This document shows positions 1 through 64,000 of a stretch of DNA of 64,000 nucleotides, one piece after another. A program made the position numbers and the translations under genes. The stretch is from Chloroflexota bacterium. GTDB lineage: Bacteria > Chloroflexota > UBA11872. The notes under the pieces were generated by a model. The model was not told the origin of the DNA. It saw nothing but the letters and a program-made list of their open reading frames with translations, and did no database searches. The DNA lies in the NCBI GenBank assembly GCA_028873795.1, contig JAPPNP010000053.1:1-64000 (forward strand), written 5' to 3'. The stretch's first letter is position 1, and the number at the start of each line of letters is the position of its first letter.

Positions 1-95
1 CCCCCCCCCCCCCCCCCCCCCCACCCCCCCCCCCCCCCCCCGCCCCCCCCCCCCCACCCCCCCCCCCCCCCCCCCCGCCCCCCCCCCCCCCCCCC
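1..95. repeat. Poly-C run at window edge
   Basis: The first 95 bases are C except for A at 23 and 56 and G at 42 and 77. A homopolymer this long is implausible as coding or regulatory DNA. It resembles the poly-G read artefact of two-colour sequencing carried into a contig end. Positions 96-176 hold ordinary sequence in which I see no feature. Confidence 0.8.
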
Positions 96-176
96 GCGTC
101 CATCTTCGGAGCTACGGGCCGTTCCCGCAGACCCTTTCGGACTTCGGCGTCGTCCGGGGACTGACTCCACTGGGCG

Positions 177-1676
177 CTAGCCGCCGCTGCGCCCTTCGCC
201 GCCCGAGCCGTGCTCGCCACCGGACTCGCCGCGGCCACCGTGCTCGCCCCCGACCTCGGCGCCCGTGCCGCCCGCCTGCCGCCCGCCCTCGCTTGCGCCG
301 CCAACCTCGGCGTGGGCAATCCAGCCGGTGAACGGTCCCGGCGTTGACGGCAGGTTGACCGTCGCCACTTGTCCCGGGGCCAGGTCGATCGGGGTCGTCG
401 GACCCAGCTCGGCGCCGTTGGACAGGTGCACTTCGATCCTCACTCGGCTCAAGACGTTGCCGGTCGTGTTCTCGACCGTGCCCGTGAAGGCATTGCTGGC
501 CGCGTCGTAGCTCAGGATCAGCCGCGCACCGCCGCGAACTTGGTCGAAGGTCTGATCCGGCGTCAGGGTATTGGCCCCGCTGCCTTCTTCGCCACCGCCC
601 TCGCCACCGGCGCCTTCACCATCGCCCTCGCCGCCGGGACCGTGACCCTCGCCACCGGCGCCCTCAGCGCCTTCGCCTCCGGTGTGGGGCACCGGGCCGG
701 CGCCGCCGCAGTCGAACACCTCGAGGTGAACCACGTAGCCGTCGAAGGCGACTCCCGCGAGGCTTGGTTCGCTGGCCACCGACACGCTGGATCTCGCCTG
801 CTGACCGGGGCTCAGATGCCCGAGCACGTCGGGACCAAGCTCGCCAACGGTCGTTGTTCCCCGCTTCAGGTGCGGCTCCGCCTGCACGTAGCACAGGACC
901 TGCGAAGTCGTGTTCTGCACCGTGGCCTGGACCGACTGGGTCGCCGCGTCGTACCGGGCGGAAACCGCCAGCCCGCCGAGAACGCCGCTCCATGGCTGAT
1001 CGAGCGGCGTGATCGGGCTCGACATGGCGGCTTCCATGGCCGCTTCGTTGCCGGCGCCGCCCTCGCCGCCGGGACCGTGTCCCTCGCCGCCGGCGCCTTC
1101 CGCACCGCCTTCACCCGAGCCTTCACCGCCTGTAGGGCCGCCCTCGGCTCCACCGCCGACCTCGGCGTGCGCCACCCAGCCGGTGAACGATTCCGGCGTC
1201 GACGGCAGGTTGACCGCCGCCACCTCGCCCGGCGCCAGGTTGATCGGAGTCGTCGGGCCCAGCTCGGCGCCGGTGGACAGGTGCACTTCGATCCGCACCT
1301 GGTCCAGGACATTGCCGGTCGTGTTTTCGACCGTGCCCGTGAAGGCATTGCTTGCAGCGTCGTACGTCAGGATCAGCCGAGCGCCGCCGCGGACGGCGTC
1401 GAAGGTCTCATCGGGCGCAAGCGTGTTTGCGCCGCTGCCTTCCTCACCGCCGGCTGCACCGCCTTCGCTGCCGCCCCGTTCGCCTCCCGCGCCGTGCTCG
1501 CCGACGGATTCGCCGCCCGCTTGCCCGCTGGCCACTTGACCTGCGGTTGCACCGCCGGTGGCCGGGCCGCTGGCGGCGCCGGTCTCACCACAGCCGATCA
1601 GAACCCCAGCGCCGAGCAGGGCGCCCAGGATCGCTCCGGCCGGGATCGACTTCGTCATCAGCTCCCTGAAGCGCAT
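177..1676 (-). CDS. Secreted lipoprotein with three repeated beta domains in Gly/Glu-rich linkers
   Basis: 499 aa. The N-terminus is a short positive segment, a hydrophobic stretch (about residues 11-27) and a lipobox LIGC with Cys29, so it should be a lipid-anchored surface protein. Three domains of about 90 residues follow, at roughly 84-175, 223-320 and 368-460. Domains 1 and 3 are nearly identical (each with NAFTGTVENTTGNVL), while domain 2 is diverged and has extra Cys residues (262, 323). They resemble FxLYD-like beta-sandwich modules in pattern (GTVENTTGNVL, VHLS, LAPGEVA), but I cannot name the family. Linkers are almost only G, E, A and H. The start fits a GGGAG Shine-Dalgarno shortly upstream. 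No neighbour gives a functional clue. Function unknown; surface adhesion or matrix binding is only a guess. Confidence 0.8.
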   Translation of the reverse strand: MRFRELMTKSIPAGAILGALLGAGVLIGCGETGAASGPATGGATAGQVASGQAGGESVGEHGAGGERGGSEGGAAGGEEGSGANTLAPDETFDAVRGGARLILTYDAASNAFTGTVENTTGNVLDQVRIEVHLSTGAELGPTTPINLAPGEVAAVNLPSTPESFTGWVAHAEVGGGAEGGPTGGEGSGEGGAEGAGGEGHGPGGEGGAGNEAAMEAAMSSPITPLDQPWSGVLGGLAVSARYDAATQSVQATVQNTTSQVLCYVQAEPHLKRGTTTVGELGPDVLGHLSPGQQARSSVSVASEPSLAGVAFDGYVVHLEVFDCGGAGPVPHTGGEGAEGAGGEGHGPGGEGDGEGAGGEGGGEEGSGANTLTPDQTFDQVRGGARLILSYDAASNAFTGTVENTTGNVLSRVRIEVHLSNGAELGPTTPIDLAPGQVATVNLPSTPGPFTGWIAHAEVGGASEGGRQAGGTGAEVGGEHGGRGESGGEHGSGGEGRSGG

Positions 1677-2152
1677 CGCGTCGCTCCCTTCGTGAAACGT
1701 TCGTCACGCTGATGACGGTAGAGATGAAATTTCGCAGGAATATGTCATCGGTAGAGCCAATAGGCCATCGAGGCCAGGCGAATGGATCAGACTGAAAAAG
1801 CCGAGCGCCGGCGGGCTCTCGACGCCGGCCTAGGTCAGAGCCTTCGTGCTCGGTCTCCCGGTCGAAATCTCACCGGGCGCATCCTGGGAACCCGTGAGAG
1901 TGCCGCCGGTACCGAAGTCAACCGCGTGGCTCGGCGCGGCGGTCGGGGCGCGGGCGCGGTGTCAGGCGGTCGGTGGTCGGGGCGGCGAGATTCGAACTCG
2001 CGACCTCCTGAACCTCATTCAGGTCGACGATTCGGCATCCGTTGTCACCTGAACGCAGGTGAATTGGGAACCGTCCGGTCGCGCATCATGCCGCCGAGAC
2101 CCCCAAAACGGTCCCCCGCGGACCCGTGGCTGCTTGAAGTGGCCGACGCCAC
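1677..2152. other. Gene-free stretch holding a tRNA-Pro remnant
   Basis: No convincing gene lies here. The only recognisable element is the tRNA-Pro 3'-half copy at 1960-2024. The remaining sequence shows no clear hairpin or promoter that I can support. Confidence 0.6.
1960..2024 (-). repeat. Direct repeat: 3' half of tRNA-Pro (putative attR)
   Basis: This 65-bp segment matches 6511-6575 at 62 of 65 positions in the same orientation. It covers the anticodon arm, T arm, 3' acceptor strand and CCA of the tRNA-Pro, plus 14 bp beyond it. The 5' acceptor strand and D arm are missing, so no cloverleaf can form. One of the three mismatches falls in the anticodon (GAG instead of GGG). Duplication of exactly the 3' portion of a tRNA is the usual footprint of site-specific integration at a tRNA gene. 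Confidence 0.85.
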
Positions 2153-5100
2153 TCACCCCGTCGAGCAGTTGGGGTAGTCGCTCCGGGCGGGCCGATCGGT
2201 GGCCGGGTGCGCTGGCCCGATGATGATGCGCTCGAAGAAGGCCGCGTCGGCCGCTGTGACGTCGCACCAGAAGAAGCCCAGCGCCTGGAACGTGGGGATG
2301 TCCGGCACGTGTCGCCACTGCCCCAGCCGCGAGTCGAAGGCCAAGATGCGATCGTCCCCACCGTCGAAGCGGCGCATGAGCATGTTCGGCGGTGGGTGCA
2401 GGTCGTCCAGGGGGATCGCCGAGATCACCCCCACCGGGAAGGTGTACTGCGAATTCACGATGGGCCAGGGAACCTGGTATACGAGGGGGCTATAGGGCGG
2501 TATCCAGCGGCGCACGACCTGGCCGTCGAACTCGCGCCGCACCACGGCGTAGGTCTGCCCGAGACTGGCATCGCGGACGAATCCGGTGACGCTGATGGTC
2601 CGGCCGTCCCGGGAGATTCGCCCGACGCCAACCTGGATTGCCACGCCCGGTTGATCGTGGCGTTCGATCACCACGACACCGGCGGACACTTCCCGAACCG
2701 TTGCGGCCGGGGTCGAGCCAACGATCGGCTGGGGCGGCGACGGTGCCGGCGGTGCCGACGGCGGCGGTGAGGTCGGTGGGGGCGACGGTGGCGATGGCGA
2801 TGGCGGGGGCGACGGTGGCGATGGCGGGGGTGGAGATGGCGCGCTGGGTCTACGTGGCGTGGCGGTCACGCTCTCCGACCAGTCGCCGCCGCCGGCGTCG
2901 TTGACCGCCTGCACTTGCACCCAATACTCAGTGCCGTTCGCGAGGCCGGTGATTGTGGTCGTCAAGGCGCCATCGTCAGCCGCCGTCCAGACATTCGCCT
3001 TTTCCGTTCTGGGACTCCCATAGCGCAGGTTGTACGCCCTGATCGCCACATCGGTCGCCCTCGCCGGTGCCCCGTCGTCCGCTGGCGCCGCCCAGGTCAC
3101 GGTGAGCTGCTTGTCACCTCTGACGACGTGGACATCCTGCGGCGCCGACGCCCAGCAATACGCCGAGACGTTGATGGTCAACTCGGGCCTATTCGCTAGC
3201 GCGGCCGGGATGCCTTGACTGATCTGCTGGCCGTTAACGAGCAGTTGTTCTAGCGACGTGATGCTGCCCAAGCTGGCCGGAATGTTGCCCATCAGCATGT
3301 TGCAGGCCAAGTTGAGCCCCCTCAGATCGGCGAGGCTGCTCAACTGGCCGGGGATGTTCCCGGTCAACTCGTTGTAGGCCAGGTTCAACTGCGTCAGTTT
3401 CGTCAGTTGACCCAGCGCGCCCGGAATGGAGCCGCTCAACTGGTTTCGGGCCAGCGTGAGCTCCTGGAGGTTGGTCAGATTGCCAAACTCCGCGGGGATG
3501 GGCCCGGTCAGCTGGTTGCCGAATAGGCTCAATCGCCAGAGGCTGGTGAGGCGGCCGAACTCCGTGGGGATCGGCCCGGTCAGTTGGTTGTCGTGTAGAT
3601 GCAAGAGCGTGAGGTTGGTGAGGCCACCCAACTCCGCGGGCATTGGCCCGGTCAACTGGTTGCTATCGAGTCGCACGGCCCTCAGGCTGGTGAGGCGGCC
3701 CAACTCCGCGGGGAGTGGTCCGGTGAGCTGGTTGACGTTGAGCCGCAGAAAAAGCAGGTTCGCGAGTTGGCCCAACTGCCTCGGGATAGTCCCGCTCAAC
3801 TGGTTTACGGCCAGCGAGAGTTCCCACAGGTTGGTCAGGCGGCCCAGCTCCGCGGGGATTGGCCCGGTGAGCTGGTTGAAATCGAGTCGCAGGAATCTCA
3901 AGTTGGTCAGATTGCCCAGCTCGCGCGGGATCTCACCGCTGAGCCGGTTGTTGGCGAGCGACAGCAAGTCAAGGTTCGCGAGGCGGCCAAACTCCGATGG
4001 AATCTTGCCGTGAAACTGGTTGCCACCGAGATGCAACGTGTCGAGGTTGGCGAGACGTCCCAGCTCGGGCGGGATCGTCCCCCTCAGTTGATTGTCATAT
4101 AGATCCATATTCGTGAGGTTGGACAGGCGGCCCAACTCCGCGGGGATTTTCCCGGTCAACTGGTTGCGATTGAGTTGCAGGACCGTCAGGTTGGTCAGAT
4201 TGCCCAGCTCCCGCGGGACTTCGCCGCTGAACTGGTTGCCGGCGAGATTCAGCGCGTTGAGGTTGGCAAGGCGGCCCAGCCGCGGCGGAATCGCCCCGCT
4301 CAGTTGATTGTCGTGTAGAACCAAATCCGTGAGGTTGGTCAGGGTGGCAAACTCCGCGGGGATTGGCCCGGTCAGCTGGTTGTAATCGAGTATCAGGACC
4401 GTCAGGTTGGTCAGATTGCCCAGCTCCGGCGGAATCGACCCACGCAGTTGATTGTCGGAAAGATCCAATTCCGAGAGGTTGGTGAGGCGGCCCAACTGCG
4501 CGGGGATTGGCCCGGTCAGCTGGTTGTGATCGAGTCGCAGGACCGTCAGGTTGGCGAGGCTGCCCAACCCCGCGGGGATTGGCCCGGTCAGTTGGTTGGC
4601 GTGGAGCTGTAGGACGTGCAGGTTCGCGAGCTGGCCCAACGGCCTGGGGATGGTTCCGCTCAGTTCGTTGGTGGCCAGCGTGAGTTCCCGCAGGTGGGTC
4701 AGGCGGCCCAACTCCGCAGGGATGGGACTGGTCAGCTGATTGTCGTGCAGCCGCAGATTCGCAAGGTTGGTCAGGCGACCCAACTCTGCGGGGATCGGCC
4801 CGGTCAGCTGATTGTCGTATAGATACAACTCCGAAAGGTCGGTGAGGCCGCCCAACACCACGGGGATGGGCCCGGTCAGTCGGTTGCGATCGAGCCACAG
4901 GACCCTGAGCTTGGTCAGGTTGCCCAACCACGACGGAATCGCCCCACTCAGTTGATTGGCGTGGAAATACAAATACCTAAGGTTGGTGAGGCGGCCCAGC
5001 TCCGCGGGGATCGGCCCGGTCAGCTGGTTGCCATGGAGTCGCAAGTCCACGAGGTCGGTGAGGTTGCCCAACACCGCGGGGATGGGCCCGGTCAGCTGGT

Positions 5101-6124
5101 TGTCGTTGAGATAGAGATACAAGAATTTTGTGAGGCTGCCCAACTCCTCGGGGATTGGCCCGGTGAGCTCGTTGGCGCCAAGATACATATGCATGAGATT
5201 TGTGAGGCGGCCCAACTCGGGCGGAATCGCCCCACTCAATTGATTGTCGTGGAGATACAAATGCGTGAGGTTGGTGAGGCGACCAAACTCCGCGGGGATC
5301 GGCCCGGTCAGCTGGTTGCCATGGAGCCGCAGGTCCCCGAGATCGGTGAGGCCGCCCAACTCCGCGGGGATGGGCCCGGTCAACTGGTTCTCCTCGAGAT
5401 ACAGCGCCGTGAGGTTGGTGAGGCCGCCCAACACCGCGGGGATCGGCCCGGTCAGCTGGTTGCTCCCGAGTTGCAGGTAAGTCAAGTTGGTGAGGCTGCC
5501 GAGCTCCGCCGGGATTGGCCCACTCAACCTGTTTCCGAAGAGATCCAATGTCGTGAGGTTGGTGAGGCGGCCTAGCTCGGGGGGAATCGCTCCACTCAGG
5601 TGATTGGCGTGGAGATACGAATGCGTGAGGTTGGTGAGGCGGCCCAACTCCGCGGGGATGGGTCCACTCAGTTGATTGATGGCTAGATTCAATCGCCTGA
5701 GGCTGGTCAGGCGGCCCAGCTCCGGCGGGATTGTGCCCCGAAGCCCTTGGTTGGCAAGGCGAAGCTCTATGACACGCTGCGCCTCAGTCGGAGGGTCAAC
5801 GCCGTCGTCGACGACAGACGCGACCGTGACGCCCGTCCAGTCGGCGATGGCGGTGCTACCCGACCAGTTCAGCGTCGCCGACGCATCCAGGTCCGCCTTC
5901 CCTTGCAACAGCCAGGCGCAGTCAGTGATGAGGTCGGTCTCGGTGGTATCGGGAACAACCGTGCCGTTGGAGCAGGTTTCGACATACGTCGGATCGGGCG
6001 TGGCGGCGGCATCGGAATCCGCCCGCGCCGCAACCGACAGGGACAGCACGCACAGCGTGCCAATGACCAAGACTCCGACGAGCAGCGCATGGCGTCGCCC
6101 GCCATTTGGCAACGCCTGCTGCAT
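2153..6124 (-). CDS. Secreted leucine-rich-repeat protein (35 plant-type LRRs, FnIII, Pro-rich linker, unknown C-terminal domain)
   Basis: 1323 aa from ATG 6124, chosen because GGAG sits 6 nt upstream; an in-frame GTG at 6154 lacks a comparable site. Residues 1-36 form a signal peptide. A Cys-containing N-cap (about 50-115) precedes 35 uninterrupted 24-residue repeats (about 128-967) of the form LTGPIPxELGxLTNLxxLxL, the type found in plant receptor kinases and some marine bacterial surface proteins. A degenerate capping repeat, a fibronectin type III domain (about 995-1085), a run of Pro/Ser (about 1090-1140) and a 180-residue C-terminal domain I do not recognise follow. There is no membrane anchor, LPxTG or PEP-CTERM signal, so it is probably released or held by the C-terminal domain. 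A role in cell-cell or host contact is inferred from architecture only. It is the only gene between the two tRNA-Pro repeat copies. Confidence 0.92.
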   Translation of the reverse strand: MQQALPNGGRRHALLVGVLVIGTLCVLSLSVAARADSDAAATPDPTYVETCSNGTVVPDTTETDLITDCAWLLQGKADLDASATLNWSGSTAIADWTGVTVASVVDDGVDPPTEAQRVIELRLANQGLRGTIPPELGRLTSLRRLNLAINQLSGPIPAELGRLTNLTHSYLHANHLSGAIPPELGRLTNLTTLDLFGNRLSGPIPAELGSLTNLTYLQLGSNQLTGPIPAVLGGLTNLTALYLEENQLTGPIPAELGGLTDLGDLRLHGNQLTGPIPAEFGRLTNLTHLYLHDNQLSGAIPPELGRLTNLMHMYLGANELTGPIPEELGSLTKFLYLYLNDNQLTGPIPAVLGNLTDLVDLRLHGNQLTGPIPAELGRLTNLRYLYFHANQLSGAIPSWLGNLTKLRVLWLDRNRLTGPIPVVLGGLTDLSELYLYDNQLTGPIPAELGRLTNLANLRLHDNQLTSPIPAELGRLTHLRELTLATNELSGTIPRPLGQLANLHVLQLHANQLTGPIPAGLGSLANLTVLRLDHNQLTGPIPAQLGRLTNLSELDLSDNQLRGSIPPELGNLTNLTVLILDYNQLTGPIPAEFATLTNLTDLVLHDNQLSGAIPPRLGRLANLNALNLAGNQFSGEVPRELGNLTNLTVLQLNRNQLTGKIPAELGRLSNLTNMDLYDNQLRGTIPPELGRLANLDTLHLGGNQFHGKIPSEFGRLANLDLLSLANNRLSGEIPRELGNLTNLRFLRLDFNQLTGPIPAELGRLTNLWELSLAVNQLSGTIPRQLGQLANLLFLRLNVNQLTGPLPAELGRLTSLRAVRLDSNQLTGPMPAELGGLTNLTLLHLHDNQLTGPIPTEFGRLTSLWRLSLFGNQLTGPIPAEFGNLTNLQELTLARNQLSGSIPGALGQLTKLTQLNLAYNELTGNIPGQLSSLADLRGLNLACNMLMGNIPASLGSITSLEQLLVNGQQISQGIPAALANRPELTINVSAYCWASAPQDVHVVRGDKQLTVTWAAPADDGAPARATDVAIRAYNLRYGSPRTEKANVWTAADDGALTTTITGLANGTEYWVQVQAVNDAGGGDWSESVTATPRRPSAPSPPPPSPPSPPPSPSPPSPPPTSPPPSAPPAPSPPQPIVGSTPAATVREVSAGVVVIERHDQPGVAIQVGVGRISRDGRTISVTGFVRDASLGQTYAVVRREFDGQVVRRWIPPYSPLVYQVPWPIVNSQYTFPVGVISAIPLDDLHPPPNMLMRRFDGGDDRILAFDSRLGQWRHVPDIPTFQALGFFWCDVTAADAAFFERIIIGPAHPATDRPARSDYPNCSTG
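3224..5743 (-). repeat. Array of 35 tandem 72-bp LRR units
   Basis: The LRR-coding part is a DNA tandem array with a strict 72-bp period and no indels across 35 units. Several units are near-identical, for example those coding LTGPIPAELGRLTNL. Such an array is prone to unequal recombination and to assembly collapse, so the repeat count here may not be the true genomic count. Confidence 0.9.
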
Positions 6125-6208
6125 CGGTCGCTCCGCCCTGGGCGTCTGCGCCACCGCGGGGATGAACCGCAGTTACGCCAGTACCCGTAGGTACCGACTC
6201 TATCGATG

Positions 6209-6237
6209 ATTCTAGTGTATCGGTAACTTCGTATCGA
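6209..6237 (-). promoter_or_regulatory. Candidate promoter of the LRR gene
   Basis: On the minus strand TCGATA and TAGAAT are separated by 17 bp, in a locally AT-rich patch about 85 bp upstream of the chosen LRR start. The -10 box matches consensus at 5 of 6 positions and the -35 at 4 of 6. It lies inside the putative cassette, so the gene would carry its own promoter. Confidence 0.4.
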
Positions 6238-6510
6238 TTGCTGCTACGCACAGATCGGACGCGTGATCGTGGTGACTGCCACCGGCTGCGATGTGGCGTC
6301 GATCAGCGGCGAGCCATTTCGCCGACGACGAGCTAGGGACCGATGGCGTGGCGCTCGAGGTGCTGCTAGGCCGCGAGGGCCTCGATGACGCCTGACCCGA
6401 CGGCCCACGCTCACGGCGGCTTCTGAGCGTGGGGCGTCAGGGTGCTTATCTGGCCGAGGATCGGATAACTTGAAATCGGATTCCCGACCACATGACAACC
6501 GAAAATCCCA
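6238..6510. other. Gene-free stretch upstream of the LRR gene
   Basis: No gene, hairpin or repeat that I can support, apart from the flanking promoter candidate and the tRNA repeat. Confidence 0.5.
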
Positions 6511-6575
6511 TGTCAGGTGGTCGTTGGTCGGGGCGGCGAGATTCGAACTCGCGACCTCCTGAACCCCATTCAGGT
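6511..6575 (-). repeat. Direct repeat copy inside intact tRNA-Pro (putative attL)
   Basis: Partner of 1960-2024 (62/65 identical). It spans 14 bp beyond the encoded CCA and the tRNA from its 3' end back to the anticodon stem. Confidence 0.85.
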
Positions 6576-6601
6576 GCGCTACCAGGCTGCGCCACACCCC
6601 G
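6525..6601 (-). tRNA. tRNA-Pro (anticodon GGG)
   Basis: The minus strand folds into a full cloverleaf: acceptor CGGGGTG pairs with CGCCCCG (one G-T pair), the T loop is TTCGAAT, and the anticodon stem CCTGA/TCAGG holds the loop ATGGGGT, giving anticodon GGG with G37 as usual for Pro. CCA is encoded (6525-6527). It reads CCC and CCU codons. Confidence 0.95.
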
Positions 6602-6657
6602 GTGGCAGGAGTCTAGCAGCGGCGCGCAGGTTCGGTGCTCGGTGAGGATGGCAGAGG

Positions 6658-7713
6658 CTATTGGCGCAGGGCGCGGCGCAGCCGGCGGTGGCGGCACCAG
6701 ATCGCCAGCGGCGAGCGCAGGGGTTCCATCACGTCCCGCAACTCGGACCAGGTGGCGGCGCTTCGCGGCTCAGCAGACTCGGAGCCGGCAGTTGCTCGTG
6801 GCGCCCGCCGAGCCGATGCGATGTGCGCGCGACTCTTCCAGATCTCGGTCAGTCGCGCGAGTCCCGCCAGGCGACCGCGCACGGCGGCCAGGCTGCGCTG
6901 CCGCCAGACGGTGACCGGCAACGACGCGGCGTCGTACGCCAGGATCAGCGGCAGCCACCGGAGCAGCGGACCGAGGGGGTAGTTCTTGGCGATCAGCCAC
7001 ACCTTGTTGCGGCCGAGGTGATAGGTCTTGAGCGGCGAGTCCTCGGCCCAGGTGGCCGAGTGCCTGTGCCGAACCCGCGCGGCCGGCACGTAGTGTGCGG
7101 TCCACCCGAGCCAGCGCGCGCGCCAGGCGAGGTCGACGTCCTCCAGGTAGGCGAAGAAGCGCTCGTCGAAGCCGCCGGTGGCCTCGAGCAGCTCGCGTCG
7201 ATACAGCGCCGCCCCCGCGCTGGCTCCGAAGACAATGCGCTCGTCGTCGTCGCGCACGGGCGTCCCGGCGCCCCGGTCCCAGGCGATGCCGAGCGGGTCC
7301 AGGCTGATGCCGGCGGAGTCGATGACGTCGGGATCGTGCAGATAGACCATGCGGCTGGCGAACATGCCGGCGTCCGGATGCGCCGCGGCGCCGCGCACCA
7401 GGCCGGCGAGCCAGTCCGGGTCGGAAATCGCGTCGTTGTTGATCGTGGCGACGAGCGGTGCGCGGGCGGCCTCGAAGCCGCGATTGTTGCCGGCCGCGAA
7501 TCCGGTGTTTTCCGAGAGCTCCACCAGGCGCACCGACGGGTGAGATTCACGCACCCATTCCGCCGTGCCGTCGGTTGAGCCATTGTCGACCAGAATCACC
7601 TCGTGCCGGACGTGCTGCTGGCCGACGATGGCCGGCAGCGATTCGGCCAGCCGCTCGCGTCCGTTCCAGGTCACGACGATGACCGAGGCTTGCAGGTCGT
7701 GCGCGGGCGTCAT
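6658..7713 (-). CDS. Family 2 glycosyltransferase (rhamnosyltransferase-like)
   Basis: 351 aa. It has an N-terminal GT-A fold: VIVVTWNG at the first strand, VDNGSTDGT (about 41-49), and a NND nucleotide-sugar/metal motif (about 90-92). It then has GASAGAALYRRELLEATGGFDERFF and LEDVDLAWRARWLG, the acceptor and ED signatures of the WbbL/rhamnosyltransferase group. The C-terminal third has hydrophobic stretches (RWLPLILAYDA) and a basic tail, suggesting association with the inner face of the membrane. It would add a sugar to a surface polysaccharide; donor and acceptor cannot be read from the sequence. It is divergent from the nuclease gene with only 33 bp between starts, and lies just upstream of tRNA-Pro. 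Confidence 0.85.
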   Translation of the reverse strand: MTPAHDLQASVIVVTWNGRERLAESLPAIVGQQHVRHEVILVDNGSTDGTAEWVRESHPSVRLVELSENTGFAAGNNRGFEAARAPLVATINNDAISDPDWLAGLVRGAAAHPDAGMFASRMVYLHDPDVIDSAGISLDPLGIAWDRGAGTPVRDDDERIVFGASAGAALYRRELLEATGGFDERFFAYLEDVDLAWRARWLGWTAHYVPAARVRHRHSATWAEDSPLKTYHLGRNKVWLIAKNYPLGPLLRWLPLILAYDAASLPVTVWRQRSLAAVRGRLAGLARLTEIWKSRAHIASARRAPRATAGSESAEPRSAATWSELRDVMEPLRSPLAIWCRHRRLRRALRQ

Positions 7714-7746
7714 GATCCGGCGCGACCGCTAGACTTCAGGCGGCAG

Positions 7747-8652
7747 ATGCATCCGGCACCGCAGCCGGTGGGCTTTCGCGTGGCTCCCCCGCTCCGATTT
7801 CTCTCGCCTACCAAGTTGCGAACCTACGCGACCTGTCCGCTGCAGTACAGGCACCGCTACGTCGATCGCCTCGATGCTCCATACACCCCGGCCTCGCTGG
7901 TTGGCCAGGCCATCCACGAGACGCTGGAAGCCAACTTCCGGGAGAAAAAGCGTACCCGCCGCGATTTGCCGTTGTCCGAGGCTCAGGAAGTCTTCGACCG
8001 AGTCTGGGAGCGACATGCGCCGGGTCCAACCGGCGCCGCCGACTTCGACGATGCCTGGGAGGACGCCTACGAGTCCGGTCGATGCGCCCTGGACCACTAT
8101 CTGACGGAAGCGGCCGCGGCCTTGGTGCCGCATCTGGTGGAACATCGCTTTCGGTTCACGGTCCCAAGCGTGCCATGGCCCGTTGTCGGCACGGTGGATT
8201 TGGTGGACCACAACGGCACGGTCATCGACTTCAAGACCTCCCGCCGGCCCTATGACGCCACCTATCTCGATAGCGATCTGCAGCTCAAGTGTTACGCGAT
8301 CGGCTACGCCGCGTTTCGCGCCGGGTCGCGGGTTCGGCCCGGTGAATTGCCGTCGCCGTACTTCATTCCGGACGTTCGGGTGGACGTGCTTGTGATCGGC
8401 GATGCGCCCTCGGTGCAGCGGCTGGAGGCGCGTTACGACCGAGAAGACCTCCGCGAGTTTGGGGAGCGCGCCGCGAGCATTGCGGCGGGAATCCAGGATG
8501 AGCGCTTCGAAGCCTTTTGGCGCGCGCCAGAGGCAGACGAGGACGCGAGCGTCTGCCGTCGCTGCTCCTACGTGGATCGGTGCCCGGACGCGCTGGTGTC
8601 GCCCGACGAGCTATTGGAAGCGGACGGCGAGGACGGAGACCAAGAAGAATAG
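7747..8652 (+). CDS. PD-(D/E)XK nuclease with Fe-S cysteines (Cas4/RecB family)
   Basis: 301 aa from ATG 7747. An open frame continues upstream, but that part overlaps the divergent glycosyltransferase and is not conserved-looking. The N-terminus FLSPTKLRTYATCPLQYRHRY is the typical opening of PDDEXK_1/AddB-C-terminal-like nucleases. The catalytic core is GTVDLVDHNGTVIDFKTSRRP (D ... D-X-K). One N-terminal Cys (ATCPLQ) and the C-terminal CRRCSYVDRC supply four Cys in the Cas4/AddB spacing for a 4Fe-4S cluster. No Cas genes or CRISPR array are nearby, so a role in DNA repair or recombination is likelier than adaptation. Its 3' end overlaps secG by 42 bp, tail to tail. Confidence 0.85.
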   Translation: MHPAPQPVGFRVAPPLRFLSPTKLRTYATCPLQYRHRYVDRLDAPYTPASLVGQAIHETLEANFREKKRTRRDLPLSEAQEVFDRVWERHAPGPTGAADFDDAWEDAYESGRCALDHYLTEAAAALVPHLVEHRFRFTVPSVPWPVVGTVDLVDHNGTVIDFKTSRRPYDATYLDSDLQLKCYAIGYAAFRAGSRVRPGELPSPYFIPDVRVDVLVIGDAPSVQRLEARYDREDLREFGERAASIAAGIQDERFEAFWRAPEADEDASVCRRCSYVDRCPDALVSPDELLEADGEDGDQEE

Positions 8653-8832
8653 GACCGAAATGCCGATGGTGAAGTTGAACAGTACGCGGTCGATGCCGCG
8701 CCGCGAGGCGAAGAACGAGCTGTCGCTGCCGCCGAGCGCCGAGCCCACGCCGGCATTGCGCACCTGCAGCAGCACGATGACGATCACAATGATCGCCAGA
8801 ACGACCTGCGCCGCTTGAAAGCCGGAACCCAC
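8611..8832 (-). CDS. secG: SecG, preprotein translocase subunit
   Basis: 73 aa from GTG 8832, preferred over an upstream ATG at 8871 because AGGAG lies 7 nt before the GTG and SecG proteins start close to their first helix. There are two transmembrane segments (AAQVVLAIIVIVIVLLQV and LFNFTIGISVLFFLVSVLAV). The signature loop between them is GSALGGSDSSFFASRRG, close to the family GLGAAFGGGSSSLFGSRG pattern. SecG joins SecYE in the inner-membrane translocon and aids SecA-driven export. It is a single-gene unit. Confidence 0.95.
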   Translation of the reverse strand: MGSGFQAAQVVLAIIVIVIVLLQVRNAGVGSALGGSDSSFFASRRGIDRVLFNFTIGISVLFFLVSVLAVRFQ

Positions 8833-9004
8833 GCACTCACTCCTGCCAACGAATCTGCCATAGATTGACATAACCGCAACGAACTAGAGCCCTGCGAGGG
8901 CCCCGGCCGTTGCGTCTGATCAGCATACCGGAGTAGCTCGGCCCGGGGGAGCCTCGGGCGCGTCGTTCGCACAGTTTCCGCGCGAGAGACGTTCGCAACA
9001 CGCT

Positions 9005-9098
9005 GAACGGGCGGGACTGAGACCCGCCACAGCCCCAATCAGCCTGCGTGGCTCCAGGTTGGGCCGGACCTGGATTCCGGCTTCCGCCGGAATGACGA
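9005..9098 (+). repeat. REP-like composite repeat, copy 1
   Basis: It contains a segment CTGAGACCCGCC followed by the stem-loop ATTCCGGC-ttcc-GCCGGAAT (9074-9093). The same two blocks occur in inverted orientation at 60820-60915. It sits between secG and the convergent end of the pdxA operon. The rest of 8833-9127 holds nothing else I can name. Confidence 0.75.
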
Positions 9099-9127
9099 AC
9101 GGTGGCGCGGAGTCTTTCCCCGGCGGC

Positions 9128-10156
9128 TCAGGCGCTGGCGGCCACCAGCTTGGCGCGCGACATCTGCGCCGCCACCTTGATGGCGTGGTCCAGGCTGTCT
9201 TCCCGCGCGCGTCCTTCGCCGGCGCGGCCGTAGGCGGTGCCGTGGTCCACGCTGGTGCGGATGATCGGCATGCCCACCGACACGTTGATGCCGTCAAAGA
9301 ACCCCGCGGTCTTGACCGCCACGTGGCCTTGGTCGTGATACATGGCGACGATGCCGTCGAAGCGCCCGTCGATGGCCTTGTTGTAGACCGTGTCGCCCGG
9401 CTCGGGTCCGGTTACGTCCATGCCTTCCGCCCGCGCCGCTTCGATGGCGGGGAGAATCTCGTCCACGTCCTCGTCGCCGAACAGCCGGTCCTCGCCCGCG
9501 TGGGGGTTGAGCCCGTTCACGGCGATGCGCGGATGCTCGAAGCCGAGCAGCTGCAGCGACTCGTGCAGCAGCCGGATGCAGTGCAGCACGTTGTCCTTCT
9601 TCACGCGCTCGATGGCCTCCCGCAGCGAGACGTGGGTGCTGTTGTGGATCACCCGCAGCGTCGGCGCCACCAGCAGCATGCGAGTGCCCGGCGTCTCGGT
9701 CAGGTCCGCCAATAACTCGGTGTGGCCGGCGTAGTGATAGCCGGCGCGGTTGATGGCTTCCTTGTGGATCGGTCCGGTGACGATGGCCGCCGCGCGACCG
9801 TCCATGACCAGCTTGGCGGCTTCGATCACCGCCTCGGCGGAGGATCGTCCGCCCTCGACCGTCACCTGCTTGAAGGGCAGGTTGCTCAGGTCCTCGCCCC
9901 ACGGATCGTAGACCTCGATCGTGCCGTGAACATATCGCGCCGATTCCGGGTCGACGGCGCGCACGTCCAGGTCCGATCCCAGGATGCCGGCCATGCGCTC
10001 GATTGCCGAAACGCTGCCCACGGCGAGCGGTCGGCAGATGTCGTAGGTCTCGGGCTTGGCAAGGGACTTGATCAGGATCTCCGGCCCGACTCCCGTCGGG
10101 TCGCCCATGGTGATGGCGAGCAGCGGTCGGTCGGCGTCGGCGGTTGCGGTGGGGAT
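9128..10156 (-). CDS. PdxA2-like 4-phosphate dehydrogenase (four-carbon sugar-acid or hydroxythreonine phosphate)
   Basis: The PdxA family oxidises and decarboxylates 4-phospho-hydroxythreonine or, in the PdxA2 branch, 4-phospho-D-threonate/erythronate. Metal-binding His residues are visible in AGHTE, NPHAGE and MYHDQGHVAVK. The first ATG (10108) would begin at MGDPTGVGPEI and delete the first beta strand; in-frame sequence directly upstream codes RPLLAIT, as expected for PdxA. No ATG, GTG or TTG occurs in that extension, but an ATC at 10154-10156 follows AAAAGGAG by 6 nt, so I place the start there (342 aa). The upstream DUF1537 kinase strongly favours the PdxA2 sugar-acid role over pyridoxal synthesis. 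Confidence 0.8.
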   Translation of the reverse strand: MPTATADADRPLLAITMGDPTGVGPEILIKSLAKPETYDICRPLAVGSVSAIERMAGILGSDLDVRAVDPESARYVHGTIEVYDPWGEDLSNLPFKQVTVEGGRSSAEAVIEAAKLVMDGRAAAIVTGPIHKEAINRAGYHYAGHTELLADLTETPGTRMLLVAPTLRVIHNSTHVSLREAIERVKKDNVLHCIRLLHESLQLLGFEHPRIAVNGLNPHAGEDRLFGDEDVDEILPAIEAARAEGMDVTGPEPGDTVYNKAIDGRFDGIVAMYHDQGHVAVKTAGFFDGINVSVGMPIIRTSVDHGTAYGRAGEGRAREDSLDHAIKVAAQMSRAKLVAASA

Positions 10157-10162
10157 GCGGGG

Positions 10163-10170
10163 CTCCTTTT
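10163..10170 (-). promoter_or_regulatory. Strong Shine-Dalgarno before a non-standard ATC start
   Basis: AAAAGGAG on the minus strand, 6 nt upstream of the in-frame ATC at 10154-10156. It is the best ribosome-binding site in the 94-bp gap and decides the pdxA start proposed here. Confidence 0.6.
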
Positions 10171-10250
10171 GACGTGCGCTCTCGACGGCACTCGGCGGTA
10201 AGTGTAGTCAGGCCAAGAGGCGTGTGCGCGAGCGAGCGGCGGATCGCCGG

Positions 10251-11465
10251 CTACGGCGTTCCAATCGCGCGCAGGGCGTCGACCAGCGCGGTCGGCCCGC
10301 CCATCACCCCGGCCTTGGTGACCACCGGCCACCCCTCGCCGCGTCCCGACGTGAACACGCCGTAGGGCACGCCCCACCCAATCTCGCCGGCGAGCTCGAT
10401 GGCTTCCGCCGGGATCGCCGCAAACGCGGCGCGCGCCGTGTCGCCGCCCGAGAGCACCAGCCCGATCGGGCGCGTGCCGCGCCAGATTGTGCCCGTGAAT
10501 TGGGTGACGAGGGCCTGCTGCGCGGCCTGGGCTTCCGGCGATGGGTGCTTGACGGGGATGACGGCATCCACCAGGGCGGGGCGGTCGAGTGACCAACCCG
10601 CACGCACGGTTGCCGCCGCCATGATGGAGGCGCCGGGCAGCTGCGGGAGCGGAATGGGCTTGACCCCGAGCGTGGCCGCCGCCTCGGCCAACTGCTGCTG
10701 CGTATGCTCCATCGGCGACCCGATGATGGCGAGCGTTCGCGTCGTGCGCGACATCTCGGGAACGGGTTGGGGCGGAGTTTCGTCGAGCCGCGCGAGGGGC
10801 GCCGCCAGGCCCGCCGATCCAGCGCTGACGCGAAGGAGATCGGCAGCGTCCATGGCCGCCGCCACACACTGGAGATCGGAGTCCTCCGCGATGTCGGGAA
10901 GGATCACGTTCACCCCCGCGTCGCGGGCTTCCCGCAGGGCGTCGGCGAGCGCGGGCACGCCCGATCGCACGACGGACGTGGGAATGACCCGGCTCGTCAA
11001 CGCCGAGGTGGATTGAATCAGCGTCGGGATATGCGACTCCAGCGCCGGCGTCACCGGGTCGCGACCGGGATCCGCCTCGGAAACCGGGGTGCCCCAGAGC
11101 GTCAACGTGCCTGACTCGGTGGTCCGGCCCCCCGAGGGAAACGCCGGTGTGTACACCAGCGTCGCAGCGTCCGTGCCGTCGAGCGCCGCCTGGAGCTCCG
11201 CCGCGATGTTTCCTCGGAGCAGCGAGTCGGTCTTCTTGTAGATCAGCGCGCCGGGGGCGGCGGCGCCGACGGCGCCGCGCACCGCGTCATACGCCGCGGA
11301 CGCCCCGAGGTGTCGCGATGCGGTGCTCATCGCCATCGTCTGGGAGTCCGGCGGCCATGTGCCGTCGCGGGTGGAGACCCGGGTGCGACGCCCGGCGTTC
11401 CGAAACTGCAGCGCCGTGTCCAGGGCGCCGGTCAAGTCGTCGGCGATGATCGCCCACTGCGACAT
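10251..11465 (-). CDS. DUF1537 four-carbon acid sugar kinase
   Basis: 404 aa, the usual length. The N-terminal SBD domain opens with IIADDLTGALDTALQF, where the DDLTGA motif binds the sugar acid, and KKTDSLLRGN follows. The C-terminal nucleotide-binding domain carries GLVLSGGDTA and KAGVMGGPTALVDAL, matching the ATP-binding GGDTA and K-x-G-x-FG/GG signatures. Characterised members phosphorylate D-threonate, D-erythronate or 3-oxo-tetronates, and the DtnK-PdxA2 pair converts D-threonate to DHAP. It starts 3 bp after larA ends and is followed by the PdxA2-like gene, exactly the DtnK/PdxA2 arrangement. Confidence 0.9.
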   Translation of the reverse strand: MSQWAIIADDLTGALDTALQFRNAGRRTRVSTRDGTWPPDSQTMAMSTASRHLGASAAYDAVRGAVGAAAPGALIYKKTDSLLRGNIAAELQAALDGTDAATLVYTPAFPSGGRTTESGTLTLWGTPVSEADPGRDPVTPALESHIPTLIQSTSALTSRVIPTSVVRSGVPALADALREARDAGVNVILPDIAEDSDLQCVAAAMDAADLLRVSAGSAGLAAPLARLDETPPQPVPEMSRTTRTLAIIGSPMEHTQQQLAEAAATLGVKPIPLPQLPGASIMAAATVRAGWSLDRPALVDAVIPVKHPSPEAQAAQQALVTQFTGTIWRGTRPIGLVLSGGDTARAAFAAIPAEAIELAGEIGWGVPYGVFTSGRGEGWPVVTKAGVMGGPTALVDALRAIGTP

Positions 11466-11468
11466 GGG

Positions 11469-12740
11469 TTAGTTCGTGAGGGGAAGCGTGTCGGGCGCGT
11501 GCGTGAGCACGCCCACCGATGCGTTGGCGCGGGAATCGGCGGTGGCAAGGTCGAGCGCCGCTTCCACCGTGTCGGCCCGGTCGAACGCCAGGGCGCGGAC
11601 GTCTTCCCGCGACACTCCGTCCGAAACCAGGATGATCCGCGCATGCTCGCGAACGCGCGCCCAGGCGGTTGCCAGCGATGCGGCCACCGGGTCGTCGAAC
11701 TCGCCCTTTTCGTAGCGGGTGATGAGCGCGTCGGCCGGCGACGCCGTGTAGTCCAGCATCTCCGAGTGCATCACGGCCACGCCCTCGGGGCATGGGGTCA
11801 CCACGATGATCGTTCCTCCCGGTCGCACCATCATGGCCGCGGGGTAGAGGCTCTTGTGCGCCTGCCAGAACTCGATGTCGCAGGGGTGCGAGCCGGCGAC
11901 GACGATATCGAGCCCCTTCGGTGCGGGCACGCCGTAGATCCGACGGGCGTCCGCCACGGCGCGCCGATAGGCGCCACGCGTGGTTCCGAAGCGCGCCGTG
12001 ACGAGCCGGCCGTCGCTATTGAGCGTGACGTTGAGGACGTGGTGCATGCCGGACCGTTCGGCGATGGTTTCCATCTCGCGGCGCACGGGAGTGACTACCT
12101 GCCCGAGCAGCGGCTCGACGGCGCGGGCGCTGAACATGTGGGTCGCGGCGGTGGTGGCGGCGCCCGACACGCCCGGCTGCACGATCTTGGCTCCGGCCGA
12201 GAATCCGGCGATGTGGTGGGGGACGACCGCTCCGGTGCCGATGACCAGGTCGCGTTCGAACAGCCCGGCGTTCACATGCACCGGCGTGCCGTCGGGCGTC
12301 GTGCCCAGGTCGCGCAACGGGGCGACCGTGTGGTCATGCTGGGTGACCTCGACCCGGGCGAGCACCTCGTCGCCCAGCTTGGCGCGAACCTCGTGAGGCG
12401 TCATCGGGCGGTGCGTGCCCAGGGCAATCATCACCTGCACGGCGTCGTCGGGCAGTCCCCCGGCGCGCAGCTCTTCGAGGATTGCCGGCACGAGCAAATC
12501 TGTCGGCGTTTCGCGGGTGATGTCGTCCACGAGGATCAGCGCCGAGCGAGCGTCGCGGGCCGCCATGCGCAGCCGCGGGCTGTCCACGGGGTTCGCCAGC
12601 GCTTCGCGGACGACGCGCTCCGGGTCGGGGGCAGGCTCAGCCGGGTGCGGCGTGAAAACGCCGGCCAGCACGGCGTCGTGGTTGACCTGAAAGCGCAACT
12701 CCGCCGCGCCGTAGGGAATCGTGACGAACTCGCCTGGCAC
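11469..12740 (-). CDS. larA: LarA-family nickel-pincer 2-hydroxyacid racemase/epimerase
   Basis: 423 aa from GTG 12740, matching LarA length and alignment. All key residues of Lactiplantibacillus LarA have counterparts at almost the same positions: Arg76 (DDITRETP), His110 (GTHRPM), His175 (VPHHIAG), Lys185 (SAGAKIVQPG, the residue that tethers the nickel pincer nucleotide), His201 (ATHMF) and Lys296 (FWQAHKSLYP). The enzyme should therefore be active. The family swaps stereochemistry at C2 of 2-hydroxyacids by hydride transfer. The neighbouring kinase and dehydrogenase suggest a four-carbon sugar acid rather than lactate. Cofactor genes larB, larC and larE are not in the window. Confidence 0.9.
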   Translation of the reverse strand: MPGEFVTIPYGAAELRFQVNHDAVLAGVFTPHPAEPAPDPERVVREALANPVDSPRLRMAARDARSALILVDDITRETPTDLLVPAILEELRAGGLPDDAVQVMIALGTHRPMTPHEVRAKLGDEVLARVEVTQHDHTVAPLRDLGTTPDGTPVHVNAGLFERDLVIGTGAVVPHHIAGFSAGAKIVQPGVSGAATTAATHMFSARAVEPLLGQVVTPVRREMETIAERSGMHHVLNVTLNSDGRLVTARFGTTRGAYRRAVADARRIYGVPAPKGLDIVVAGSHPCDIEFWQAHKSLYPAAMMVRPGGTIIVVTPCPEGVAVMHSEMLDYTASPADALITRYEKGEFDDPVAASLATAWARVREHARIILVSDGVSREDVRALAFDRADTVEAALDLATADSRANASVGVLTHAPDTLPLTN

Positions 12741-12763
12741 GGTGCGCCCCGATCCAGTCTCCG

Positions 12764-13588
12764 CTACGCGGCCACCACTGGATTGCTGAGCACGCCGATG
12801 TGCTCCAGCTCGATTTCGACCGTGTCGCCGGCAGCGACCGGACCGACGCCCTCGGGCGTGCCCGTGAAGATGCAGTCGCCGGGTTCCAGCGTCAGGCCCT
12901 GGGCCAGATAGGTGATGAGCGACGCGACGTCGAACAGCATGTCCGAGGTGTTGTTGTCCTGCTTCGTCTCGCCGTTGACGCGCGCCTGGATGCGCAGGTT
13001 GTTGGGGTCGATGTCCGTCACGATGCAGGGACCCAGCGGCGCGAAGGTATCCAAGCCCTTGCCCATCAGGATGCAGCCCATGGCCATTTCGGCGAATTGC
13101 AGCTTGCGGGCGCTCACGTCGTTGCCGCAGGTGTAGCCGAGGACGTAGTCGAGCGCCTCGGAGACGTCGACGTTGCGGCACGTCTTGCCCATCACCACCA
13201 CCAGCTCGGCCTCGTAGTGGACCTCGCCGAACGGCTCGTCCTGGAGCGCGGGATCGTTGATGGCGTGGCGGAAGCCATCGGCTCGGGGCAGCACGATGTC
13301 ATCCCCCGGACCGCTGACGGCCGAGGTCGGCTTGATGAACAGCATGGGCATCTTCGGCACGCCGCTCTCGCCCACGGTCTCCATGATGTGTTCCATGTAG
13401 TTCAGGCCGACCCCGATGGCCTTGCCCGGCTCCACCGGCGCCAGCAATTCGAGGTCGTCGACCGAACCGACGGCATCTCCGACCGAGTGGTCCCCGAAGA
13501 TGTCCCCGTCGATGGCGCGGACGGTGCCGTCGTCTTCGAGTGAGCCGTAGGAAGCGCCGGAAGCGTGGGCGTATCGGACGATCCGCAT
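12764..13588 (-). CDS. Fumarylacetoacetate hydrolase (FAH) family enzyme
   Basis: 274 aa. It has the C-terminal FAH fold: GVGLNYMEHI (about 59-68), the metal ligands in FGEVHYEAELVVVMGK (E-x-E, with a third acidic residue in GYTCGNDVSAR), and GTPEGVGPVAAGD near the end. Family members cleave C-C bonds in acylpyruvates, decarboxylate oxaloacetate or hydrate/isomerise hydroxylated diacids, and substrates cannot be predicted reliably. It precedes larA by 23 bp and shares its operon. A 2-keto-3-deoxy-sugar-acid cleavage or dehydration step is plausible but is inference. Confidence 0.9.
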   Translation of the reverse strand: MRIVRYAHASGASYGSLEDDGTVRAIDGDIFGDHSVGDAVGSVDDLELLAPVEPGKAIGVGLNYMEHIMETVGESGVPKMPMLFIKPTSAVSGPGDDIVLPRADGFRHAINDPALQDEPFGEVHYEAELVVVMGKTCRNVDVSEALDYVLGYTCGNDVSARKLQFAEMAMGCILMGKGLDTFAPLGPCIVTDIDPNNLRIQARVNGETKQDNNTSDMLFDVASLITYLAQGLTLEPGDCIFTGTPEGVGPVAAGDTVEIELEHIGVLSNPVVAA

Positions 13589-13660
13589 GGTGGTTGGCCG
13601 ATCAGGAGCGAGAGGAAAGCGGCGGTGCGCAGCGTAGCATCGCCCGCGCGCGAAGCCGGC

Positions 13661-14440
13661 CTATTTCGCGTTGACGAAGTCCAGAATCGCCGCGCGACAC
13701 TCGTCCGGCGCCTCCAGGTGCGGCCAATGGCCGGCGTGCGAAATGTTGGCTTGGGTGGCCTTGGTCGCGCGGGCGGTGAGAATCGCCGCGTCGTCCTCGG
13801 TCACGAAGGGGTCGGCGTCGCCGCGCAAGACGAGCATGGGCGCCCTGATCGTGCGGGCCGCTTCCAGGTATTCCGCGCCGATCATCGCGCGCAAACACCC
13901 CGTGACCACGTCGGCATCGGTGGTTGCCGCCGCCTCGCACATTGACGACAGGTGCTCGTCGGCCAGGTCTTCGACCAGGCCGCGCGTCAGCCACCGCTTC
14001 GCGGCATCGGCATCCCAGCCGCGCATCTTGATCCGCTCGTGCACGGTCCAGAGGCTGTGCACGTCGCGCACGAACGCACCGGACCCCACAAGGACAAGGC
14101 GCTGGACGTGGCTGGGATAACGCGCGGCGAAACACAGGGCGACGAGTCCGCCGTAATCGTGCGCCACGATCGGAATCGGATCGAGCTGATTGGCCTGGTG
14201 CAGCGCGTGATGCAGCAGCGTGGCGGCGTGCTCGATGTCGCCGGCGAAGCTCTCGGCTGGGCTTTCGCCGAAGCCCGGGAACTCCAGCATTAGGGCGCGC
14301 CGATCCTCGGGAAACCCCTGGGTCACCATCTCCCACACCGCCGCGCCGGGCCCGAGCCCGTGGAGAAACAGCACGGCCGATCCGCGCACGCCCCTGGTTG
14401 CCAGGTTGATGCGTTGCCCGCGCACCTGAAGCATCGGCAT
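13661..14440 (-). CDS. Alpha/beta hydrolase with Asp nucleophile (epoxide hydrolase/dehalogenase type)
   Basis: 259 aa from ATG 14440 (MPMLQVRG). A longer in-frame ATG at 14584 gives a non-conserved Arg/Pro-rich leader. HGLGPGAAVWE supplies the oxyanion region. The nucleophile elbow reads VAHDYGGLVAL, so the nucleophile is Asp instead of Ser, as in epoxide hydrolases and haloalkane dehalogenases. The acid appears in RGDADPFV and the catalytic His in AGHWPHLEAP. It precedes the FAH gene by 72 bp on the same strand and may open the sugar-acid operon, or end the upstream membrane-protein operon 115 bp away. Confidence 0.85.
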   Translation of the reverse strand: MPMLQVRGQRINLATRGVRGSAVLFLHGLGPGAAVWEMVTQGFPEDRRALMLEFPGFGESPAESFAGDIEHAATLLHHALHQANQLDPIPIVAHDYGGLVALCFAARYPSHVQRLVLVGSGAFVRDVHSLWTVHERIKMRGWDADAAKRWLTRGLVEDLADEHLSSMCEAAATTDADVVTGCLRAMIGAEYLEAARTIRAPMLVLRGDADPFVTEDDAAILTARATKATQANISHAGHWPHLEAPDECRAAILDFVNAK

Positions 14441-14555
14441 TAGCGCGGCCCGTCCGTGGGTCGAGCGCCACGAATAGCGATGGTGCGGGTCGCAAGCTTC
14501 TCTCGACCGAACGGGCTGCGGCGGTGGTTGCGGGATTGCATGCCGGGGCGTCGGG

Positions 14556-14882
14556 TCACGCCTTGGATGGCGTGTCGGTGCCATTCCGAGCTTGGCGAAG
14601 CTCTTCCTGCAGGCTGGTTGCGTAGCTTTCGACAGCGGCGCGCACCCGCTCGACCTGGAGGATGGACGGCAGGACGCGTTGGCGTGCCGCGTCGTCCACG
14701 GACTCCTGCACGCGTTCCGTCGAGCGCGCGGTGCGGCGCAGCCCCTGCCTGATCTTCACGGTTGTCTCGATGATGGCGATGGACCCAACCACGCCGCCCA
14801 CGAACAGCGCCAGGAACACCAGGCAGCCCTGGATGACCAGGAGGATGATGGCGACGTTGCGGGCAATCTCCCAGCCGTCCAT
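14556..14882 (-). CDS. Small membrane protein with C-terminal coiled coil
   Basis: 108 aa, no family recognised. One long hydrophobic span (about residues 10-40) is followed by a charged helical tail rich in Arg, Glu and Gln that could form a coiled coil. Its ATG overlaps the TGA of the preceding small membrane gene (TGATG), showing translational coupling. It is the third of three consecutive small one-helix proteins. Confidence 0.7.
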   Translation of the reverse strand: MDGWEIARNVAIILLVIQGCLVFLALFVGGVVGSIAIIETTVKIRQGLRRTARSTERVQESVDDAARQRVLPSILQVERVRAAVESYATSLQEELRQARNGTDTPSKA

Positions 14883-15124
14883 CAGCGGCGGCGCCTGCGG
14901 CGTCTGCGCGACCGGCCGCGGCGACGCCGCGACTGCTCATGCCGCTGCTTGGTCGTGCCTTCGGCGGATTGGGAAGCGCGCTGGGCGGCTTCACGGGCCT
15001 TGCGCAATCTGGCCCCGACTTGCGTGATCAACTCGTTGCCTCGCTGCGGGGCGAGCACGGTGCCGATGGCGCCGCCCACGATGAACCCAAGCGCGACCCC
15101 GAGCATGATCCAGGCCATGTCCAC
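14882..15124 (-). CDS. YtxH-like small membrane protein with Arg-rich tail
   Basis: 80 aa from GTG 15124 (or ATG 15118). One N-terminal helix contains the glycine-rich pattern GFIVGGAIGTVLAPQRGNEL, typical of YtxH/gas-vesicle-like proteins (GALLAPKSGxEL). The last 17 residues are almost all Arg with a few Ser and Gly, which could bind nucleic acid or acidic phospholipid. It lies 3 bp after the preceding gene and is coupled to the next. Function unknown. Confidence 0.7.
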   Translation of the reverse strand: MDMAWIMLGVALGFIVGGAIGTVLAPQRGNELITQVGARLRKAREAAQRASQSAEGTTKQRHEQSRRRRGRSRRRRRRRR

Positions 15125-15127
15125 GGC

Positions 15128-15415
15128 TTAGCGCCACTGCCTGCGCAGGAGACCGAGGGCGCGGCGGGCGACTCGCACGCCCCGCGACGTGGTGCGTGAG
15201 CTCGCCGCCACGGTTTCCTGAACCGTCTCGGCCGTGGCCCGCACGGTGTCCACGGTGTCGCGCGCGGAGTCGATGATGGGCGTGACCTCGGCGCGGATGG
15301 CCGCCAGCATGCGCCACAGCAGCAATCCGGTGATCGCCAGCATCAGCGCGGCCAGCAGACCCACGGCCCCCAGGACCACGACGGCGATGTCCCGGACGAC
15401 CTCTAGTGCTTCCAC
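15128..15415 (-). CDS. DUF948-like small membrane protein
   Basis: 95 aa from GTG 15415. One transmembrane helix (about residues 10-35) is followed by an amphipathic stretch (IIDSARDTVDTVRATAETVQETV) with heptad spacing, as in DUF948-type proteins, and a basic end. It begins 15 bp after the transglutaminase gene and stands first in a run of three small membrane genes. Function unknown; a membrane-organising partner of the upstream gene is possible. Confidence 0.7.
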   Translation of the reverse strand: MEALEVVRDIAVVVLGAVGLLAALMLAITGLLLWRMLAAIRAEVTPIIDSARDTVDTVRATAETVQETVAASSRTTSRGVRVARRALGLLRRQWR

Positions 15416-15430
15416 AGACCTGTCTCGCGG

Positions 15431-17845
15431 CTAGGCGCGCTGGAAGCGCTGCAGAAAACGCGTGGGTTGCACGATGCGGCGGATGAGTCGCTGTCGGATG
15501 ACCCGCCACGCTTCGTCAACGGCTCGCCTTTCTGCCCGCGTCACACGGTGCTGACTATAGGTGGCTCGCATGTACGCCACGGCCACGGTCTCGGGAGGAC
15601 TCGCCCCGTCAGCGCCGGCCGCCACGCTGTCGGGGAATAGCCATGCGCCCAGGTGCCGCGACACCTCGTGCGGCGTCTCGGACGCTCTGGCATTGTAGCC
15701 AGCGCGGCGGGCGTAGCTCACCATCCGCGCGTAGACCCGCTGTACGCCCGTGCTTGGCTGCTGCAGGCGATTGCGCGCGAACACGGCCCCGAACGTGACC
15801 AGCACGATCAGGGCAATCGCGCCCAGCACCATGAGGATGCCGACCAGGACCCCGGTGATGTTGCCGAGCGCTTCGCCGAAGCCGCCCTCCTCGTCGGGCT
15901 CGACGGCCGAGAACGCCCCTCCGGCGGCGCCCCCCATCAGCTCCAGATCCTCCAGCAGGTCATCGAATGTCGGTCCAAGTCCGCCGACGACGGAATCCAC
16001 GGCTATGCCGCCATCGGCGGCGTCGGTTTCGCGCTCGACCGGCAAGCGGAACCCGGAAGGCTCGAACGCGACCCAGCCGAATCCCGGGAAGTAGACCTCG
16101 ACCCACGTATGCGCGTGCTCCGGATTGACGAAGTAGCGGTTGGTCGCCGGGTCGTAGTCGCCGACCACGAAGCCGTTGACCAGACGCGAGGGAATGTCCA
16201 GGGCGCGCACCAGCACTGCCATGGTCGAGGCGATGTTCACGGCCGATCCGCGTCGCGATTCCGTGAGGAAGAAGTCGGTGGCATCGCGATCGCCGGGAAG
16301 CGCCGGGGCGTCCACGGCAAACGGAAAGCGCCGCATGAAAAATTCGATGGCGAGCACCCGATCGAAGGCCGTTTCGCCGGCCTCGGCGAAGCGCTGCGCC
16401 AGGGCCAGCACGCGCTCCGGCATTTCCGGCAGCTCCAGATAGGGCCCGATCCACTCCGGGTATTCCGTTGACGCTCCGCGAAGCTGCCCGATCGTCGCAC
16501 CGGAAAACGTCGAGTCCACCGAATAGACCAGGCGCTGCCCCACGCGGCGTGTGGCACGGATCGAGGCGTAGTCGGCGATCGGCGCGCCGGAGTCGTCGAC
16601 CTGCGCGAGGTAGCGACGGTTGACGCGGATGACGTCGCCGGGCGAATACAGCACCGACGTGGTGAAGTCGAGCATCTCCACGTTGGTCCGCACCGGAATG
16701 CGAGCTTCGAGCCCAAACGATTCCGCCAGAGGCGCGCTCGGGTCGCGCTCCGCCAGCTCGCGATACGTGCTGCGCCACCCCTGCCCCGTGTAGATGTTGA
16801 ACGTCTGCCCCTTCCAATAGTTCGGCGACGTCGACTCGATGATCATGCTGCCGCGGGGCTGGAATGGTTGCGGGCCGCTCAGTCCCATGGATTCGCGTCC
16901 GGCAAGCGCCGCGCCGGCGGGGTTCGAGACCCCGCCAAACAAGCGCTGAATGCCGGTTTCCACGTTGCCCCAGCCGTCGCCGAGATAGGTCCAAAACGCC
17001 TCCGCCACGGGATTCCCGGCCGCCCGCGGCAACGCCACCGACAGCAACACCACCAATGCGATCACGGCCAGGGCCCACGCGAGCACCGTGTTGCCCAGGC
17101 CGCGCGTGTACGTCGTGCCCGACGTGGCCCATTTGGACTCCAGGGACGTCGTGCGCAGGTGAACGATGAGCGCCAGCGCCGCCGTCAGGAACACGACGAA
17201 CGGCACCCAATCGGGTCCGATGTAGGTGACGTTGATTCCCAGGGCCAGCATGCCGGGGGTCAGGGCCCAGAGGGCGCTCCGACGTCGGAACGCCATCCAG
17301 CCCCCGAAGTACCCCATGCCCCAGGCGGCCATGGTCATCCAAAACAGGAACACCACGTTGTCGCGGCTGACCTGAAACGCGAAGGCCGATTGAAACCACC
17401 CCTCGAGCCTGAAGTAGAGATCCCGCAACAGCTCCCAGGTCTCGTTGGCCGCGGCGTTGAGGGGCGGCTCGCCGCCCAGGGCCCCGGACTGGCGGAGTTG
17501 CACCCACTCCACCGTGTCGCCAAACAGGGCGGCGAAGTTCCGCACGCCGTCGATGGGGCCGGGGAATGCCTCCGAGGCGACCACATAGGCCACCGCCAGG
17601 TCGCTCACGACGCCGATGGCCACGATCCAGACGGACGACATGCGGCGGGACGACAGCCACCACGCGGCCAGCACGGCGATTACCGCCACGGCGAATAGCA
17701 CCGCCGTTCCGGGGGCCCAGCCCACGAAGTGAATGCTGGCGAGGGGCGCAAGGGTGGCGGCCAGCAGCAGCGCGAACGTCAGCAGCGAGCCGGCCGGCAG
17801 AGTCGGGAACCGGCCTCGCGTGGCGGTCTGGACTGCGACGCTCAT
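15431..17845 (-). CDS. TgpA-like membrane transglutaminase homologue, catalytic Cys replaced by Ala
   Basis: 804 aa from ATG 17845; in-frame sequence upstream overlaps the DUF58 gene. Several N-terminal transmembrane helices precede a large extracytoplasmic domain, then another helix (about LVGILMVLGAIALIVLVTF) and a cytoplasmic DUF4129-like tail (VAYMRATYSQHRVTRAERRAVDEA). In the transglutaminase core the family motif G-x-C-x-x-F-A appears as RRGSAVNIAS, with Ala where the nucleophilic Cys belongs. The His (NPEHAHTWVEVY) and the acidic site (GWVAFEPSG, Glu for Asp) remain. The frame is intact, so it is probably a pseudoenzyme or binding protein. It follows the DUF58 gene by 4 bp, the standard DUF58-TgpA pairing; the MoxR ATPase is absent. 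Confidence 0.85.
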   Translation of the reverse strand: MSVAVQTATRGRFPTLPAGSLLTFALLLAATLAPLASIHFVGWAPGTAVLFAVAVIAVLAAWWLSSRRMSSVWIVAIGVVSDLAVAYVVASEAFPGPIDGVRNFAALFGDTVEWVQLRQSGALGGEPPLNAAANETWELLRDLYFRLEGWFQSAFAFQVSRDNVVFLFWMTMAAWGMGYFGGWMAFRRRSALWALTPGMLALGINVTYIGPDWVPFVVFLTAALALIVHLRTTSLESKWATSGTTYTRGLGNTVLAWALAVIALVVLLSVALPRAAGNPVAEAFWTYLGDGWGNVETGIQRLFGGVSNPAGAALAGRESMGLSGPQPFQPRGSMIIESTSPNYWKGQTFNIYTGQGWRSTYRELAERDPSAPLAESFGLEARIPVRTNVEMLDFTTSVLYSPGDVIRVNRRYLAQVDDSGAPIADYASIRATRRVGQRLVYSVDSTFSGATIGQLRGASTEYPEWIGPYLELPEMPERVLALAQRFAEAGETAFDRVLAIEFFMRRFPFAVDAPALPGDRDATDFFLTESRRGSAVNIASTMAVLVRALDIPSRLVNGFVVGDYDPATNRYFVNPEHAHTWVEVYFPGFGWVAFEPSGFRLPVERETDAADGGIAVDSVVGGLGPTFDDLLEDLELMGGAAGGAFSAVEPDEEGGFGEALGNITGVLVGILMVLGAIALIVLVTFGAVFARNRLQQPSTGVQRVYARMVSYARRAGYNARASETPHEVSRHLGAWLFPDSVAAGADGASPPETVAVAYMRATYSQHRVTRAERRAVDEAWRVIRQRLIRRIVQPTRFLQRFQRA

Positions 17846-17849
17846 GCGG

Positions 17850-19133
17850 CTATTGGTACGCGAGCGAAACGGTCGGCCGTCGCTGCTCGCGCGCGGCGGG
17901 CCCTCCATGACGGGCGGGCTGCACGGTCGAGAAGGTCGCTCCTTGGGTGACGGGTGTGAAGGAGATCCCAGCGGTTTCGGATCCCTCTCTGAGGCCCGCG
18001 TTCGAGGGCGCGTCGTCGAATGTGGCGGCATCCACACCGATCGCTATCGGATATACGGCCCGCTGCGCCAGGTGGGTCAGGCTGCCGATCCAGGCCGGGT
18101 CCGCGGACGGCGAGATGGCGACCAGGCTGACCCCGCGGCCCAGGATGGGAGCCGCGTTCGCGAGCACGTTGGCGAAGGGACTGGTGCCGCGCGCTTGCAC
18201 AATGGCCAGCGACTCCAGGATGCGCCAGAGCTGCCGCAAGCCTCGCTGCGGCTCGATGATGTAGCGGGTGCCGCGTCCCTCCGCCAGCAGGCCGACGGAC
18301 TTGCCGTCGCGCACAAACTGATACGCGAGCGACGAGACGATCTTGACGCCATATTCCTCGGTGGACTCGTCGCCGTGGCCCGCCTGCACCGCGGCGTCCA
18401 GATCGAGCGCCACCCACAGGCTGGCGGTTGGCTCGAGATCGAACTCCTTGACCAGCAGCGTGTCGCGGCGCGCCGAGGACGGCCAGTGGATGCGCTTGAG
18501 CGGATCTCCGGGCCGGAATTCGCGCAATCCGCCCGCGTCAGTCGTCACTTGTTGGGTCCGCAGCGACGATCGCGCGGCGCCCACCAGCGAACCCGCGGGG
18601 ACGGCCACGTCGTGCATCACCGAGATCGGTGGGTAGACCACGATGGTGTTTTCCTGGGCGAGCCGGCGTTCGGCCGTGAACAGGCCGAACGGGTCGCCAA
18701 CCGAGATATCGGCCGGGCCGAGTTTGTACATGCCGCGCCGGCCGGCCTCGCCGTGCGTGCGCCAGCGGCGCGTCCCGCGGCTCCCGAGGCTGATGGCGAC
18801 CGATGCCCGATAGCCTGGGAGCTCGGAGTAGTCCTCGACCTCGAGCATCAAGATGGGCAGGCGGCTGCGGCTGCGCAGCTCGAACTCTTCCTCGATGGTG
18901 TCGCCAACCGTGGCCCACTGCGTGCGGAGGTGGCGTTGGATCGTGAGTCCGCGCGATGCCAGCCGCGTCCAGAGATAGGACACCACCACAATGCTGAGCA
19001 ACGCGTACATCAACCAATAGGCGATGGGCGAGGTGGTCACCAGCGCCACGACCACCAATAGACCGAGGAGCACGATGATCACCGGTCGCTGCAGGGTGAC
19101 CGCGGGATTAGGCTGGCTTGCCGCGACTGACAC
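17850..19133 (-). CDS. DUF58 protein (MoxR/TgpA-associated)
   Basis: 427 aa from GTG 19133, chosen because GGAGG lies 5 nt upstream; another GTG at 19145 has no such site. Two N-terminal transmembrane helices (about 15-60) precede a beta-rich segment and the DUF58 signature GLREFRPGDPLKRIHWPSSAR followed by LLVKEFD, then a vWA-like region (SLWVALDLDAAV). DUF58 proteins work with MoxR AAA ATPases and transglutaminase-like membrane proteins in cell-envelope assembly. Here only the transglutaminase partner is adjacent. Confidence 0.9.
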   Translation of the reverse strand: MSVAASQPNPAVTLQRPVIIVLLGLLVVVALVTTSPIAYWLMYALLSIVVVSYLWTRLASRGLTIQRHLRTQWATVGDTIEEEFELRSRSRLPILMLEVEDYSELPGYRASVAISLGSRGTRRWRTHGEAGRRGMYKLGPADISVGDPFGLFTAERRLAQENTIVVYPPISVMHDVAVPAGSLVGAARSSLRTQQVTTDAGGLREFRPGDPLKRIHWPSSARRDTLLVKEFDLEPTASLWVALDLDAAVQAGHGDESTEEYGVKIVSSLAYQFVRDGKSVGLLAEGRGTRYIIEPQRGLRQLWRILESLAIVQARGTSPFANVLANAAPILGRGVSLVAISPSADPAWIGSLTHLAQRAVYPIAIGVDAATFDDAPSNAGLREGSETAGISFTPVTQGATFSTVQPARHGGPAAREQRRPTVSLAYQ

Positions 19134-19324
19134 GGGGCCCTCCACCGGACGCGAGGTGCAAGCATCATCCGCCCGGAATTGAGGCTGACTCTAGCATGCC
19201 CCTCGATCTCCGGTGCCACGCCACGCGGCTCGACGGTCGCGTCGTCCGAGCTGCCCGTTCGACCACGGTCGAAGGGCTCCCCACGCCGGCCTGGAAGCGC
19301 TCCCTCCCTGGGTTAGACTCCAGC

Positions 19325-19412
19325 GGAGGGGTGCCCGAGTGGTTGAAGGGGACCGTCTCGAAAACGGTTTGGCGTGTTGAGCGTCACGTGGGTTCGAATC
19401 CCACCCTCTCCG
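19325..19412 (+). tRNA. tRNA-Ser (anticodon CGA)
   Basis: 88 nt with the long variable arm of class II tRNAs. Acceptor GGAGGGG pairs with CCTCTCC, the discriminator is G as in tRNA-Ser, the anticodon loop is CTCGAAA (CGA, reads UCG), and the T loop is TTCGAAT. CCA is not encoded. Confidence 0.95.
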
Positions 19413-19437
19413 CCGGGCCAACGGGCATGACATTTCC

Positions 19438-20592
19438 TTGAGCACCGCAACTCCGTCGCTCGTGATTCGCGCCGGGCGGCTCGTGTGCCCGGCCACAGGT
19501 CTCGACGGTCCGGGCGCCGTGACCGTCGCCGGTGATCGGATCGTCGGCGTCGAAACTGACCGCCCGGATGCGCCGGCGGTGCCCGGCGCTCGCGTGCTGG
19601 AGTTTCCTAACGGCATCGTCCTGCCCGGGCTGATCGACCTCCATGCCCACACCGGCTGGGGCGGCTCCAAGCACGACGTGGACCCCGATCGCTGTCTGCT
19701 GGCTCGCGGCACCACGACCGCCCTGTCGCAGGGCGACGCCGGGGCGGCCAACTGGCCGGTGTTTCGAGACACCGTCATCGACGCGGCACGGCTGCGGATC
19801 AAGCTCGCCATGCACCTGGCGTTGCCCGGCGAGTCGGCGCCGCACCCGAGCTACTCCAAGCTCGACGAGCTCGATGTGGACGCGTGCGCGCGCGCCGTCC
19901 GCGAGGGCGGCCATCATGTTTGGGGCATCGCGGTCACCACGAACTATCTGGTCACCGGAGACCTCGATCCGCGCGAGGTCCTGGCGCGCGGCCTTGCGGC
20001 GGCGGAGGCCGTGGGCTGTCCGATCCTCTATGGCTCGCGCTACTACTCCGATTGGCCGCTGGACGACCAGTTGGACCGCTTGCGTCCCGGCGATATGTTG
20101 ACTTACTGCTACCACGACGGCCCGGACCGGATCGTGGGTGATGGTCGGGTCCTCGACTGCGTGCACGAGGCGCGCGCCCGCGGCGTCCTGTTCGACACCG
20201 GACACGGGAAGAACTCGTTCGTTTACGACATTGCCGAAGCCGCGCTGGCCGATGGGTTCCCCCCGGATGCGATATCCACGGACATTCAGCGACGGCACCT
20301 GGGGGCGTGTCCGATGCACGACCTGCCGTTGGTGATGTCCAAGCTGCGGGCGGCGGGCATGCCCGAAGCCGATATCTGGCCACGCGTCACCGATGGACCG
20401 GCGCGGATTCTTGGGATGGCCGATGAGATCGGGAGTCTGGCACCGGGGACCTGCGCGGACCTTGCGGTCCTCGAATGGGCGCCGTCACCCGAGCCCCTGG
20501 CGGATTGCAAGGGCGTCACGCGCTCCGGCGGCCGCTGGCACGCCCGGCTGGTGGTGCGCGCCGGCGAGGTCGTGGCTGGGTCGGCGGCATAG
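19438..20592 (+). CDS. Metal-dependent amidohydrolase/deacetylase-like protein
   Basis: 384 aa, TTG start 25 bp after tRNA-Ser. It has amidohydrolase-superfamily architecture: N-terminal beta segment, LPGLIDLHAHTGWGG with the HxH metal site (residues about 70-72), a later HH (GGHHVWG), DTGHGKNSF and ISTDIQRRHLG (final Asp), then a C-terminal beta cap (APGTCADLAVLEW). This fits the EF_0837-like deacetylase/dihydroorotase branch, whose substrates are poorly known. There is no metabolic neighbour; mnmA follows after 71 bp. Confidence 0.85.
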   Translation: MSTATPSLVIRAGRLVCPATGLDGPGAVTVAGDRIVGVETDRPDAPAVPGARVLEFPNGIVLPGLIDLHAHTGWGGSKHDVDPDRCLLARGTTTALSQGDAGAANWPVFRDTVIDAARLRIKLAMHLALPGESAPHPSYSKLDELDVDACARAVREGGHHVWGIAVTTNYLVTGDLDPREVLARGLAAAEAVGCPILYGSRYYSDWPLDDQLDRLRPGDMLTYCYHDGPDRIVGDGRVLDCVHEARARGVLFDTGHGKNSFVYDIAEAALADGFPPDAISTDIQRRHLGACPMHDLPLVMSKLRAAGMPEADIWPRVTDGPARILGMADEIGSLAPGTCADLAVLEWAPSPEPLADCKGVTRSGGRWHARLVVRAGEVVAGSAA

Positions 20593-20663
20593 CCCCGCGT
20601 CTTCGCCTCGCCGGTGCGGCGCTGCTAGCCTCAACGAGCTTTGGTGCGCTGAGGTCGGACGCG

Positions 20664-21737
20664 ATGGCACGGGTGCTGGTGGCAATGAGCGGGGGCGTTG
20701 ACAGCTCCGTCGCGGCCGCATTGCTCGCCCAGGCGGGTCACGAGGTCATCGGTGTCACGTTCAATCAATGGCCCGCGAGCCAGACCCAGCGAAACGTCCG
20801 AAGCGGGTGTTGCACGCCGCGGACCATCGACGACGCGCGGCACGTCTGCCAGATTCTGGGCGCGCCGCACTATGTGCTGAACTTTCGCTCCGAGTTCGAA
20901 GCAGCCGTGATCCACCCCTGGTCCCGCGCCTACTTGCGCGGTGAGACGCCAAACCCTTGCGTGACGTGCAACGACCGCGTGCGCTTCCCCGAGTTGATTC
21001 GCAAGGCGGATGAGCTGGGAGCCGAATTCGTCGCCACGGGCCACTATGCGCGTGTCGCCAACGGCGCCTCGTGGCGCCTGCTGCGCGCCCGCGATGCGGC
21101 CAAGGACCAGTCGTACGTGCTGCACACGCTGCGAGAGGACCAGCTGCGGCGTGTCCGGCTGCCACTGGGCGCCTTGCTAAAGCCGGACGTGCGCCGGATG
21201 GCCGCTGAGTTCGACTTGCCCGTGGCGGCAAAGCCCGACAGTCAGGAAATCTGCTTTGTTCCCGACGGCGACTACGCCGCCGTGGTGCGGCGCGAAGGAA
21301 CCAGCGGCGAAGGCCCCATCGTCGAGCTCGACGGACGCGAGGTTGGGCGCCACGGCGGCATCGAAACCGCGACCATTGGCCAGCGGAGGGGGCTTGCCCT
21401 CGGCGGGGGCGCGGGGCGCCGCTACGTGACGGCCATTGATGTCGAACGGAACGCCCTGGTTGTCGGCCCGCGCGCCGCGGCGATGGTGGATTCCATTGCC
21501 GTGCGCGACGTTCGCTGGATCAAGGGTCCTGCCGGCACGCCGCCGGCGCGGGCCGACGTGCAGACTCGCTCCCACGCCCGCGCGTCGCCGGCGCGCCTCG
21601 ACCCGCAATCTCCATCGCAAATGATCGTCCGCTTTGACGAGCCCGCCTGGGCGCCGGCTCCGGGCCAGGCCGCCGTGTTCTACCGGGGGGACGAGGTGCT
21701 TGGCGGCGGCGTGATCGAGCGACCGGAGGTGGGCTGA
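20664..21737 (+). CDS. mnmA: MnmA, tRNA-specific 2-thiouridylase
   Basis: 357 aa from ATG 20664. The PP-loop SGGVDSS (9-15) binds ATP. The catalytic pair is in TPNPCVTCN (Cys99/Cys102 region) and DSQEICFVPDGDY, and TGHYARV binds tRNA. It installs 2-thiouridine at position 34 of Lys, Glu and Gln tRNAs, using sulfur from a cysteine desulfurase. Length and motifs are normal. Its TGA overlaps the ATG of the zinc-ribbon gene. Confidence 0.97.
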   Translation: MARVLVAMSGGVDSSVAAALLAQAGHEVIGVTFNQWPASQTQRNVRSGCCTPRTIDDARHVCQILGAPHYVLNFRSEFEAAVIHPWSRAYLRGETPNPCVTCNDRVRFPELIRKADELGAEFVATGHYARVANGASWRLLRARDAAKDQSYVLHTLREDQLRRVRLPLGALLKPDVRRMAAEFDLPVAAKPDSQEICFVPDGDYAAVVRREGTSGEGPIVELDGREVGRHGGIETATIGQRRGLALGGGAGRRYVTAIDVERNALVVGPRAAAMVDSIAVRDVRWIKGPAGTPPARADVQTRSHARASPARLDPQSPSQMIVRFDEPAWAPAPGQAAVFYRGDEVLGGGVIERPEVG

Positions 21738-21994
21738 TGTCCGACGTCTATTGCCCGCGGTGTTTCGATCTCGTCGAAGATCGACGGGTCTTTTGCGAGA
21801 ACTGCGGGCAGTTCATCCACGAGCACGCGCCCGCGGACTCGCGCGAATGGGACTCGCGGCCGCCGGACCTCACCCCGGTGGCGCCCGCTGCCGAGGAAGC
21901 GCCGGTTGTGATCACGCTGCCCGACGAGCACATGCCGGACGCCCCGACCGACGAGGCGCCTAGCGACGAAAGCGGTAGCGCAGCAGCGCCCTGA
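21737..21994 (+). CDS. Small zinc-ribbon protein
   Basis: 85 aa. A single treble-clef/zinc-ribbon at the N-terminus (CPRC ... CENC, residues 6-23) is followed by an acidic, Pro/Ala-rich disordered tail. Start and stop overlap mnmA (TGATG), so it is translated with it. Its 3' end overlaps the convergent glycosyltransferase by 35 bp. No specific function can be read; the coupling hints at RNA or sulfur-transfer context. Confidence 0.75.
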   Translation: MSDVYCPRCFDLVEDRRVFCENCGQFIHEHAPADSREWDSRPPDLTPVAPAAEEAPVVITLPDEHMPDAPTDEAPSDESGSAAAP

Positions 21995-22634
21995 CCGCGG
22001 CGGGGCCGTCGACCCACCAGCGCAGCTTCTTGGCGGACCGCGCCTCGTACGAAATCGGCAACTGCACGATGGACTCTCTGCGTCCGAGGAAACGCGCCGT
22101 GAGCTCGACCTCGAGGTCGAACGAATCCGCGGTCAGCGCGACGTCCTCCAGCACCTCGCGTCGCCACATCTTGTGGCAGGTCTCCATGTCGCGCACCGAG
22201 GCGCCGTACAGCAGGTTGGTGAGCAGGGTGAGGAATTGATTCCCGAGCCGGTAGAGCCGCGACTGCGACGTCAGCTGGCGGTATCCGTAGACCACGCGGG
22301 CCTCGCCGCGCAGGATCGGCTGGATCATGGCCACGAAATCCTGCGGGTCGTACTCGAGGTCGCCGTCGTGGATGACCACCACGTCCCCGCGGGCCTCGCG
22401 CAGACCCGAGCGCACGGCGGCGCCCTTCCCGCGATTCTCCGGATGATTGATGACCCGAATTCCGGAAACGCCGGCAGCCTCGATCTCAGCTGCCGTCCCA
22501 TCGGTGGAGCAGTCGTTGACGACGATGATTTCCAGATCGACGTCCACGGCGGCGACTCGCCGGAGTGCTTCGGCAATCGTGGGCGCCTCGTTGTACGCCG
22601 GCACGATCACGCTCAAGGTCACCGCAGGCGCCAT
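21960..22634 (-). CDS. Family 2 glycosyltransferase (dolichyl/polyprenyl-P sugar synthase-like)
   Basis: 224 aa from ATG 22634. The GT-A core shows SVIVPAYNEAPTI, VVNDCSTDGT, NRGKGAAVRSGL and the DGDLEYDP metal site, typical of DPM1-like enzymes that move mannose or glucose from a nucleotide sugar to a polyprenyl phosphate on the cytoplasmic membrane face. There is no C-terminal transmembrane domain. The start overlaps the end of the upstream, related glycosyltransferase by 16 bp, so both are made together. Confidence 0.88.
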   Translation of the reverse strand: MAPAVTLSVIVPAYNEAPTIAEALRRVAAVDVDLEIIVVNDCSTDGTAAEIEAAGVSGIRVINHPENRGKGAAVRSGLREARGDVVVIHDGDLEYDPQDFVAMIQPILRGEARVVYGYRQLTSQSRLYRLGNQFLTLLTNLLYGASVRDMETCHKMWRREVLEDVALTADSFDLEVELTARFLGRRESIVQLPISYEARSAKKLRWWVDGPAAVRALLRYRFRR

Positions 22635-23341
22635 CGCAACCGAGCGATGTCCACGAAGGAGTTCAGCACCACCAGTGGGCTGTTGCCCGACTGCTCGCCG
22701 GCGGTGCGCGGATAGTGGGTCACGCCGACTTCCGTGTAGGTGTGGCCTGCATGCGTGGCGCGAGCCACGAGTTCGGCCGAGATCACCGCGCCGCGTCCGG
22801 CGATGAACTCGATGTCCTGCACCACCTCGCGGCGAAAGAGCTTGAAGCCGCAATCGATGTCGCGGACGTTGAAGCCCATCACCAGCCGCACGACCAGCCC
22901 CCACAGGCGCGCGTTCAGCGTTCGGTGCGCCGGATCGGCCCGCTGGATGCGATAGCCGAGCACGAAGCCGTGGGTTCCCAGCGCCTCTATCAGTTTCGGC
23001 AACTCCGCCAGCGAGAACTGCCCGTCACCGTCGACGTAGCAAATCAGCGGCGCGCGCGCGGCGGCAAAGCCCGTGCGCAACGCGTGGCCATAACCGAGGT
23101 TGGTGGGGTGTTGTGCCACCCGCACGCGGTCGTCACCCGCGGCCGCCTCGCGGGCTCGTTCAGCCGTGCCGTCGCTCGATCCATCGTCGACGATGATCAG
23201 CTCGAAGTCGTCGCCGAGCGCCCCGACGTGCTGCCGGGCGTCCGCAATGACCGCGGCAACGTTCTCCGCCTCGTTGTGACACGGAAAAACCACCGAGATT
23301 TGCGGCACGGGTTGCCCGGCTGTTGAGGGGGCGGTCGACAT
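22619..23341 (-). CDS. Family 2 glycosyltransferase (Dol-P-mannose synthase-like)
   Basis: 240 aa from ATG 23341; ATG 23404 is an in-frame alternative that adds 21 residues with no motif. Core motifs are SVVFPCHNEAENV, IVDDGSSDGT, NLGYGHALRTGF and YVDGDGQF, followed by FRREVVQDIEF. It is paralogous to the next gene but clearly diverged. Two adjacent polyprenyl-sugar synthases suggest two donors or a two-step lipid-linked sugar pathway. Confidence 0.88.
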   Translation of the reverse strand: MSTAPSTAGQPVPQISVVFPCHNEAENVAAVIADARQHVGALGDDFELIIVDDGSSDGTAERAREAAAGDDRVRVAQHPTNLGYGHALRTGFAAARAPLICYVDGDGQFSLAELPKLIEALGTHGFVLGYRIQRADPAHRTLNARLWGLVVRLVMGFNVRDIDCGFKLFRREVVQDIEFIAGRGAVISAELVARATHAGHTYTEVGVTHYPRTAGEQSGNSPLVVLNSFVDIARLRWRLR

Positions 23342-23499
23342 CAGGTTTGGCACGCGGGCGTCGGCGCGCGGCACGCGCGGCGCTTGAGGATCGACGCCCG
23401 CCATCTACCGCCACGCTTCAGAGCGCCGAAACCTACCACACCCCTGCGCAAGGCTAGTTCGCTAGGATTGCCGCGTTGTCGAGTCGGGAGTGCTCTCAC

Positions 23500-24312
23500 G
23501 TGCGGCTGGCCGTTACGACTTACTCCGCGTCCCAGTGGACGATTGACGAGCACGCGCGAGTCGCCCGTGAGATCGGCTGTCACGGCCTCGAGATCCGCAT
23601 GCTCGCCGGGCAACCGCTCACGCCCGACCTTCCGGCCGCCGAACGTCGCCGAATCGCCGAGGTAGTCGCAGACAGCGGTCTTGAGATCTGCGTGGTCGGC
23701 AGCGATTGCCGCCTGGCGCAACCCGAGGCGCCGCGCGCCTCCGAAGTCGAACGGACGGCCGGTTTCATCGAGCTCGCGCGCGAGTGGGGGGCGCCGGTGG
23801 TGCGCGTGTTCGGCGGCGCGCAAAGTGCGGACGCGCCGCCCGCAGAGGCGGATGCGTGGGTTGCCGAGGGCCTGCGTGCGGCCGCGGTATATGCCGAGCC
23901 GCATGGCGTTCGCGTAGCGCTGGAGACCCACGACGTATTCAATTCCGCCGTCCGAGTTGGCGGCATCGTGCGCGCCACCGCGCATCCCAGCGCTGCCGTG
24001 GTGTGGGACCTGGGACATCCCCATCGCGCCGGCGAAAGCGTTGCCGAGGCCTGGGCGGCCATCGGCCCGTTCGTCGTCCACGTCCACGTGAAAGACATCG
24101 TCCGCACCGATGACGAGCGCGAATGGGAAAGCGTCCTCGCCGGACAGGGCGAGGTTCCGATTGCCGAAATGCTGAGCGTGCTCCGCATTGCCGGCTATGA
24201 CGGCTACTTGTCCACCGAGTGGGAGCCGCGGGACGCCCGCACCGGCGGCGGACGCAAGGCCGCGCTTGCACAGCACGCCGCCTATCTGCGCGGGATCCTG
24301 GACGCCGCCTAG
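23500..24312 (+). CDS. Sugar-phosphate isomerase/epimerase-like TIM-barrel protein
   Basis: 270 aa from GTG 23500, with GGGAG 9 nt upstream; a TTG at 23476 is less well placed. AP-endonuclease-2-like TIM barrel: E in VALETHDVFN, D/H in VVWDLGHPHRAGE, H in VHVHVKDIVR and E in YLSTEWEP provide the usual divalent metal site of xylose-isomerase-like epimerases. Length is typical. Its end overlaps selA by 4 bp, tail to tail. The substrate is unknown. Confidence 0.88.
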   Translation: MRLAVTTYSASQWTIDEHARVAREIGCHGLEIRMLAGQPLTPDLPAAERRRIAEVVADSGLEICVVGSDCRLAQPEAPRASEVERTAGFIELAREWGAPVVRVFGGAQSADAPPAEADAWVAEGLRAAAVYAEPHGVRVALETHDVFNSAVRVGGIVRATAHPSAAVVWDLGHPHRAGESVAEAWAAIGPFVVHVHVKDIVRTDDEREWESVLAGQGEVPIAEMLSVLRIAGYDGYLSTEWEPRDARTGGGRKAALAQHAAYLRGILDAA

Positions 24313-25664
24313 CGCGGAAGGTCGAGCAGGGCTCGCCGCAGCGGTCGCTCGTCACGCGGCAGCACCGTGCGCACGTCAAGCCACACGTCGTCGTCGCGCA
24401 CCCGGGCGATAACCGGCGGGTCCGCGCGGCGCAGCCGGGCGGCCAGCGACTGGCCACCGCCCGCGATCCGAACCGCGAAACTCGGCAGCACCTGCCCGGG
24501 AAGCGAGCCGCCGCCGACTGCCGACTCCGACGCCTCGACGCCGGCGTCGCCGACGCCGCGCGCGAGCCGCCGCGCACGCGCGCGCAGAGCGTCCGGGCGC
24601 GCGGCGATCATCTGCCAGACCGGAACGCTGGTCTCGGCTTCGCCCAGCAAGTAGTGGGCGAGCGTGGCTTGCAGCGCCGCCAGCGTGAGGGCGTCGCAGC
24701 GCAGCGCGCGGGCCAGCGGACGTCGGGCGATCCGCTCCACGCAGGCGGCATTGCCGGCTGCGATGCCGGCCTGCGGACCTCCGAGCAGCTTGTCGCCGGA
24801 GAAGGTCACCACGTCGCAGCCCGCGGCAAGCGCATCCTGCACGCGTGGCTCGTTCACCAGGCCGAACGGCGTCGGATCGAGCAGAGTGCCCGATCCAAGA
24901 TCGCCGATCAGCGGCACGGCGTGCTCGTGGGCGAGGTGCGCCAGCGCCGCCAGATCGGGCGACTCGGTGAACCCAATCTGCGCGAAGTTGCTGCGATGCA
25001 CGTGCAGAATCGCCGCCGTGCGATCGCTGATGGCCCCGGCGTAGTCCTCGATCCGGGTGCGATTGGTCGTGCCGACGTCGCGCAGCACCGCGCCGCTGGC
25101 GGCGAGAATGTCGGGTACGCGGAATCCACCGCCGATTTCGATGGCCTCGCCGCGGCTCACCAGCACCTCGCCGCCGGCGGCCAGCGCCTCCAGCGCCAGG
25201 AATGTGGCTCCCGCGTTGTTGTTGAGGACGATGGCGGCTGGCGCGCCCGTGATCTCGCGGAGGCTCGCGGTCACCGCCGCTCCACGCCCGCCGCGCCGTC
25301 CCGACTCGAGGTCCATCTCCAGCGCCGCGTAGCCCGCCGCGGCGTCGTGTACCGCCGCAAGCGCCCGGTCGCTCAGGGGCGCGCGTCCGAGGTTGGTGTG
25401 GATGATCACGCCCGTGGCGTTGATCACCCGCCGCGGGGCGTCGCGCACCAGCAACGCCGCCCGCAGCGCGGCGGCCTCCGCCAGGGTGTCCAGGCTTGGG
25501 GCGGCGCTGCCGCGGGCGATCCCGTCGCGGGCCGTCGCGATCTCCGCGCGTGCGGCCGAGACCAGGAGCGCCGGCGGCATCTCGACGTACGCCGCTGCCG
25601 CCTGTGCAATCCGGTCGACCGACGGCAGGCGCCGAAGCGACGCGCCTTCTGCGCTAGGCGCCAT
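24309..25664 (-). CDS. selA: SelA, L-seryl-tRNA(Sec) selenium transferase
   Basis: 451 aa from ATG 25664. The N-terminus LRRLPSVDRI is typical of SelA. The PLP fold has INATGVIIHTNLGRAPLS, NNNAGATFLAL, SRGEAIEIGGGFRVPDI, GDLGSGTLLD and the PLP lysine in TFSGDKLLGGPQAG. It converts seryl-tRNA(Sec) to selenocysteinyl-tRNA using selenophosphate. The start overlaps apgM by 11 bp. selB, selD and the tRNA-Sec gene are not in the window, so selenocysteine use is implied, not proven. Confidence 0.95.
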   Translation of the reverse strand: MAPSAEGASLRRLPSVDRIAQAAAAYVEMPPALLVSAARAEIATARDGIARGSAAPSLDTLAEAAALRAALLVRDAPRRVINATGVIIHTNLGRAPLSDRALAAVHDAAAGYAALEMDLESGRRGGRGAAVTASLREITGAPAAIVLNNNAGATFLALEALAAGGEVLVSRGEAIEIGGGFRVPDILAASGAVLRDVGTTNRTRIEDYAGAISDRTAAILHVHRSNFAQIGFTESPDLAALAHLAHEHAVPLIGDLGSGTLLDPTPFGLVNEPRVQDALAAGCDVVTFSGDKLLGGPQAGIAAGNAACVERIARRPLARALRCDALTLAALQATLAHYLLGEAETSVPVWQMIAARPDALRARARRLARGVGDAGVEASESAVGGGSLPGQVLPSFAVRIAGGGQSLAARLRRADPPVIARVRDDDVWLDVRTVLPRDERPLRRALLDLPR

Positions 25665-26832
25665 ATTTCGCGAGCCGCTGCCCATGCGCCAGCATGAGCG
25701 GCAGAATCGATCGCGCCGGAATGTGGCCCAGGCCCCCGCTGAGGCAGGCGGACTCGTTGAACGCCTCGACGTGGTCCGACCTTGCCAGCGATCCCCATAA
25801 CAGCAGCGGCACGGGATGCCAAGAATGCGCCCGGAGCTTGGCCGGCGTGGAGTGGTCGCCGGTGACGACCAGGACGTCGGGCTTGAGGTCTCGCACCCGG
25901 GGCAGCCAGCGGTCAACGGCCTCAATCGCGCGCTTCTTGCCGTCGAAATCGCCGTCCTCGCCGAGCGTGTCCGTCTCCTTGATGTGCACAAAGAAGAAGT
26001 CGAACGCGTCCCAGGCTTTCTCAAGCTCCTCCATCTGGTTGTTGGGCTCCTCCGTGACCGGCAAAATCTTCATCCCCACGGCGCGGGCAACGCCGCGATA
26101 CATGGGATAGACCGCCAGGCACGCCGCCCGCAGCTGGTAGAGCGACTCCAGCGACGGTAGGACCCGATACTGGCCGTATCCGCGCATGAGCACGAAGTTG
26201 GCCGGCTGCTCATTGCCAATGCTTGTGCCGACCTGGTGCGCAAATCCGGTCAAGATCCGGCTGGTGTGCTCCGCCGCGGGATGCAGCGCGTCGGGCGCCA
26301 GCGGGGGTACGCCGATCGCCTGCGGGTCGGTTTCGCGCACCCGCGCGTCGAGCCCCTCGCCGCGAAGCACGAGCACGGCACGGTGCCGCCGTTCAGCGGC
26401 GAGCTCGAGGCTGACATCCGGCGCATGGATGCCGTTGAGTTTCGCGATGAGTTGCTGGTTCAACTCGGTGGAAATGCGGCCGGCCCGTCGGTCGGTCACA
26501 TTGCCGTTGCCGTCGAGGGTGCAGAAGTTCAACCGCACCGCCAGGTCGTGGTCGCCGAGCTCGATCCCGAGTCCAATCGCCGAAAGCGCGCCGCGTCCAA
26601 TGCTGTCGGCGACCGGGTCATAGCCGAAGAGAGCCAGGTGTCCGGGCCCGCTGCCGGGCGTGACGCCGATTTCCATCGGGTGATGCACGCCGGTGACGCT
26701 CTCGCGCGCCAGCTGATCCAGGTTCGGGGTGTTGGCCGCTTCGAGCTCCGTCGGCCCTCCCGGAACAAGAGGCAGTCCACCAAGGCCGTCGAGGACGATC
26801 AGCACTAACTTGGTCGCCGCTGGCTGCGCCAA
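25654..26832 (-). CDS. apgM: Archaeal-type cofactor-independent phosphoglycerate mutase (ApgM family)
   Basis: About 392 aa. The start is uncertain: the family opening [14 protein letters not shown] is preceded in frame only by TTG 26832 and CTG codons, with no good ribosome-binding site. Metal/phosphate motifs are LDGLGG, the nucleophile region [40 protein letters not shown] and SWHPVP. It interconverts 3- and 2-phosphoglycerate. It is co-transcribed with selA (11-bp overlap) and divergent from cysK. Confidence 0.88.
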
Positions 26833-26944
26833 CGAAGACAGTAAGTTGCCCGTGACTGCTCCGCCGGTGGGCCTCCCGTCGCAGAGCTTATCATCGGGCG
26901 TGCACGGCTTGCTGGAAGCTGTGGATAACTTGCGAGGGGCGCTG

Positions 26945-27907
26945 GTGACGGCACACTCCCCCGGGCGCGCACCCGGCATTGCGGACAGCGTGGCCGACCT
27001 GGTGGGCAACACGCCGCTGGTGCGGCTAAACCACGTGGCCGAGGGACTTGCGGCGCAAGTCGCCGCGAAATGCGAGTTCCTCAATCCGGGCGGCAGCGTG
27101 AAGGACCGCATCGGACTGGCGATGATCGACGATGCGGAGCGCGAGGGACGCATTGCCCCCGAACGCACGGTGATCGTCGAGCCGACGAGTGGCAACACCG
27201 GCATCGCCCTGGCGATGGTGGGCGCCGCCCGCGGCTATCGCGTCGTCATCACCCTGCCCGAAACCATGACCATCGAGCGCCGCAATCTGCTGCGCGCTTT
27301 TGGTGCGGAGGTGGTCCTGACGCCGGGAGCGCACGGCATGGTCGGCGCCATCGATCGCGCGCAGCAGATCGTCGACAGCACCCCGGACGCCTGGATGCCG
27401 CAGCAGTTCCGCAACGCCAGCAATCCTGAGGCTCACGCGCGAACGACGGCCGAGGAGATTTGGCGCGATACCGACGGGGAGATTGACATCTTCGTCGCCG
27501 CGGTCGGCACCGGGGGCACCATCACGGGCACGGCGCGCGCCCTCAAGGATCGGAAGCCGTCGCTGCAGTTCGTCGGCGCCGAGCCGGTGGGCAATCCAGT
27601 CATCACCAGCGGACGCGCGGGGCCGCATCGCATCGAAGGCATTGGCGCCAATTTCGTGCCGCAGGTGTTCGAGCGCGACCTCGTGGGCGAAATCCTGCTC
27701 GTCGACGACACGATGGCCGAGGAGACGGCGCGACGACTGGCGGCAGATGAGGGCCTGCTGGTGGGCGCCTCGGCCGGCGCGAACGTCTGGGTCGCCCTGC
27801 AGGTCGCCGCGCGGCCCGAGAACGAGGGCAAGCTCGTCGTGACGGTGCTGTGCGACGGCGGGGATCGCTACCTGACCCACCCGTTGTTCGCCGGACTGGA
27901 CGTCTAG
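26945..27907 (+). CDS. cysK: CysK, cysteine synthase (O-acetylserine sulfhydrylase)
   Basis: 320 aa from GTG 26945 with GAGGGG just upstream; the frame remains open further upstream but overlaps apg[11 protein letters not shown] opens the domain, the PLP lysine is in [25 protein letters not shown] binds substrate, GTGGTITG holds the PLP phosphate, and [12 protein letters not shown] comes late. It makes cysteine from O-acetylserine and sulfide. A cystathionine beta-synthase-like activity cannot be excluded. tRNA-Ser(GGA) follows after 32 bp. Confidence 0.93.
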
Positions 27908-27939
27908 GCCCGCGACCCTCGTTGGTAGCATGCCGCTAC

Positions 27940-28023
27940 GGAGAGGTCGCCTAGAGGCTTAGGGCGCACGCCTGGAAAGCGTGTAGGGGACTCCCCTCGT
28001 GGGTTCGAATCCCACCCTCTCCG
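27940..28023 (+). tRNA. tRNA-Ser (anticodon GGA)
   Basis: 84 nt, class II with a long variable arm. Acceptor GGAGAGG pairs with CCTCTCC, discriminator G, anticodon loop CTGGAAA (GGA, reads UCC/UCU), T loop TTCGAAT, CCA not encoded. Confidence 0.95.
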
Positions 28024-28126
28024 CCCGCATCCAACCGCCCGGTCTCGTCCACCGGACACTCGCGACGCGCCACCCTGCGTTCAGAATGTGCCAGTCGCGG
28101 GAGCGGCGCTCTCGGGCCACGCCCTG

Positions 28127-28183
28127 TTCTCCCGTGAGGCATGGGGCAAGGGAGAGGACCTGGCCCCATGCCTCACGGGAGAA
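28127..28183. repeat. Perfect 21-bp inverted repeat (15-nt loop)
   Basis: The left arm 28127-28147 and right arm 28163-28183 are perfectly complementary over 21 bp; the arm contains CGTGAGGCATGGGGC. No T-run follows, so it is not a textbook intrinsic terminator. It lies in a 395-bp gene-free gap between tRNA-Ser and the ABC operon. The rest of the gap (28024-28126, 28184-28418) shows an AT-rich patch at about 28330-28370 that may hold the next gene's promoter. Confidence 0.85.
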
Positions 28184-28418
28184 GGTTGGAGAACCGGCTG
28201 CACTTCGCCTCGCCCACGCGCCGCATACACGAATTGTTCCCCCGAATGGCGTGCGCACTCGAGTGTGTCCGCCATGCATCCGCGTTCCAGGCCGCGTGTC
28301 TGCGCTTGACCGCCGGAAACATCTCTTCGTATGCACTTGCATCTCATATTAGGGCATACTAACATCCCGCAATAGGGCCAGCTACCGCAGACGGCCCTCA
28401 GCCTCAAGAGAGGTTCCC

Positions 28419-29540
28419 ATGTCCCTGACCCGACGTGCCCTGCTGCGCGGCGGCGCCGCTGCCGCGGCTGCCCTGCCGGTGCTTGCCGCCTGCGGCGAAT
28501 CCGAGGTCGTCATCAAGGAAGTTCCGGTCGAGAAGATCGTGACGCAGGAGGTCATCAAGGAAGTCGAGGTCGAGCGGGTGGTCACGGTCACCGTGCCCCA
28601 GCCGCCGAGCGAATCCCAGCCGCTGGTCATCTACTCCGGGCGCAGCGATTCACTGGTCGACCCGATCATTCAGCAGTTCCGTTCCGTGTCCGGCTTGGAC
28701 GTGCAGGTGAAGTACGCGGGAACGCCGGCGCTCGCCGCGACGTTGCTCGAGGAAGGCGACGCCTCGCCGGCGGACGTGTTCTTCGCGCAGGATCCCGGTG
28801 GGTTGGGCGCCGTAGAGTCTCTGTTGTCGCCGCTGCCCGAGGAGCTTCTGAGTCGCGTGCCCGCGTGGGCGCGTTCACCAGAGGGCCTATGGACCGGCAT
28901 CTCGGGACGCGCGCGCGTCGTCGTGTACAACACCGATCGGTTAAGTCCCGCCGACTTGCCTGACGACCTGTGGGGCTTCACCGACTCGAGCTGGCGGGGC
29001 CGCCTCGGTTGGCCGCCGACCAACGCCTCATTCCAGACCATGGTTACCGGCATGCGGTCCGAGTGGGGAGACGACCGTACGCGCGAGTGGCTGGACGCGA
29101 TGCACGCCAATGAGATTGGGATCTATCCCAAGAACACGCCGATCGTGGCCGCGACCGGCGCGGGCGAGTTGGACGGCGGCTTCGTCAATCACTACTACCT
29201 GCACCGGTTCCTGGCGGCGGAGGGCGAGACATTCGCGGCACGGAACTATCATTTGCCGGGCGGCGGACCAGGCTCACTGGTAATGGTGGCCGGTGCGGGC
29301 ATCCTCAGCACTGCCGGCAACCGACCGGCGGCGGAGCAGTTCGTCAATTTCCTGCTCTCGACGGTGGGGCAGCAGTACTTCGCCAGCAGCACGTACGAGT
29401 ACCCGTTGGTCGAGGGCGTGAAAGCGTCGCGCATCCTGACGCCGCTGGCGGACATCAACAAGCCGGCGATCGCGCTTGCCGATCTGGCCGACCTCGAGGG
29501 CACGCAGGCCATGTTGCGGGAGGCTGGAATACTGCCCTAG
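28419..29540 (+). CDS. Iron(III)-type ABC transporter substrate-binding lipoprotein
   Basis: 373 aa. The N-terminus has a twin-arginine signal (TRRALLRGG) and lipobox LAAC (Cys25). A Val/Lys/Glu-rich linker (about 30-60) follows, as often seen in Chloroflexota solute-binding lipoproteins. The mature part fits the FbpA/AfuA group: LVIYSGRSDSLVDPI, DVFFAQDPGGLGAV, VVVYNTDRL, GFVNHYYLHRF (the YY pair is the Fe-ligand region) and ILSTAGNRPAAEQFVNFLLS. It delivers ferric ion or a related metal to the permease 2 bp downstream. Confidence 0.9.
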   Translation: MSLTRRALLRGGAAAAAALPVLAACGESEVVIKEVPVEKIVTQEVIKEVEVERVVTVTVPQPPSESQPLVIYSGRSDSLVDPIIQQFRSVSGLDVQVKYAGTPALAATLLEEGDASPADVFFAQDPGGLGAVESLLSPLPEELLSRVPAWARSPEGLWTGISGRARVVVYNTDRLSPADLPDDLWGFTDSSWRGRLGWPPTNASFQTMVTGMRSEWGDDRTREWLDAMHANEIGIYPKNTPIVAATGAGELDGGFVNHYYLHRFLAAEGETFAARNYHLPGGGPGSLVMVAGAGILSTAGNRPAAEQFVNFLLSTVGQQYFASSTYEYPLVEGVKASRILTPLADINKPAIALADLADLEGTQAMLREAGILP

Positions 29541-29542
29541 AC

Positions 29543-31204
29543 ATGGTGTCGATCGCGCGAGTGATTCGCGTCGCCGCGCCCGGCGGTCCCATTGGGCGGA
29601 TGGGCCGCTGGACGCGGGCGCCTGCCGTGATCTGGGTGCCGGCGCTGGCCGTCGGCCTGTTGCTGGCGTTGCCGCTGGTCTACCTCGTCATTCGCACGGT
29701 GGGCGCGGGTGACGACGCGTGGGCGCTGCTGTTCCGGTGGCGCACGGTGATGATTCTGCTGCGCACCGTCGCCCTGGTCGTCACGGTGACGGCGGGGTCG
29801 ATCCTGATCGCGGTGCCGGTGGCCTGGCTCACCGTTCGCAGCAATCTGCCGTGGCCACGGTTCTGGAGCGTCGTCGCGGCCTTGCCCCTCGTGATTCCCA
29901 GCTTTGTCGCGGGGCTGGTGGTCCAGGTGGCGCTCGGCCCGAGAGGGATGTTGCAGCAGGCGCTGGAGCCGATCTTCGGGGTGACCGAGCTCCCATCGAT
30001 CTACGGGTTTCCGGGCGCCGCGCTCACGCTGACCCTGCTCAGCTATCCCTACGTTCTGCTGCCCGCGCAATCGAGCTTGCGGCGGCAGGATCCGTCGTTC
30101 GAAGACGCCAGCCGATCGCTGGGGCATGGCCGCCGCGCGACCTTTCGCCGCATTACGCTGCCATTGCTTGCGCCGGCCGTAGGCGCCGGTTCATTGCTCG
30201 TGGCGCTCTACACGCTCACCGATTTTGGCGCTGTCTCCCTGCTCCGCTTCGAGACCTTCACCTGGGCGATATTCGTGCAGTTCGAATCGGGCTTCAATCG
30301 CGGGCTGGCCGCTGCCCTGTCGCTCGTGCTCGTTGGGCTTGCCGCGGTCATTCTCGCCGCGGAGGCGCAGGCGCGTGGACGCGCCCGCTTTCACGGCGTC
30401 GGCCCTGGAGTGGCGGCCGAGCCGCGTCGCATCCCGCTCGGCCGCTGGATGATCCCGGCTGTTGGCTGCATGGCCGCACTTGCGACGCTCGCCCTGGTCG
30501 GGCCCATGGGCGTGCTGGCCTACTGGGTCGGACGGGGCGTGGCAGCCGGCGAAACGCTGGTTGGCGTCGGTGACCTGGTGCTGAACTCGTTGCTCGTTGC
30601 CGCGCTCGCCGCGTTCGCCGCAGCCCTGGCGTCACTGCCCGTCGCCGCGCTCGTCGTTCGCTATCCGAGCCGGTTCGCCTGGGCGATTGAACGGGCCACC
30701 TATACCGGCTTTGCCTTGCCGGGCGTCGTGGTCGCCATTGCCCTGGTCTTCTTCGCCGTCAATCTTGCGCGACCGCTGTATCAGACGCTCCTGCTGTTGA
30801 TCCTGGCCTATGTCGTGTTGTTCTTTCCGGCCATGCTCGCGGCCGTTAGGGCCGCCCTCGCGCAGGTGCGACCGAGTTTGGAAGAAGCATCGCGCACGCT
30901 CGGTCGGTCGCGCATGGCCACGCTGCTTCAGATCACGCTGCCGTTGATTTGGCCGGGCATCGCCGCCGGCAGCGGGCTGGTGTTCCTGCTGACGATGAAG
31001 GAGCTGCCCGCCACCCTGATCCTCGGGCCCATCGGATTCAAGACGCTGGCCACGGCCACATGGTCGGCGGCCTCGGAGGCCTTCTTTGCGCGCGCGGCCA
31101 TGACCGCGCTCGTCATCGTCTTCGCCTCCGGCGTGCCGTTGCTGCTGCTGCGGCTGCGCCTGGGGCAGGCGCCGGGGCAGGGCCCGCCGCCCGCCCGCCA
31201 ATAG
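29543..31204 (+). CDS. Fused ABC permease of Fe3+ transporter (FbpB-like)
   Basis: 553 aa with about 12 hydrophobic spans in two homologous halves. Each half carries an EAA loop for the ATPase (FEDASRSLGHGRRATFRRI and LEEASRTLGRSRMATLLQI). This is the usual FbpB/thiamine-type fused permease. It follows the binding protein by 2 bp. No ATP-binding gene follows; a DegT aminotransferase comes next, so the ATPase must be encoded elsewhere. Confidence 0.93.
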   Translation: MVSIARVIRVAAPGGPIGRMGRWTRAPAVIWVPALAVGLLLALPLVYLVIRTVGAGDDAWALLFRWRTVMILLRTVALVVTVTAGSILIAVPVAWLTVRSNLPWPRFWSVVAALPLVIPSFVAGLVVQVALGPRGMLQQALEPIFGVTELPSIYGFPGAALTLTLLSYPYVLLPAQSSLRRQDPSFEDASRSLGHGRRATFRRITLPLLAPAVGAGSLLVALYTLTDFGAVSLLRFETFTWAIFVQFESGFNRGLAAALSLVLVGLAAVILAAEAQARGRARFHGVGPGVAAEPRRIPLGRWMIPAVGCMAALATLALVGPMGVLAYWVGRGVAAGETLVGVGDLVLNSLLVAALAAFAAALASLPVAALVVRYPSRFAWAIERATYTGFALPGVVVAIALVFFAVNLARPLYQTLLLLILAYVVLFFPAMLAAVRAALAQVRPSLEEASRTLGRSRMATLLQITLPLIWPGIAAGSGLVFLLTMKELPATLILGPIGFKTLATATWSAASEAFFARAAMTALVIVFASGVPLLLLRLRLGQAPGQGPPPARQ

Positions 31205-31247
31205 CCCGACCGTTGTTGCGGGGTGGCGCCGGTCGTACCATGCGGCC

Positions 31248-32567
31248 ATGCTTGCCCTCTTAGGCGGAACCCCGGTTCGCTCGGAGCCGTATCCGGCGTG
31301 GCCGGTCTTCGACGAGACCGAAGTCAACGCCGTGGCCGACGTCGTCCGCACCGGCGAGTGGGGGCGGCTCGGCAGCCACCGCGTGATCGCCTTCGAGCGC
31401 GCGTTCGCCGCCTACCAGGGTGCGGAATACGGCCTGGCGGTCAACAGCGGCACCAGCGCCCTGGAAATGGGGCTGGAAGCGTTGCGGCTCCCGCGGGGCT
31501 CCGAGGTCATCCTGGCGCCGTTTACGTTCATGGCCAGCGCCACGTCGATCCTGAACGCCGGCCTGGTGCCAGTCTTCGCCGACATCGACCCGGACACCTA
31601 CAACCTGGACCCCGCGTGCACCGCGGCGGCGATCACGCCGTGCACCTCCGCCATCATGCCGGTGCACTTCGGCGGGTTGGCCTGCGATATGCAGGCCATT
31701 CTCGACATTGCCGCGGCCCACGGACTGCGCGTCATCGAGGACGCGGCGCACTCACACGGCGGCACCTGGTGCGATCGGGGTCTGGGCACCATCGGCGACG
31801 TGGGGTGCTTCAGCTTCCAGGCCAGCAAGAATCTCAACTCGGGCGAGGGCGGCGCGGTGCTCACCGATGACATCGACATCTTCTCGCGCGCCATCGCCCA
31901 GCATGACCTGTGGGGCGGCGGCGTCGAACAGCGCGGCGGACAGCTTGGCCGCGGCAGCCTGGCGACCGGCGAGGGCTGGGATTTCACCGTATCGGCGGGC
32001 GACCGCCGCATCACGCCGTTCCAGGCCACGCTGCTCCAGGCGCAGCTTGAGCGGCTGGAGGATCAGGCGCAGCGACGCGCGGACAACGGCAGCTACCTCA
32101 ACGATCTGCTGGACGATCTCGAGGGCATCGGGGTGCGCCGCATCGATGACTTCGCCACCCGGCCGGCGCACCACGTCTATGTCTTCCGTTACCTGCCCGA
32201 GGCTTTCAAGGGCCTGAGCCGCGAGCGCTTCATCGAGGCCATGAATGCGGAGGGCATTCCGGTCACCAAGGGCTACCGGCAGCCGCTGCATCGCACGGCG
32301 CTCTTCGCCGACGTGGACGGAGCGCTGGCGCGGGCCTGGCCGCGCGGCGACGGCACGCCCGACATCGACTACGCGGAAGTCTCATGCCCGCATGCCGAGC
32401 GTCTCTGCGCCGACGAGACGCTATTCCTGGCGCAGAGCGTGCTCCTGGACGATGAGGCCGGCATGGTGCAGATCGCCGATGCCATCGAGAAGGTCCGCGA
32501 GCACGCCGAGGCGCTCATTGCGGCCGACGGCGCCGCTACGCCACGAAGCGATCCGCCCAGCGCATGA
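31248..32567 (+). CDS. DegT/DnrJ/EryC1-family PLP aminotransferase
   Basis: 439 aa. Fold type I: NSGTSALEMGLEAL, APFTFMASATSIL, DIDPDTYNLDP, VIEDAAHSHGG and the PLP lysine in FSFQASKNLNSGEGG. Members usually transfer an amino group to a nucleotide-linked keto sugar. The opening ALLGGTPVR matches the inosamine/AHBA-synthase-like branch. The neighbours give no pathway. The 3' end overlaps the opposite hydrolase by 32 bp. Confidence 0.9.
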   Translation: MLALLGGTPVRSEPYPAWPVFDETEVNAVADVVRTGEWGRLGSHRVIAFERAFAAYQGAEYGLAVNSGTSALEMGLEALRLPRGSEVILAPFTFMASATSILNAGLVPVFADIDPDTYNLDPACTAAAITPCTSAIMPVHFGGLACDMQAILDIAAAHGLRVIEDAAHSHGGTWCDRGLGTIGDVGCFSFQASKNLNSGEGGAVLTDDIDIFSRAIAQHDLWGGGVEQRGGQLGRGSLATGEGWDFTVSAGDRRITPFQATLLQAQLERLEDQAQRRADNGSYLNDLLDDLEGIGVRRIDDFATRPAHHVYVFRYLPEAFKGLSRERFIEAMNAEGIPVTKGYRQPLHRTALFADVDGALARAWPRGDGTPDIDYAEVSCPHAERLCADETLFLAQSVLLDDEAGMVQIADAIEKVREHAEALIAADGAATPRSDPPSA

Positions 32568-33375
32568 GGTCGTTGGCCACGTCCTCCCAGCCCGGTTCGA
32601 GCTGGAGCATGTGCGCCCGACCGGGATAGATCATCGGGAGCACGCGGTACCGTGCGCCCAGGCGGCGGGCCACCCAGGGGATCATGCCCAGGTCCTCCGC
32701 GCCCGACGTCACGAGGACCGGACAGCGGATGGCCGACCGCGGCACGTGCGGCGGCCAAAACGCGATCTGGCGCACGAATCGTCGCGGCTCCGGCACAAGA
32801 CGTGCGCTCAACGCCTCAGCTTCGGCCGTCTCCAAGTGGTTGAAGAATATGCGGCGCATGTAGGCGGCATCGGGTCGCAACGGCTCGCTGCGGAGCGGGT
32901 GGCCGGCAAACTTGGGCAGCGCTCGCGGCGTGTCCCAGCCCCGATGCAGCGCGATGATGCCGAGCGGGCCAGAGCTTGACATAAGGATGAGTCCGGGCGC
33001 TTCCCAACCCGCGGCGGCGACCTGCGCGATCAGACCGCCGGCGCTGTGTCCGACGAGAATCGGCCCCCCGATCTCGCGGGCCGCCTCGATCACGTCGGCG
33101 GCGATTTCCCGGACGCCCACGCCGTGGAGCGATCGGTGGTCCGCGCCCGGATGGTGATGTCGCAGCCACACCGCGTAGGTGGCGTAGCCGTGCGCCGCCA
33201 GATAGGGGCCCATGCGCCGCCACATGTGCGCTCCGCCCCACAGGCCGTGGATCAGGAGGAACCGCGACGGCGCGCGCAGGTCCGTCGGCAGCCATCGCAG
33301 CGCCCGCAGCGGACCGACGCGGACCACTTCCTCCCCGGCCGTGGGCTGAAAGAGGTCCGACGCGTCGCTCGTCAA
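32536..33375 (-). CDS. Alpha/beta hydrolase
   Basis: 279 aa. LLIHGLWGGAHMW (oxyanion region), nucleophile elbow VGHSAGG, a late acid in TSGAEDLGM and catalytic His in PGRAHMLQLEP. A standard esterase/lipase-like serine hydrolase of unknown substrate. It overlaps the upstream threonine aldolase by 4 bp (ATGA), so they form an operon. Confidence 0.85.
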   Translation of the reverse strand: MTSDASDLFQPTAGEEVVRVGPLRALRWLPTDLRAPSRFLLIHGLWGGAHMWRRMGPYLAAHGYATYAVWLRHHHPGADHRSLHGVGVREIAADVIEAAREIGGPILVGHSAGGLIAQVAAAGWEAPGLILMSSSGPLGIIALHRGWDTPRALPKFAGHPLRSEPLRPDAAYMRRIFFNHLETAEAEALSARLVPEPRRFVRQIAFWPPHVPRSAIRCPVLVTSGAEDLGMIPWVARRLGARYRVLPMIYPGRAHMLQLEPGWEDVANDLMRWADRFVA

Positions 33376-34439
33376 CCGATAGCGCCGGCCGGAGCGTGCA
33401 ACGCGGCGGACTCAGCCGCCTCGCGCAAGATCTGCCCGGCCTCCTCGATTGCCTGGGCGTCGACCTGGTGATGCGTGACGAATCGCAGCCGATGGCCGGG
33501 ACGTATGTCGGCAACGCCGACGCCCTGCGCCCGCGCCGCGTCCAGGAAGCGCTGCTGATCGAGCACGTCCGGGTCGACCCGCACGAACACCATGTTGGTT
33601 GCCGCCGGGTAGATCAGATCCAGTCCGGGAATATCAGCCAGCAGTTCACCCAATCGCTGCGCGTTGGCGTGGTCGGCGGCCAATCGCGCCGGACCGTCGC
33701 GCAGCGCGATAAGACCGGCCGCGGCCATCACGCCGGCCTGCCGCATGGCCCCGCCCAGCATTTTTTTGTAGCGCGCCACGCGCTCGATCGTTTCGCCGGA
33801 TCCCACCACCATTGAGCCGAACGGCGCTCCCAGGCCCTTGGACAGACAGAACTGGACGGTATCGGCGCCGGCAGTCAGCTCCTCGACGGAAACACCCTGG
33901 TCGACGGCCGCGTCGAAAATACGTGCCCCGTCAACGTGGACGCGCATGCCCCGTTCGGCGGCGAGCTCGACGATCCCCTGCATAACGTCCGGGCCCCACG
34001 ACACGCCCCCGCGCACGTTGTGGGTGTTCTCGGTCCAGATCAGCGCGGGACGGGCGGGTGGGATGGTCGAAGAATCCAGCCGCTCGCGCACCAAGTCCGC
34101 GTCGAGCACGCCGTCGGTCTCGACCGTCAGCAGCGTGCAGCCCGCGACCACCGCGTAGTTGCCGTTCTCGCCCACCATGTGCGACAGCCCGTCCACGATC
34201 ACGGTGTCCCCGCGCTGGGTCAGGGCCAGCATGCTGGTCAGGTTGCCCATCGTGCCGCTCGGCACGAACAGCGCGGCCTCGCGGCCGAACATCTCCGCGG
34301 CCGTGCGTTCCAACTCCAGGACGGTTGGATCTTCGCCCCACTGTTCGTCCGCCACCTCGGCCGTGGCCATGGCCTCGCGCATATCGGGCGTGGGAACGGT
34401 CTGAGTGTCGCTGCGGAGCTCAATGCGGTAGGGGGCCAC
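33372..34439 (-). CDS. ltaE: Low-specificity L-threonine aldolase
   Basis: 355 aa. PLP fold type I: IELRSDTQTVPTPDMREAM, EQWGEDPTVLELE, FVPSGTMGNLTSM, VHVDGARIFDAAV and the PLP lysine in FCLSKGLGAPFGS. It cleaves threonine (or allo-threonine) to glycine and acetaldehyde. It is coupled by a 4-bp overlap to the hydrolase. Confidence 0.93.
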   Translation of the reverse strand: MAPYRIELRSDTQTVPTPDMREAMATAEVADEQWGEDPTVLELERTAAEMFGREAALFVPSGTMGNLTSMLALTQRGDTVIVDGLSHMVGENGNYAVVAGCTLLTVETDGVLDADLVRERLDSSTIPPARPALIWTENTHNVRGGVSWGPDVMQGIVELAAERGMRVHVDGARIFDAAVDQGVSVEELTAGADTVQFCLSKGLGAPFGSMVVGSGETIERVARYKKMLGGAMRQAGVMAAAGLIALRDGPARLAADHANAQRLGELLADIPGLDLIYPAATNMVFVRVDPDVLDQQRFLDAARAQGVGVADIRPGHRLRFVTHHQVDAQAIEEAGQILREAAESAALHAPAGAIG

Positions 34440-34504
34440 AGGCGGGTCTCCTTCCGGAGGACCTGCGATTGTAGGCGGTTCGCCCTCGTGACAGCCGAGC
34501 GCGG

Positions 34505-34533
34505 GTAGGGGGCGCTTCGCGAAGCGCCCCTAC
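34505..34533. repeat. Palindromic repeat, copy 1
   Basis: Near-perfect palindrome centred on GCTTCGCGAAGC, flanked by GTAGGGG and CCCCTAC, with a one-base bulge. A related palindrome with the same CGC core and CCCCTAC flank is at 63909-63932. It lies between the ltaE start and the SRP RNA promoter. Confidence 0.7.
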
Positions 34534-34551
34534 GACGACCCGCCCGGCGCA

Positions 34552-34580
34552 TTGACCCTCTCTAGCGCTGCGCCTACTAT
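34552..34580 (+). promoter_or_regulatory. Promoter of SRP RNA/dnaX
   Basis: TTGACC and TACTAT are separated by 17 bp, a strong sigma70-type match. It points to a transcript start near 34587, at the 5' end of the SRP RNA. Confidence 0.75.
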
Positions 34581-34586
34581 CCAACC

Positions 34587-34800
34587 GAGGCCGCGCTAGG
34601 TGGGGAGCTAGCGGTGCCCTGGAACCGCAATCCGCTACAGCGGGCTGAATACCTGCCTAAGGGTTGCCGCCGTCGTGTCTGCCGCCGTTGACCGGTGCTG
34701 ACGGCTGGGCCTCGTGCGACGAAGACCTCCTAACCCCGTCAGGTCCGAGAGGAAGCAGCGGTACGGAGTCATCTTTGGGTGCCGCGGGATCACCTGGCTC
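34587..34800 (+). ncRNA. ffs: Signal recognition particle RNA (large bacterial type)
   Basis: The helix 8 apex GTCAGGTCC...GGAAGCAGC (34738-34759) is the conserved Ffh-binding loop. Upstream AGCGGTGCCCTGGAACCG and CAATCCGCTA match the Alu-domain region of large bacterial SRP RNAs. GCTAGGTG near the 5' end pairs with CACCTGGC near the 3' end. Ends are estimated from that helix and from the promoter. It sits directly before dnaX, as scr does in Bacillus. Confidence 0.9.
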
Positions 34801-34888
34801 GAGCCGGCGGCGTCGGTAAGGCGGCGGCCGGTGCTCGAGGGCAGGGCGCGGCCTCACTTGCAGCCGATTTCGTGACACCATTGGCCCT

Positions 34889-36460
34889 ATGACCGATTCG
34901 GCCACGCCCGCGTTTCAGGCGCTCTACAACCGCTATCGGCCGCAGCGGTTCGGCGAGCTTGTGGGCCAGTCGCACGTGGTGCGCGTGCTGCAGAACGCGC
35001 TGGCGCACAACCGCCTGAGCCACGCCTACCTGTTTTCGGGCGAGCGGGGCACCGGCAAGACCACCGCCGCGCGCCTGCTGGCGAAAGCGGTGAACTGTCG
35101 GGAGGGCGTGCAGCCCGAGCCCTGCGCCGCCTGCGACCACTGCCGCGAGATTGCCGCCGGAATCTTTGTGGACCTCGTCGAAATGGACGCGGCCTCGCAC
35201 AGCAGCGTGGACGACGTGCGCCTGCTGCGCGAGCAAACCCAGTTCGCGCCCGCCGGGGGACGCTACAAGGTCTACATCATCGACGAGATTCACCAGCTGT
35301 CCGCCTCGGCGAAAGACGCCTTGCTCAAGACGCTGGAGGAGCCGCCGGCCCGCACGCTGTTCGTGCTGGCCACCACCGAGCCGCATCGGGTGCCCCTCAC
35401 GATCCGGTCGCGCTGCCAGCACTTGACGTTTCGGCGCATCGGGACCGTTGAGCTGGTCGATCAGCTCCGCAGCGTGGCCGCGGCCGAGGGAACCGCGGTC
35501 GATGAGCTGGCGCTCGCCGTGCTCGCCCGCAGCGCCGGCGGCAGCCTGCGCGACGCGATCTCACTGCTGGACCAGGCGCTCGCGTTTGCCCAGGACTCGG
35601 TGACGCTGGACGACGTCAACGGCATGCTCGGGCTGACCGGGCAGGCGGCGGTGCTGGCGCTGGTGGAGGCGATTGCGTCGGGCGACGCAGCCGCGGGCCT
35701 CGGCGCCATCGAGCAGGCCATGGCCGACGGCAATAGCCCGGGCACGCTGCGCGCGCAGGTCGTCGATCTGCTGCGCGACGTGCTGTTGCTGAGCGCGGGG
35801 GCGTCGGAGGCCGGCCACGGCAAGGACGATCCGGAAATCGAAGCGCTCGCCCGCCGCATCTCCGTCGGCCAGGCGGTCCAGGCGCTGGAAGTCTTCGCCG
35901 AGCCCGATCCGCCCTCGCGGGAGGCCGGCGATCCCATCCTCGATCTCGAGCTGGCCTTCGCCCGCGCCCTCTTGCGAGTGCACGGCGACGCCGTCGCAAG
36001 CGCCCCTCCGCGGGAGACGGCCCCCGAGCGGCCGGCGCCGAAGCCCCAAGCGGCGCCCGCTCCCGCTGCCCCCCAACATACGGGCGAGCTCACGCTGGAA
36101 TCGATCAAGGCGCGGTCGGCGGACTGGATCGGTCTCGTGCGAGAGGCATCGCGCACCCTGGCGCCCTACGCCGAGCAGGGCGAGGCGCTGGCGCTGTCGG
36201 GCGACGTGGTCACCTTCGGCTACCGGTCGCAACTTCTCGTGGATCGCATGGATCAGGCGCAGGCGCAGCAACTCATGGCCGAGGCGCTCACGCGGACCTT
36301 CGGCACGTCGCTGCGCGTGCGCAATCGTCTCCAGCGCGACACCGCTCCCACGCGGCGCGCTTCGCCCAGGGCCTCGGCCAGCAGCGATCCTGTGGTCCGT
36401 GTTGCAATGAAGGAATATGGGGCTCAGCCGATTGACGCTGAACTCACCGAAGGAGCCTAG
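34889..36460 (+). CDS. dnaX: DnaX, DNA polymerase III subunits gamma/tau
   Basis: 523 aa. YRPQRFGELVGQ opens the clamp-loader domain; Walker A is GERGTGKTT (51-59), zinc Cys are 70, 79, 82 and 85, Walker B is YIIDEIHQLS, the sensor region LEEPPARTLFVLATTEP, and SRCQHLTFRR follows. A Pro/Ala linker (about 370-395) precedes a short tau-like domain. It loads the sliding clamp and couples polymerase to helicase. I see no strong frameshift signal. It heads dnaX-ebfC-recR. Confidence 0.97.
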   Translation: MTDSATPAFQALYNRYRPQRFGELVGQSHVVRVLQNALAHNRLSHAYLFSGERGTGKTTAARLLAKAVNCREGVQPEPCAACDHCREIAAGIFVDLVEMDAASHSSVDDVRLLREQTQFAPAGGRYKVYIIDEIHQLSASAKDALLKTLEEPPARTLFVLATTEPHRVPLTIRSRCQHLTFRRIGTVELVDQLRSVAAAEGTAVDELALAVLARSAGGSLRDAISLLDQALAFAQDSVTLDDVNGMLGLTGQAAVLALVEAIASGDAAAGLGAIEQAMADGNSPGTLRAQVVDLLRDVLLLSAGASEAGHGKDDPEIEALARRISVGQAVQALEVFAEPDPPSREAGDPILDLELAFARALLRVHGDAVASAPPRETAPERPAPKPQAAPAPAAPQHTGELTLESIKARSADWIGLVREASRTLAPYAEQGEALALSGDVVTFGYRSQLLVDRMDQAQAQQLMAEALTRTFGTSLRVRNRLQRDTAPTRRASPRASASSDPVVRVAMKEYGAQPIDAELTEGA

Positions 36461-36463
36461 CCG

Positions 36464-36760
36464 GTGTCCATGAAGATGATGCGGCAACTGCAGCGACAGA
36501 TGGAGAAAACCCAGGAGGAGCTGAAGGCCGCCACGCTGGAAGTCACGTCCGGCGGCGGCGCGGTGACGGTTGTTATCACGGGCGACCAGCACATCGAATC
36601 CATCGCCATCGATCCGGCGGCCATCGACCCCGACGATCCGGAGCTGCTCGGAGATCTGGTGACGGCTGCTGTAAACGAGGCCGTCGACAAATCGCAAGAA
36701 CTCGCCAAGCGCAAGCTGGGCGCGCTGACCGGCGGGCTCAACATCCCGGGGCTCACGTAG
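36464..36760 (+). CDS. ebfC: YbaB/EbfC nucleoid-associated protein
   Basis: 98 aa from GTG 36464, chosen over ATG 36470 because AAGGAG lies 8 nt before the GTG. N-terminal helix QLQRQMEKTQEELKAATLEV, central beta GGGAVTVVITGDQHIESIAID, and a C-terminal helix ending NIPGL are the whole family fold. It binds DNA as a dimer and is linked to recombination repair with RecR. It begins 3 bp after dnaX. Confidence 0.95.
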   Translation: MSMKMMRQLQRQMEKTQEELKAATLEVTSGGGAVTVVITGDQHIESIAIDPAAIDPDDPELLGDLVTAAVNEAVDKSQELAKRKLGALTGGLNIPGLT

Positions 36761-36763
36761 GGC

Positions 36764-37390
36764 GTGCCCGACCCGGTACCGCGGCCGATCACGCGCCTCA
36801 TCGAGGAGTTTGGCCGGCTGCCGACCATTGGTCCCAAGACGGCGCAGCGTCTGGCCTTCTTCTTGCTGCGCGCGCCGGCGGCGCAGGTGTCGGCGCTGGG
36901 CGCCGCCGTCAGCGGCCTGCGCGAGCACGTCGTCAGCTGCACGCGATGCGGGAACTACGCCGACCAGGAGCCGTGCGCCATCTGCCGCGATCCGGCTCGC
37001 GATCAGCAACTCCTGTGCGTGGTGGAGGACCCGCTCGACCTGCTGGCCATCGAGCGATCGGGCGGCTTCAACGGCGTCTATCACGTGCTGCACGGGGTCA
37101 TCGCGCCGCTGGACGGCGTGGGACCGGATGAACTCAACCTGTCCGCCCTGGCCGAGCGCGTGCGGCGCGAGGGGCTGCGCGAGGTGATCGTCGCGACGAA
37201 CGCCAGCATCGAGGGCGACGCCACGGCGGCCTACATCAACGGCCTGCTGGAGATGGATTCGCTCCCGGTCACGCGGCTGGCACGCGGACTCGCCCGCGGC
37301 GGTGACATCGAGTACGTCGATGCGGCCACCATCGCCATGGCGCTCGAAGGACGCAGCCGGGTCGCTGATGAGTTCCCGAACGCCCTCTGA
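36764..37390 (+). CDS. recR: RecR recombination mediator
   Basis: 208 aa, GTG start 3 bp after ebfC. N-terminal HhH (FGRLPTIGPKTAQRLAFFLL), the four-Cys zinc finger (CTRCGNYADQEPCAIC), Toprim (LCVVEDPLDLLAIE, ATNASIEGDATAAYI) and a C-terminal Walker-B-like end (TRLARGLARGGDIEYVD). It acts with RecO and RecF in loading RecA on gapped DNA. Confidence 0.97.
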   Translation: MPDPVPRPITRLIEEFGRLPTIGPKTAQRLAFFLLRAPAAQVSALGAAVSGLREHVVSCTRCGNYADQEPCAICRDPARDQQLLCVVEDPLDLLAIERSGGFNGVYHVLHGVIAPLDGVGPDELNLSALAERVRREGLREVIVATNASIEGDATAAYINGLLEMDSLPVTRLARGLARGGDIEYVDAATIAMALEGRSRVADEFPNAL

Positions 37391-38090
37391 GCCGACGGCC
37401 CGGCTCCGTTGGCTGGGCCACGCGTGCTTTCTGCTGCGCAGCCCAACCGGAGTCCACGTGCTCATCGATCCGCTCAACGAAGCCCTTGGCTATCCCATGC
37501 CGGCGCTGCCCGACATCGACCTGATGCTGCTCACCCACGAGCACGCCGATCACGCCAACGTGAACTTGGCGCCCGGACGCCCCAAAGTCGTCCGCGGCGC
37601 GAGCGCCGACGTGTGGCACGCGGGCGAGATTCGGCTTGGCGACGTGACCGCGACGGTTATCGCCGGCGCCTATCACGACGAGGAGCAGGGGGCCGCCCGC
37701 GGTCGCACGGCGTTGATCTCAGTCGCCGTGGGCGGTATCCGTCTCTTGCACCTCGGCGACCTCGGGCACACCCTGGATGCCAATCTCATCGCGCAAACCA
37801 GGGGCCACGACGTCGTGTGCGTTCCCGTCGGCGGGCACTTCACGATTGACGGGTACGGCGCGGCCGAGGTCATCGACCGGATTGCTCCGCGGGTCGCCAT
37901 TCCGATGCACTACCGGCCGGCTGAGCGCGAAATGCCATTGCCGATCGCCACGCTGGAGGACAGCGGCTTCCTGACCGGCCGCACCGTGCGGCGCGTGGCC
38001 CCGTCCGAGCTCAATCTCGCGCCGGACTGTTTGCCCGATGCCCTCGAGATTACGGTCCTGGAGCCGCCGACTCCTCGAGCGCCCGCGTGA
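37368..38090 (+). CDS. Metallo-beta-lactamase-fold hydrolase (UPF0173-like)
   Basis: 240 aa from ATG 37368, overlapping recR by 23 bp. Family motifs: LRWLGHACFLLRSP, DLMLLTHEHADHAN (two-metal HxHxDH), LLHLGDLGH and VPVGGHFTIDG with IPMHYRP near the end. These match UPF0173/L-ascorbate-6-phosphate lactonase-like enzymes, whose substrates are mostly unknown. It is translationally coupled to recR. Its 3' end overlaps the opposite hydrolase by 41 bp. Confidence 0.87.
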   Translation: MSSRTPSEPTARLRWLGHACFLLRSPTGVHVLIDPLNEALGYPMPALPDIDLMLLTHEHADHANVNLAPGRPKVVRGASADVWHAGEIRLGDVTATVIAGAYHDEEQGAARGRTALISVAVGGIRLLHLGDLGHTLDANLIAQTRGHDVVCVPVGGHFTIDGYGAAEVIDRIAPRVAIPMHYRPAEREMPLPIATLEDSGFLTGRTVRRVAPSELNLAPDCLPDALEITVLEPPTPRAPA

Positions 38091-38943
38091 ATAGGCCGGT
38101 GACGCGCGCGTCGTAGACCTCGGGATCCACGAATTCAGCGACGACGTGGCCCGCGTCCGGTACGCGCCAGATTTCCTTGGGCTCGCCGGCGCGCGCGTAG
38201 AGCGCCTCGGCATCGTGGGGCGACACCAGCGGGTCGTCCGCGCCGTGCGCGAGCAACACCGGCCGCGGGCTGAGGCTGGCAATCGACTCGATCACGGCCA
38301 GGTCGTGCATGCGCGCGCCGGTCATGCGTTCGACGAGCCAGGTCACGCTGCGCTTGAACGGCCACGGTGGCACTCCCGTGAAGCTGCGGAAGCCCCAGGC
38401 CGTGGCGCTCTCGAGCGAGGCGTAGGCCGCATCGCTGAAGATGCCTCGAATCCGCGTCTCGGAGGCCGCCACGGTTATCGCCACCGCGGCGCCCATGGAG
38501 TTCGCGAGGATGACGATCGGCGCGCCGTTCAGCGACGCGTCATTGGCCGCCAGGTCGACGACGGCCCGCAGGTCGCGCATCTCATGCACGCCGGCGCTGC
38601 ACATGCGGCCGCCAGACTCGCCACAGGCGCGAAAGTCGAAGAGCACCACCGAGTAGCCGGCGCGGTGCAGTCGACCGGCCCGCCACTCCATTTCGGTGTG
38701 GTTGGTGCCCCAGCCGTGCACGCAAATCGCCGTCGCCCTGGCGTCTCGCTGGGGCGCCACCCAAACTCTCAGCCGCACGCCGTCGTCGGCGAGGATGGTC
38801 GTGGCTTCGAGCGGGAGGTCGGACGGCTGCCAGTCGTGGGGGCGCCAGCCGCGCGGCGGATGGGTCAGGCGCCACGCGGTCTGGGCGGTCACCGCGGCCC
38901 AGAGCAGGACGACCGCGCCGAGGATCGCGGCGATCAGCGGCAT
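38050..38943 (-). CDS. Membrane-anchored alpha/beta hydrolase at the end of the trp operon
   Basis: 297 aa. A N-terminal transmembrane helix (about 3-24) precedes a hydrolase domain: CVHGWGTNHTEMEWRA, nucleophile elbow LANSMGAAVA, acid in GADDPLVS and His in DAGHVVAEF. It resembles the YqkD/DUF1749-like group. Its start overlaps the end of trpA by 10 bp, so it is translated with the trp genes although no role in tryptophan synthesis is known for this family. Confidence 0.85.
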   Translation of the reverse strand: MPLIAAILGAVVLLWAAVTAQTAWRLTHPPRGWRPHDWQPSDLPLEATTILADDGVRLRVWVAPQRDARATAICVHGWGTNHTEMEWRAGRLHRAGYSVVLFDFRACGESGGRMCSAGVHEMRDLRAVVDLAANDASLNGAPIVILANSMGAAVAITVAASETRIRGIFSDAAYASLESATAWGFRSFTGVPPWPFKRSVTWLVERMTGARMHDLAVIESIASLSPRPVLLAHGADDPLVSPHDAEALYARAGEPKEIWRVPDAGHVVAEFVDPEVYDARVTGLFTRALEESAAPGP

Positions 38944-39731
38944 GTGGCGGCGTCCGCCATGGCCTCCACCTGCGCCGCGGCCCGCGCCACCGCCTCCGAC
39001 GGCGGCGCGGCGTCGAAGATGTCAATCAGCGCGCTGGCCATGATCGCCGCCTCGGCCTGTCCGCACAGCGCCCGCACGTGGGCGGGCGTGGAGATGCCAA
39101 AGCCCACGGCGCGGGGGAGCGTGGCGGCATCGCCGACCCGCTGCAGGAATGCCGCCAGGCCGGTTTGCAGGTCCTGGCGACGGCCGGTGACGCCCGTGAG
39201 GCTCACGCAATAAAGGAACCCGCTGCCGCGCGCGGCCACACGGCCGATTCGATCGCTGGGAGTAGTCGGCGCCACCAACGGAATCACGTCCAGATCGTGC
39301 GCGGAACAGGCCTGCGCCAGGTCCTCGTTGTCGTCCGGCAGCAGGTCGGGAACGATCAGCCCGTCGACGCCCGCGTCGTGCAGGTCGCGCGCCAGGTCGT
39401 CGTAGCCCCACTGCAAGAACGGATTCGCGTATCCCATTAAGACCAGCGGCACGCCGGTTGCGGTGCGAATCTCGGCGGCGGCCTCGATGCAGCCGGTGAG
39501 GGTCGAGCCCTCGGCCAGCGCACGCTGCGTCGCCCGCTGGATGGTCGGGCCGTCGGCGATCGGGTCGCTGAACGGGACCCCCAGTTCCAGCAGGTTCGCA
39601 CCGGCGTCGATGTACGCCCGCGCCAGCGTCACCGAGGTCGCCATGTCGGGATATCCGAGCGCGACGTAGGGCGCAATCACCAGCCGGCCGTCGGCCTTGG
39701 CAGCGCGGAAGGCCGTGTCGATACGGCTCAA
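38934..39731 (-). CDS. trpA: TrpA, tryptophan synthase alpha subunit
   Basis: 265 aa TIM barrel. Catalytic Glu in [15 protein letters not shown] (Glu49 region), catalytic Asp in SDPIADG, loop 6 region [12 protein letters not shown], and [10 protein letters not shown] for the phosphate. It cleaves indole-glycerol phosphate to indole for TrpB. It overlaps trpB by 4 bp and the hydrolase by 10 bp. Confidence 0.97.
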
Positions 39732-40927
39732 TCGCCGGCTCCCAGCGCACCGACGACGGTGTCCATGTCTTTGTCGCCGCGCCCCGAGAGATTCACGAGG
39801 ATCGAGGCGTCGCCCGGCAGCGTCGGCGCCAGCTCGATGGCATGGGCCATGGCGTGTGCGGATTCCAGGGCGGGAATGATCCCCTCGAAACGCGCCAGGG
39901 TCTGCAGCGCGTCCAAGGCCTGCTCGTCGGTGATGGAGACGTAGGTCGCGCGACCCGTATCACGCAGATAGGCGTGCTCGGGCCCCACGCCCGGATAGTC
40001 CAAGCCGGCGGCAATGCTGTGCGTGGGAGCGACCTGGCCGTCTTCGTCCTGCAGCAGGTAGCTGATCGCCCCGTGCAGGATCCCGGGGCTTCCGGCTTCC
40101 AAGGTGGCGGCGGTCTCCGCTGGTCCCGTGCCGCCCGCTTCCACGCCGACAAGGGCAACCGGATCGTCGACGAACGGATGGAAGATGCCGATGGCATTGC
40201 TGCCGCCGTTGACGCAGGCGACAACCGTGTCCGGCAGGCGGCCCGTCTGCTCCAGCATCTGGGCGCGTGCCTCAATTCCGATCACCTTCTGAAACTCGCG
40301 CACGATCAGCGGATAGGGATGCGGTCCCGTGGCCGAGCCAAACAGGTAGAACGTCGACTCGACGTGCGTCACCCAGTCGCGCAGCGCCTCGTTGATGGCG
40401 TCCTTCAGGGTTTGGCTGCCGGAGGTCACCGGCACCACCTCGGCCCCGAGCATGCGCATGCGCACGACGTTGAGCGCCTGCCGGTGCACATCCTCCTCGC
40501 CCATATACACCACGCACTCCAGCCCGAACATGGCGCATACCGTCGCGGTGGCCACGCCGTGCTGGCCGGCGCCGGTTTCGGCGATGACGCGGCGCTTGCC
40601 GCTGCGCACCGCCAGCAGGGCCTGCCCCAGCGCGTTGTTGATCTTGTGGGCGCCGGTGTGCGCCAGGTCTTCACGCTTGAGCCAGATTCGCGCCCCGCCC
40701 AACTCCTCGTGCAGCCGGCGTGCGTCGTAGATCGGCGTCGGCCGTCCGGCGTAGTGGTGGAGTAGGCGCTCCAACTCGGCCTGGAAGGCGGCATCGTCCC
40801 GAAGCCGCATGAAGGCGTCCTCGAGCTCCTGGAGCGCCGGTACCAGGGTCTCCGGCACGTAGCGGCCGCCCCAGGTGCCGAAGTAGCCGGCGGCGTCGGG
40901 AGTGTGGGCGTGCGCGGCGGTGGTCAC
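39728..40927 (-). CDS. trpB: TrpB, tryptophan synthase beta subunit
   Basis: 399 aa, GTG start. [13 protein letters not shown] at the N-terminus, the PLP lysine in [17 protein letters not shown]-type sequence (here [11 protein letters not shown]), [23 protein letters not shown] for the phosphate, and [12 protein letters not shown]. It condenses indole with serine. The sequence is of the TrpB1 type, pairing with TrpA. Its start codon overlaps the stop of the lipoprotein gene (GTGA). Confidence 0.97.
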
Positions 40928-41946
40928 GGTGCGGCGCTCGGTCTCAACTCCGGCGGCACCAGCGACACCATCACGTTCCCGATGATCAGCACGTCCTCCG
41001 GATCCTGCTCGACCAGATAGACGACCTCGATCACCCCGGTCATCCGGCCCACCTGCAGCACGATGTAGTAAATCGTCGGTACCGCGGGGCCGCTGGGCGG
41101 TGCGCCTGCGGCCAGGTTCGGGTCCATTTCGAGCACGGCGAGGGTCACGGCGTCAGCAATTTGGGGCACGTTGCCGAAACCGGTCAGCGAGGACTCCAGA
41201 TTCGGATAGGGCTCTTGCATCGCCTCGACGCGGGTGGCGGCCGAGCTTCCGATGAAGCTGGAAGACAGGAATTCGTAGAAGCTCGCGGCACCCTCGACGC
41301 TTGGGTGGACGAAGACGAACTGCACGAGTTGCACCAGGCGCTGGCGTTCGCTGAGGGCTCCGGACTCCGGCTGGCGCCCGCTGAATTTCGCGCCGAAGCT
41401 GACGATCTCGAAGCCGGCGAAGATCTCGGGGGCGAAGACCACACCGGGGTCCGACGTTTCTTCGAAGGTTTCCAGGCCGGGGTCCACGGCTTGGTTTGGG
41501 ATGAGCATCGTGGACGCCAGCGGGTTCGCGGCAATGGCTTGGATGTCCAGCGGCCCCGCCGCGACGGTTGCCGTCACGGGCGGCGTTCCCTCGAACTCCG
41601 CGCCGGTTGTATAGCTCTCGGTTAGGGTTGGCGTCGGCCTTTCCGTCTCCTCAGAGCGTCCAACCGGCGTTGTCGGGCGGTCGGCGGGCGCGGTCGCCGG
41701 CGAGGCTGTTGACCGTGGCGCTAGCGCGGGTGTCGGGGTCGGCGCCGGCGTTGGCGATGGTGTCGGCGTTGGCTCGAGGCTCGTGGGGGCCGGTTTCATC
41801 TCGATCTCGGTTTGACCTTCGGCGAACACGAACTTGGCGTCGGTGAGCTCGCCCGCCGGCCGCTCGCCGTCCTCGAGCATGAAGCCCTGGGTGCACCCGC
41901 ATGCCAGCGCTCCGGCCACCAGCAGCGCCGCGGCAAGCCGTCGCAT
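40924..41946 (-). CDS. Unknown lipoprotein inside the trp operon
   Basis: 340 aa from ATG 41946. The N-terminus ([18 protein letters not shown]) is a lipoprotein signal with the lipobox Cys at 16 or 18. A disordered Thr/Pro linker (about 50-115) leads to a 220-residue domain with no motif I recognise, containing [20 protein letters not shown] and [24 protein letters not shown], apparently an alpha/beta sensor-like or substrate-binding fold. It starts 2 bp after trpF and overlaps trpB by 4 bp, so it is locked into the operon. It may be a surface protein with no metabolic tie, or sense or bind an aromatic compound; both are guesses. Confidence 0.85.
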
Positions 41947-41948
41947 GG

Positions 41949-42569
41949 CTAGGCGGCCTCCTCCTGCGCCGCGAACGCCGCGCGCGCGCGCTGCACGAAT
42001 GCTTCGAGCTTGTCCGGGTCCTTGACGCGATCGGTCTCGACGCCGCTGGCGACATCCACGCCTAGCGGTCGCGCGGCGGCGATGGCAGTCGCCACGTTGG
42101 CCGGCGTGAGCCCTCCGGCCAGCAGCACCGGATGCTCGCGCGCCAAGGACCGCGCCGTGGCGTAGTCCCACGACTCGCCGGTGCCGCCGGCGCGTGTGTC
42201 GTGGGCGGTATCGAAGTGGAAGAGCGTCACGTCGTAATCGGCCACGATGGCCGCGTCGCGCGGCAGCCGCAGCGTCTTGACCGCGCGCGGTCCCAGCGCA
42301 GCGCAATACTCCGGATCTTCACTGCCGCCAAGCTGAATGCGGTCCAAATTGCAGGCGCTGGCGACCTCTTCGACCTCCGTCAGCGGCGCATCGACGAACA
42401 CGCCCACGCGCTCTGGCCCAGTCGGCGCTGCGTCGAAGATGCGTTGCGCCTCGGCTACGGTGCGTTGGCGCCAGGCCGGGGCGAAAATCACGCCCAGCAT
42501 GTCGGCCCCGGCTGCGGCGGCCGCCGCCGCGTCCTCGGGTCTCAGAATCCCGCAGATCTTGACCAGCAC
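41949..42569 (-). CDS. trpF: TrpF, phosphoribosylanthranilate isomerase
   Basis: 206 aa, GTG start. VKICGILRPEDA carries the catalytic Cys7-type position, FAPAWRQRT follows the GVIF strand, IQLGGSEDPEY comes next, FHFDTAHDTRAGGTGESWDY contains the catalytic Asp, and AGGLTPANVATAI with GVDVASGVET holds the phosphate. It performs the Amadori rearrangement in tryptophan synthesis. It starts 3 bp after trpC. Confidence 0.96.
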   Translation of the reverse strand: MLVKICGILRPEDAAAAAAAGADMLGVIFAPAWRQRTVAEAQRIFDAAPTGPERVGVFVDAPLTEVEEVASACNLDRIQLGGSEDPEYCAALGPRAVKTLRLPRDAAIVADYDVTLFHFDTAHDTRAGGTGESWDYATARSLAREHPVLLAGGLTPANVATAIAAARPLGVDVASGVETDRVKDPDKLEAFVQRARAAFAAQEEAA

Positions 42570-42572
42570 GGC

Positions 42573-43361
42573 CTATGCCGCCGCTCCGGCCGCCACCAGT
42601 TCCCGGAGCTGGCTGCCCGAGTCGTCCGCCGTCACGATCGACTCGCCCACCAGCACGGCGCTGACGCCGCTAGCGGCCAGTCGTCGCACGTCAGCCGGAG
42701 TTCGCACGCCGCTCTCGCTCACGATGGTGATGTCGTCCGGGATCATGGCGCAAAGGCGCTCGGTCACCGCCAAATCGGTCTTGAACGACCGCAGATCGCG
42801 GTTGTTGATGCCCACGATGCGGGCGCCGGCAACCAGGGCCTGCTCCACTTCCTCCTCCACGTGCGCCTCGACCAGCGCCTCCATCCCGAGCTCGTGCACC
42901 AGCGCCAGGTCATCGTCCAAGTCCTGCTCCGGCGTCAGGCCCACGATGAGCAGCACGGCGTCGGCGTTGGCTGCCGCCGACTCGTAAATCTGGTACGCGT
43001 CGACGACGAACTCCTTGCGGATCACCGGGAGTTCGCAGGCGCCGCGGGCTTGTTCGAGATCGCTCAGGGATCCCCGAAAGTAGCTCTGGTCCGTGAGCAC
43101 CGAGATCGCGGCGGCCCCGCTGGACGCATATTCCGCGGCCTGGGCCGCAGGGTCCAAGTCCTCCGCGAACACACCGGCGGTTGGCGAGGCGCGCTTGATT
43201 TCGGCGATCACGACGACCGCGTCGACATCCAGGGCATGCCAGAGCGAGCGCCGCTCGCGCGGCGCCTCGCCGCGGCGGCGCATTTCGGTAAGCGGCATGG
43301 CCGCCGCCGCCTGCGCGACCTCGCGGCGCTTGTGCTCGACGATCTCGTCCAGAATCGTCAT
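42573..43361 (-). CDS. trpC: TrpC, indole-3-glycerol phosphate synthase
   Basis: 262 aa. ILDEIVEHKRREVA opens the protein; VVIAEIKRASPTAG has the catalytic Lys/Glu strand, SVLTDQSYFRGSL and PVIRKEFVVDAYQIYE follow, and ALVEAHVEEEV, GINNRDLRSFKTDL, SESGVRTPADV complete the barrel. It abuts trpD directly (next base). Confidence 0.97.
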   Translation of the reverse strand: MTILDEIVEHKRREVAQAAAAMPLTEMRRRGEAPRERRSLWHALDVDAVVVIAEIKRASPTAGVFAEDLDPAAQAAEYASSGAAAISVLTDQSYFRGSLSDLEQARGACELPVIRKEFVVDAYQIYESAAANADAVLLIVGLTPEQDLDDDLALVHELGMEALVEAHVEEEVEQALVAGARIVGINNRDLRSFKTDLAVTERLCAMIPDDITIVSESGVRTPADVRRLAASGVSAVLVGESIVTADDSGSQLRELVAAGAAA

Positions 43362-44387
43362 TTAGCCGCCCGACGACCTGTTCGTGATGGCGACCATTCG
43401 TTCCAGACTCGCCGCCGCCGCGCCACTGTCGATGGCAGCCTCGGCACGTTCGACACCGTCGCGCCAGGACTCGGCAACCCCGGCCGCCAGCAACACGCCG
43501 GCCGCGTTCGCAATCGCCAGATCGCGACGGGGGCCTCGGTCGGCGCCGTCGAGGATGCCGCGGATGGTGACGGCGTTTTCGTCCGGCGTGCCGCCGGCCA
43601 CGCTTGCCGGTTCACTCGCTGCCAACCCCAGATCCTCGGCACTGACGGTGTACGACGAGATCGCCCCATCGCGCAGCTCGGTCACCTGGGTGGGGCCGTC
43701 GAGCGTGATTTCATCCATGCCCCCGTTCCCGGCAACCACCAGCACGCGGACGGCGCCCATTTTCTGCAACGCGTTCGCCATGGTCGCCGCCAGCGCGGGG
43801 CTGGCCGCGCCCAGCAGTTGCCGCCGCACGCCGGCGGGATTCGTCAGGGGGCCCAGGACGTTGAACATCGTGCGGATGCCGATCTCCCGGCGCAGCGGCG
43901 CCGCAAACTTCATGCTCGGGTGAAAGGCCTGGGCGAACATGAATCCGATCCCGGCCTCGCGCACGCTCTGGGCGACAACCGCCGGCGTAACGGCCAGCCG
44001 CACGCCCAGGGCTTCGAACGCATCGGCGCTGCCGCTCTTGCGCGTGAACGACCGGTTGCCGTGCTTGGCGACCTTCGCCCCGGCACCGGCGGCGATCAGC
44101 GCGGCGGTGGTCGTGACGTTGAACCAGCTGACGCCGCGGCCGCCGGTGCCGCAGGCGTCGACGGCGGGCAGCTCGCCCAACTCCACCCGCGTGGCGTGGG
44201 CCCGCATGCTCTCCAGGAAGCCGGCGATCTCGTCCGCCGACTCGCCTTTCAGGCGCAATGCGGTCACGAGCGCGCCGAACTGCGCGGGCGTGACGCCGCC
44301 GGTGAGGATGGCCTCCATCACCTCGCGCGCCGTGTCACGAGACAGCGAACGCCCCTCGACCACGGTCTGAATCGCGCCGACGATCAT
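43362..44387 (-). CDS. trpD: TrpD, anthranilate phosphoribosyltransferase
   Basis: 341 aa. VDACGTGGRGVSWFNVTT is the diphosphate-binding glycine motif with the NVST-like loop, KHGNRSFTRKSGSADAFEALG the anthranilate site, and GIRTMFNVLGPLTNPA a family signature. The normal motif Ser is Phe/Asn here (SWFNVTT), a mild variation. It overlaps trpG by 4 bp. Confidence 0.97.
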   Translation of the reverse strand: MIVGAIQTVVEGRSLSRDTAREVMEAILTGGVTPAQFGALVTALRLKGESADEIAGFLESMRAHATRVELGELPAVDACGTGGRGVSWFNVTTTAALIAAGAGAKVAKHGNRSFTRKSGSADAFEALGVRLAVTPAVVAQSVREAGIGFMFAQAFHPSMKFAAPLRREIGIRTMFNVLGPLTNPAGVRRQLLGAASPALAATMANALQKMGAVRVLVVAGNGGMDEITLDGPTQVTELRDGAISSYTVSAEDLGLAASEPASVAGGTPDENAVTIRGILDGADRGPRRDLAIANAAGVLLAAGVAESWRDGVERAEAAIDSGAAAASLERMVAITNRSSGG

Positions 44388-44948
44388 GAGAGTGTCCGCA
44401 TGCCGGCCAGCTTGACGAAGTTTCGGAGCAAGTCGGGCCCCACCGTCGTGAGAATCGACTCCGGGTGAAACTGCACGCCGAATATCGGGTGGGTCTGATG
44501 CCGCACGCCCATGATAAGCCCATCCGGGGTGCGCGCCGTAACGTTTAGCTCATCCGGCAGGCTCGCCTCCTCGATGATGAGCGAGTGGTAGCGCGTGGCG
44601 GTGAACGGGTCCGGTAAGCCCTCGAACAGCTCGTCGCCGTCGTGATGGATGGGCGAGGTCTTGCCGTGCATCAGCTCCGGCGCCCGCACAATGCGGCCGC
44701 CGAACGCCGCGCCGACCGCCTGGTGACCCAGGCACACGCCCAGCGTCGGGATCCGCGTTCCCAGAGTGGCGATGAGGTCCACCGAGACTCCGGCCTCGGC
44801 CGGCGTGCAGGGACCCGGAGAGACGACGATGGCTTCCGGCCGTTTCGCCTCGATGTCGGCCACCGCCAGCGCGTCGTTGCGGTGGACCTCGATGTCGTCG
44901 GTGATCACGCTGAGGAACTGCACCAGGTTGTAGGTGAACGAGTCGTAG

Positions 44949-44968
<20 letters not shown>
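44384..44968 (-). CDS. trpG: TrpG, anthranilate synthase glutaminase subunit
   Basis: 194 aa from ATG 44968. NYDSFTYNLVQ at the start, PGPCTP oxyanion region, nucleophile Cys in LGVCLGHQAVG, and the catalytic His-Glu in GVQFHPESI. It supplies ammonia from glutamine to TrpE. Its start overlaps the end of trpE by 20 bp. It could also serve a pabA function. Confidence 0.96.
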
Positions 44969-46463
<1,495 letters not shown>

Positions 46464-46496
46464 TCGACCCCTCCTTCCGGCGCCCGCGCGGGGCAC

Positions 46497-46526
46497 AAAA
46501 AAACCTCTCGCCTGAGGGGCGAGAGG
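46497..46526 (-). terminator. Intrinsic terminator of the trp T-box
   Basis: The 9-bp stem CCTCTCGCC/GGCGAGAGG is followed by seven T on the minus strand, 34 bp before trpE. It is the regulated terminator of the T-box leader. Confidence 0.92.
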
Positions 46527-46775
46527 CTCATGCCTTCGCGGTGCCACCCTGCTTCGGGCGCGCAAGGCGCCCCTTCTTCCAGATACGGAGCTTGCGCTCG
46601 ATATCCTGCCCTGCGCTAACGGAGGGCCTCCGGCGGAGCCTACTTGGGCGTGCCCGTTGGGTCCGCGGCTCGTGGGGCCATTCGCCGCCGTCGCCGCGAC
46701 CGGACTTGCAGCGCGAGGTCCGGCTCTCTAACGCGGCTTCTGACGGGTACTCGTCCCAGTCACAGCCTTTCCAGC
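46497..46775 (-). promoter_or_regulatory. T-box riboswitch leader (tryptophan) of the trp operon
   Basis: The canonical T-box AGGGTGGCACCGCG lies at 46537-46550, just before the terminator. Toward the 5' end the leader has GGGACGAGTA and AGAGAGCCGG, the Stem I signatures. A TGG triplet at 46678-46680 (read on the minus strand, context GAATGGCC) is a good candidate for the Trp specifier. Uncharged tRNA-Trp would pair with it and with the T-box bulge, favouring the antiterminator and turning on trpE-A. Confidence 0.92.
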
Positions 46776-46782
46776 AATCGCG

Positions 46783-46812
46783 AGCCTACGGCGGGCGATT
46801 GGCGCGTGTCAA
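46783..46812 (-). promoter_or_regulatory. trp operon promoter
   Basis: TTGACA (46807-46812) and TAGGCT (46783-46788) on the minus strand, 18 bp apart. The predicted transcript start near 46776 coincides with the 5' edge of the T-box leader. Confidence 0.7.
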
Positions 46813-46869
46813 CGAAATTGCCGCTGGCTGGTGAGGCGGTTGGGATAGTCGTCGCGGGCGGGCGCGTCG

Positions 46870-47982
46870 CTATGAAGGCGCGGAAGCTGAACTTAGACTC
46901 TCGAGCACGCCGAACAGGTCGTCGAGATAGGCGTCCGTGGTCGAGAGCCCCATGTGCCCCACGCGGAACACCTGGCCCGCGAGCTCCGCGATGCCGCTGC
47001 CAAGTTGGATGTTCGCCTGCTCGCGCACGGCCGCCACGACGTCGTCCGCCTCGAGGCCGGGCGGCGGACGCAGGGCCGTCACCGTGGGCGAGGCCCACTC
47101 GTCGGCTGCCAGCGGCGCATAGCCGGCGGCGCGCGCCCGCGCGCGCACCCGGGCCGCGGCTTCCCGATACCGGCGATATCGCTCGTCGAGCCCTTCCGCC
47201 AGAATCCGGTCGGTTGCGACGGAAAGTGCCGCGATGATGTTGACCGGCATCGTGGCCGGCTGGGGGTGGAACTCGGCCATCTCGGTGGCGTAGCGGCGCC
47301 AGACGCGCAGGTCGCTGTAGAGACCGTGATTCGCGGCGCCGCCGGAATCCAGGAAGTCCCAGGCCTTCGGGCTAACGATCACCGGCGCCGCCCCCGGCGG
47401 CGACTCCAGGGCCTTCTGCGAAGCCGTGCAGCAGACGCCAATGTCCCAGGCGTCCACGGCCACGCGCGCCGCGCCGAAGGTGGACACCGCGTCGACGATG
47501 AGCAGGCGGCCGGCATCCGCCACCGCGCTCCCGAGCGACTCCAAATCGTTGAGCACGCCGGTGGCGGTCTCGCCGTGGGTGAGGCCGACGACCCTGGCTT
47601 CGGGGTGCGCCTGCATGAAGGCCGTGAGCTGTTCGGGCCTCACCGGCTCACCGCGTTCCGTGCGCAGGACGCGGGTGGTGATGCCATAGCCCTCGGCGAC
47701 CTCGCACATGCGGCCCGAGAAAAAGCCGTTGTCCACCACGATCAGATGGCCGCCGGTGGGAACCGCCGTCCCGATCGCGGCGTCGATGCCGACGATGCCG
47801 GTACCGGCGAGCACAAAGACGTCGCCCTTGCTCTCGCCAATGGCCAGCAGGTTCTGCCGCACGTGCCGGTAGGCCGCCACCCAGGCGTCGCCGTAGTGCG
47901 GGATCACCTGGCCGCCGAGCGCCTCGAGCACCTCCGGCTCGAGATCGATCGGACCGGGGATCATCAGCCGGGGGCGGCTCAT
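46870..47982 (-). CDS. Class V PLP aminotransferase (alanine/serine-glyoxylate type)
   Basis: 370 aa from ATG 47982 (MSRPRLMIPGP). In-frame sequence upstream overlaps the divergent gene's start. RPRLMIPGPIDLEPEVLEAL and the PLP lysine in CTASQKALESPPGAA, with GTGIVGIDAAI and VGHMG near the end, place it in the AGXT/PucG/SgaA branch. It likely transfers an amino group from serine or alanine to glyoxylate. It is divergent from the SelA-like PLP gene. Confidence 0.9.
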   Translation of the reverse strand: MSRPRLMIPGPIDLEPEVLEALGGQVIPHYGDAWVAAYRHVRQNLLAIGESKGDVFVLAGTGIVGIDAAIGTAVPTGGHLIVVDNGFFSGRMCEVAEGYGITTRVLRTERGEPVRPEQLTAFMQAHPEARVVGLTHGETATGVLNDLESLGSAVADAGRLLIVDAVSTFGAARVAVDAWDIGVCCTASQKALESPPGAAPVIVSPKAWDFLDSGGAANHGLYSDLRVWRRYATEMAEFHPQPATMPVNIIAALSVATDRILAEGLDERYRRYREAAARVRARARAAGYAPLAADEWASPTVTALRPPPGLEADDVVAAVREQANIQLGSGIAELAGQVFRVGHMGLSTTDAYLDDLFGVLESLSSASAPS

Positions 47983-48163
47983 GTCGAAGCCGCCAAAGCG
48001 CAAGCAGTCAGTGCGGCGCGGAGGTGCACCGGGCGCCTCCGCGCCCCCGGATGGCTCGGTGGGTTGTTCATTTGGCCTGACGCATGCGTGCCGTGAAGCA
48101 TAGCCGCTTGGCGGCGGTGGCAGCGTGCTATACACGCACGGACCGCGTTATGGGGCAGTGAGA

Positions 48164-49306
48164 ATGCAGCGCACGGGACCGTCGAACCGCGTCTACGCCG
48201 AGCTGGGCGTGCCGCTGGTGATCCATGCCGGTGGGCCCACCACGAACTACGGCGGCTCGCTGATGCGGCCCGACACGCTGGCGGCGATGGCCGAGGCCGG
48301 ACGGGCGTTCGTCTCGGTCGAAACGCTCAACCGTCGCATCGGCGCCTACATCGCGGAGGTCACGGAAGCCGAAGCGGGCATGGTCGTGGCCGGGGCCGCC
48401 GCCGGAATGGTGATCTCGCTGGCCGCGTGCATGACGGGTTCGGACCTGGCGGCGATCCGGCGCCTGCCGGATACGACGGGCCTGAAGGATGAGATGGTCA
48501 TCCAGAAGATCCATCGCGGCGGCTACAGCCACATGTACGGCTTCACCGGCGCGCGAATCGTCGAGGTGGGCAACGTGTCGTCGTGCCTGCCCGAGGAGTT
48601 GGACGCCGCGCTCAGCGAGCGCACGGCGGCGGTGGCGTTCCTGTTCGCACCGGGGAATCCACGCGGCGGATTGACGCTGCCCCAGGTGGCCGAGATCGCC
48701 CACGCCCGCGGCATTCCGGTGATCGTGGATGCGGCCATGACGGTGCCGCCGCGCGAGAACCTGACGCGCTTCATCCGCGACGGTGCCGACCTGGTCACCA
48801 TGAGCGGCGGCAAGGTGATCCGCGGTCCGCAGGCGACGGGCCTGCTCTACGGACGCGCGGATCTCATCGAGGCGGCCCACCTCAACAGCAGCCCCAACCA
48901 CGCGATCGGGAGACCGTCCAAGGTGGCCAAAGAGGAAATGGTGGGCCTCTACGCGGCGCTGCGCAGCTACATGGACTCGGATGAGGACGAGATGCTGCGC
49001 GAGATGGGAGAGCTGGTGGAGATCATCGTCGACGACGTGGGCGAGATCGACGGTGTGCGCGCCACGGTGGAGTTTGACGACGACCGCTTCTTCGTGCCGA
49101 CGGCGGTGATCGGCTTCGAGCCCGACTGGAGTGGAGCCGACGCCCAGACCATCGGCGACGCGCTACTTGCTGGTGAGCCGATCATCTACGTCCGAGTCGA
49201 CCCGGCGCGGAACCAGTTGGAGGCGTACTCGGCGAACCTCCAGCCCGGCGAGCCGGAGATCATCGGGCAGCGGCTGCGCGAGGTCCTGACGGAACCGGGC
49301 GCGTAG
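48164..49306 (+). CDS. SelA/DgaE-like PLP-dependent lyase
   Basis: 380 aa from ATG 48164 (MQRTGPSNRVYAELGV); an in-frame ATG at 48125 is less likely. VIHAGGPTTNYGGSLM, TEAEAGMVVAGAAAGMVISLAA, KIHRGGYSHMYGFTGARIVEVG and the PLP lysine in TMSGGKVIRGPQATGLLYG match the SelA-like group that includes D-glucosaminate-6-phosphate ammonia-lyase. It is not SelA (a true SelA is at 24309-25664). It probably eliminates ammonia from an amino acid or amino sugar acid, of unknown identity. Confidence 0.85.
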   Translation: MQRTGPSNRVYAELGVPLVIHAGGPTTNYGGSLMRPDTLAAMAEAGRAFVSVETLNRRIGAYIAEVTEAEAGMVVAGAAAGMVISLAACMTGSDLAAIRRLPDTTGLKDEMVIQKIHRGGYSHMYGFTGARIVEVGNVSSCLPEELDAALSERTAAVAFLFAPGNPRGGLTLPQVAEIAHARGIPVIVDAAMTVPPRENLTRFIRDGADLVTMSGGKVIRGPQATGLLYGRADLIEAAHLNSSPNHAIGRPSKVAKEEMVGLYAALRSYMDSDEDEMLREMGELVEIIVDDVGEIDGVRATVEFDDDRFFVPTAVIGFEPDWSGADAQTIGDALLAGEPIIYVRVDPARNQLEAYSANLQPGEPEIIGQRLREVLTEPGA

Positions 49307-49346
49307 CTGCTCAAGCAGGCTGGCCCGCTCGAATGCCAAAGGACTA

Positions 49347-50132
49347 GTGACGCACACAGAGATACAGCCGGGACCTAGGAGGTTTCGGGCGTACTGTGTC
49401 GGTTCGGCGAAGGCTGGTACGTCCTCGCTGGCTGGGATGCTCGAAAGCGGATTTCGCGCTGCCCACGAGCCGGAACGTGCAGAGCTGCTTGATGCGGTTG
49501 TGGCGTTCGACGCGAGCCGCATTGATTCCGCTGAATTCGATAGGTACCTGCGCCGGCGTGACGGACGCCTCGGGCTGGAATTTGATTCATCCTGGGCCAA
49601 CTACTTCATCATGGAGCGGTTGGCGACGCTCTTCCCCGACGCCAAGTTCATTCAGCTCATTCGTGACTGCTACACCTGGGTCGAGTCGGTAATCAACCAC
49701 CTCATCACCCGAACGATTCCAGCGGACGTGCAGAGCTACTTGGATTGGTGGTTCGAGCCGTCAAAGTATCCGTACCAGCGGTCGGACCGTGGTCTGGAAG
49801 AGATCGGCGTGTATTCGCTGGATTGCTTCGTGACCCGCTGGTCCATTCATGCCGAGGGTCCGCCGCAAGTCATTCCGCCGGATCGGCTGATGACGATTCG
49901 CACGTCCGAAATCCGCACATCAGCCCAGCGGCTGGCAGATTTCCTGGGTACTTCTGGTGATCTGATAAACACGACACAATCCCACCGAAACAAGGGCGAA
50001 ACGGTCCGACCGCTCCTGGGCCTCGTCGACAAGGCCTACCTTGACGACACCGTCGCGCGGATCTGTCGGGAGAGCATGAAGCGATACTTCCCTGAGTTAC
50101 GGAACTCAGACGACACGTCATTAGCTAGGTAG
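49347..50132 (+). CDS. Sulfotransferase-family protein
   Basis: 261 aa, GTG start close behind AAAGGA. The PAPS 5'-phosphosulfate loop is seen as VGSAKAGTSSLAGML (about 18-32) and the 3'-phosphate motif as KFIQLIRDCYTWVESVINHL (Arg and Ser about 105-115). The C-terminal part has LADFLG and RNKGETVRP, matching the end of sulfotransferase domains. Lower GC and more Asp/Asn/Ile than neighbours suggest acquisition. It would sulfate a polysaccharide or small molecule; no partner is adjacent. Confidence 0.82.
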   Translation: MTHTEIQPGPRRFRAYCVGSAKAGTSSLAGMLESGFRAAHEPERAELLDAVVAFDASRIDSAEFDRYLRRRDGRLGLEFDSSWANYFIMERLATLFPDAKFIQLIRDCYTWVESVINHLITRTIPADVQSYLDWWFEPSKYPYQRSDRGLEEIGVYSLDCFVTRWSIHAEGPPQVIPPDRLMTIRTSEIRTSAQRLADFLGTSGDLINTTQSHRNKGETVRPLLGLVDKAYLDDTVARICRESMKRYFPELRNSDDTSLAR

Positions 50133-50166
50133 GACAGGCCGGGTGGCTGCGGCCAGCCGCAGCCGG

Positions 50167-50195
50167 TCCCACGGTGCGCGCAGCGCGGGCCACCG
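50167..50195. repeat. Direct repeat flanking the 2H gene, copy 1
   Basis: 29 bp matching 50905-50933 with one mismatch (core GTGCGCGCAGCGCGGGCC). The copies bracket the 2H phosphoesterase gene. Confidence 0.75.
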
Positions 50196-50203
50196 AGGCA
50201 TTG

Positions 50204-50845
50204 TCAATGCGTCGCGAACGGAAAGTCCTGGAGTTGTCGCCATTCGTGGCCGGCAGGGCGGTTCACGCGGGCGAAGAGGCTTATGCCGTTTGCATCAACG
50301 CGTGCCGGCAAGCTCAGGTCCCGGGCTGCTCGCATTCCGCGGGCGTGGCTCAACTCGTCCGCACCCTGGTAGAGCGTCAGGTGAAACCGAAAGCCTTCGA
50401 CGGGCTCAGGGCGATCGGGGAGATACACGCTGGTCGATATGGGACCGATTCCACACAGCAGCCTTCGATGCAGGCGATCCAGCTCGGGCGACCGCTTCAC
50501 GGATACGACGACGATTCGCCGATCCTGCGCGTCCCAGACCGTCAGGTCGCCGAACTCCACCGCGAAAGGCGTCGTGTCCGCGGCGGCAGCGGACGTGATC
50601 TCAATGACCTCCTCCAGGTCGGTCGGATCGGCGAAGGTTCCTTTCACGGTGACATGGGGAGGCAGGGTCGAGGCGGGGAGGCCCGGTTGCTCGCGTACCT
50701 TGGCGACTTCCTGGCGAACGTGCTCCGGCATCACGATGGCGACGCCGTAGCCCGTGTATCCGAATCTGTCAGGGCGAGGAGGCCGTCCAGGCAAGTGACA
50801 CTCCGGAACGTGGTGAGCCGAACCGACTAGCGACGCGACGCCCAT
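50204..50845 (-). CDS. 2H phosphoesterase (2'-5' RNA ligase superfamily)
   Basis: 213 aa from ATG 50845. The two family motifs are present: HVTV in LPPHVTVKGTF and HLTL in FRFHLTLYQG. GYGVAIVMPEHV gives the first strand. LigT/ThpR-like and YjcG-like members cleave or join 2',5' or cyclic phosphodiesters in RNA or nucleotides. It may act with the P-loop kinase and nucleotidyltransferase just upstream on the same strand. Confidence 0.85.
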   Translation of the reverse strand: MGVASLVGSAHHVPECHLPGRPPRPDRFGYTGYGVAIVMPEHVRQEVAKVREQPGLPASTLPPHVTVKGTFADPTDLEEVIEITSAAAADTTPFAVEFGDLTVWDAQDRRIVVVSVKRSPELDRLHRRLLCGIGPISTSVYLPDRPEPVEGFRFHLTLYQGADELSHARGMRAARDLSLPARVDANGISLFARVNRPAGHEWRQLQDFPFATH

Positions 50846-50904
50846 TCTGCCCGGTCCTCGATGGCCCAGGCTGCGGGCAGCCTGGGAGATTGGACCGAGG
50901 CCCA

Positions 50905-50933
50905 TCCCACGCTGCGCGCAGCGCGGGCCACCG
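50905..50933. repeat. Direct repeat flanking the 2H gene, copy 2
   Basis: Partner of 50167-50195; 28 of 29 identical. Confidence 0.75.
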
Positions 50934-50948
50934 CGGACCCGCTCCCGA

Positions 50949-51563
50949 TCACTCTCCGGATTGTGACTCGGTCGTGACGGACAACTCGTCGACGACCGCG
51001 ACGACTCGTCGCTGCATCGCGGCGATCGCCTCGTCCGAGAGGCTCGACGTGTCGAAATAGAGGGTCTGGCCGGAGACCGTGAGGGACTCGAACGGCGAGT
51101 GCAGCATCGCGTGCATGTCCGCCAGGCGGTCGTGGTCGAAGTGGCTGGGGTGCCGCTCGCCGCGCTCGGCGCGGGTTCGGTACCGCTCGAAGAGCACCTC
51201 GGGGTCGCCCGTGAGCACGACCTGGACCGTCAGGAAGTCGGCCTCGTGTTCCAGCGCGCGGATTCGGGCGTTGTCATAGCGCGGGAGCAGCGGTGATTCG
51301 ATGATCACCGACGTCCCGGCAACCAGCAGCTCCCGGGCCACGCCGAACATCACGTCGATGGCCGCGGCCCCGAGTTGCTTGGACTCCTTGTAGTCGATGG
51401 CGCCGAGGCGATAGAACAACAGTTCCTTGAACTCATCCTTCGCCACCAGCGGCCAGCGAAGCTCGCGGGAGAGCGCCCGCGCGAGCGTGGTCTTCCCCGA
51501 CGCCGCGTAGCCGTTGACGATGAGCAGCACCGGCAAGGGCGGGCGCGGACGCGAACGTTCCAC
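50949..51563 (-). CDS. P-loop kinase (AAA_33 / zeta-toxin-like)
   Basis: 204 aa. Walker A GYAASGKTTLA (about 18-28), then KDEFKEL as the acceptor region, IIESPLLPRYDNAR and VVLTGDPEVLFERYRTRAERGERHP, a lid with paired Arg, typical of small-molecule or nucleic-acid kinases of the AAA_33 group. The substrate is unknown. It starts 2 bp after the nucleotidyltransferase gene, so the pair is one operon. Confidence 0.82.
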   Translation of the reverse strand: MERSRPRPPLPVLLIVNGYAASGKTTLARALSRELRWPLVAKDEFKELLFYRLGAIDYKESKQLGAAAIDVMFGVARELLVAGTSVIIESPLLPRYDNARIRALEHEADFLTVQVVLTGDPEVLFERYRTRAERGERHPSHFDHDRLADMHAMLHSPFESLTVSGQTLYFDTSSLSDEAIAAMQRRVVAVVDELSVTTESQSGE

Positions 51564-51565
51564 GC

Positions 51566-52450
51566 TCAGCCGTCCTCGAACAACGACGCGATGAAAGCCG
51601 TCGCTTCGGTGTGGGCTTCGGGCGACGCCGCGGCGAGATTGCGCAGGTGGGCGCTGGTGGCCCCATCTGGCCAGAGCCCACCGGCCGGCGCCGTGGCCGC
51701 TTCACAGAGCCGCTCGTAGAGACCGAACTTTGCGCGCTGGTCGTTCTCGGAGTGGGCCTGCCGGAACAGCGCCAGGAATTCTGGGTCGTGCTCGCGCAGA
51801 TAGCGCACGGCGGCCTTCTCGCCCTGCCAGCGCAGCCCGCGGGTCGCGAAGTAGCCCGTAAACACATCGGCTAGGCCATACAGCAGTCGCACGTCGAGCG
51901 CCGCGGCGTAGTCGGGGTCGTCGGACTCGAGCATTCGGCGGTTGTGCTGCCGGTCGTAGTTGATCTTGTTCCAGGCGCGGTAGGCCGCGCCCGGCTCTGC
52001 GCCGGAGGCCAGCTCGCACCGGCGAATCTGGGCCTGCGCCCTCGCGAGCGCCCCGTGTCGATCGAACAAGATATCGGCGTGCTCCAGGTGTAACGCCAGC
52101 ATTCCGACCCATGCGCCGGCGTCCAACGCGGACTCGGCGCTGGCGATTTCCGCGATCTCACGCGTCGTGGCGAAGAGCAGGTCGCCCATGCGGCCGGCGA
52201 TGCAGGTCACGCCGGAGCGCAGGTCCGCGTGGGCCTCGTCGACCGCGATCAGCAGATCGATGTCGCTCACCCGCATTAGCGCTTCATCCCGGGCGGACCC
52301 GCAAAGGGCGACGCCCTGGACCGCCGGGTGTCCCGCGAGCCGGTGCACCACGTCGTCGAGCATCGCGTTGCCGGCCGGCGATGGAACGGCGCGATAGGAC
52401 GCGGCCGACGCCGGGCGGCTCGCGTCGGACTCTGGCCGTCGCGCATGCAT
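51566..52450 (-). CDS. Nucleotidyltransferase-domain protein
   Basis: 294 aa from ATG 52450; GTG 52480 and ATG 52363 are alternatives. The polymerase-beta fold is marked by CGSARDEALMRVSDIDLLIAV (GS and D-x-D, about residues 51-71). The C-terminal half is helical, as in aminoglycoside or MNT-type nucleotidyltransferases (TAYRAWNKINYDRQHNRRML region). It modifies a drug, protein or RNA by NMP transfer in related families; here the target is not evident. It is divergent from uvrB with 35 bp between starts. Confidence 0.8.
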   Translation of the reverse strand: MHARRPESDASRPASAASYRAVPSPAGNAMLDDVVHRLAGHPAVQGVALCGSARDEALMRVSDIDLLIAVDEAHADLRSGVTCIAGRMGDLLFATTREIAEIASAESALDAGAWVGMLALHLEHADILFDRHGALARAQAQIRRCELASGAEPGAAYRAWNKINYDRQHNRRMLESDDPDYAAALDVRLLYGLADVFTGYFATRGLRWQGEKAAVRYLREHDPEFLALFRQAHSENDQRAKFGLYERLCEAATAPAGGLWPDGATSAHLRNLAAASPEAHTEATAFIASLFEDG

Positions 52451-52485
52451 CCTAGAATTGACTTCCCTTCTCCCGCTCACGATCC

Positions 52486-54522
52486 ATGGCCACCACGCCC
52501 CACACCGGAGTCCCCGCAGGCTTCCGCCTCGAAGCGCCCTATGCGCCCGCGGGCGACCAGCCCAAGGCCGTGGCTCAGCTCGTGGACGGCCTCCGCTCCG
52601 GTTACCGCTGCCAGACGCTGCTGGGCGTGACCGGGTCGGGCAAGACCTTCACCATCGCCAACGTTATCAACGACTTGCAGCGCCCCGCGCTCGTACTGGC
52701 GCATAACAAGACGCTGGCCGCGCAGCTGACCACCGAGTTGGCGGAGTTCTTCCCGAACAACGCCGTCGAGTACTTCGTCAGCTACTACGACTACTACCAG
52801 CCCGAGGCTTACGTGCCGCGGACCGACACCTACATCGAGAAAGAGACCGACATCAACTGGGAGATCGACAAGCTGCGGCTCTCCGCCACGCGGTCGCTCT
52901 TCGAGCGGCGCGACGTGATCATCGTCGCCACGGTCTCGTGCATCTACGGCATCGGCTCGCCGGAGGACTACGGCCAGGTCAGCCTGGCGCTGGCGGTGGG
53001 CGAGAGCTACGACCGGCAACGATTCCTGCGCCGGCTGGTGGGCATGCAGTACCAGCGCAACGATGCCGGATTCCAGCGCGGGCGCTTCCGTGTACGCGGC
53101 GACGTGGTGGAGATTCACCCGGCGTACGACGACTTCGTGCTGCGCTGCGAGTTCTTTGACGAGGAGCTGGAGCGCATCGCCAAGATCGAGCCGCTGACGG
53201 GCGAGATCCTGGAGGAGCTGGAGTCGGTCACCATCTACCCGGCACGCTTCTACGTCACCCCTGCCGAGCGCCTCAACACGGCCCTGAGCGCCATCGAGGA
53301 CGAGCTTGGCGAATACGCGGTCCATCTGGACGAGCGCGGCAAGGTGCTGGAAGCGGCGCGGCTGCGCCAGCGCACCAACTTCGACCTGGAGATGCTGCGC
53401 GAGACGGGGATGTGCTTCGGCATCGAAAACTACAGCCGCCACCTGTCCGGACGTCGACCCGGCCAGCCGCCGTGGGTCCTGCTGGACTACCTGCCGGACG
53501 ACTTTGTGTTGGTGGTCGACGAGTCGCACGTCACCCTGCCGCAGGTGCGCGGGATGCTCGCCGGCGACCGCAGCCGTAAGCAGTCGCTGGTCGACTACGG
53601 CTTTCGGATGCCCTCAGCGTTCGACAACCGCCCGCTGGCGTTCGAGGAGTTCGAAACGTATATGCGGTCGGCGGTCTTCATGTCCGCCACGCCCGGTCCC
53701 TACGAGTACGAGCACAGCGAGCAGGTCGTGGAGCAGATCGTGCGGCCCACCGGCCTGGTCGATCCGGCCATCGAGGTGCGGCCCACCGAGGGGCAGATCG
53801 ATGACCTGATCGGCGAGATCAACAAGCGGGTGCAGGTCGGCGAGCGCGTGCTCTGCACCACGCTCACCAAGCGCATGGCCGAGGACCTGGCCGAATACCT
53901 GGCGGAGATCGGCATCAAGGTGCACTACCTGCACTCGGAGATCGACACCCTGGACCGGGTCACGATCCTCAGCGAGCTGCGGCGCGGAGTCTATGACGTG
54001 GTGGTGGGAATCAATCTGCTGCGTGAGGGCCTCGATCTGCCCGAGGTGTCGTTGGTGGCGATCCTGGATGCCGACAAGGAGGGATTCCTGCGCGCCGACA
54101 CCTCGCTCATCCAGACCATTGGCCGCGCCGCGCGGCACCTGAACGGGCGCGTGATCATGTACGCCGATATCGTGACCGCGAGCATGCAGCGGGCCATCGA
54201 CGAGACATATCGTCGCCGCAGCTTGCAGGTCCAGTACAACGCCGAGCACGGCATCACGCCGCAGTCGGTGATCAAGGGGCTGCGCGACCTCACCGACCGG
54301 GTGGAAGCGGAGGCCCTGCCGCGCGCCGCCGAGGAGGCGCCGGCCTATGAACTGGGCTTCCGCCGCGTCGACGCCATGAGCCGGGCGGAGCTGGCCGCCC
54401 ACATCAAGCAACTGGAAGCCAAGATGCGCCTTGCTGCCGAGGCGCTCGAGTTCGAAAAGGCCGCCCAGTTCCGCGACCGCATCCGCGAGCTTCGCGAGGA
54501 CCTTGAAGCGGCGAAGGCGTAG
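52486..54522 (+). CDS. uvrB: UvrB, excinuclease ABC subunit B
   Basis: 678 aa. Walker [15 protein letters not shown], the beta-hairpin region [30 protein letters not shown]-like segment, helicase motifs [17 protein letters not shown] and [25 protein letters not shown]-type sequence (here [10 protein letters not shown]), [10 protein letters not shown], and a C-terminal UVR domain [32 protein letters not shown] for UvrC binding. Complete nucleotide-excision-repair damage verifier. Confidence 0.98.
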
Positions 54523-54526
54523 GCCG

Positions 54527-55510
54527 GTGTCCGAGGTCGAGTTCCCGCACTCGCCGATTCCCGCCGCCAACGTGGCCTCGGTGCCCCAGCGCAGCCCGTT
54601 GCGCTATCCGGGCGGCAAGACCTGGCTGGTGCCGCACATTCGCGCCTGGCTGGGCGGATTGGATCAAACGCCAGAGCTGGTGATCGAACCGTTCGCCGGC
54701 GGGGCCATCGTCTCGCTGACGGCGGTGATGGAGGGGCTGGTCGAGCGGTGCCTGCTGGCCGAGCTCGATCCCGACGTGGCGGCGTTTTGGAAGGCCGCGC
54801 TGCATCACGGTCCCAATCTGTGCGAGCGGATCCGGGCGTTCGAGCCCACGCGCGAGGCGGTGGAAGCGCTGGCGCGAACCCAACCGGACGGGACATTGGA
54901 TCGCGGCTTCCGAGCGCTGGTGCTCAATCGCACCCGCCGCGGCGGCATTCTGGCCCCCGGTGCGTCGCTGAGCCGCGCCGGCGAGAGCGGCAAGGGGGTG
55001 GCCTCCCGCTGGTACCCGGAGACGATCGTGTCGCGCCTGGAGCTAATTGGTGCGCACGCCGACCGGATCGACTTCCGCGAAACCGACGGCATGCGGCTGC
55101 TCGAAGAGTTCGCGGGAGAGCCGGGCTCGGTGGTCTTCGCCGACCCGCCCTACTCCGCCGGCGGCAAGCGCGCCGGACGGCGGCTCTATACGCACTTCGA
55201 GATCGACCATCCGCGGCTGTTTCAGCTGCTGGCGGACACCGCGCCCGAGTTCATGCTCACCTACGACCACGCGCCCGAGATCGCGGGCCTGGTCCGCCGC
55301 CATGGATTCCACGCCGTCCAGGTGACGATGAAGAACACGCACCACGACCGGATTGGGGAGTTGGTGATTACGCGGGGGCCGCTCTTCGTGTCTGAGAATC
55401 TGCCGTGGCGGGCGGCCGAGGTTGAGGGTGTGCTGCGCTACGCGGCTGATTTCGACGCTCGAATCCTGGCGCGACGACCGCACCGTATTCCTGCCCCGTC
55501 GGGAGATTGA
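54527..55510 (+). CDS. D12-class N6-adenine DNA methyltransferase (Dam-like)
   Basis: 327 aa from GTG 54527, 4 bp after uvrB. SAM site LRYPGGKTWLVPHI and VIEPFAGGAIVSL; catalytic motif IV VFADPPYSAGGKRAGRRLY (DPPY). It methylates adenine in a short DNA site. No restriction nuclease partner of the same type is adjacent; it may be an orphan regulatory methylase or protect against the MmeI-type enzyme or phage. GC matches the chromosome, so it is probably not a recent arrival. Confidence 0.9.
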   Translation: MSEVEFPHSPIPAANVASVPQRSPLRYPGGKTWLVPHIRAWLGGLDQTPELVIEPFAGGAIVSLTAVMEGLVERCLLAELDPDVAAFWKAALHHGPNLCERIRAFEPTREAVEALARTQPDGTLDRGFRALVLNRTRRGGILAPGASLSRAGESGKGVASRWYPETIVSRLELIGAHADRIDFRETDGMRLLEEFAGEPGSVVFADPPYSAGGKRAGRRLYTHFEIDHPRLFQLLADTAPEFMLTYDHAPEIAGLVRRHGFHAVQVTMKNTHHDRIGELVITRGPLFVSENLPWRAAEVEGVLRYAADFDARILARRPHRIPAPSGD

Positions 55511-55660
55511 GAAGCGGCTGCAACGCCTAGGGTGCCTGCAGATCGAACGATTGCCGCAACAGCAAATGTCTCACCGTCCGGATCCGTCGTTTGTGCAACG
55601 GAGCGTGGCTTGCAAATCAAATCCGATGTGTCTGTAGGAGATACTTTCCAGTTCAAGAAC

Positions 55661-56794
55661 TCATATGTGATCCGAGACTTCCGCCAACTCGGAAATCACA
55701 ACAGTATCGTAGCGACTTGGCAGATCATGGCGCGTCACATGGGAACACATTGAGCTATCGGCAACAACGACATCACAGTAGGGAATCGTCAACGAAAGTG
55801 CTCTAATGTCGTAAATGTCATTGTTTCGCCACCTATAGTTGGAGTCCCGATGGAGGGAGGTCTTCAAGGTCACTGAGACGTTCACACTTGGCATTGCATC
55901 GAACATGGATCGAAGTTCATCGCGATTTCCGGGAATCAACCCGTCGTCATCACTGCGGCCTCTCGCTACGAACCCTTTGACAAGGCGTGGGCTGATCTCA
56001 GCTATGGCTTCGCGCACCGCAATCACGTCACGAGTTCTTTCACGCCGCCATTTCGGGTGACTGTCGAACCTTTGGACCTGAGCTCGCTCATCCGAGGCAG
56101 TTTGCTCATACAATTGCACGACAGCTTCGGGATTCCAGCGTCGTTTCCTGAGTTGTGGTTCCTCTTGCGGAGAGGGACCTTCGATCGCCTTCCGATTTAG
56201 CTCAATTTCAGCGCGAATTAGAGTTCTATCGAATGCCACTGCTCCAATTGGGTGTATCTGGCGAATCTCGTTGGTTACATCTTCTCCGTTAGCTGACGTA
56301 ATTCTAAAGCCGCCTGCCCTGCCAAATGCTCTGGCCACACCCCAATCGAGGTAGTCGATCTTGCTGAGAGGCTGAGGGTTTGGTCCGATCATGTGATCCA
56401 AAATGGCCTCGACTTCGTGGTCTACTACATCCCCTAGTGGAGCGACGACCATGAACCTACCAATCTGCTCGATGACTTCCCGAAGATTGCGACGTTGCCG
56501 ATGGTGGGTGATTTTCGATATTTCGGCGTAGATATACTCGGAGATGGGGAAGAAAGCCTTTCCGTGGTTGACGGCTTTGCGGCAGAATTCGAGAGAAGCT
56601 ATATGCTGCGTCCCATCGGGATGCCCGCTATGCGCCTTGGATAGTGATATCCAATGATTCAGATCGAGATACACCAGCATAGGCGGACGTTCCGGTTGAC
56701 GAATAGTAGTCGGCCGTAAAACATCCGGGAAGTCATGACCAATCGTCGAAGTCGAGTCATGTTGGTTGGCAGATGGATTCAGATTGTGCTGCAT
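55661..56794 (-). CDS. Low-GC PIN-like nuclease-domain protein
   Basis: 377 aa; ATG 56680 (MLVYLDLNHWISL) is an alternative start that drops a non-conserved leader. The beginning LVYLDLNHWISLSKA and the end NDIYDIRALSLTIPYCDVVVADSSMCSH place conserved acidic residues as in PIN-fold RNases. The central region is helical and charged. GC is near 50%, far below the flanks, and codon use is more AT-rich, suggesting horizontal transfer. It lies between two DNA methylation genes, pointing to a defence role, but the domain has no experimentally known function that I can name. Confidence 0.7.
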   Translation of the reverse strand: MQHNLNPSANQHDSTSTIGHDFPDVLRPTTIRQPERPPMLVYLDLNHWISLSKAHSGHPDGTQHIASLEFCRKAVNHGKAFFPISEYIYAEISKITHHRQRRNLREVIEQIGRFMVVAPLGDVVDHEVEAILDHMIGPNPQPLSKIDYLDWGVARAFGRAGGFRITSANGEDVTNEIRQIHPIGAVAFDRTLIRAEIELNRKAIEGPSPQEEPQLRKRRWNPEAVVQLYEQTASDERAQVQRFDSHPKWRRERTRDVIAVREAIAEISPRLVKGFVARGRSDDDGLIPGNRDELRSMFDAMPSVNVSVTLKTSLHRDSNYRWRNNDIYDIRALSLTIPYCDVVVADSSMCSHVTRHDLPSRYDTVVISELAEVSDHI

Positions 56795-56977
56795 TTCGAA
56801 ATACGAGTGTGGCCTTTCTTCTACCCCTTAAGTCTACCAAATGTGGGTATGGGTTCACCAGGACTCAAATGTCATCAGTGGTTGATGTGAACCGCTGCGA
56901 CCAGGTGGTGAGTCGCTAGGGCATCTTTCAATTGGCGACGAACTGGCACGACATGTACGTGCACCAACGGCACGATC

Positions 56978-59839
56978 TTACCGGCTCCTTGCGAGGTTCA
57001 CTTCAAGCAGTTCCCGCAGCGCGTCTTCGTCTGAGATGTCGGCGGGCCAGTTGTAGGCGTCAGCTACTGCGGCGTCGAGGTCGTTGTGGGCGTTGGCGAG
57101 CCATTGGGGGCGCTGGTTGTAGAGGTTGGTGAGGGTGCGGCGCTTGAGCTGTTCGAGGTCGGCGTCGGCGGTTGGGACGGGGCGCTTGGGATAGCCGGGG
57201 ACAGGTTCGTCGATCCATTCGACCCATTCGGGCGGGTTGAGCCAGCGGTCGCGCTGCTCGATCAGGCGGCGGGCGGCCGCGGCGATGGCCATGGCGCGCG
57301 GGTCGTCGGCGTAGTCGGCGGCGGGGATGTCGGGCGTCAGACCCACGGGAAACGGGAACGTGGCGAAAGTGGTGGTGGGCGTGTAGCGCGGGTCGTTGCC
57401 TACCCCTAGCCAAGTGCAGAGCCGGAGTGACCACAGCTCATGGAAGCGGCTGTGCAGGATGCCGAAGGTGATGTCGTCGTCACGGGCGATGGCAATCACG
57501 GCGCTGTCTGGGCAAACACGCCTATCGCGCCAGACGAATAACCGGTGCTTGGCAACACGCGGCGTGACGATGTAGCGCGATAGGCCCTCGATTGCCGACC
57601 ACATCGCGGGCCGGGGATTCCAATGCCGAAACCAGAACTCGCGGCTGGCCGGTTCACGGTTGCGTTGTCGTAGCGGCTTGACGTTTTTTGCGATGTGCGC
57701 GAATGGCGCTTCGTAGAGCGCGGCGTCGCCTTCCGACATAGTCCAGCCAAAGTCTATGATCCACTTGCCCGAGGGTCGGCGAGTGAGGTCCATGCCATTG
57801 ACCCAGGGCCTGAGTACGTCGGAGTTGGGCCGTCCGTTCGGATTGGCCGGCAGGCGGAGCCATTGTCGCGCCAGATTACCTGGGACATCGAACGGACCCC
57901 GCTTAATGTCTCCCTGGAAGGCAACTCCGGTACTTGTGCTCAACGGGACGGCCTGGGTCAGGTCGAGTGTGGCGGCTGTCAGGTCGGTGTTGATACCAGC
58001 GACTTCACTTCCGTCCAAGCGTGAAGAGAGGTCTGCATCCCCGTGAGCGAAGCAGACAAGCGATACACGGACTGCCGCGCCTTCAACTACCCATGGCTCG
58101 TCCGACCAGGCGTCGAAGATCACTCCGTCCTTTGCGATGCGATCCAGCACGTTCCGATTGGTGCCACCGCGGATCGAATTGGTGGCGACCAGGCCCGCGC
58201 GTTGAACTCTCCCGTCGGCCACGAGCCGTCCCGCTTTGGCGAACCAGTAGCACACGAGGTCTGGTTTGCCGCCGACCCATTCGGCATACATCTCGGGAAG
58301 CGCTTCGGCGTAGGCGTCGCCCAGCTCACGGCGCATGCGTCGGTTGCCCAAGAACGGCGGATTGCCGATCACCACGTCGGCGTCCGGCCAGTCGGGTTCC
58401 TGGGCGTCGTCGGTCAGCACCGCGTCGCGGCATTCGATCGTGTCGAGCGGTTTCAGGATCGGGTCGCGCGCCTCCGCGAAGCCGTTGCGCCGCATCCACT
58501 GGATCTCGCCGATCCAGACCGAGACTCCGGCCAGCTCGGCGGCGTACGGATTGATCTCGATGCCCTTGACGTTGGCGGGGCCGATCTCGGGGAATGTGCG
58601 CGGTAGCCCGAGCGCCTCCGCTTCCAGTTGTACCCGGAGCTCCAGGTCCTTGAGTGCTTGGAGCGCCAGGTAGAGGAAGTTTCCCGAGCCGCAGGCGGGA
58701 TCGAGCACGGTGAAGCCGCGCAGCCGCTCCAAGAAGTCTTGCAGCAGCCCCTCGGCGCGGTTGCGCCGGCGGGTCGCTTCGCGTTGCGACTCAGGGGTAC
58801 CGCGTTTTCTGGCCGCTTCCGCGGAGTCGAGCTCGGCGCCAATGAGGTCCTTAGCCGTCTCCCATTCCGCCAGCCAGGGGCGGGTGATGACCGGCTCGAC
58901 GATTAGCATGATCTTGTCGCGGTCGGTGTAGTGCGCGCCCAACTGGGCACTCTTTCTTGGATCTAGTCCACGCTCGAACAGCGTGCCCAGGATCGAAGGA
59001 TCGACCTCGGACCAGTCCATCTCGCCGGCGTTGCGCACGGTTTCGATCTCGGCCCGGTCCAGCGGCAGGGCGGAGTCGTCGTCGAAGAGCCCGCCATCGA
59101 ACCACGCCACGGACTCAAGGCCGAAGCGGCGGCCTTTGGCCATCGCACCGAAGAGCTCGCTGGCCAGGTCCGGGAAGTCGCGGGGCTGTTGGTGTGCCTC
59201 CTCCAGCATGCGCGTGAACAGTTCGTTGGGCAGCAGGCCCATGTCCTCGGCGAACATGCAGAAGACCAAGCGGTTGACGAAGTGCGCCACTTCCTGGGGG
59301 TCGTGGCCGCGGTCCCGCAGCGATTGCGCCAGCCTAGCGAACCGCTGCGCCGCGCGCTCGGTGATCTGCTGCCGCGTGTCGCCGGGTCGCAGCCGCTCGG
59401 GGTCGACGAGCGCCCACTTGAGCTTGTTGCGGGTGGCCGGGTCGCGCAGGTCCTCCAGCCCGAACTCGTGGGTCTCGCTGACGCTGTTGGTCCAGTTGGT
59501 GTGGATGCGGAAGCTGTGCAGGTCGCAAACGATCAGCAACGGCGGGTTGTCCAGCGCCAACGTGTATTGCCGCAGTTGCCGGAAGGCGGCATCCAGGTTG
59601 GCGTGGGGGCCTTTGTACTCCCAACCGAAGTGGCCGCGCTTCCAGACGTCGGCCCATCCGTCGCCGCCGGAGTCCTTGCGCACGCCGCGCTCGAAACAGT
59701 AGCTCTCGCCGGTGGGATCGGCTTCGACCGGGGTGGGCTCGCCGAGCATGCGGCAGAGGTCGTTGAAATGCGACTGGGCGGCCTGGCTTTCCCGCAACTC
59801 GGAAGCCGACCACTTGGCGATGAACTCGTCCGGCGTCAT
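56978..59839 (-). CDS. MmeI-like type IIL restriction-modification enzyme (single polypeptide)
   Basis: 953 aa. The N-terminal nuclease has Asp64-X9-Glu74-X-Lys76 (DVWKRGHFGWEYK), exactly the spacing of MmeI. The helical linker has HFVNRLVFCMFAEDMGLLP. The N6-adenine methyltransferase core has LDPACGSGNFLYLAL (379-393) and NPPF (493-496). A target-recognition domain (about 650-850) and a C-terminal helix bundle follow. Both activities look intact, so it should cut unmethylated foreign DNA about 20 bp from its site while methylating one host strand. It needs no separate subunits. GC is normal here. Confidence 0.9.
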   Translation of the reverse strand: MTPDEFIAKWSASELRESQAAQSHFNDLCRMLGEPTPVEADPTGESYCFERGVRKDSGGDGWADVWKRGHFGWEYKGPHANLDAAFRQLRQYTLALDNPPLLIVCDLHSFRIHTNWTNSVSETHEFGLEDLRDPATRNKLKWALVDPERLRPGDTRQQITERAAQRFARLAQSLRDRGHDPQEVAHFVNRLVFCMFAEDMGLLPNELFTRMLEEAHQQPRDFPDLASELFGAMAKGRRFGLESVAWFDGGLFDDDSALPLDRAEIETVRNAGEMDWSEVDPSILGTLFERGLDPRKSAQLGAHYTDRDKIMLIVEPVITRPWLAEWETAKDLIGAELDSAEAARKRGTPESQREATRRRNRAEGLLQDFLERLRGFTVLDPACGSGNFLYLALQALKDLELRVQLEAEALGLPRTFPEIGPANVKGIEINPYAAELAGVSVWIGEIQWMRRNGFAEARDPILKPLDTIECRDAVLTDDAQEPDWPDADVVIGNPPFLGNRRMRRELGDAYAEALPEMYAEWVGGKPDLVCYWFAKAGRLVADGRVQRAGLVATNSIRGGTNRNVLDRIAKDGVIFDAWSDEPWVVEGAAVRVSLVCFAHGDADLSSRLDGSEVAGINTDLTAATLDLTQAVPLSTSTGVAFQGDIKRGPFDVPGNLARQWLRLPANPNGRPNSDVLRPWVNGMDLTRRPSGKWIIDFGWTMSEGDAALYEAPFAHIAKNVKPLRQRNREPASREFWFRHWNPRPAMWSAIEGLSRYIVTPRVAKHRLFVWRDRRVCPDSAVIAIARDDDITFGILHSRFHELWSLRLCTWLGVGNDPRYTPTTTFATFPFPVGLTPDIPAADYADDPRAMAIAAAARRLIEQRDRWLNPPEWVEWIDEPVPGYPKRPVPTADADLEQLKRRTLTNLYNQRPQWLANAHNDLDAAVADAYNWPADISDEDALRELLEVNLARSR

Positions 59840-59893
59840 GGGGTCATTGTGTCAACCGTAGCCGGTCGGTGCAGAGGCAGCCCCTCACCCCGA

Positions 59894-59914
59894 CCCTCTC
59901 CCTCAGGGAGAGGG
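59894..59914. repeat. Small palindrome (dispersed intergenic type)
   Basis: CCCTCTCCCT and AGGGAGAGGG form a 10-bp stem around a single C. It is a common dispersed intergenic repeat style; it may act as a weak terminator between MmeI-like and the metzincin-like gene. Confidence 0.6.
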
Positions 59915-59957
59915 AGTCGGAGTGACGGAGGGGCCGCTGAGTCTCGTTGCCGAGCGC

Positions 59958-60677
59958 TCAGTTCTGCGAGAAGTGCGTGGTCACTACGCGGTCGAGCAGG
60001 TCGTTGGTGCAGTCGCGGCAGAAGACGATGCGGGAGCGATGCTCTTGGCGGGCCAGTTCGAGGATGTCCTCGGGGCGCGGCGCGGCGCGCATGACGCAGA
60101 CGTTGGTGCAGACGCGGCGGCCGTGCACGAGGTCGACGGCCTGCGCGCGGTCCGGATCGGGCAGGTCGAGCACCTGGCCGAAGCTGCGCGTGGCGAGCCG
60201 GCGCACGGCCATGCGTCGATCGTCATGTTCGGAGATGCGCCGCAGGCGGTGCACGGACAGCACCGCGGCCAGGTCGGCCTCGGTGGCCGCGAGAACGTGG
60301 GGATCGCTGGTGCCGCCGGCATTGCGCTCCGGTGAATCCAGCAGATCGGCGTGCACCACGGCCACGTCGTAGTGGGGCCCGACCTGCTGCCACGGCTCGT
60401 CGCGCAGGACGTTGATGAACTTTGGCGCATAGATCTGTCCGGTCGCCTTGTCGAGGCTCTGGTCGACGTACCAGCGCGTGCTCCAATAGGGCGATCCGCG
60501 GGGTATGCCGGGAATCACCCAGGTGCCGAAGGGGCGCAGCTCGCCGCGATTCAGGCTGAGGCCGGCGCGCTGGCCGAGCACCAGCATCACTTCCTGAATA
60601 TGCGCCACGGTGGAGACGACGGTTTCGGCTTCCCACGGCGCTACGCCTTCGGTCCACTGGAACGAGATGGACTTCAT
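59958..60677 (-). CDS. Archaemetzincin-like protein with lost zinc ligands
   Basis: 239 aa. The C-terminal part follows the archaemetzincin layout: AAVLSVHRLR (strand), then MAVRRLATRSFGQVLDLP where the family has HExGHxxGL, then CTNVCVMR and a late FCRDC, matching the family C-x(n)-CVM and FCxxC zinc finger. The three residues that should be His, Glu, His are Arg, Ser, Gln, so the catalytic zinc cannot bind, but the structural Cys site remains. It is intact and in frame, so likely a pseudoprotease that keeps the fold. No earlier metal motif is seen. The assignment rests on spacing by eye. Confidence 0.6.
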   Translation of the reverse strand: MKSISFQWTEGVAPWEAETVVSTVAHIQEVMLVLGQRAGLSLNRGELRPFGTWVIPGIPRGSPYWSTRWYVDQSLDKATGQIYAPKFINVLRDEPWQQVGPHYDVAVVHADLLDSPERNAGGTSDPHVLAATEADLAAVLSVHRLRRISEHDDRRMAVRRLATRSFGQVLDLPDPDRAQAVDLVHGRRVCTNVCVMRAAPRPEDILELARQEHRSRIVFCRDCTNDLLDRVVTTHFSQN

Positions 60678-60996
60678 GGTCGAACCTGACGCGCTCCATC
60701 TGTTGCCGCTGATGCCCGAAGATCATGGTAGGACCTCGGAGTGGCTGCACGGCCGGCGGAGGCGCGAGTGGCCGTCACCCTTACCCCATCCCTCTCTTCA
60801 AGAGAGCTTTGCGTGAATCCTCCGTCATTCCGGCAGAGGCCGGAATCCAGTCCGGTCGAATCTGGAGGCGCGCCGGATGCTTGGCGGCGGGCGGGTCTCA
60901 GGCCCGTCCCTACCGGTCTATGCAAAGGACTCCTCCAGGGACCCGGAGCCGGAATGATCGAAAGAGTCGCGTTCGGGCAATTGCTACGCTCGCCGC
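60678..60996. other. Gene-free stretch with REP-like repeat
   Basis: This 319-bp gap holds the inverted REP-like composite (60820-60915). A short hairpin CTCTCTTCAAGAGAG lies at about 60791-60805. Nothing else is supported. Confidence 0.6.
60820..60915 (-). repeat. REP-like composite repeat, copy 2
   Basis: Inverted relative to 9005-9098. It has the stem-loop ATTCCGGC-agag-GCCGGAAT (60827-60846) and a GGCGGGTCTCAG block, the same order as copy 1 when read on the minus strand. Confidence 0.75.
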
Positions 60997-62784
60997 ATGG
61001 AGTTGAACGGCGATGGCGCGGCGGCGGCGAGCGCTTCTGATCGCGTCTCCGTGGTCGAGCTTGGCGCCGAGACCCGAGTGGCCGTATTCGCGCGGCACGA
61101 GGGCGCCTTCCGGCTGCTGACGGTGGCCGGGGCGCCCAGCACGCTGGATGCTCCCCACTTCGATCTCACCCCGAGCTACGAGCGGGCCGTGGCGGAAGTG
61201 GAGTCGCTTGCCGGGGCCTATTTCGCCATCCCCGAGACCTCCGCGCGTCCGCACGGCGAGCCGCGCACGCCGCCGATCGCCGCCGCCGTGGGCCGTGGAT
61301 TGGCGCCCGGACCGTCCTGCTTCGTGGTGAGCAACCTGGTGGCACGCGATCTCGAAGCCCTCGAGGAAGCGCTCACCGCCCGTGACTTCGTGGTGACCGG
61401 TCGCGCAACCACCGCGGCCCGCGAATTCCGAGATCGAATTGACGGCCCCGCGACCGTCGACGTGATCACGGCGCAGCGGCCCAGCATCGTGGTGGTGGCG
61501 CTGACGGAGGATCGGGATGGGCAGGGTCTGGCCTACATGGCCGATCTGCTGATTGGCGGGCTGGCGGGCCGCGAGGCGAGCTATGTGCCCGTGATCGCCA
61601 TCCTCTACGGAGGCGAATTAGAAGAACGGGCGCTCGCCACCTTCAAGCAGGCGTTTCCGGTCCACGCCGTGTCGGTGCAGGGCGGCGGCGTGGATGATCC
61701 GCTCGATATGACCGAACCGAGCGCGCTCCTCGACGTCGTGCAGCAAACGGTGAAGGCTCGACGCTTCACCGGCCGCGCGGTGCCAGCCGAGGTTGCCGAC
61801 GCTCCCGCGCATGTGACGGCCGCGGCGTTGGGCGCGGCCGTAGAGGCGTTGGCCACGCAGCAGTCGCTCGAGGTTGCCGCCGTCTCGCTCGAGGACGACC
61901 AGGTGTCCGTCGTCGGCTTCCAAGGCGGCACGGGGGTACGCGTGGGACTCGGGCAGGGGCATGACCTTTCGCGTCCATATCACATCGCGCTGCAAACGCC
62001 GATCGAGCGGGTGGCGCAGTGGGCGCCCGAGGAGCCGATCCCGCAGGCCCTGCGCTTCACGGCCTTGAATCGGTCGGCGCACCCGGCGGCGATGGCGGCG
62101 ACTCCGGCGGAATTGCAGTTGTCACACGCGGTGTTCACGGCCGCCGCCCGCCAGGCTCTGCGCGCCTCCGAGGACGGCCGAAGTCCGCTCAACCATGAGG
62201 CGCTTGATCTGGTCGTGCTCACGGGCCGCGCGGCGCGCAACGCCGGACGGCCGGTGCAGGCCGCGCTGCTGCTGGTGAATATCCTGGAGCCAGTGGGCGT
62301 CACGCAGCTGGCCATCGATCCGACATCGAGCCTGGCCATGCAAGGCGCCCTCGCCCGAACGGGGGCCCGGGTCGCGCTCGAATCGACCCTCGTTCCATTG
62401 GGCCTCTGCGTGGCGCCGCGCGGCCGCGCGAAAGCCGGCGAGCCGGCCGTGCTGGTCGACGTGCGACCGAGCTCCGGGGCGCGCATCGAACGTGAGGTCA
62501 GCGCGGGCGCGCTGGACGTCATCCAATGGGACGCGCGCGTGCCGGCCGAAGTGCGCATCTGGCCGCGACCACGATTTGACGTGGGTTTGGGCAACGGGCG
62601 CCCGGCGCGGCTCAAGGCGAACGTGGGATCGGGCCTGGTGGGACTCATCGTGGATGCGCGCGGGCGACCGCTGGTCTGGCCTGACGAGCCGGACGAGCGC
62701 CAAGCCCGCCTGCAGCAGTGGCTGCGCTCGATGGACGCCTTTCCACCGGTCGGGTCCGCGTCGGCGAGGCCGCATGGAAGCTGA
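60997..62784 (+). CDS. GlmL-like (glutamate mutase L) protein
   Basis: 595 aa. The actin/ASKHA-like GlmL family is suggested by the C-terminal half: VVLTGRAARNAGRPVQAALLLVNILEPVGVTQLAIDP, then GLVGLIVDARGRPL near the end. The N-terminal half is diverged: VVELGAETRVAVF stands where a DFGSTxTK motif is usual, so the nucleotide site may be weak. In Clostridia GlmL helps glutamate mutase; in Chloroflexota such genes occur without a mutase and their role is unknown. It overlaps the next gene by 11 bp. Confidence 0.7.
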   Translation: MELNGDGAAAASASDRVSVVELGAETRVAVFARHEGAFRLLTVAGAPSTLDAPHFDLTPSYERAVAEVESLAGAYFAIPETSARPHGEPRTPPIAAAVGRGLAPGPSCFVVSNLVARDLEALEEALTARDFVVTGRATTAAREFRDRIDGPATVDVITAQRPSIVVVALTEDRDGQGLAYMADLLIGGLAGREASYVPVIAILYGGELEERALATFKQAFPVHAVSVQGGGVDDPLDMTEPSALLDVVQQTVKARRFTGRAVPAEVADAPAHVTAAALGAAVEALATQQSLEVAAVSLEDDQVSVVGFQGGTGVRVGLGQGHDLSRPYHIALQTPIERVAQWAPEEPIPQALRFTALNRSAHPAAMAATPAELQLSHAVFTAAARQALRASEDGRSPLNHEALDLVVLTGRAARNAGRPVQAALLLVNILEPVGVTQLAIDPTSSLAMQGALARTGARVALESTLVPLGLCVAPRGRAKAGEPAVLVDVRPSSGARIEREVSAGALDVIQWDARVPAEVRIWPRPRFDVGLGNGRPARLKANVGSGLVGLIVDARGRPLVWPDEPDERQARLQQWLRSMDAFPPVGSASARPHGS

Positions 62785-63862
62785 CCGCGTCCGGCGCGTC
62801 ATTCGACAAACCGTGCGGAGCGGCACGCTGCGTCGCCGGCACGTCCTGCCGAGCTCGGGCCGCATCCTGGTCAATGGGGGCGACGAAGTCGTGATGGGTC
62901 AGGTCTGGGGCCGCGGTCGCATGCACACCGGGGTAACGGTGGTCGACTTGCCGCGAATGCTGAATGCCCAACTGGATGACGTGCCGGGCCTGCTCCAGGT
63001 GAGCCGTGCCGAGATTGTGGAAGAAGACACCCTGCTCGCCGAAGCGCCCGGGCGAATGGGCATTGGGCGTCAGTGGCGGGCGCCGTCGCGCGGCATGATC
63101 GCCAGCCTGAGTCCGCGCACCGGGATTGCAGTCTTCGTGCGTGAGATGCGCGAGGTTGCGCTTCACTGCCGCCTCGCCGGGACTGTCGTCAGCGTGACGC
63201 CCGGCGAGTCGATCGTCATCGAAGGCGAAGGCGTCGCCATAGCCGGGGCGCTGGGCGCGGGAGGTCGCGCGGTTGGGCCCCTGCGCCTGGTCGAGGCGAG
63301 TGATCGCCCGCAGGACGTGGCCGATGGCGGCGAGATTCTCGTCACCCCCGAGCCCCTGCGCCCCGAGTGGATGCAGCGCGCCGTCGAGGCCCGCGCGTCG
63401 GCGGTCATCGCGCCATCGGCCGACGATGCGACGCTGTCGGAATTGGCGCTGGCGCCGACCATTGTTGGATTGCCGTTGCCTGCGTCCGCGCCGCTCACAC
63501 CGCCGATGCCGACCCTTCTGACCGAGGGCTTTGGCCACTCCCGGATGCCTCGCGCCCTGCAGCGCCTGTTTCGCGCCAGCGCGGACGAGCTGGTGTCCGT
63601 GGTCGGGAACCGCCAGCCGGGAGAATCGGAAGTGCTGCTGCCCCCTGGATCCGCCGAGGCGCTCGTCACGGAGCTTGGGGCCAATGGGCTACCGGTTCGC
63701 ATCGTGGCTGGGCCGGATGCCGGTGAGGAGGGCGTGGTGGTCGGTGCGGCGCCGGACGAGGCGCGCGCGCCCTCCGGCTCGCCGGCCATTTGCGTGCGAG
63801 TGCAGCGGACGCAGGGAGGCACCGTCACGGTGCCCGCGGCCAACTGCGAGGCGATCGCTTAG
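62774..63862 (+). CDS. KOW-like domain protein paired with GlmL
   Basis: 362 aa from ATG 62774, 11-bp overlap with the GlmL-like gene. VRRVIRQTVRSGTLRRRHVLPSSGRILV opens a beta-barrel region; a central flavodoxin-like part (RASAVIAPSADDATLSELAL and PTIVGLPLP) follows, and GEEGVVVGAAPDE at about 318-330 looks like a KOW turn. I know this pair only as a recurring Chloroflexota arrangement. Function unknown; envelope or RNA-binding roles are possible. Confidence 0.65.
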   Translation: MEADRVRRVIRQTVRSGTLRRRHVLPSSGRILVNGGDEVVMGQVWGRGRMHTGVTVVDLPRMLNAQLDDVPGLLQVSRAEIVEEDTLLAEAPGRMGIGRQWRAPSRGMIASLSPRTGIAVFVREMREVALHCRLAGTVVSVTPGESIVIEGEGVAIAGALGAGGRAVGPLRLVEASDRPQDVADGGEILVTPEPLRPEWMQRAVEARASAVIAPSADDATLSELALAPTIVGLPLPASAPLTPPMPTLLTEGFGHSRMPRALQRLFRASADELVSVVGNRQPGESEVLLPPGSAEALVTELGANGLPVRIVAGPDAGEEGVVVGAAPDEARAPSGSPAICVRVQRTQGGTVTVPAANCEAIA

Positions 63863-63908
63863 GCCCTACGTCCCCCGGCAGCGTGTCGGTTTCGACGGGA
63901 TACGGTGC

Positions 63909-63928
63909 GGGCGGTTCGCGAACCGCCC
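63909..63928. repeat. Palindromic repeat, copy 2
   Basis: Perfect 20-bp palindrome GGGCGGTTCG/CGAACCGCCC between the convergent ends of the KOW gene and argS, followed by CCTAC. It resembles the palindrome at 34505-34533 and may act as a two-way terminator. Confidence 0.7.
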
Positions 63929-64000
63929 CTACATTCGCTCCGGCGCGTCGATGCCCAGAAGCGCCAAGCCATTCGCCAACACCTGCCTTACGGCCGCAAC
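63929..64000 (-). CDS. argS: Arginyl-tRNA synthetase, C-terminal end (partial)
   Basis: The last 23 codons and the stop of a gene running off the window. The sequence VAAVRQVLANGLALLGIDAPERM fits the conserved ArgS C-terminus (VLANALxLLGIxAPERM). The frame is exactly open to base 64000. Confidence 0.85.
   Translation of the reverse strand, partial: VAAVRQVLANGLALLGIDAPERM

Follow-up and report, generated by a model that had tools for sequence, protein, structure and literature searches.

To our knowledge, a physiological pathway is known for few of the reactions that nickel-pincer nucleotide (NPN) enzymes catalyse. The locus described here places a homologue of one such enzyme, LarA, beside genes resembling those of the DUF1537–PdxA2 pathway of D-threonate catabolism, which is said to have been described by Zhang et al. 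in 2016. The study of that pathway is cited in PMC10971088 and PMC9997740. A related route, the aldolase–DUF1537 pathway for L-threonate and D-erythronate, uses LtnD or DenD, OtnI, OtnK and OtnC and is found, for example, in Brucella (PMC10580937). The LarA superfamily itself includes LarA, Mar2, LarA_Ip and GntE (PMC7583248, PMC11770544, PMC11851776), and its specificity classes are given pocket signatures in PMC11770544, namely LAR (F,F,W,E/Q), MAR (H/Q,K), GntE (E,V,A,H) and HGR (Y,F,H/Q,T). GntE, a nickel-dependent D-gluconate 2-epimerase found in sugar-acid gene clusters, is a precedent for assigning a LarA-family C2-epimerase to sugar-acid catabolism by gene context (PMC7583248).

Gene content and order of the operon

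The window, by which we mean the whole 64,000-nucleotide stretch analysed, comes from a Chloroflexota bacterium (contig JAPPNP010000053.1 of GCA_028873795.1). Three consecutive genes on its minus strand encode a LarA homologue (421 aa, GTG start, 11469..12734), a candidate DUF1537 four-carbon acid sugar kinase resembling D-threonate kinase (404 aa, 10251..11465) and a candidate PdxA2-like 4-phosphotetronate dehydrogenase/decarboxylase (342 aa, 9128..10156), separated by 3 bp and then 94 bp. These directly observed domains, gene order and gaps bear out the initial annotation, which had placed a LarA-like gene upstream of a DUF1537–PdxA pair, and the adjacency of a two-domain DUF1537 kinase to PdxA is that of the D-threonate pathway. 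Translation of pdxA probably begins at the ATC at 10156 rather than the ATG at 10108; a Shine–Dalgarno-like AAAAGGAG (10163..10170, minus strand) lies 6 nt before this ATC and is conserved across the genus in six species.

The kinase matches the Pfam domains SBD_N (3e-46) and NBD_C (3e-15) and is the only DUF1537 protein of the host genome. Its closest named family is D-threonate kinase, with an NCBIfam score of 191.7 bits for DtnK against 86.6 for OtnK, both under cut-off (450 for D-threonate kinase). The downstream protein matches PdxA in Pfam (1e-96) and, among PDB entries, scores higher against the PdxA2-type structures 6e85 and 2hi1 (272 and 267 bits) than against E. coli PdxA (197), while falling under the cut-offs of the NCBIfam D-threonate-4-phosphate dehydrogenase model (304.5 against 583) and of PRK03371. 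As this is the single PdxA of a genome that also encodes PdxS, it is probably a catabolic PdxA2, and a role in PLP biosynthesis is unlikely. Compared with the described D-threonate pathway, the window thus has a divergent kinase and PdxA, both under equivalog cut-offs, and adds an upstream LarA-family step. It shares a proposed substrate class and a DUF1537 kinase with the aldolase–DUF1537 pathway; that pathway, however, employs a dehydrogenase, an isomerase and OtnC, in place of which the window operon has a proposed redox-neutral nickel epimerase, and no match to a DenD/LtnD dehydrogenase, OtnI isomerase or OtnC was found among the scanned proteins neighbouring the window kinase.

The operon reaches upstream past 9128–12740, where larA is preceded by genes for an FAH-family protein (274 aa, 12764..13588, minus strand; FAA_hydrolase and Rv2993c-like_N) and a PcaD-like alpha/beta hydrolase, possibly a lactonase (268 aa, 13661..14467, minus strand; Abhydrolase_1), whose PcaD matches are weak and under cut-off. 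The FAH gene is adjacent in nearly all loci of the window's family and is accompanied by the alpha/beta hydrolase in relatives; it also adjoins DUF1537 in relatives that have no larA at the locus, and in relatives DUF1537 occurs with FAH without pdxA. No transporter gene was found in the window operon.

Active site and pocket of the LarA homologue

The LarA homologue matches Lar_N (6e-54) and LarA_C (4e-11), and its AF2 model (pLDDT 88.6) aligns with 9eia in Foldseek (E 1e-39, TM 0.92). The initial annotation had described all pincer residues as conserved, and a residue-by-residue alignment to LarA agrees, with equivalents of D72, R75, H108, H174, K184, H200, Q295 and K298 all present. The catalytic histidine pair, the NPN-binding arginine, lysine and histidine and the carboxylate-binding glutamine and lysine are kept in the window protein and in 42/42 aligned relatives. 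LarB, LarC and LarE are all encoded in the host genome, each above its curated cut-off, so the objection that the cofactor genes might be absent falls away. In fold, catalytic histidines, NPN residues and the presence of these cofactor genes the protein is therefore like the superfamily members described in the papers cited above.

Its pocket, by contrast, corresponds to no described specificity class. The protein falls in a distinct LarA clade (support 100/100), which we refer to as the HHI clade and which is bounded by a wide gap in score, with members at 610 bits or more and others at 426 or less. Its signature is H174-H-I, W294, H297 and A/S358, mostly with L359; the window protein has H, I, S and L at the specificity positions 175, 176, 358 and 359 and fits none of the LAR, MAR, GntE or HGR signatures. 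The named LarAH groups (lactate, malate, LarAH10 and hexonate) were all rejected as assignments, the NCBIfam scores being under cut-off throughout (302/500, 274/462, 246/460, 240/540 and 76/500 bits); the C6-specific GntE is set apart both by its pocket and by the hexonate-group cut-off. We regard the window protein as a candidate NPN-dependent 2-hydroxyacid epimerase of the HHI clade.

That it is a plain lactate, glycerate or malate racemase lying in this operon by chance seems very improbable. It is true that superfamily members are promiscuous and that, among the NCBIfam models, the window protein scores highest against the malate racemase LarAH6 (the 302 bits above), but the pocket, the linkage across phyla described below and a second LarA in the genome, which carries the lactate/glycerate signature (455.7 bits, cut-off 460), all speak against it. 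Since its specificity residues differ from those of lactate racemases and this separate paralogue exists, restriction of the window enzyme to lactate racemisation is likewise unlikely.

The HHI clade and its gene neighbourhoods

In 41 of the 50 clade loci with adequate flanks, larA lies no more than 5 kb from DUF1537 or pdxA, against 1/21 other larA loci (Fisher p about 8e-10, a figure that ignores kinship among loci). The linkage holds for 27/36 clade loci outside the window's own family and occurs in Chloroflexota, Hydrogenedentota, Negativicutes, Spirochaetota and Syntrophaceae with the gene order shuffled, so that the co-conservation of larA with the kinase, on which the initial annotation had made its proposal depend, extends across phyla to the kinase, PdxA or both. 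The clade-locus kinases favour D-threonate kinase over 3-oxo-tetronate kinase in all cases scored. TRAP transporters, a further likeness of the window's relatives to the D-threonate pathway, are found in 10–11 clade loci and 0/20 controls. In a single relative (G009) the larA frame is interrupted by a TAA, as might be expected if the gene were decaying; however, the linkage, active-site columns that are invariant across 27 diverse clade members and the intact frame in the window make chance adjacency or gene decay scarcely credible.

The pairing is not uniform, with five clade loci having DUF1537 but no pdxA nearby and six having pdxA but no DUF1537. These six, together with the many loci in which larA adjoins pdxA, would suit an enzyme acting after the kinase, to interconvert 4-phosphoerythronate and 4-phosphothreonate. 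This is quite improbable, as we know of no LarA that acts on a phosphate ester, and the substrate side of the pocket has A/S358 and mostly L359, without a lysine of the kind that malate racemases use for a second anion (PMC11770544).

An IlvD-family dehydratase replaces both DUF1537 and pdxA in seven clade loci and accompanies both in four, several of these loci adding PanB or an HMGL/DmpG aldolase, and two derived clade members instead adjoin a galactarate-dehydratase-like gene or a TRAP transporter. By score, most of the neighbouring IlvD proteins fall with ordinary dihydroxy-acid dehydratase, and PanB likewise with its ordinary biosynthetic family; LarAH10 racemises 2,3-dihydroxyisovalerate according to PMC11770544. 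LarA might then act on another 2,3-dihydroxy acid (2,3-dihydroxyisovalerate, 4-deoxytetronate or a C5/C6 aldonate), with the kinase and PdxA handling one derivative or an unrelated branch. We consider this unlikely; a branched-chain acid would leave the far commoner DUF1537/PdxA partners and the TRAP transporters unexplained, and IlvD followed by PanB or HMGL would also be compatible with a C4 acid via 4-hydroxy-2-oxobutanoate, although nothing usable was found in the literature on the action of PanB on that compound.

A putative tetronate C2-epimerase

The best reading of the operon, to which we give a probability of roughly 0.6, is that an NPN-dependent tetronate C2-epimerase feeds the DUF1537–PdxA2 pair. 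The recurrent pairing with a kinase and a dehydrogenase in several phyla suggests that LarA probably flips sugar-acid epimers. The 2-amino analogue of D-threonate is 4-hydroxy-L-threonine, and by this analogy PdxA-type enzymes would expect the D-threo configuration, so that D-erythronate would need a C2-epimerase. LarA would bind the NPN made by LarB, LarC and LarE and, through a hidden proton-coupled hydride transfer, invert the C2 centre of a 2,3,4-trihydroxy acid with four carbons; D-erythronate (2R,3R) and D-threonate (2S,3R) are the pair that it most likely interconverts. Of these, the D-threo isomer would be phosphorylated by the kinase at O4, after which PdxA2 would oxidise C3 and decarboxylate the product to dihydroxyacetone phosphate and CO2. 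A single kinase/PdxA2 pair could thus suffice for both epimers, and the dehydrogenase/isomerase pair on which the known D-erythronate route relies would not be needed. C2-epimerisation of 4-deoxy-threonate/erythronate is reported for LarA enzymes in PMC11770544. Counted against this reading is the tryptophan that replaces Y294 of LarA_Ip, a residue that hydrogen-bonds the substrate 2-OH (PMC11851776). Also counted against it are the kinase and PdxA scores under cut-off, the clade loci that lack one partner or carry IlvD in place of both, the lack of a transporter gene in the window operon, the FAH and alpha/beta-hydrolase genes, to which the model gives no role, and the occurrence of DUF1537 with FAH but without pdxA in relatives. 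The earlier proposal of an epimerase feeding the tetronate pathway therefore stands as the best account of the context, residues and cofactor genes, whereas for substrate, enantiomer, direction and NPN loading we infer what LarA does. Its remark that no described pathway contains this step also holds for the literature searched, Table S1 on gene context of the 2020 LarA survey (PMC7583248) aside, in which no named threonate/erythronate epimerase was found either.

More tentatively, and at somewhat less than even odds, the HHI clade as a whole may comprise unrecognised cross-phylum nickel-pincer tetronate C2-epimerases, which would funnel D-erythronate, and possibly other tetronates, into the DUF1537–PdxA2 route or into an IlvD plus PanB/HMGL route to pyruvate and a C1 unit. 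If true, four-carbon sugar-acid catabolism would gain a new, nickel-dependent and redox-neutral step of entry, and a pocket signature and a function could be assigned to part of the many LarA superfamily members that still lack a name. A clearly bounded clade with a strong, repeated context narrows the set of candidate substrates in Sporomusa, Pelosinus and the uncultured Chloroflexota. The first two are cultured genera; the Chloroflexota members, including the window's host, are uncultured.

Composition and coding integrity of the operon

The initial annotation had placed larA, DUF1537 (four-carbon acid sugar kinase family) and pdxA in one operon at 9128-12740, and these coordinates are right: the three are the last genes of a five-gene run on the minus strand which also includes genes for an alpha/beta hydrolase and an FAH-family protein. 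The run begins with the hydrolase (14467-13661), followed by the FAH-family protein (13588-12764), the LarA homologue (12734-11469), the DUF1537 kinase (11465-10251) and PdxA, which ends at 9128, with intergenic gaps of 72, 29, 3 and 94 bp. The block is retained in almost all relatives examined within the window's family. In the window and in five relatives (G001-G005), pdxA has no ATG, GTG or TTG between the last in-frame stop and the conserved first strand; an ATC codon is preceded at 6 nt by a Shine-Dalgarno sequence, AAAGGAG (10170-10154, minus strand), an arrangement conserved in 6/6 species of the genus examined, and AUC is the probable start codon. Elsewhere on the minus strand, a 1333-aa open frame (2153-6154) combines numerous leucine-rich repeats of plant-like type with a linker rich in proline.

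Both LarA domains are present in the window protein, and its AlphaFold model (pLDDT 88.6) aligns with the structure of a substrate-bound racemase, 9eia, at a TM-score of 0.92. The pincer residues were described at the outset as conserved, and the equivalents of D72, R75, H108, H174, K184, H200, Q295 and K298 are all found. LarB, LarC and LarE, which make the nickel-pincer nucleotide (NPN) cofactor, are each encoded in the genome and exceed their own curated cut-offs, contig 21 carrying larB and larC next to each other and contig 82 carrying larE. Since these genes and the catalytic residues are present, the host can produce the cofactor, the active site is intact, and the protein is predicted to be an NPN enzyme.

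A LarA clade with its own pocket signature

The window LarA reaches the cut-off of none of the named NCBIfam LarA groups (the best, malate racemase LarAH6, gives 302 of 500 bits), and neither do eight diverse relatives. A phylogenetic tree built from 58 LarA proteins places it within one clade (support 100/100, long stem of 0.95), apart from the lactate, malate and broad-range racemases; among 400 sampled Chloroflexota genomes, no clade member scores lower than 610 bits and no other match higher than 426. The pocket of this HHI clade is near-invariant, with H174 followed by His-Ile (not Phe-Phe), Trp 294, His 297, Ala/Ser 358 and mostly Leu 359, as is the string SHPCDIEFWQAHK. It fits none of the published signatures for lactate (F,F,W,E/Q), malate (H/Q,K), gluconate (E,V,A,H) or 2-hydroxyglutarate (Y,F,H/Q,T) (PMC11770544). 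Another LarA of this genome, on contig 80, shows the lactate/glycerate signature F,F,W,Q and reaches 455.7 bits (lactate racemase cut-off, 460); lactate racemisation in this cell is therefore unlikely to be the task of the operon enzyme. The host also encodes two more, divergent Lar_N proteins (C3:31140-31652 and C34:20644-21063), one with PHEGAGFAGGAK at the loop. One relative has an internal TAA stop in larA (L053; G009:C38:11891-13135), reflecting either recent decay or an assembly error.

Genomic linkage and the proposed epimerase step

A one-genome-per-species scan yielded 43 HHI-clade loci. Of 381 genomes sampled from the class to which one Negativicutes member belongs, 22 held a total of 24 matches. 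Linkage was counted over non-duplicate HHI loci whose flanks reached 2.5 kb or more on each side, a partner lying within 5 kb. The association of LarA with the kinase and/or PdxA proved to be co-conserved, DUF1537 or PdxA occurring at 41/50 HHI loci and, outside the window's own family, at 27/36; at control LarA loci lacking the motif, PdxA was found at 1/21 and DUF1537 at 0/21 (Fisher p = 8e-10 for all HHI loci and 2e-7 for those outside the family, uncorrected for kinship). Gene order is larA-DUF1537-pdxA in Chloroflexota, pdxA-larA-DUF1537 in Hydrogenedentota and others, DUF1537-pdxA-larA in Sporomusa, Pelosinus and other Negativicutes, DUF1537-larA-TRAP in Spirochaetota and DUF1537-pdxA-TRAP-larA in Syntrophaceae, with TRAP solute-binding proteins at 11 HHI-clade loci and no control locus. 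That the partners are kept while their order shuffles is good evidence for a shared pathway. In G018, a relative whose genome is a single contig, DUF1537-pdxA is retained and HHI LarA is absent, consistent with a role for LarA as an optional feeder.

At five loci of class relatives that have no HHI LarA at that position (L156, L157, L158, L161, L162), DUF1537 directly adjoins an FAH-family gene without pdxA, an uncharacterised pairing; the same-order loci of this set also have an alpha/beta-hydrolase-like gene. At L065, from an Anaerolinea-type genome, an Nramp-family divalent metal transporter gene (2709-4199) lies upstream of larA, perhaps supplying metal, and the DUF1537 frame (7299-8918) has a four-helix-bundle (TIGR02436) domain at its C-terminus, which may be a fusion or an artefact of the frame.

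The DUF1537 kinase, in the window and every relative scored, resembles D-threonate kinase more closely than 3-oxo-tetronate kinase, all scores being below cut-off. DUF1537 and PdxA are each single-copy in the host, which carries PdxS for vitamin B6 synthesis; the window PdxA, matching PdxA2-type structures at 272 bits versus 197 for E. coli PdxA, is likely the catabolic PdxA2. D-threonate and D-erythronate differ solely at C2, the carbon inverted by LarA enzymes. The natural PdxA substrate is the 4-phosphate of 4-hydroxy-L-threonine, and since the latter is the 2-amino analogue of D-threonate, a PdxA-type enzyme should prefer the D-threo isomer. A C2-epimerase LarA would thus turn D-erythronate into the D-threo configuration with no net redox. 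LarA enzymes have been reported to epimerise 4-deoxy analogues of threonate and erythronate at C2 (PMC11770544). The gene arrangement behind the initial annotation is confirmed and strengthened, and its reading of LarA as an epimerase feeding the D-threonate pathway is plausible and well placed by gene context as a predicted function; we infer the activity on threonate/erythronate, the enantiomer and the direction alike. The window LarA belongs to a new LarA clade and is a probable tetronate 2-epimerase. In the open-licence literature we found no threonate or erythronate epimerase and no paper linking LarA with DUF1537 or PdxA. A 2020 survey analysed gene contexts for 25 LarA groups (PMC7583248); its Table S1 may already list this neighbourhood, without an activity, and our claim to novelty is limited to that extent.

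IlvD-associated loci and loss of the motif

An IlvD-family dehydratase lies near 7/14 non-duplicate HHI loci without DUF1537 or pdxA within 5 kb, and occurs together with both at four others; several IlvD-bearing loci also have PanB or an HMGL/DmpG aldolase. Here a C4 acid could be dehydrated to 4-hydroxy-2-oxobutanoate and cleaved to pyruvate and a C1 unit, and dehydration of D-threonate to 4-hydroxy-2-oxobutanoate has been demonstrated with other dehydratases (PMC10079672). The substrate at these loci may instead be a branched 2,3-dihydroxy acid, since most of the IlvD proteins, and PanB, score as ordinary biosynthetic families, although the C4 route would also fit the IlvD and PanB/aldolase context.

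Two of the 24 matches from the class sample, derived clade members at L213 (7352-8623) and L214 (7518-8843), have lost the His-Ile motif, including its second His (loops PHIVPG and PHYIPG). Their neighbourhoods contain either a gene resembling galactarate dehydratase or a TRAP transporter, with no DUF1537 or pdxA, which hints that the second His is important for the tetronate context; the loop change is possibly a substrate switch.
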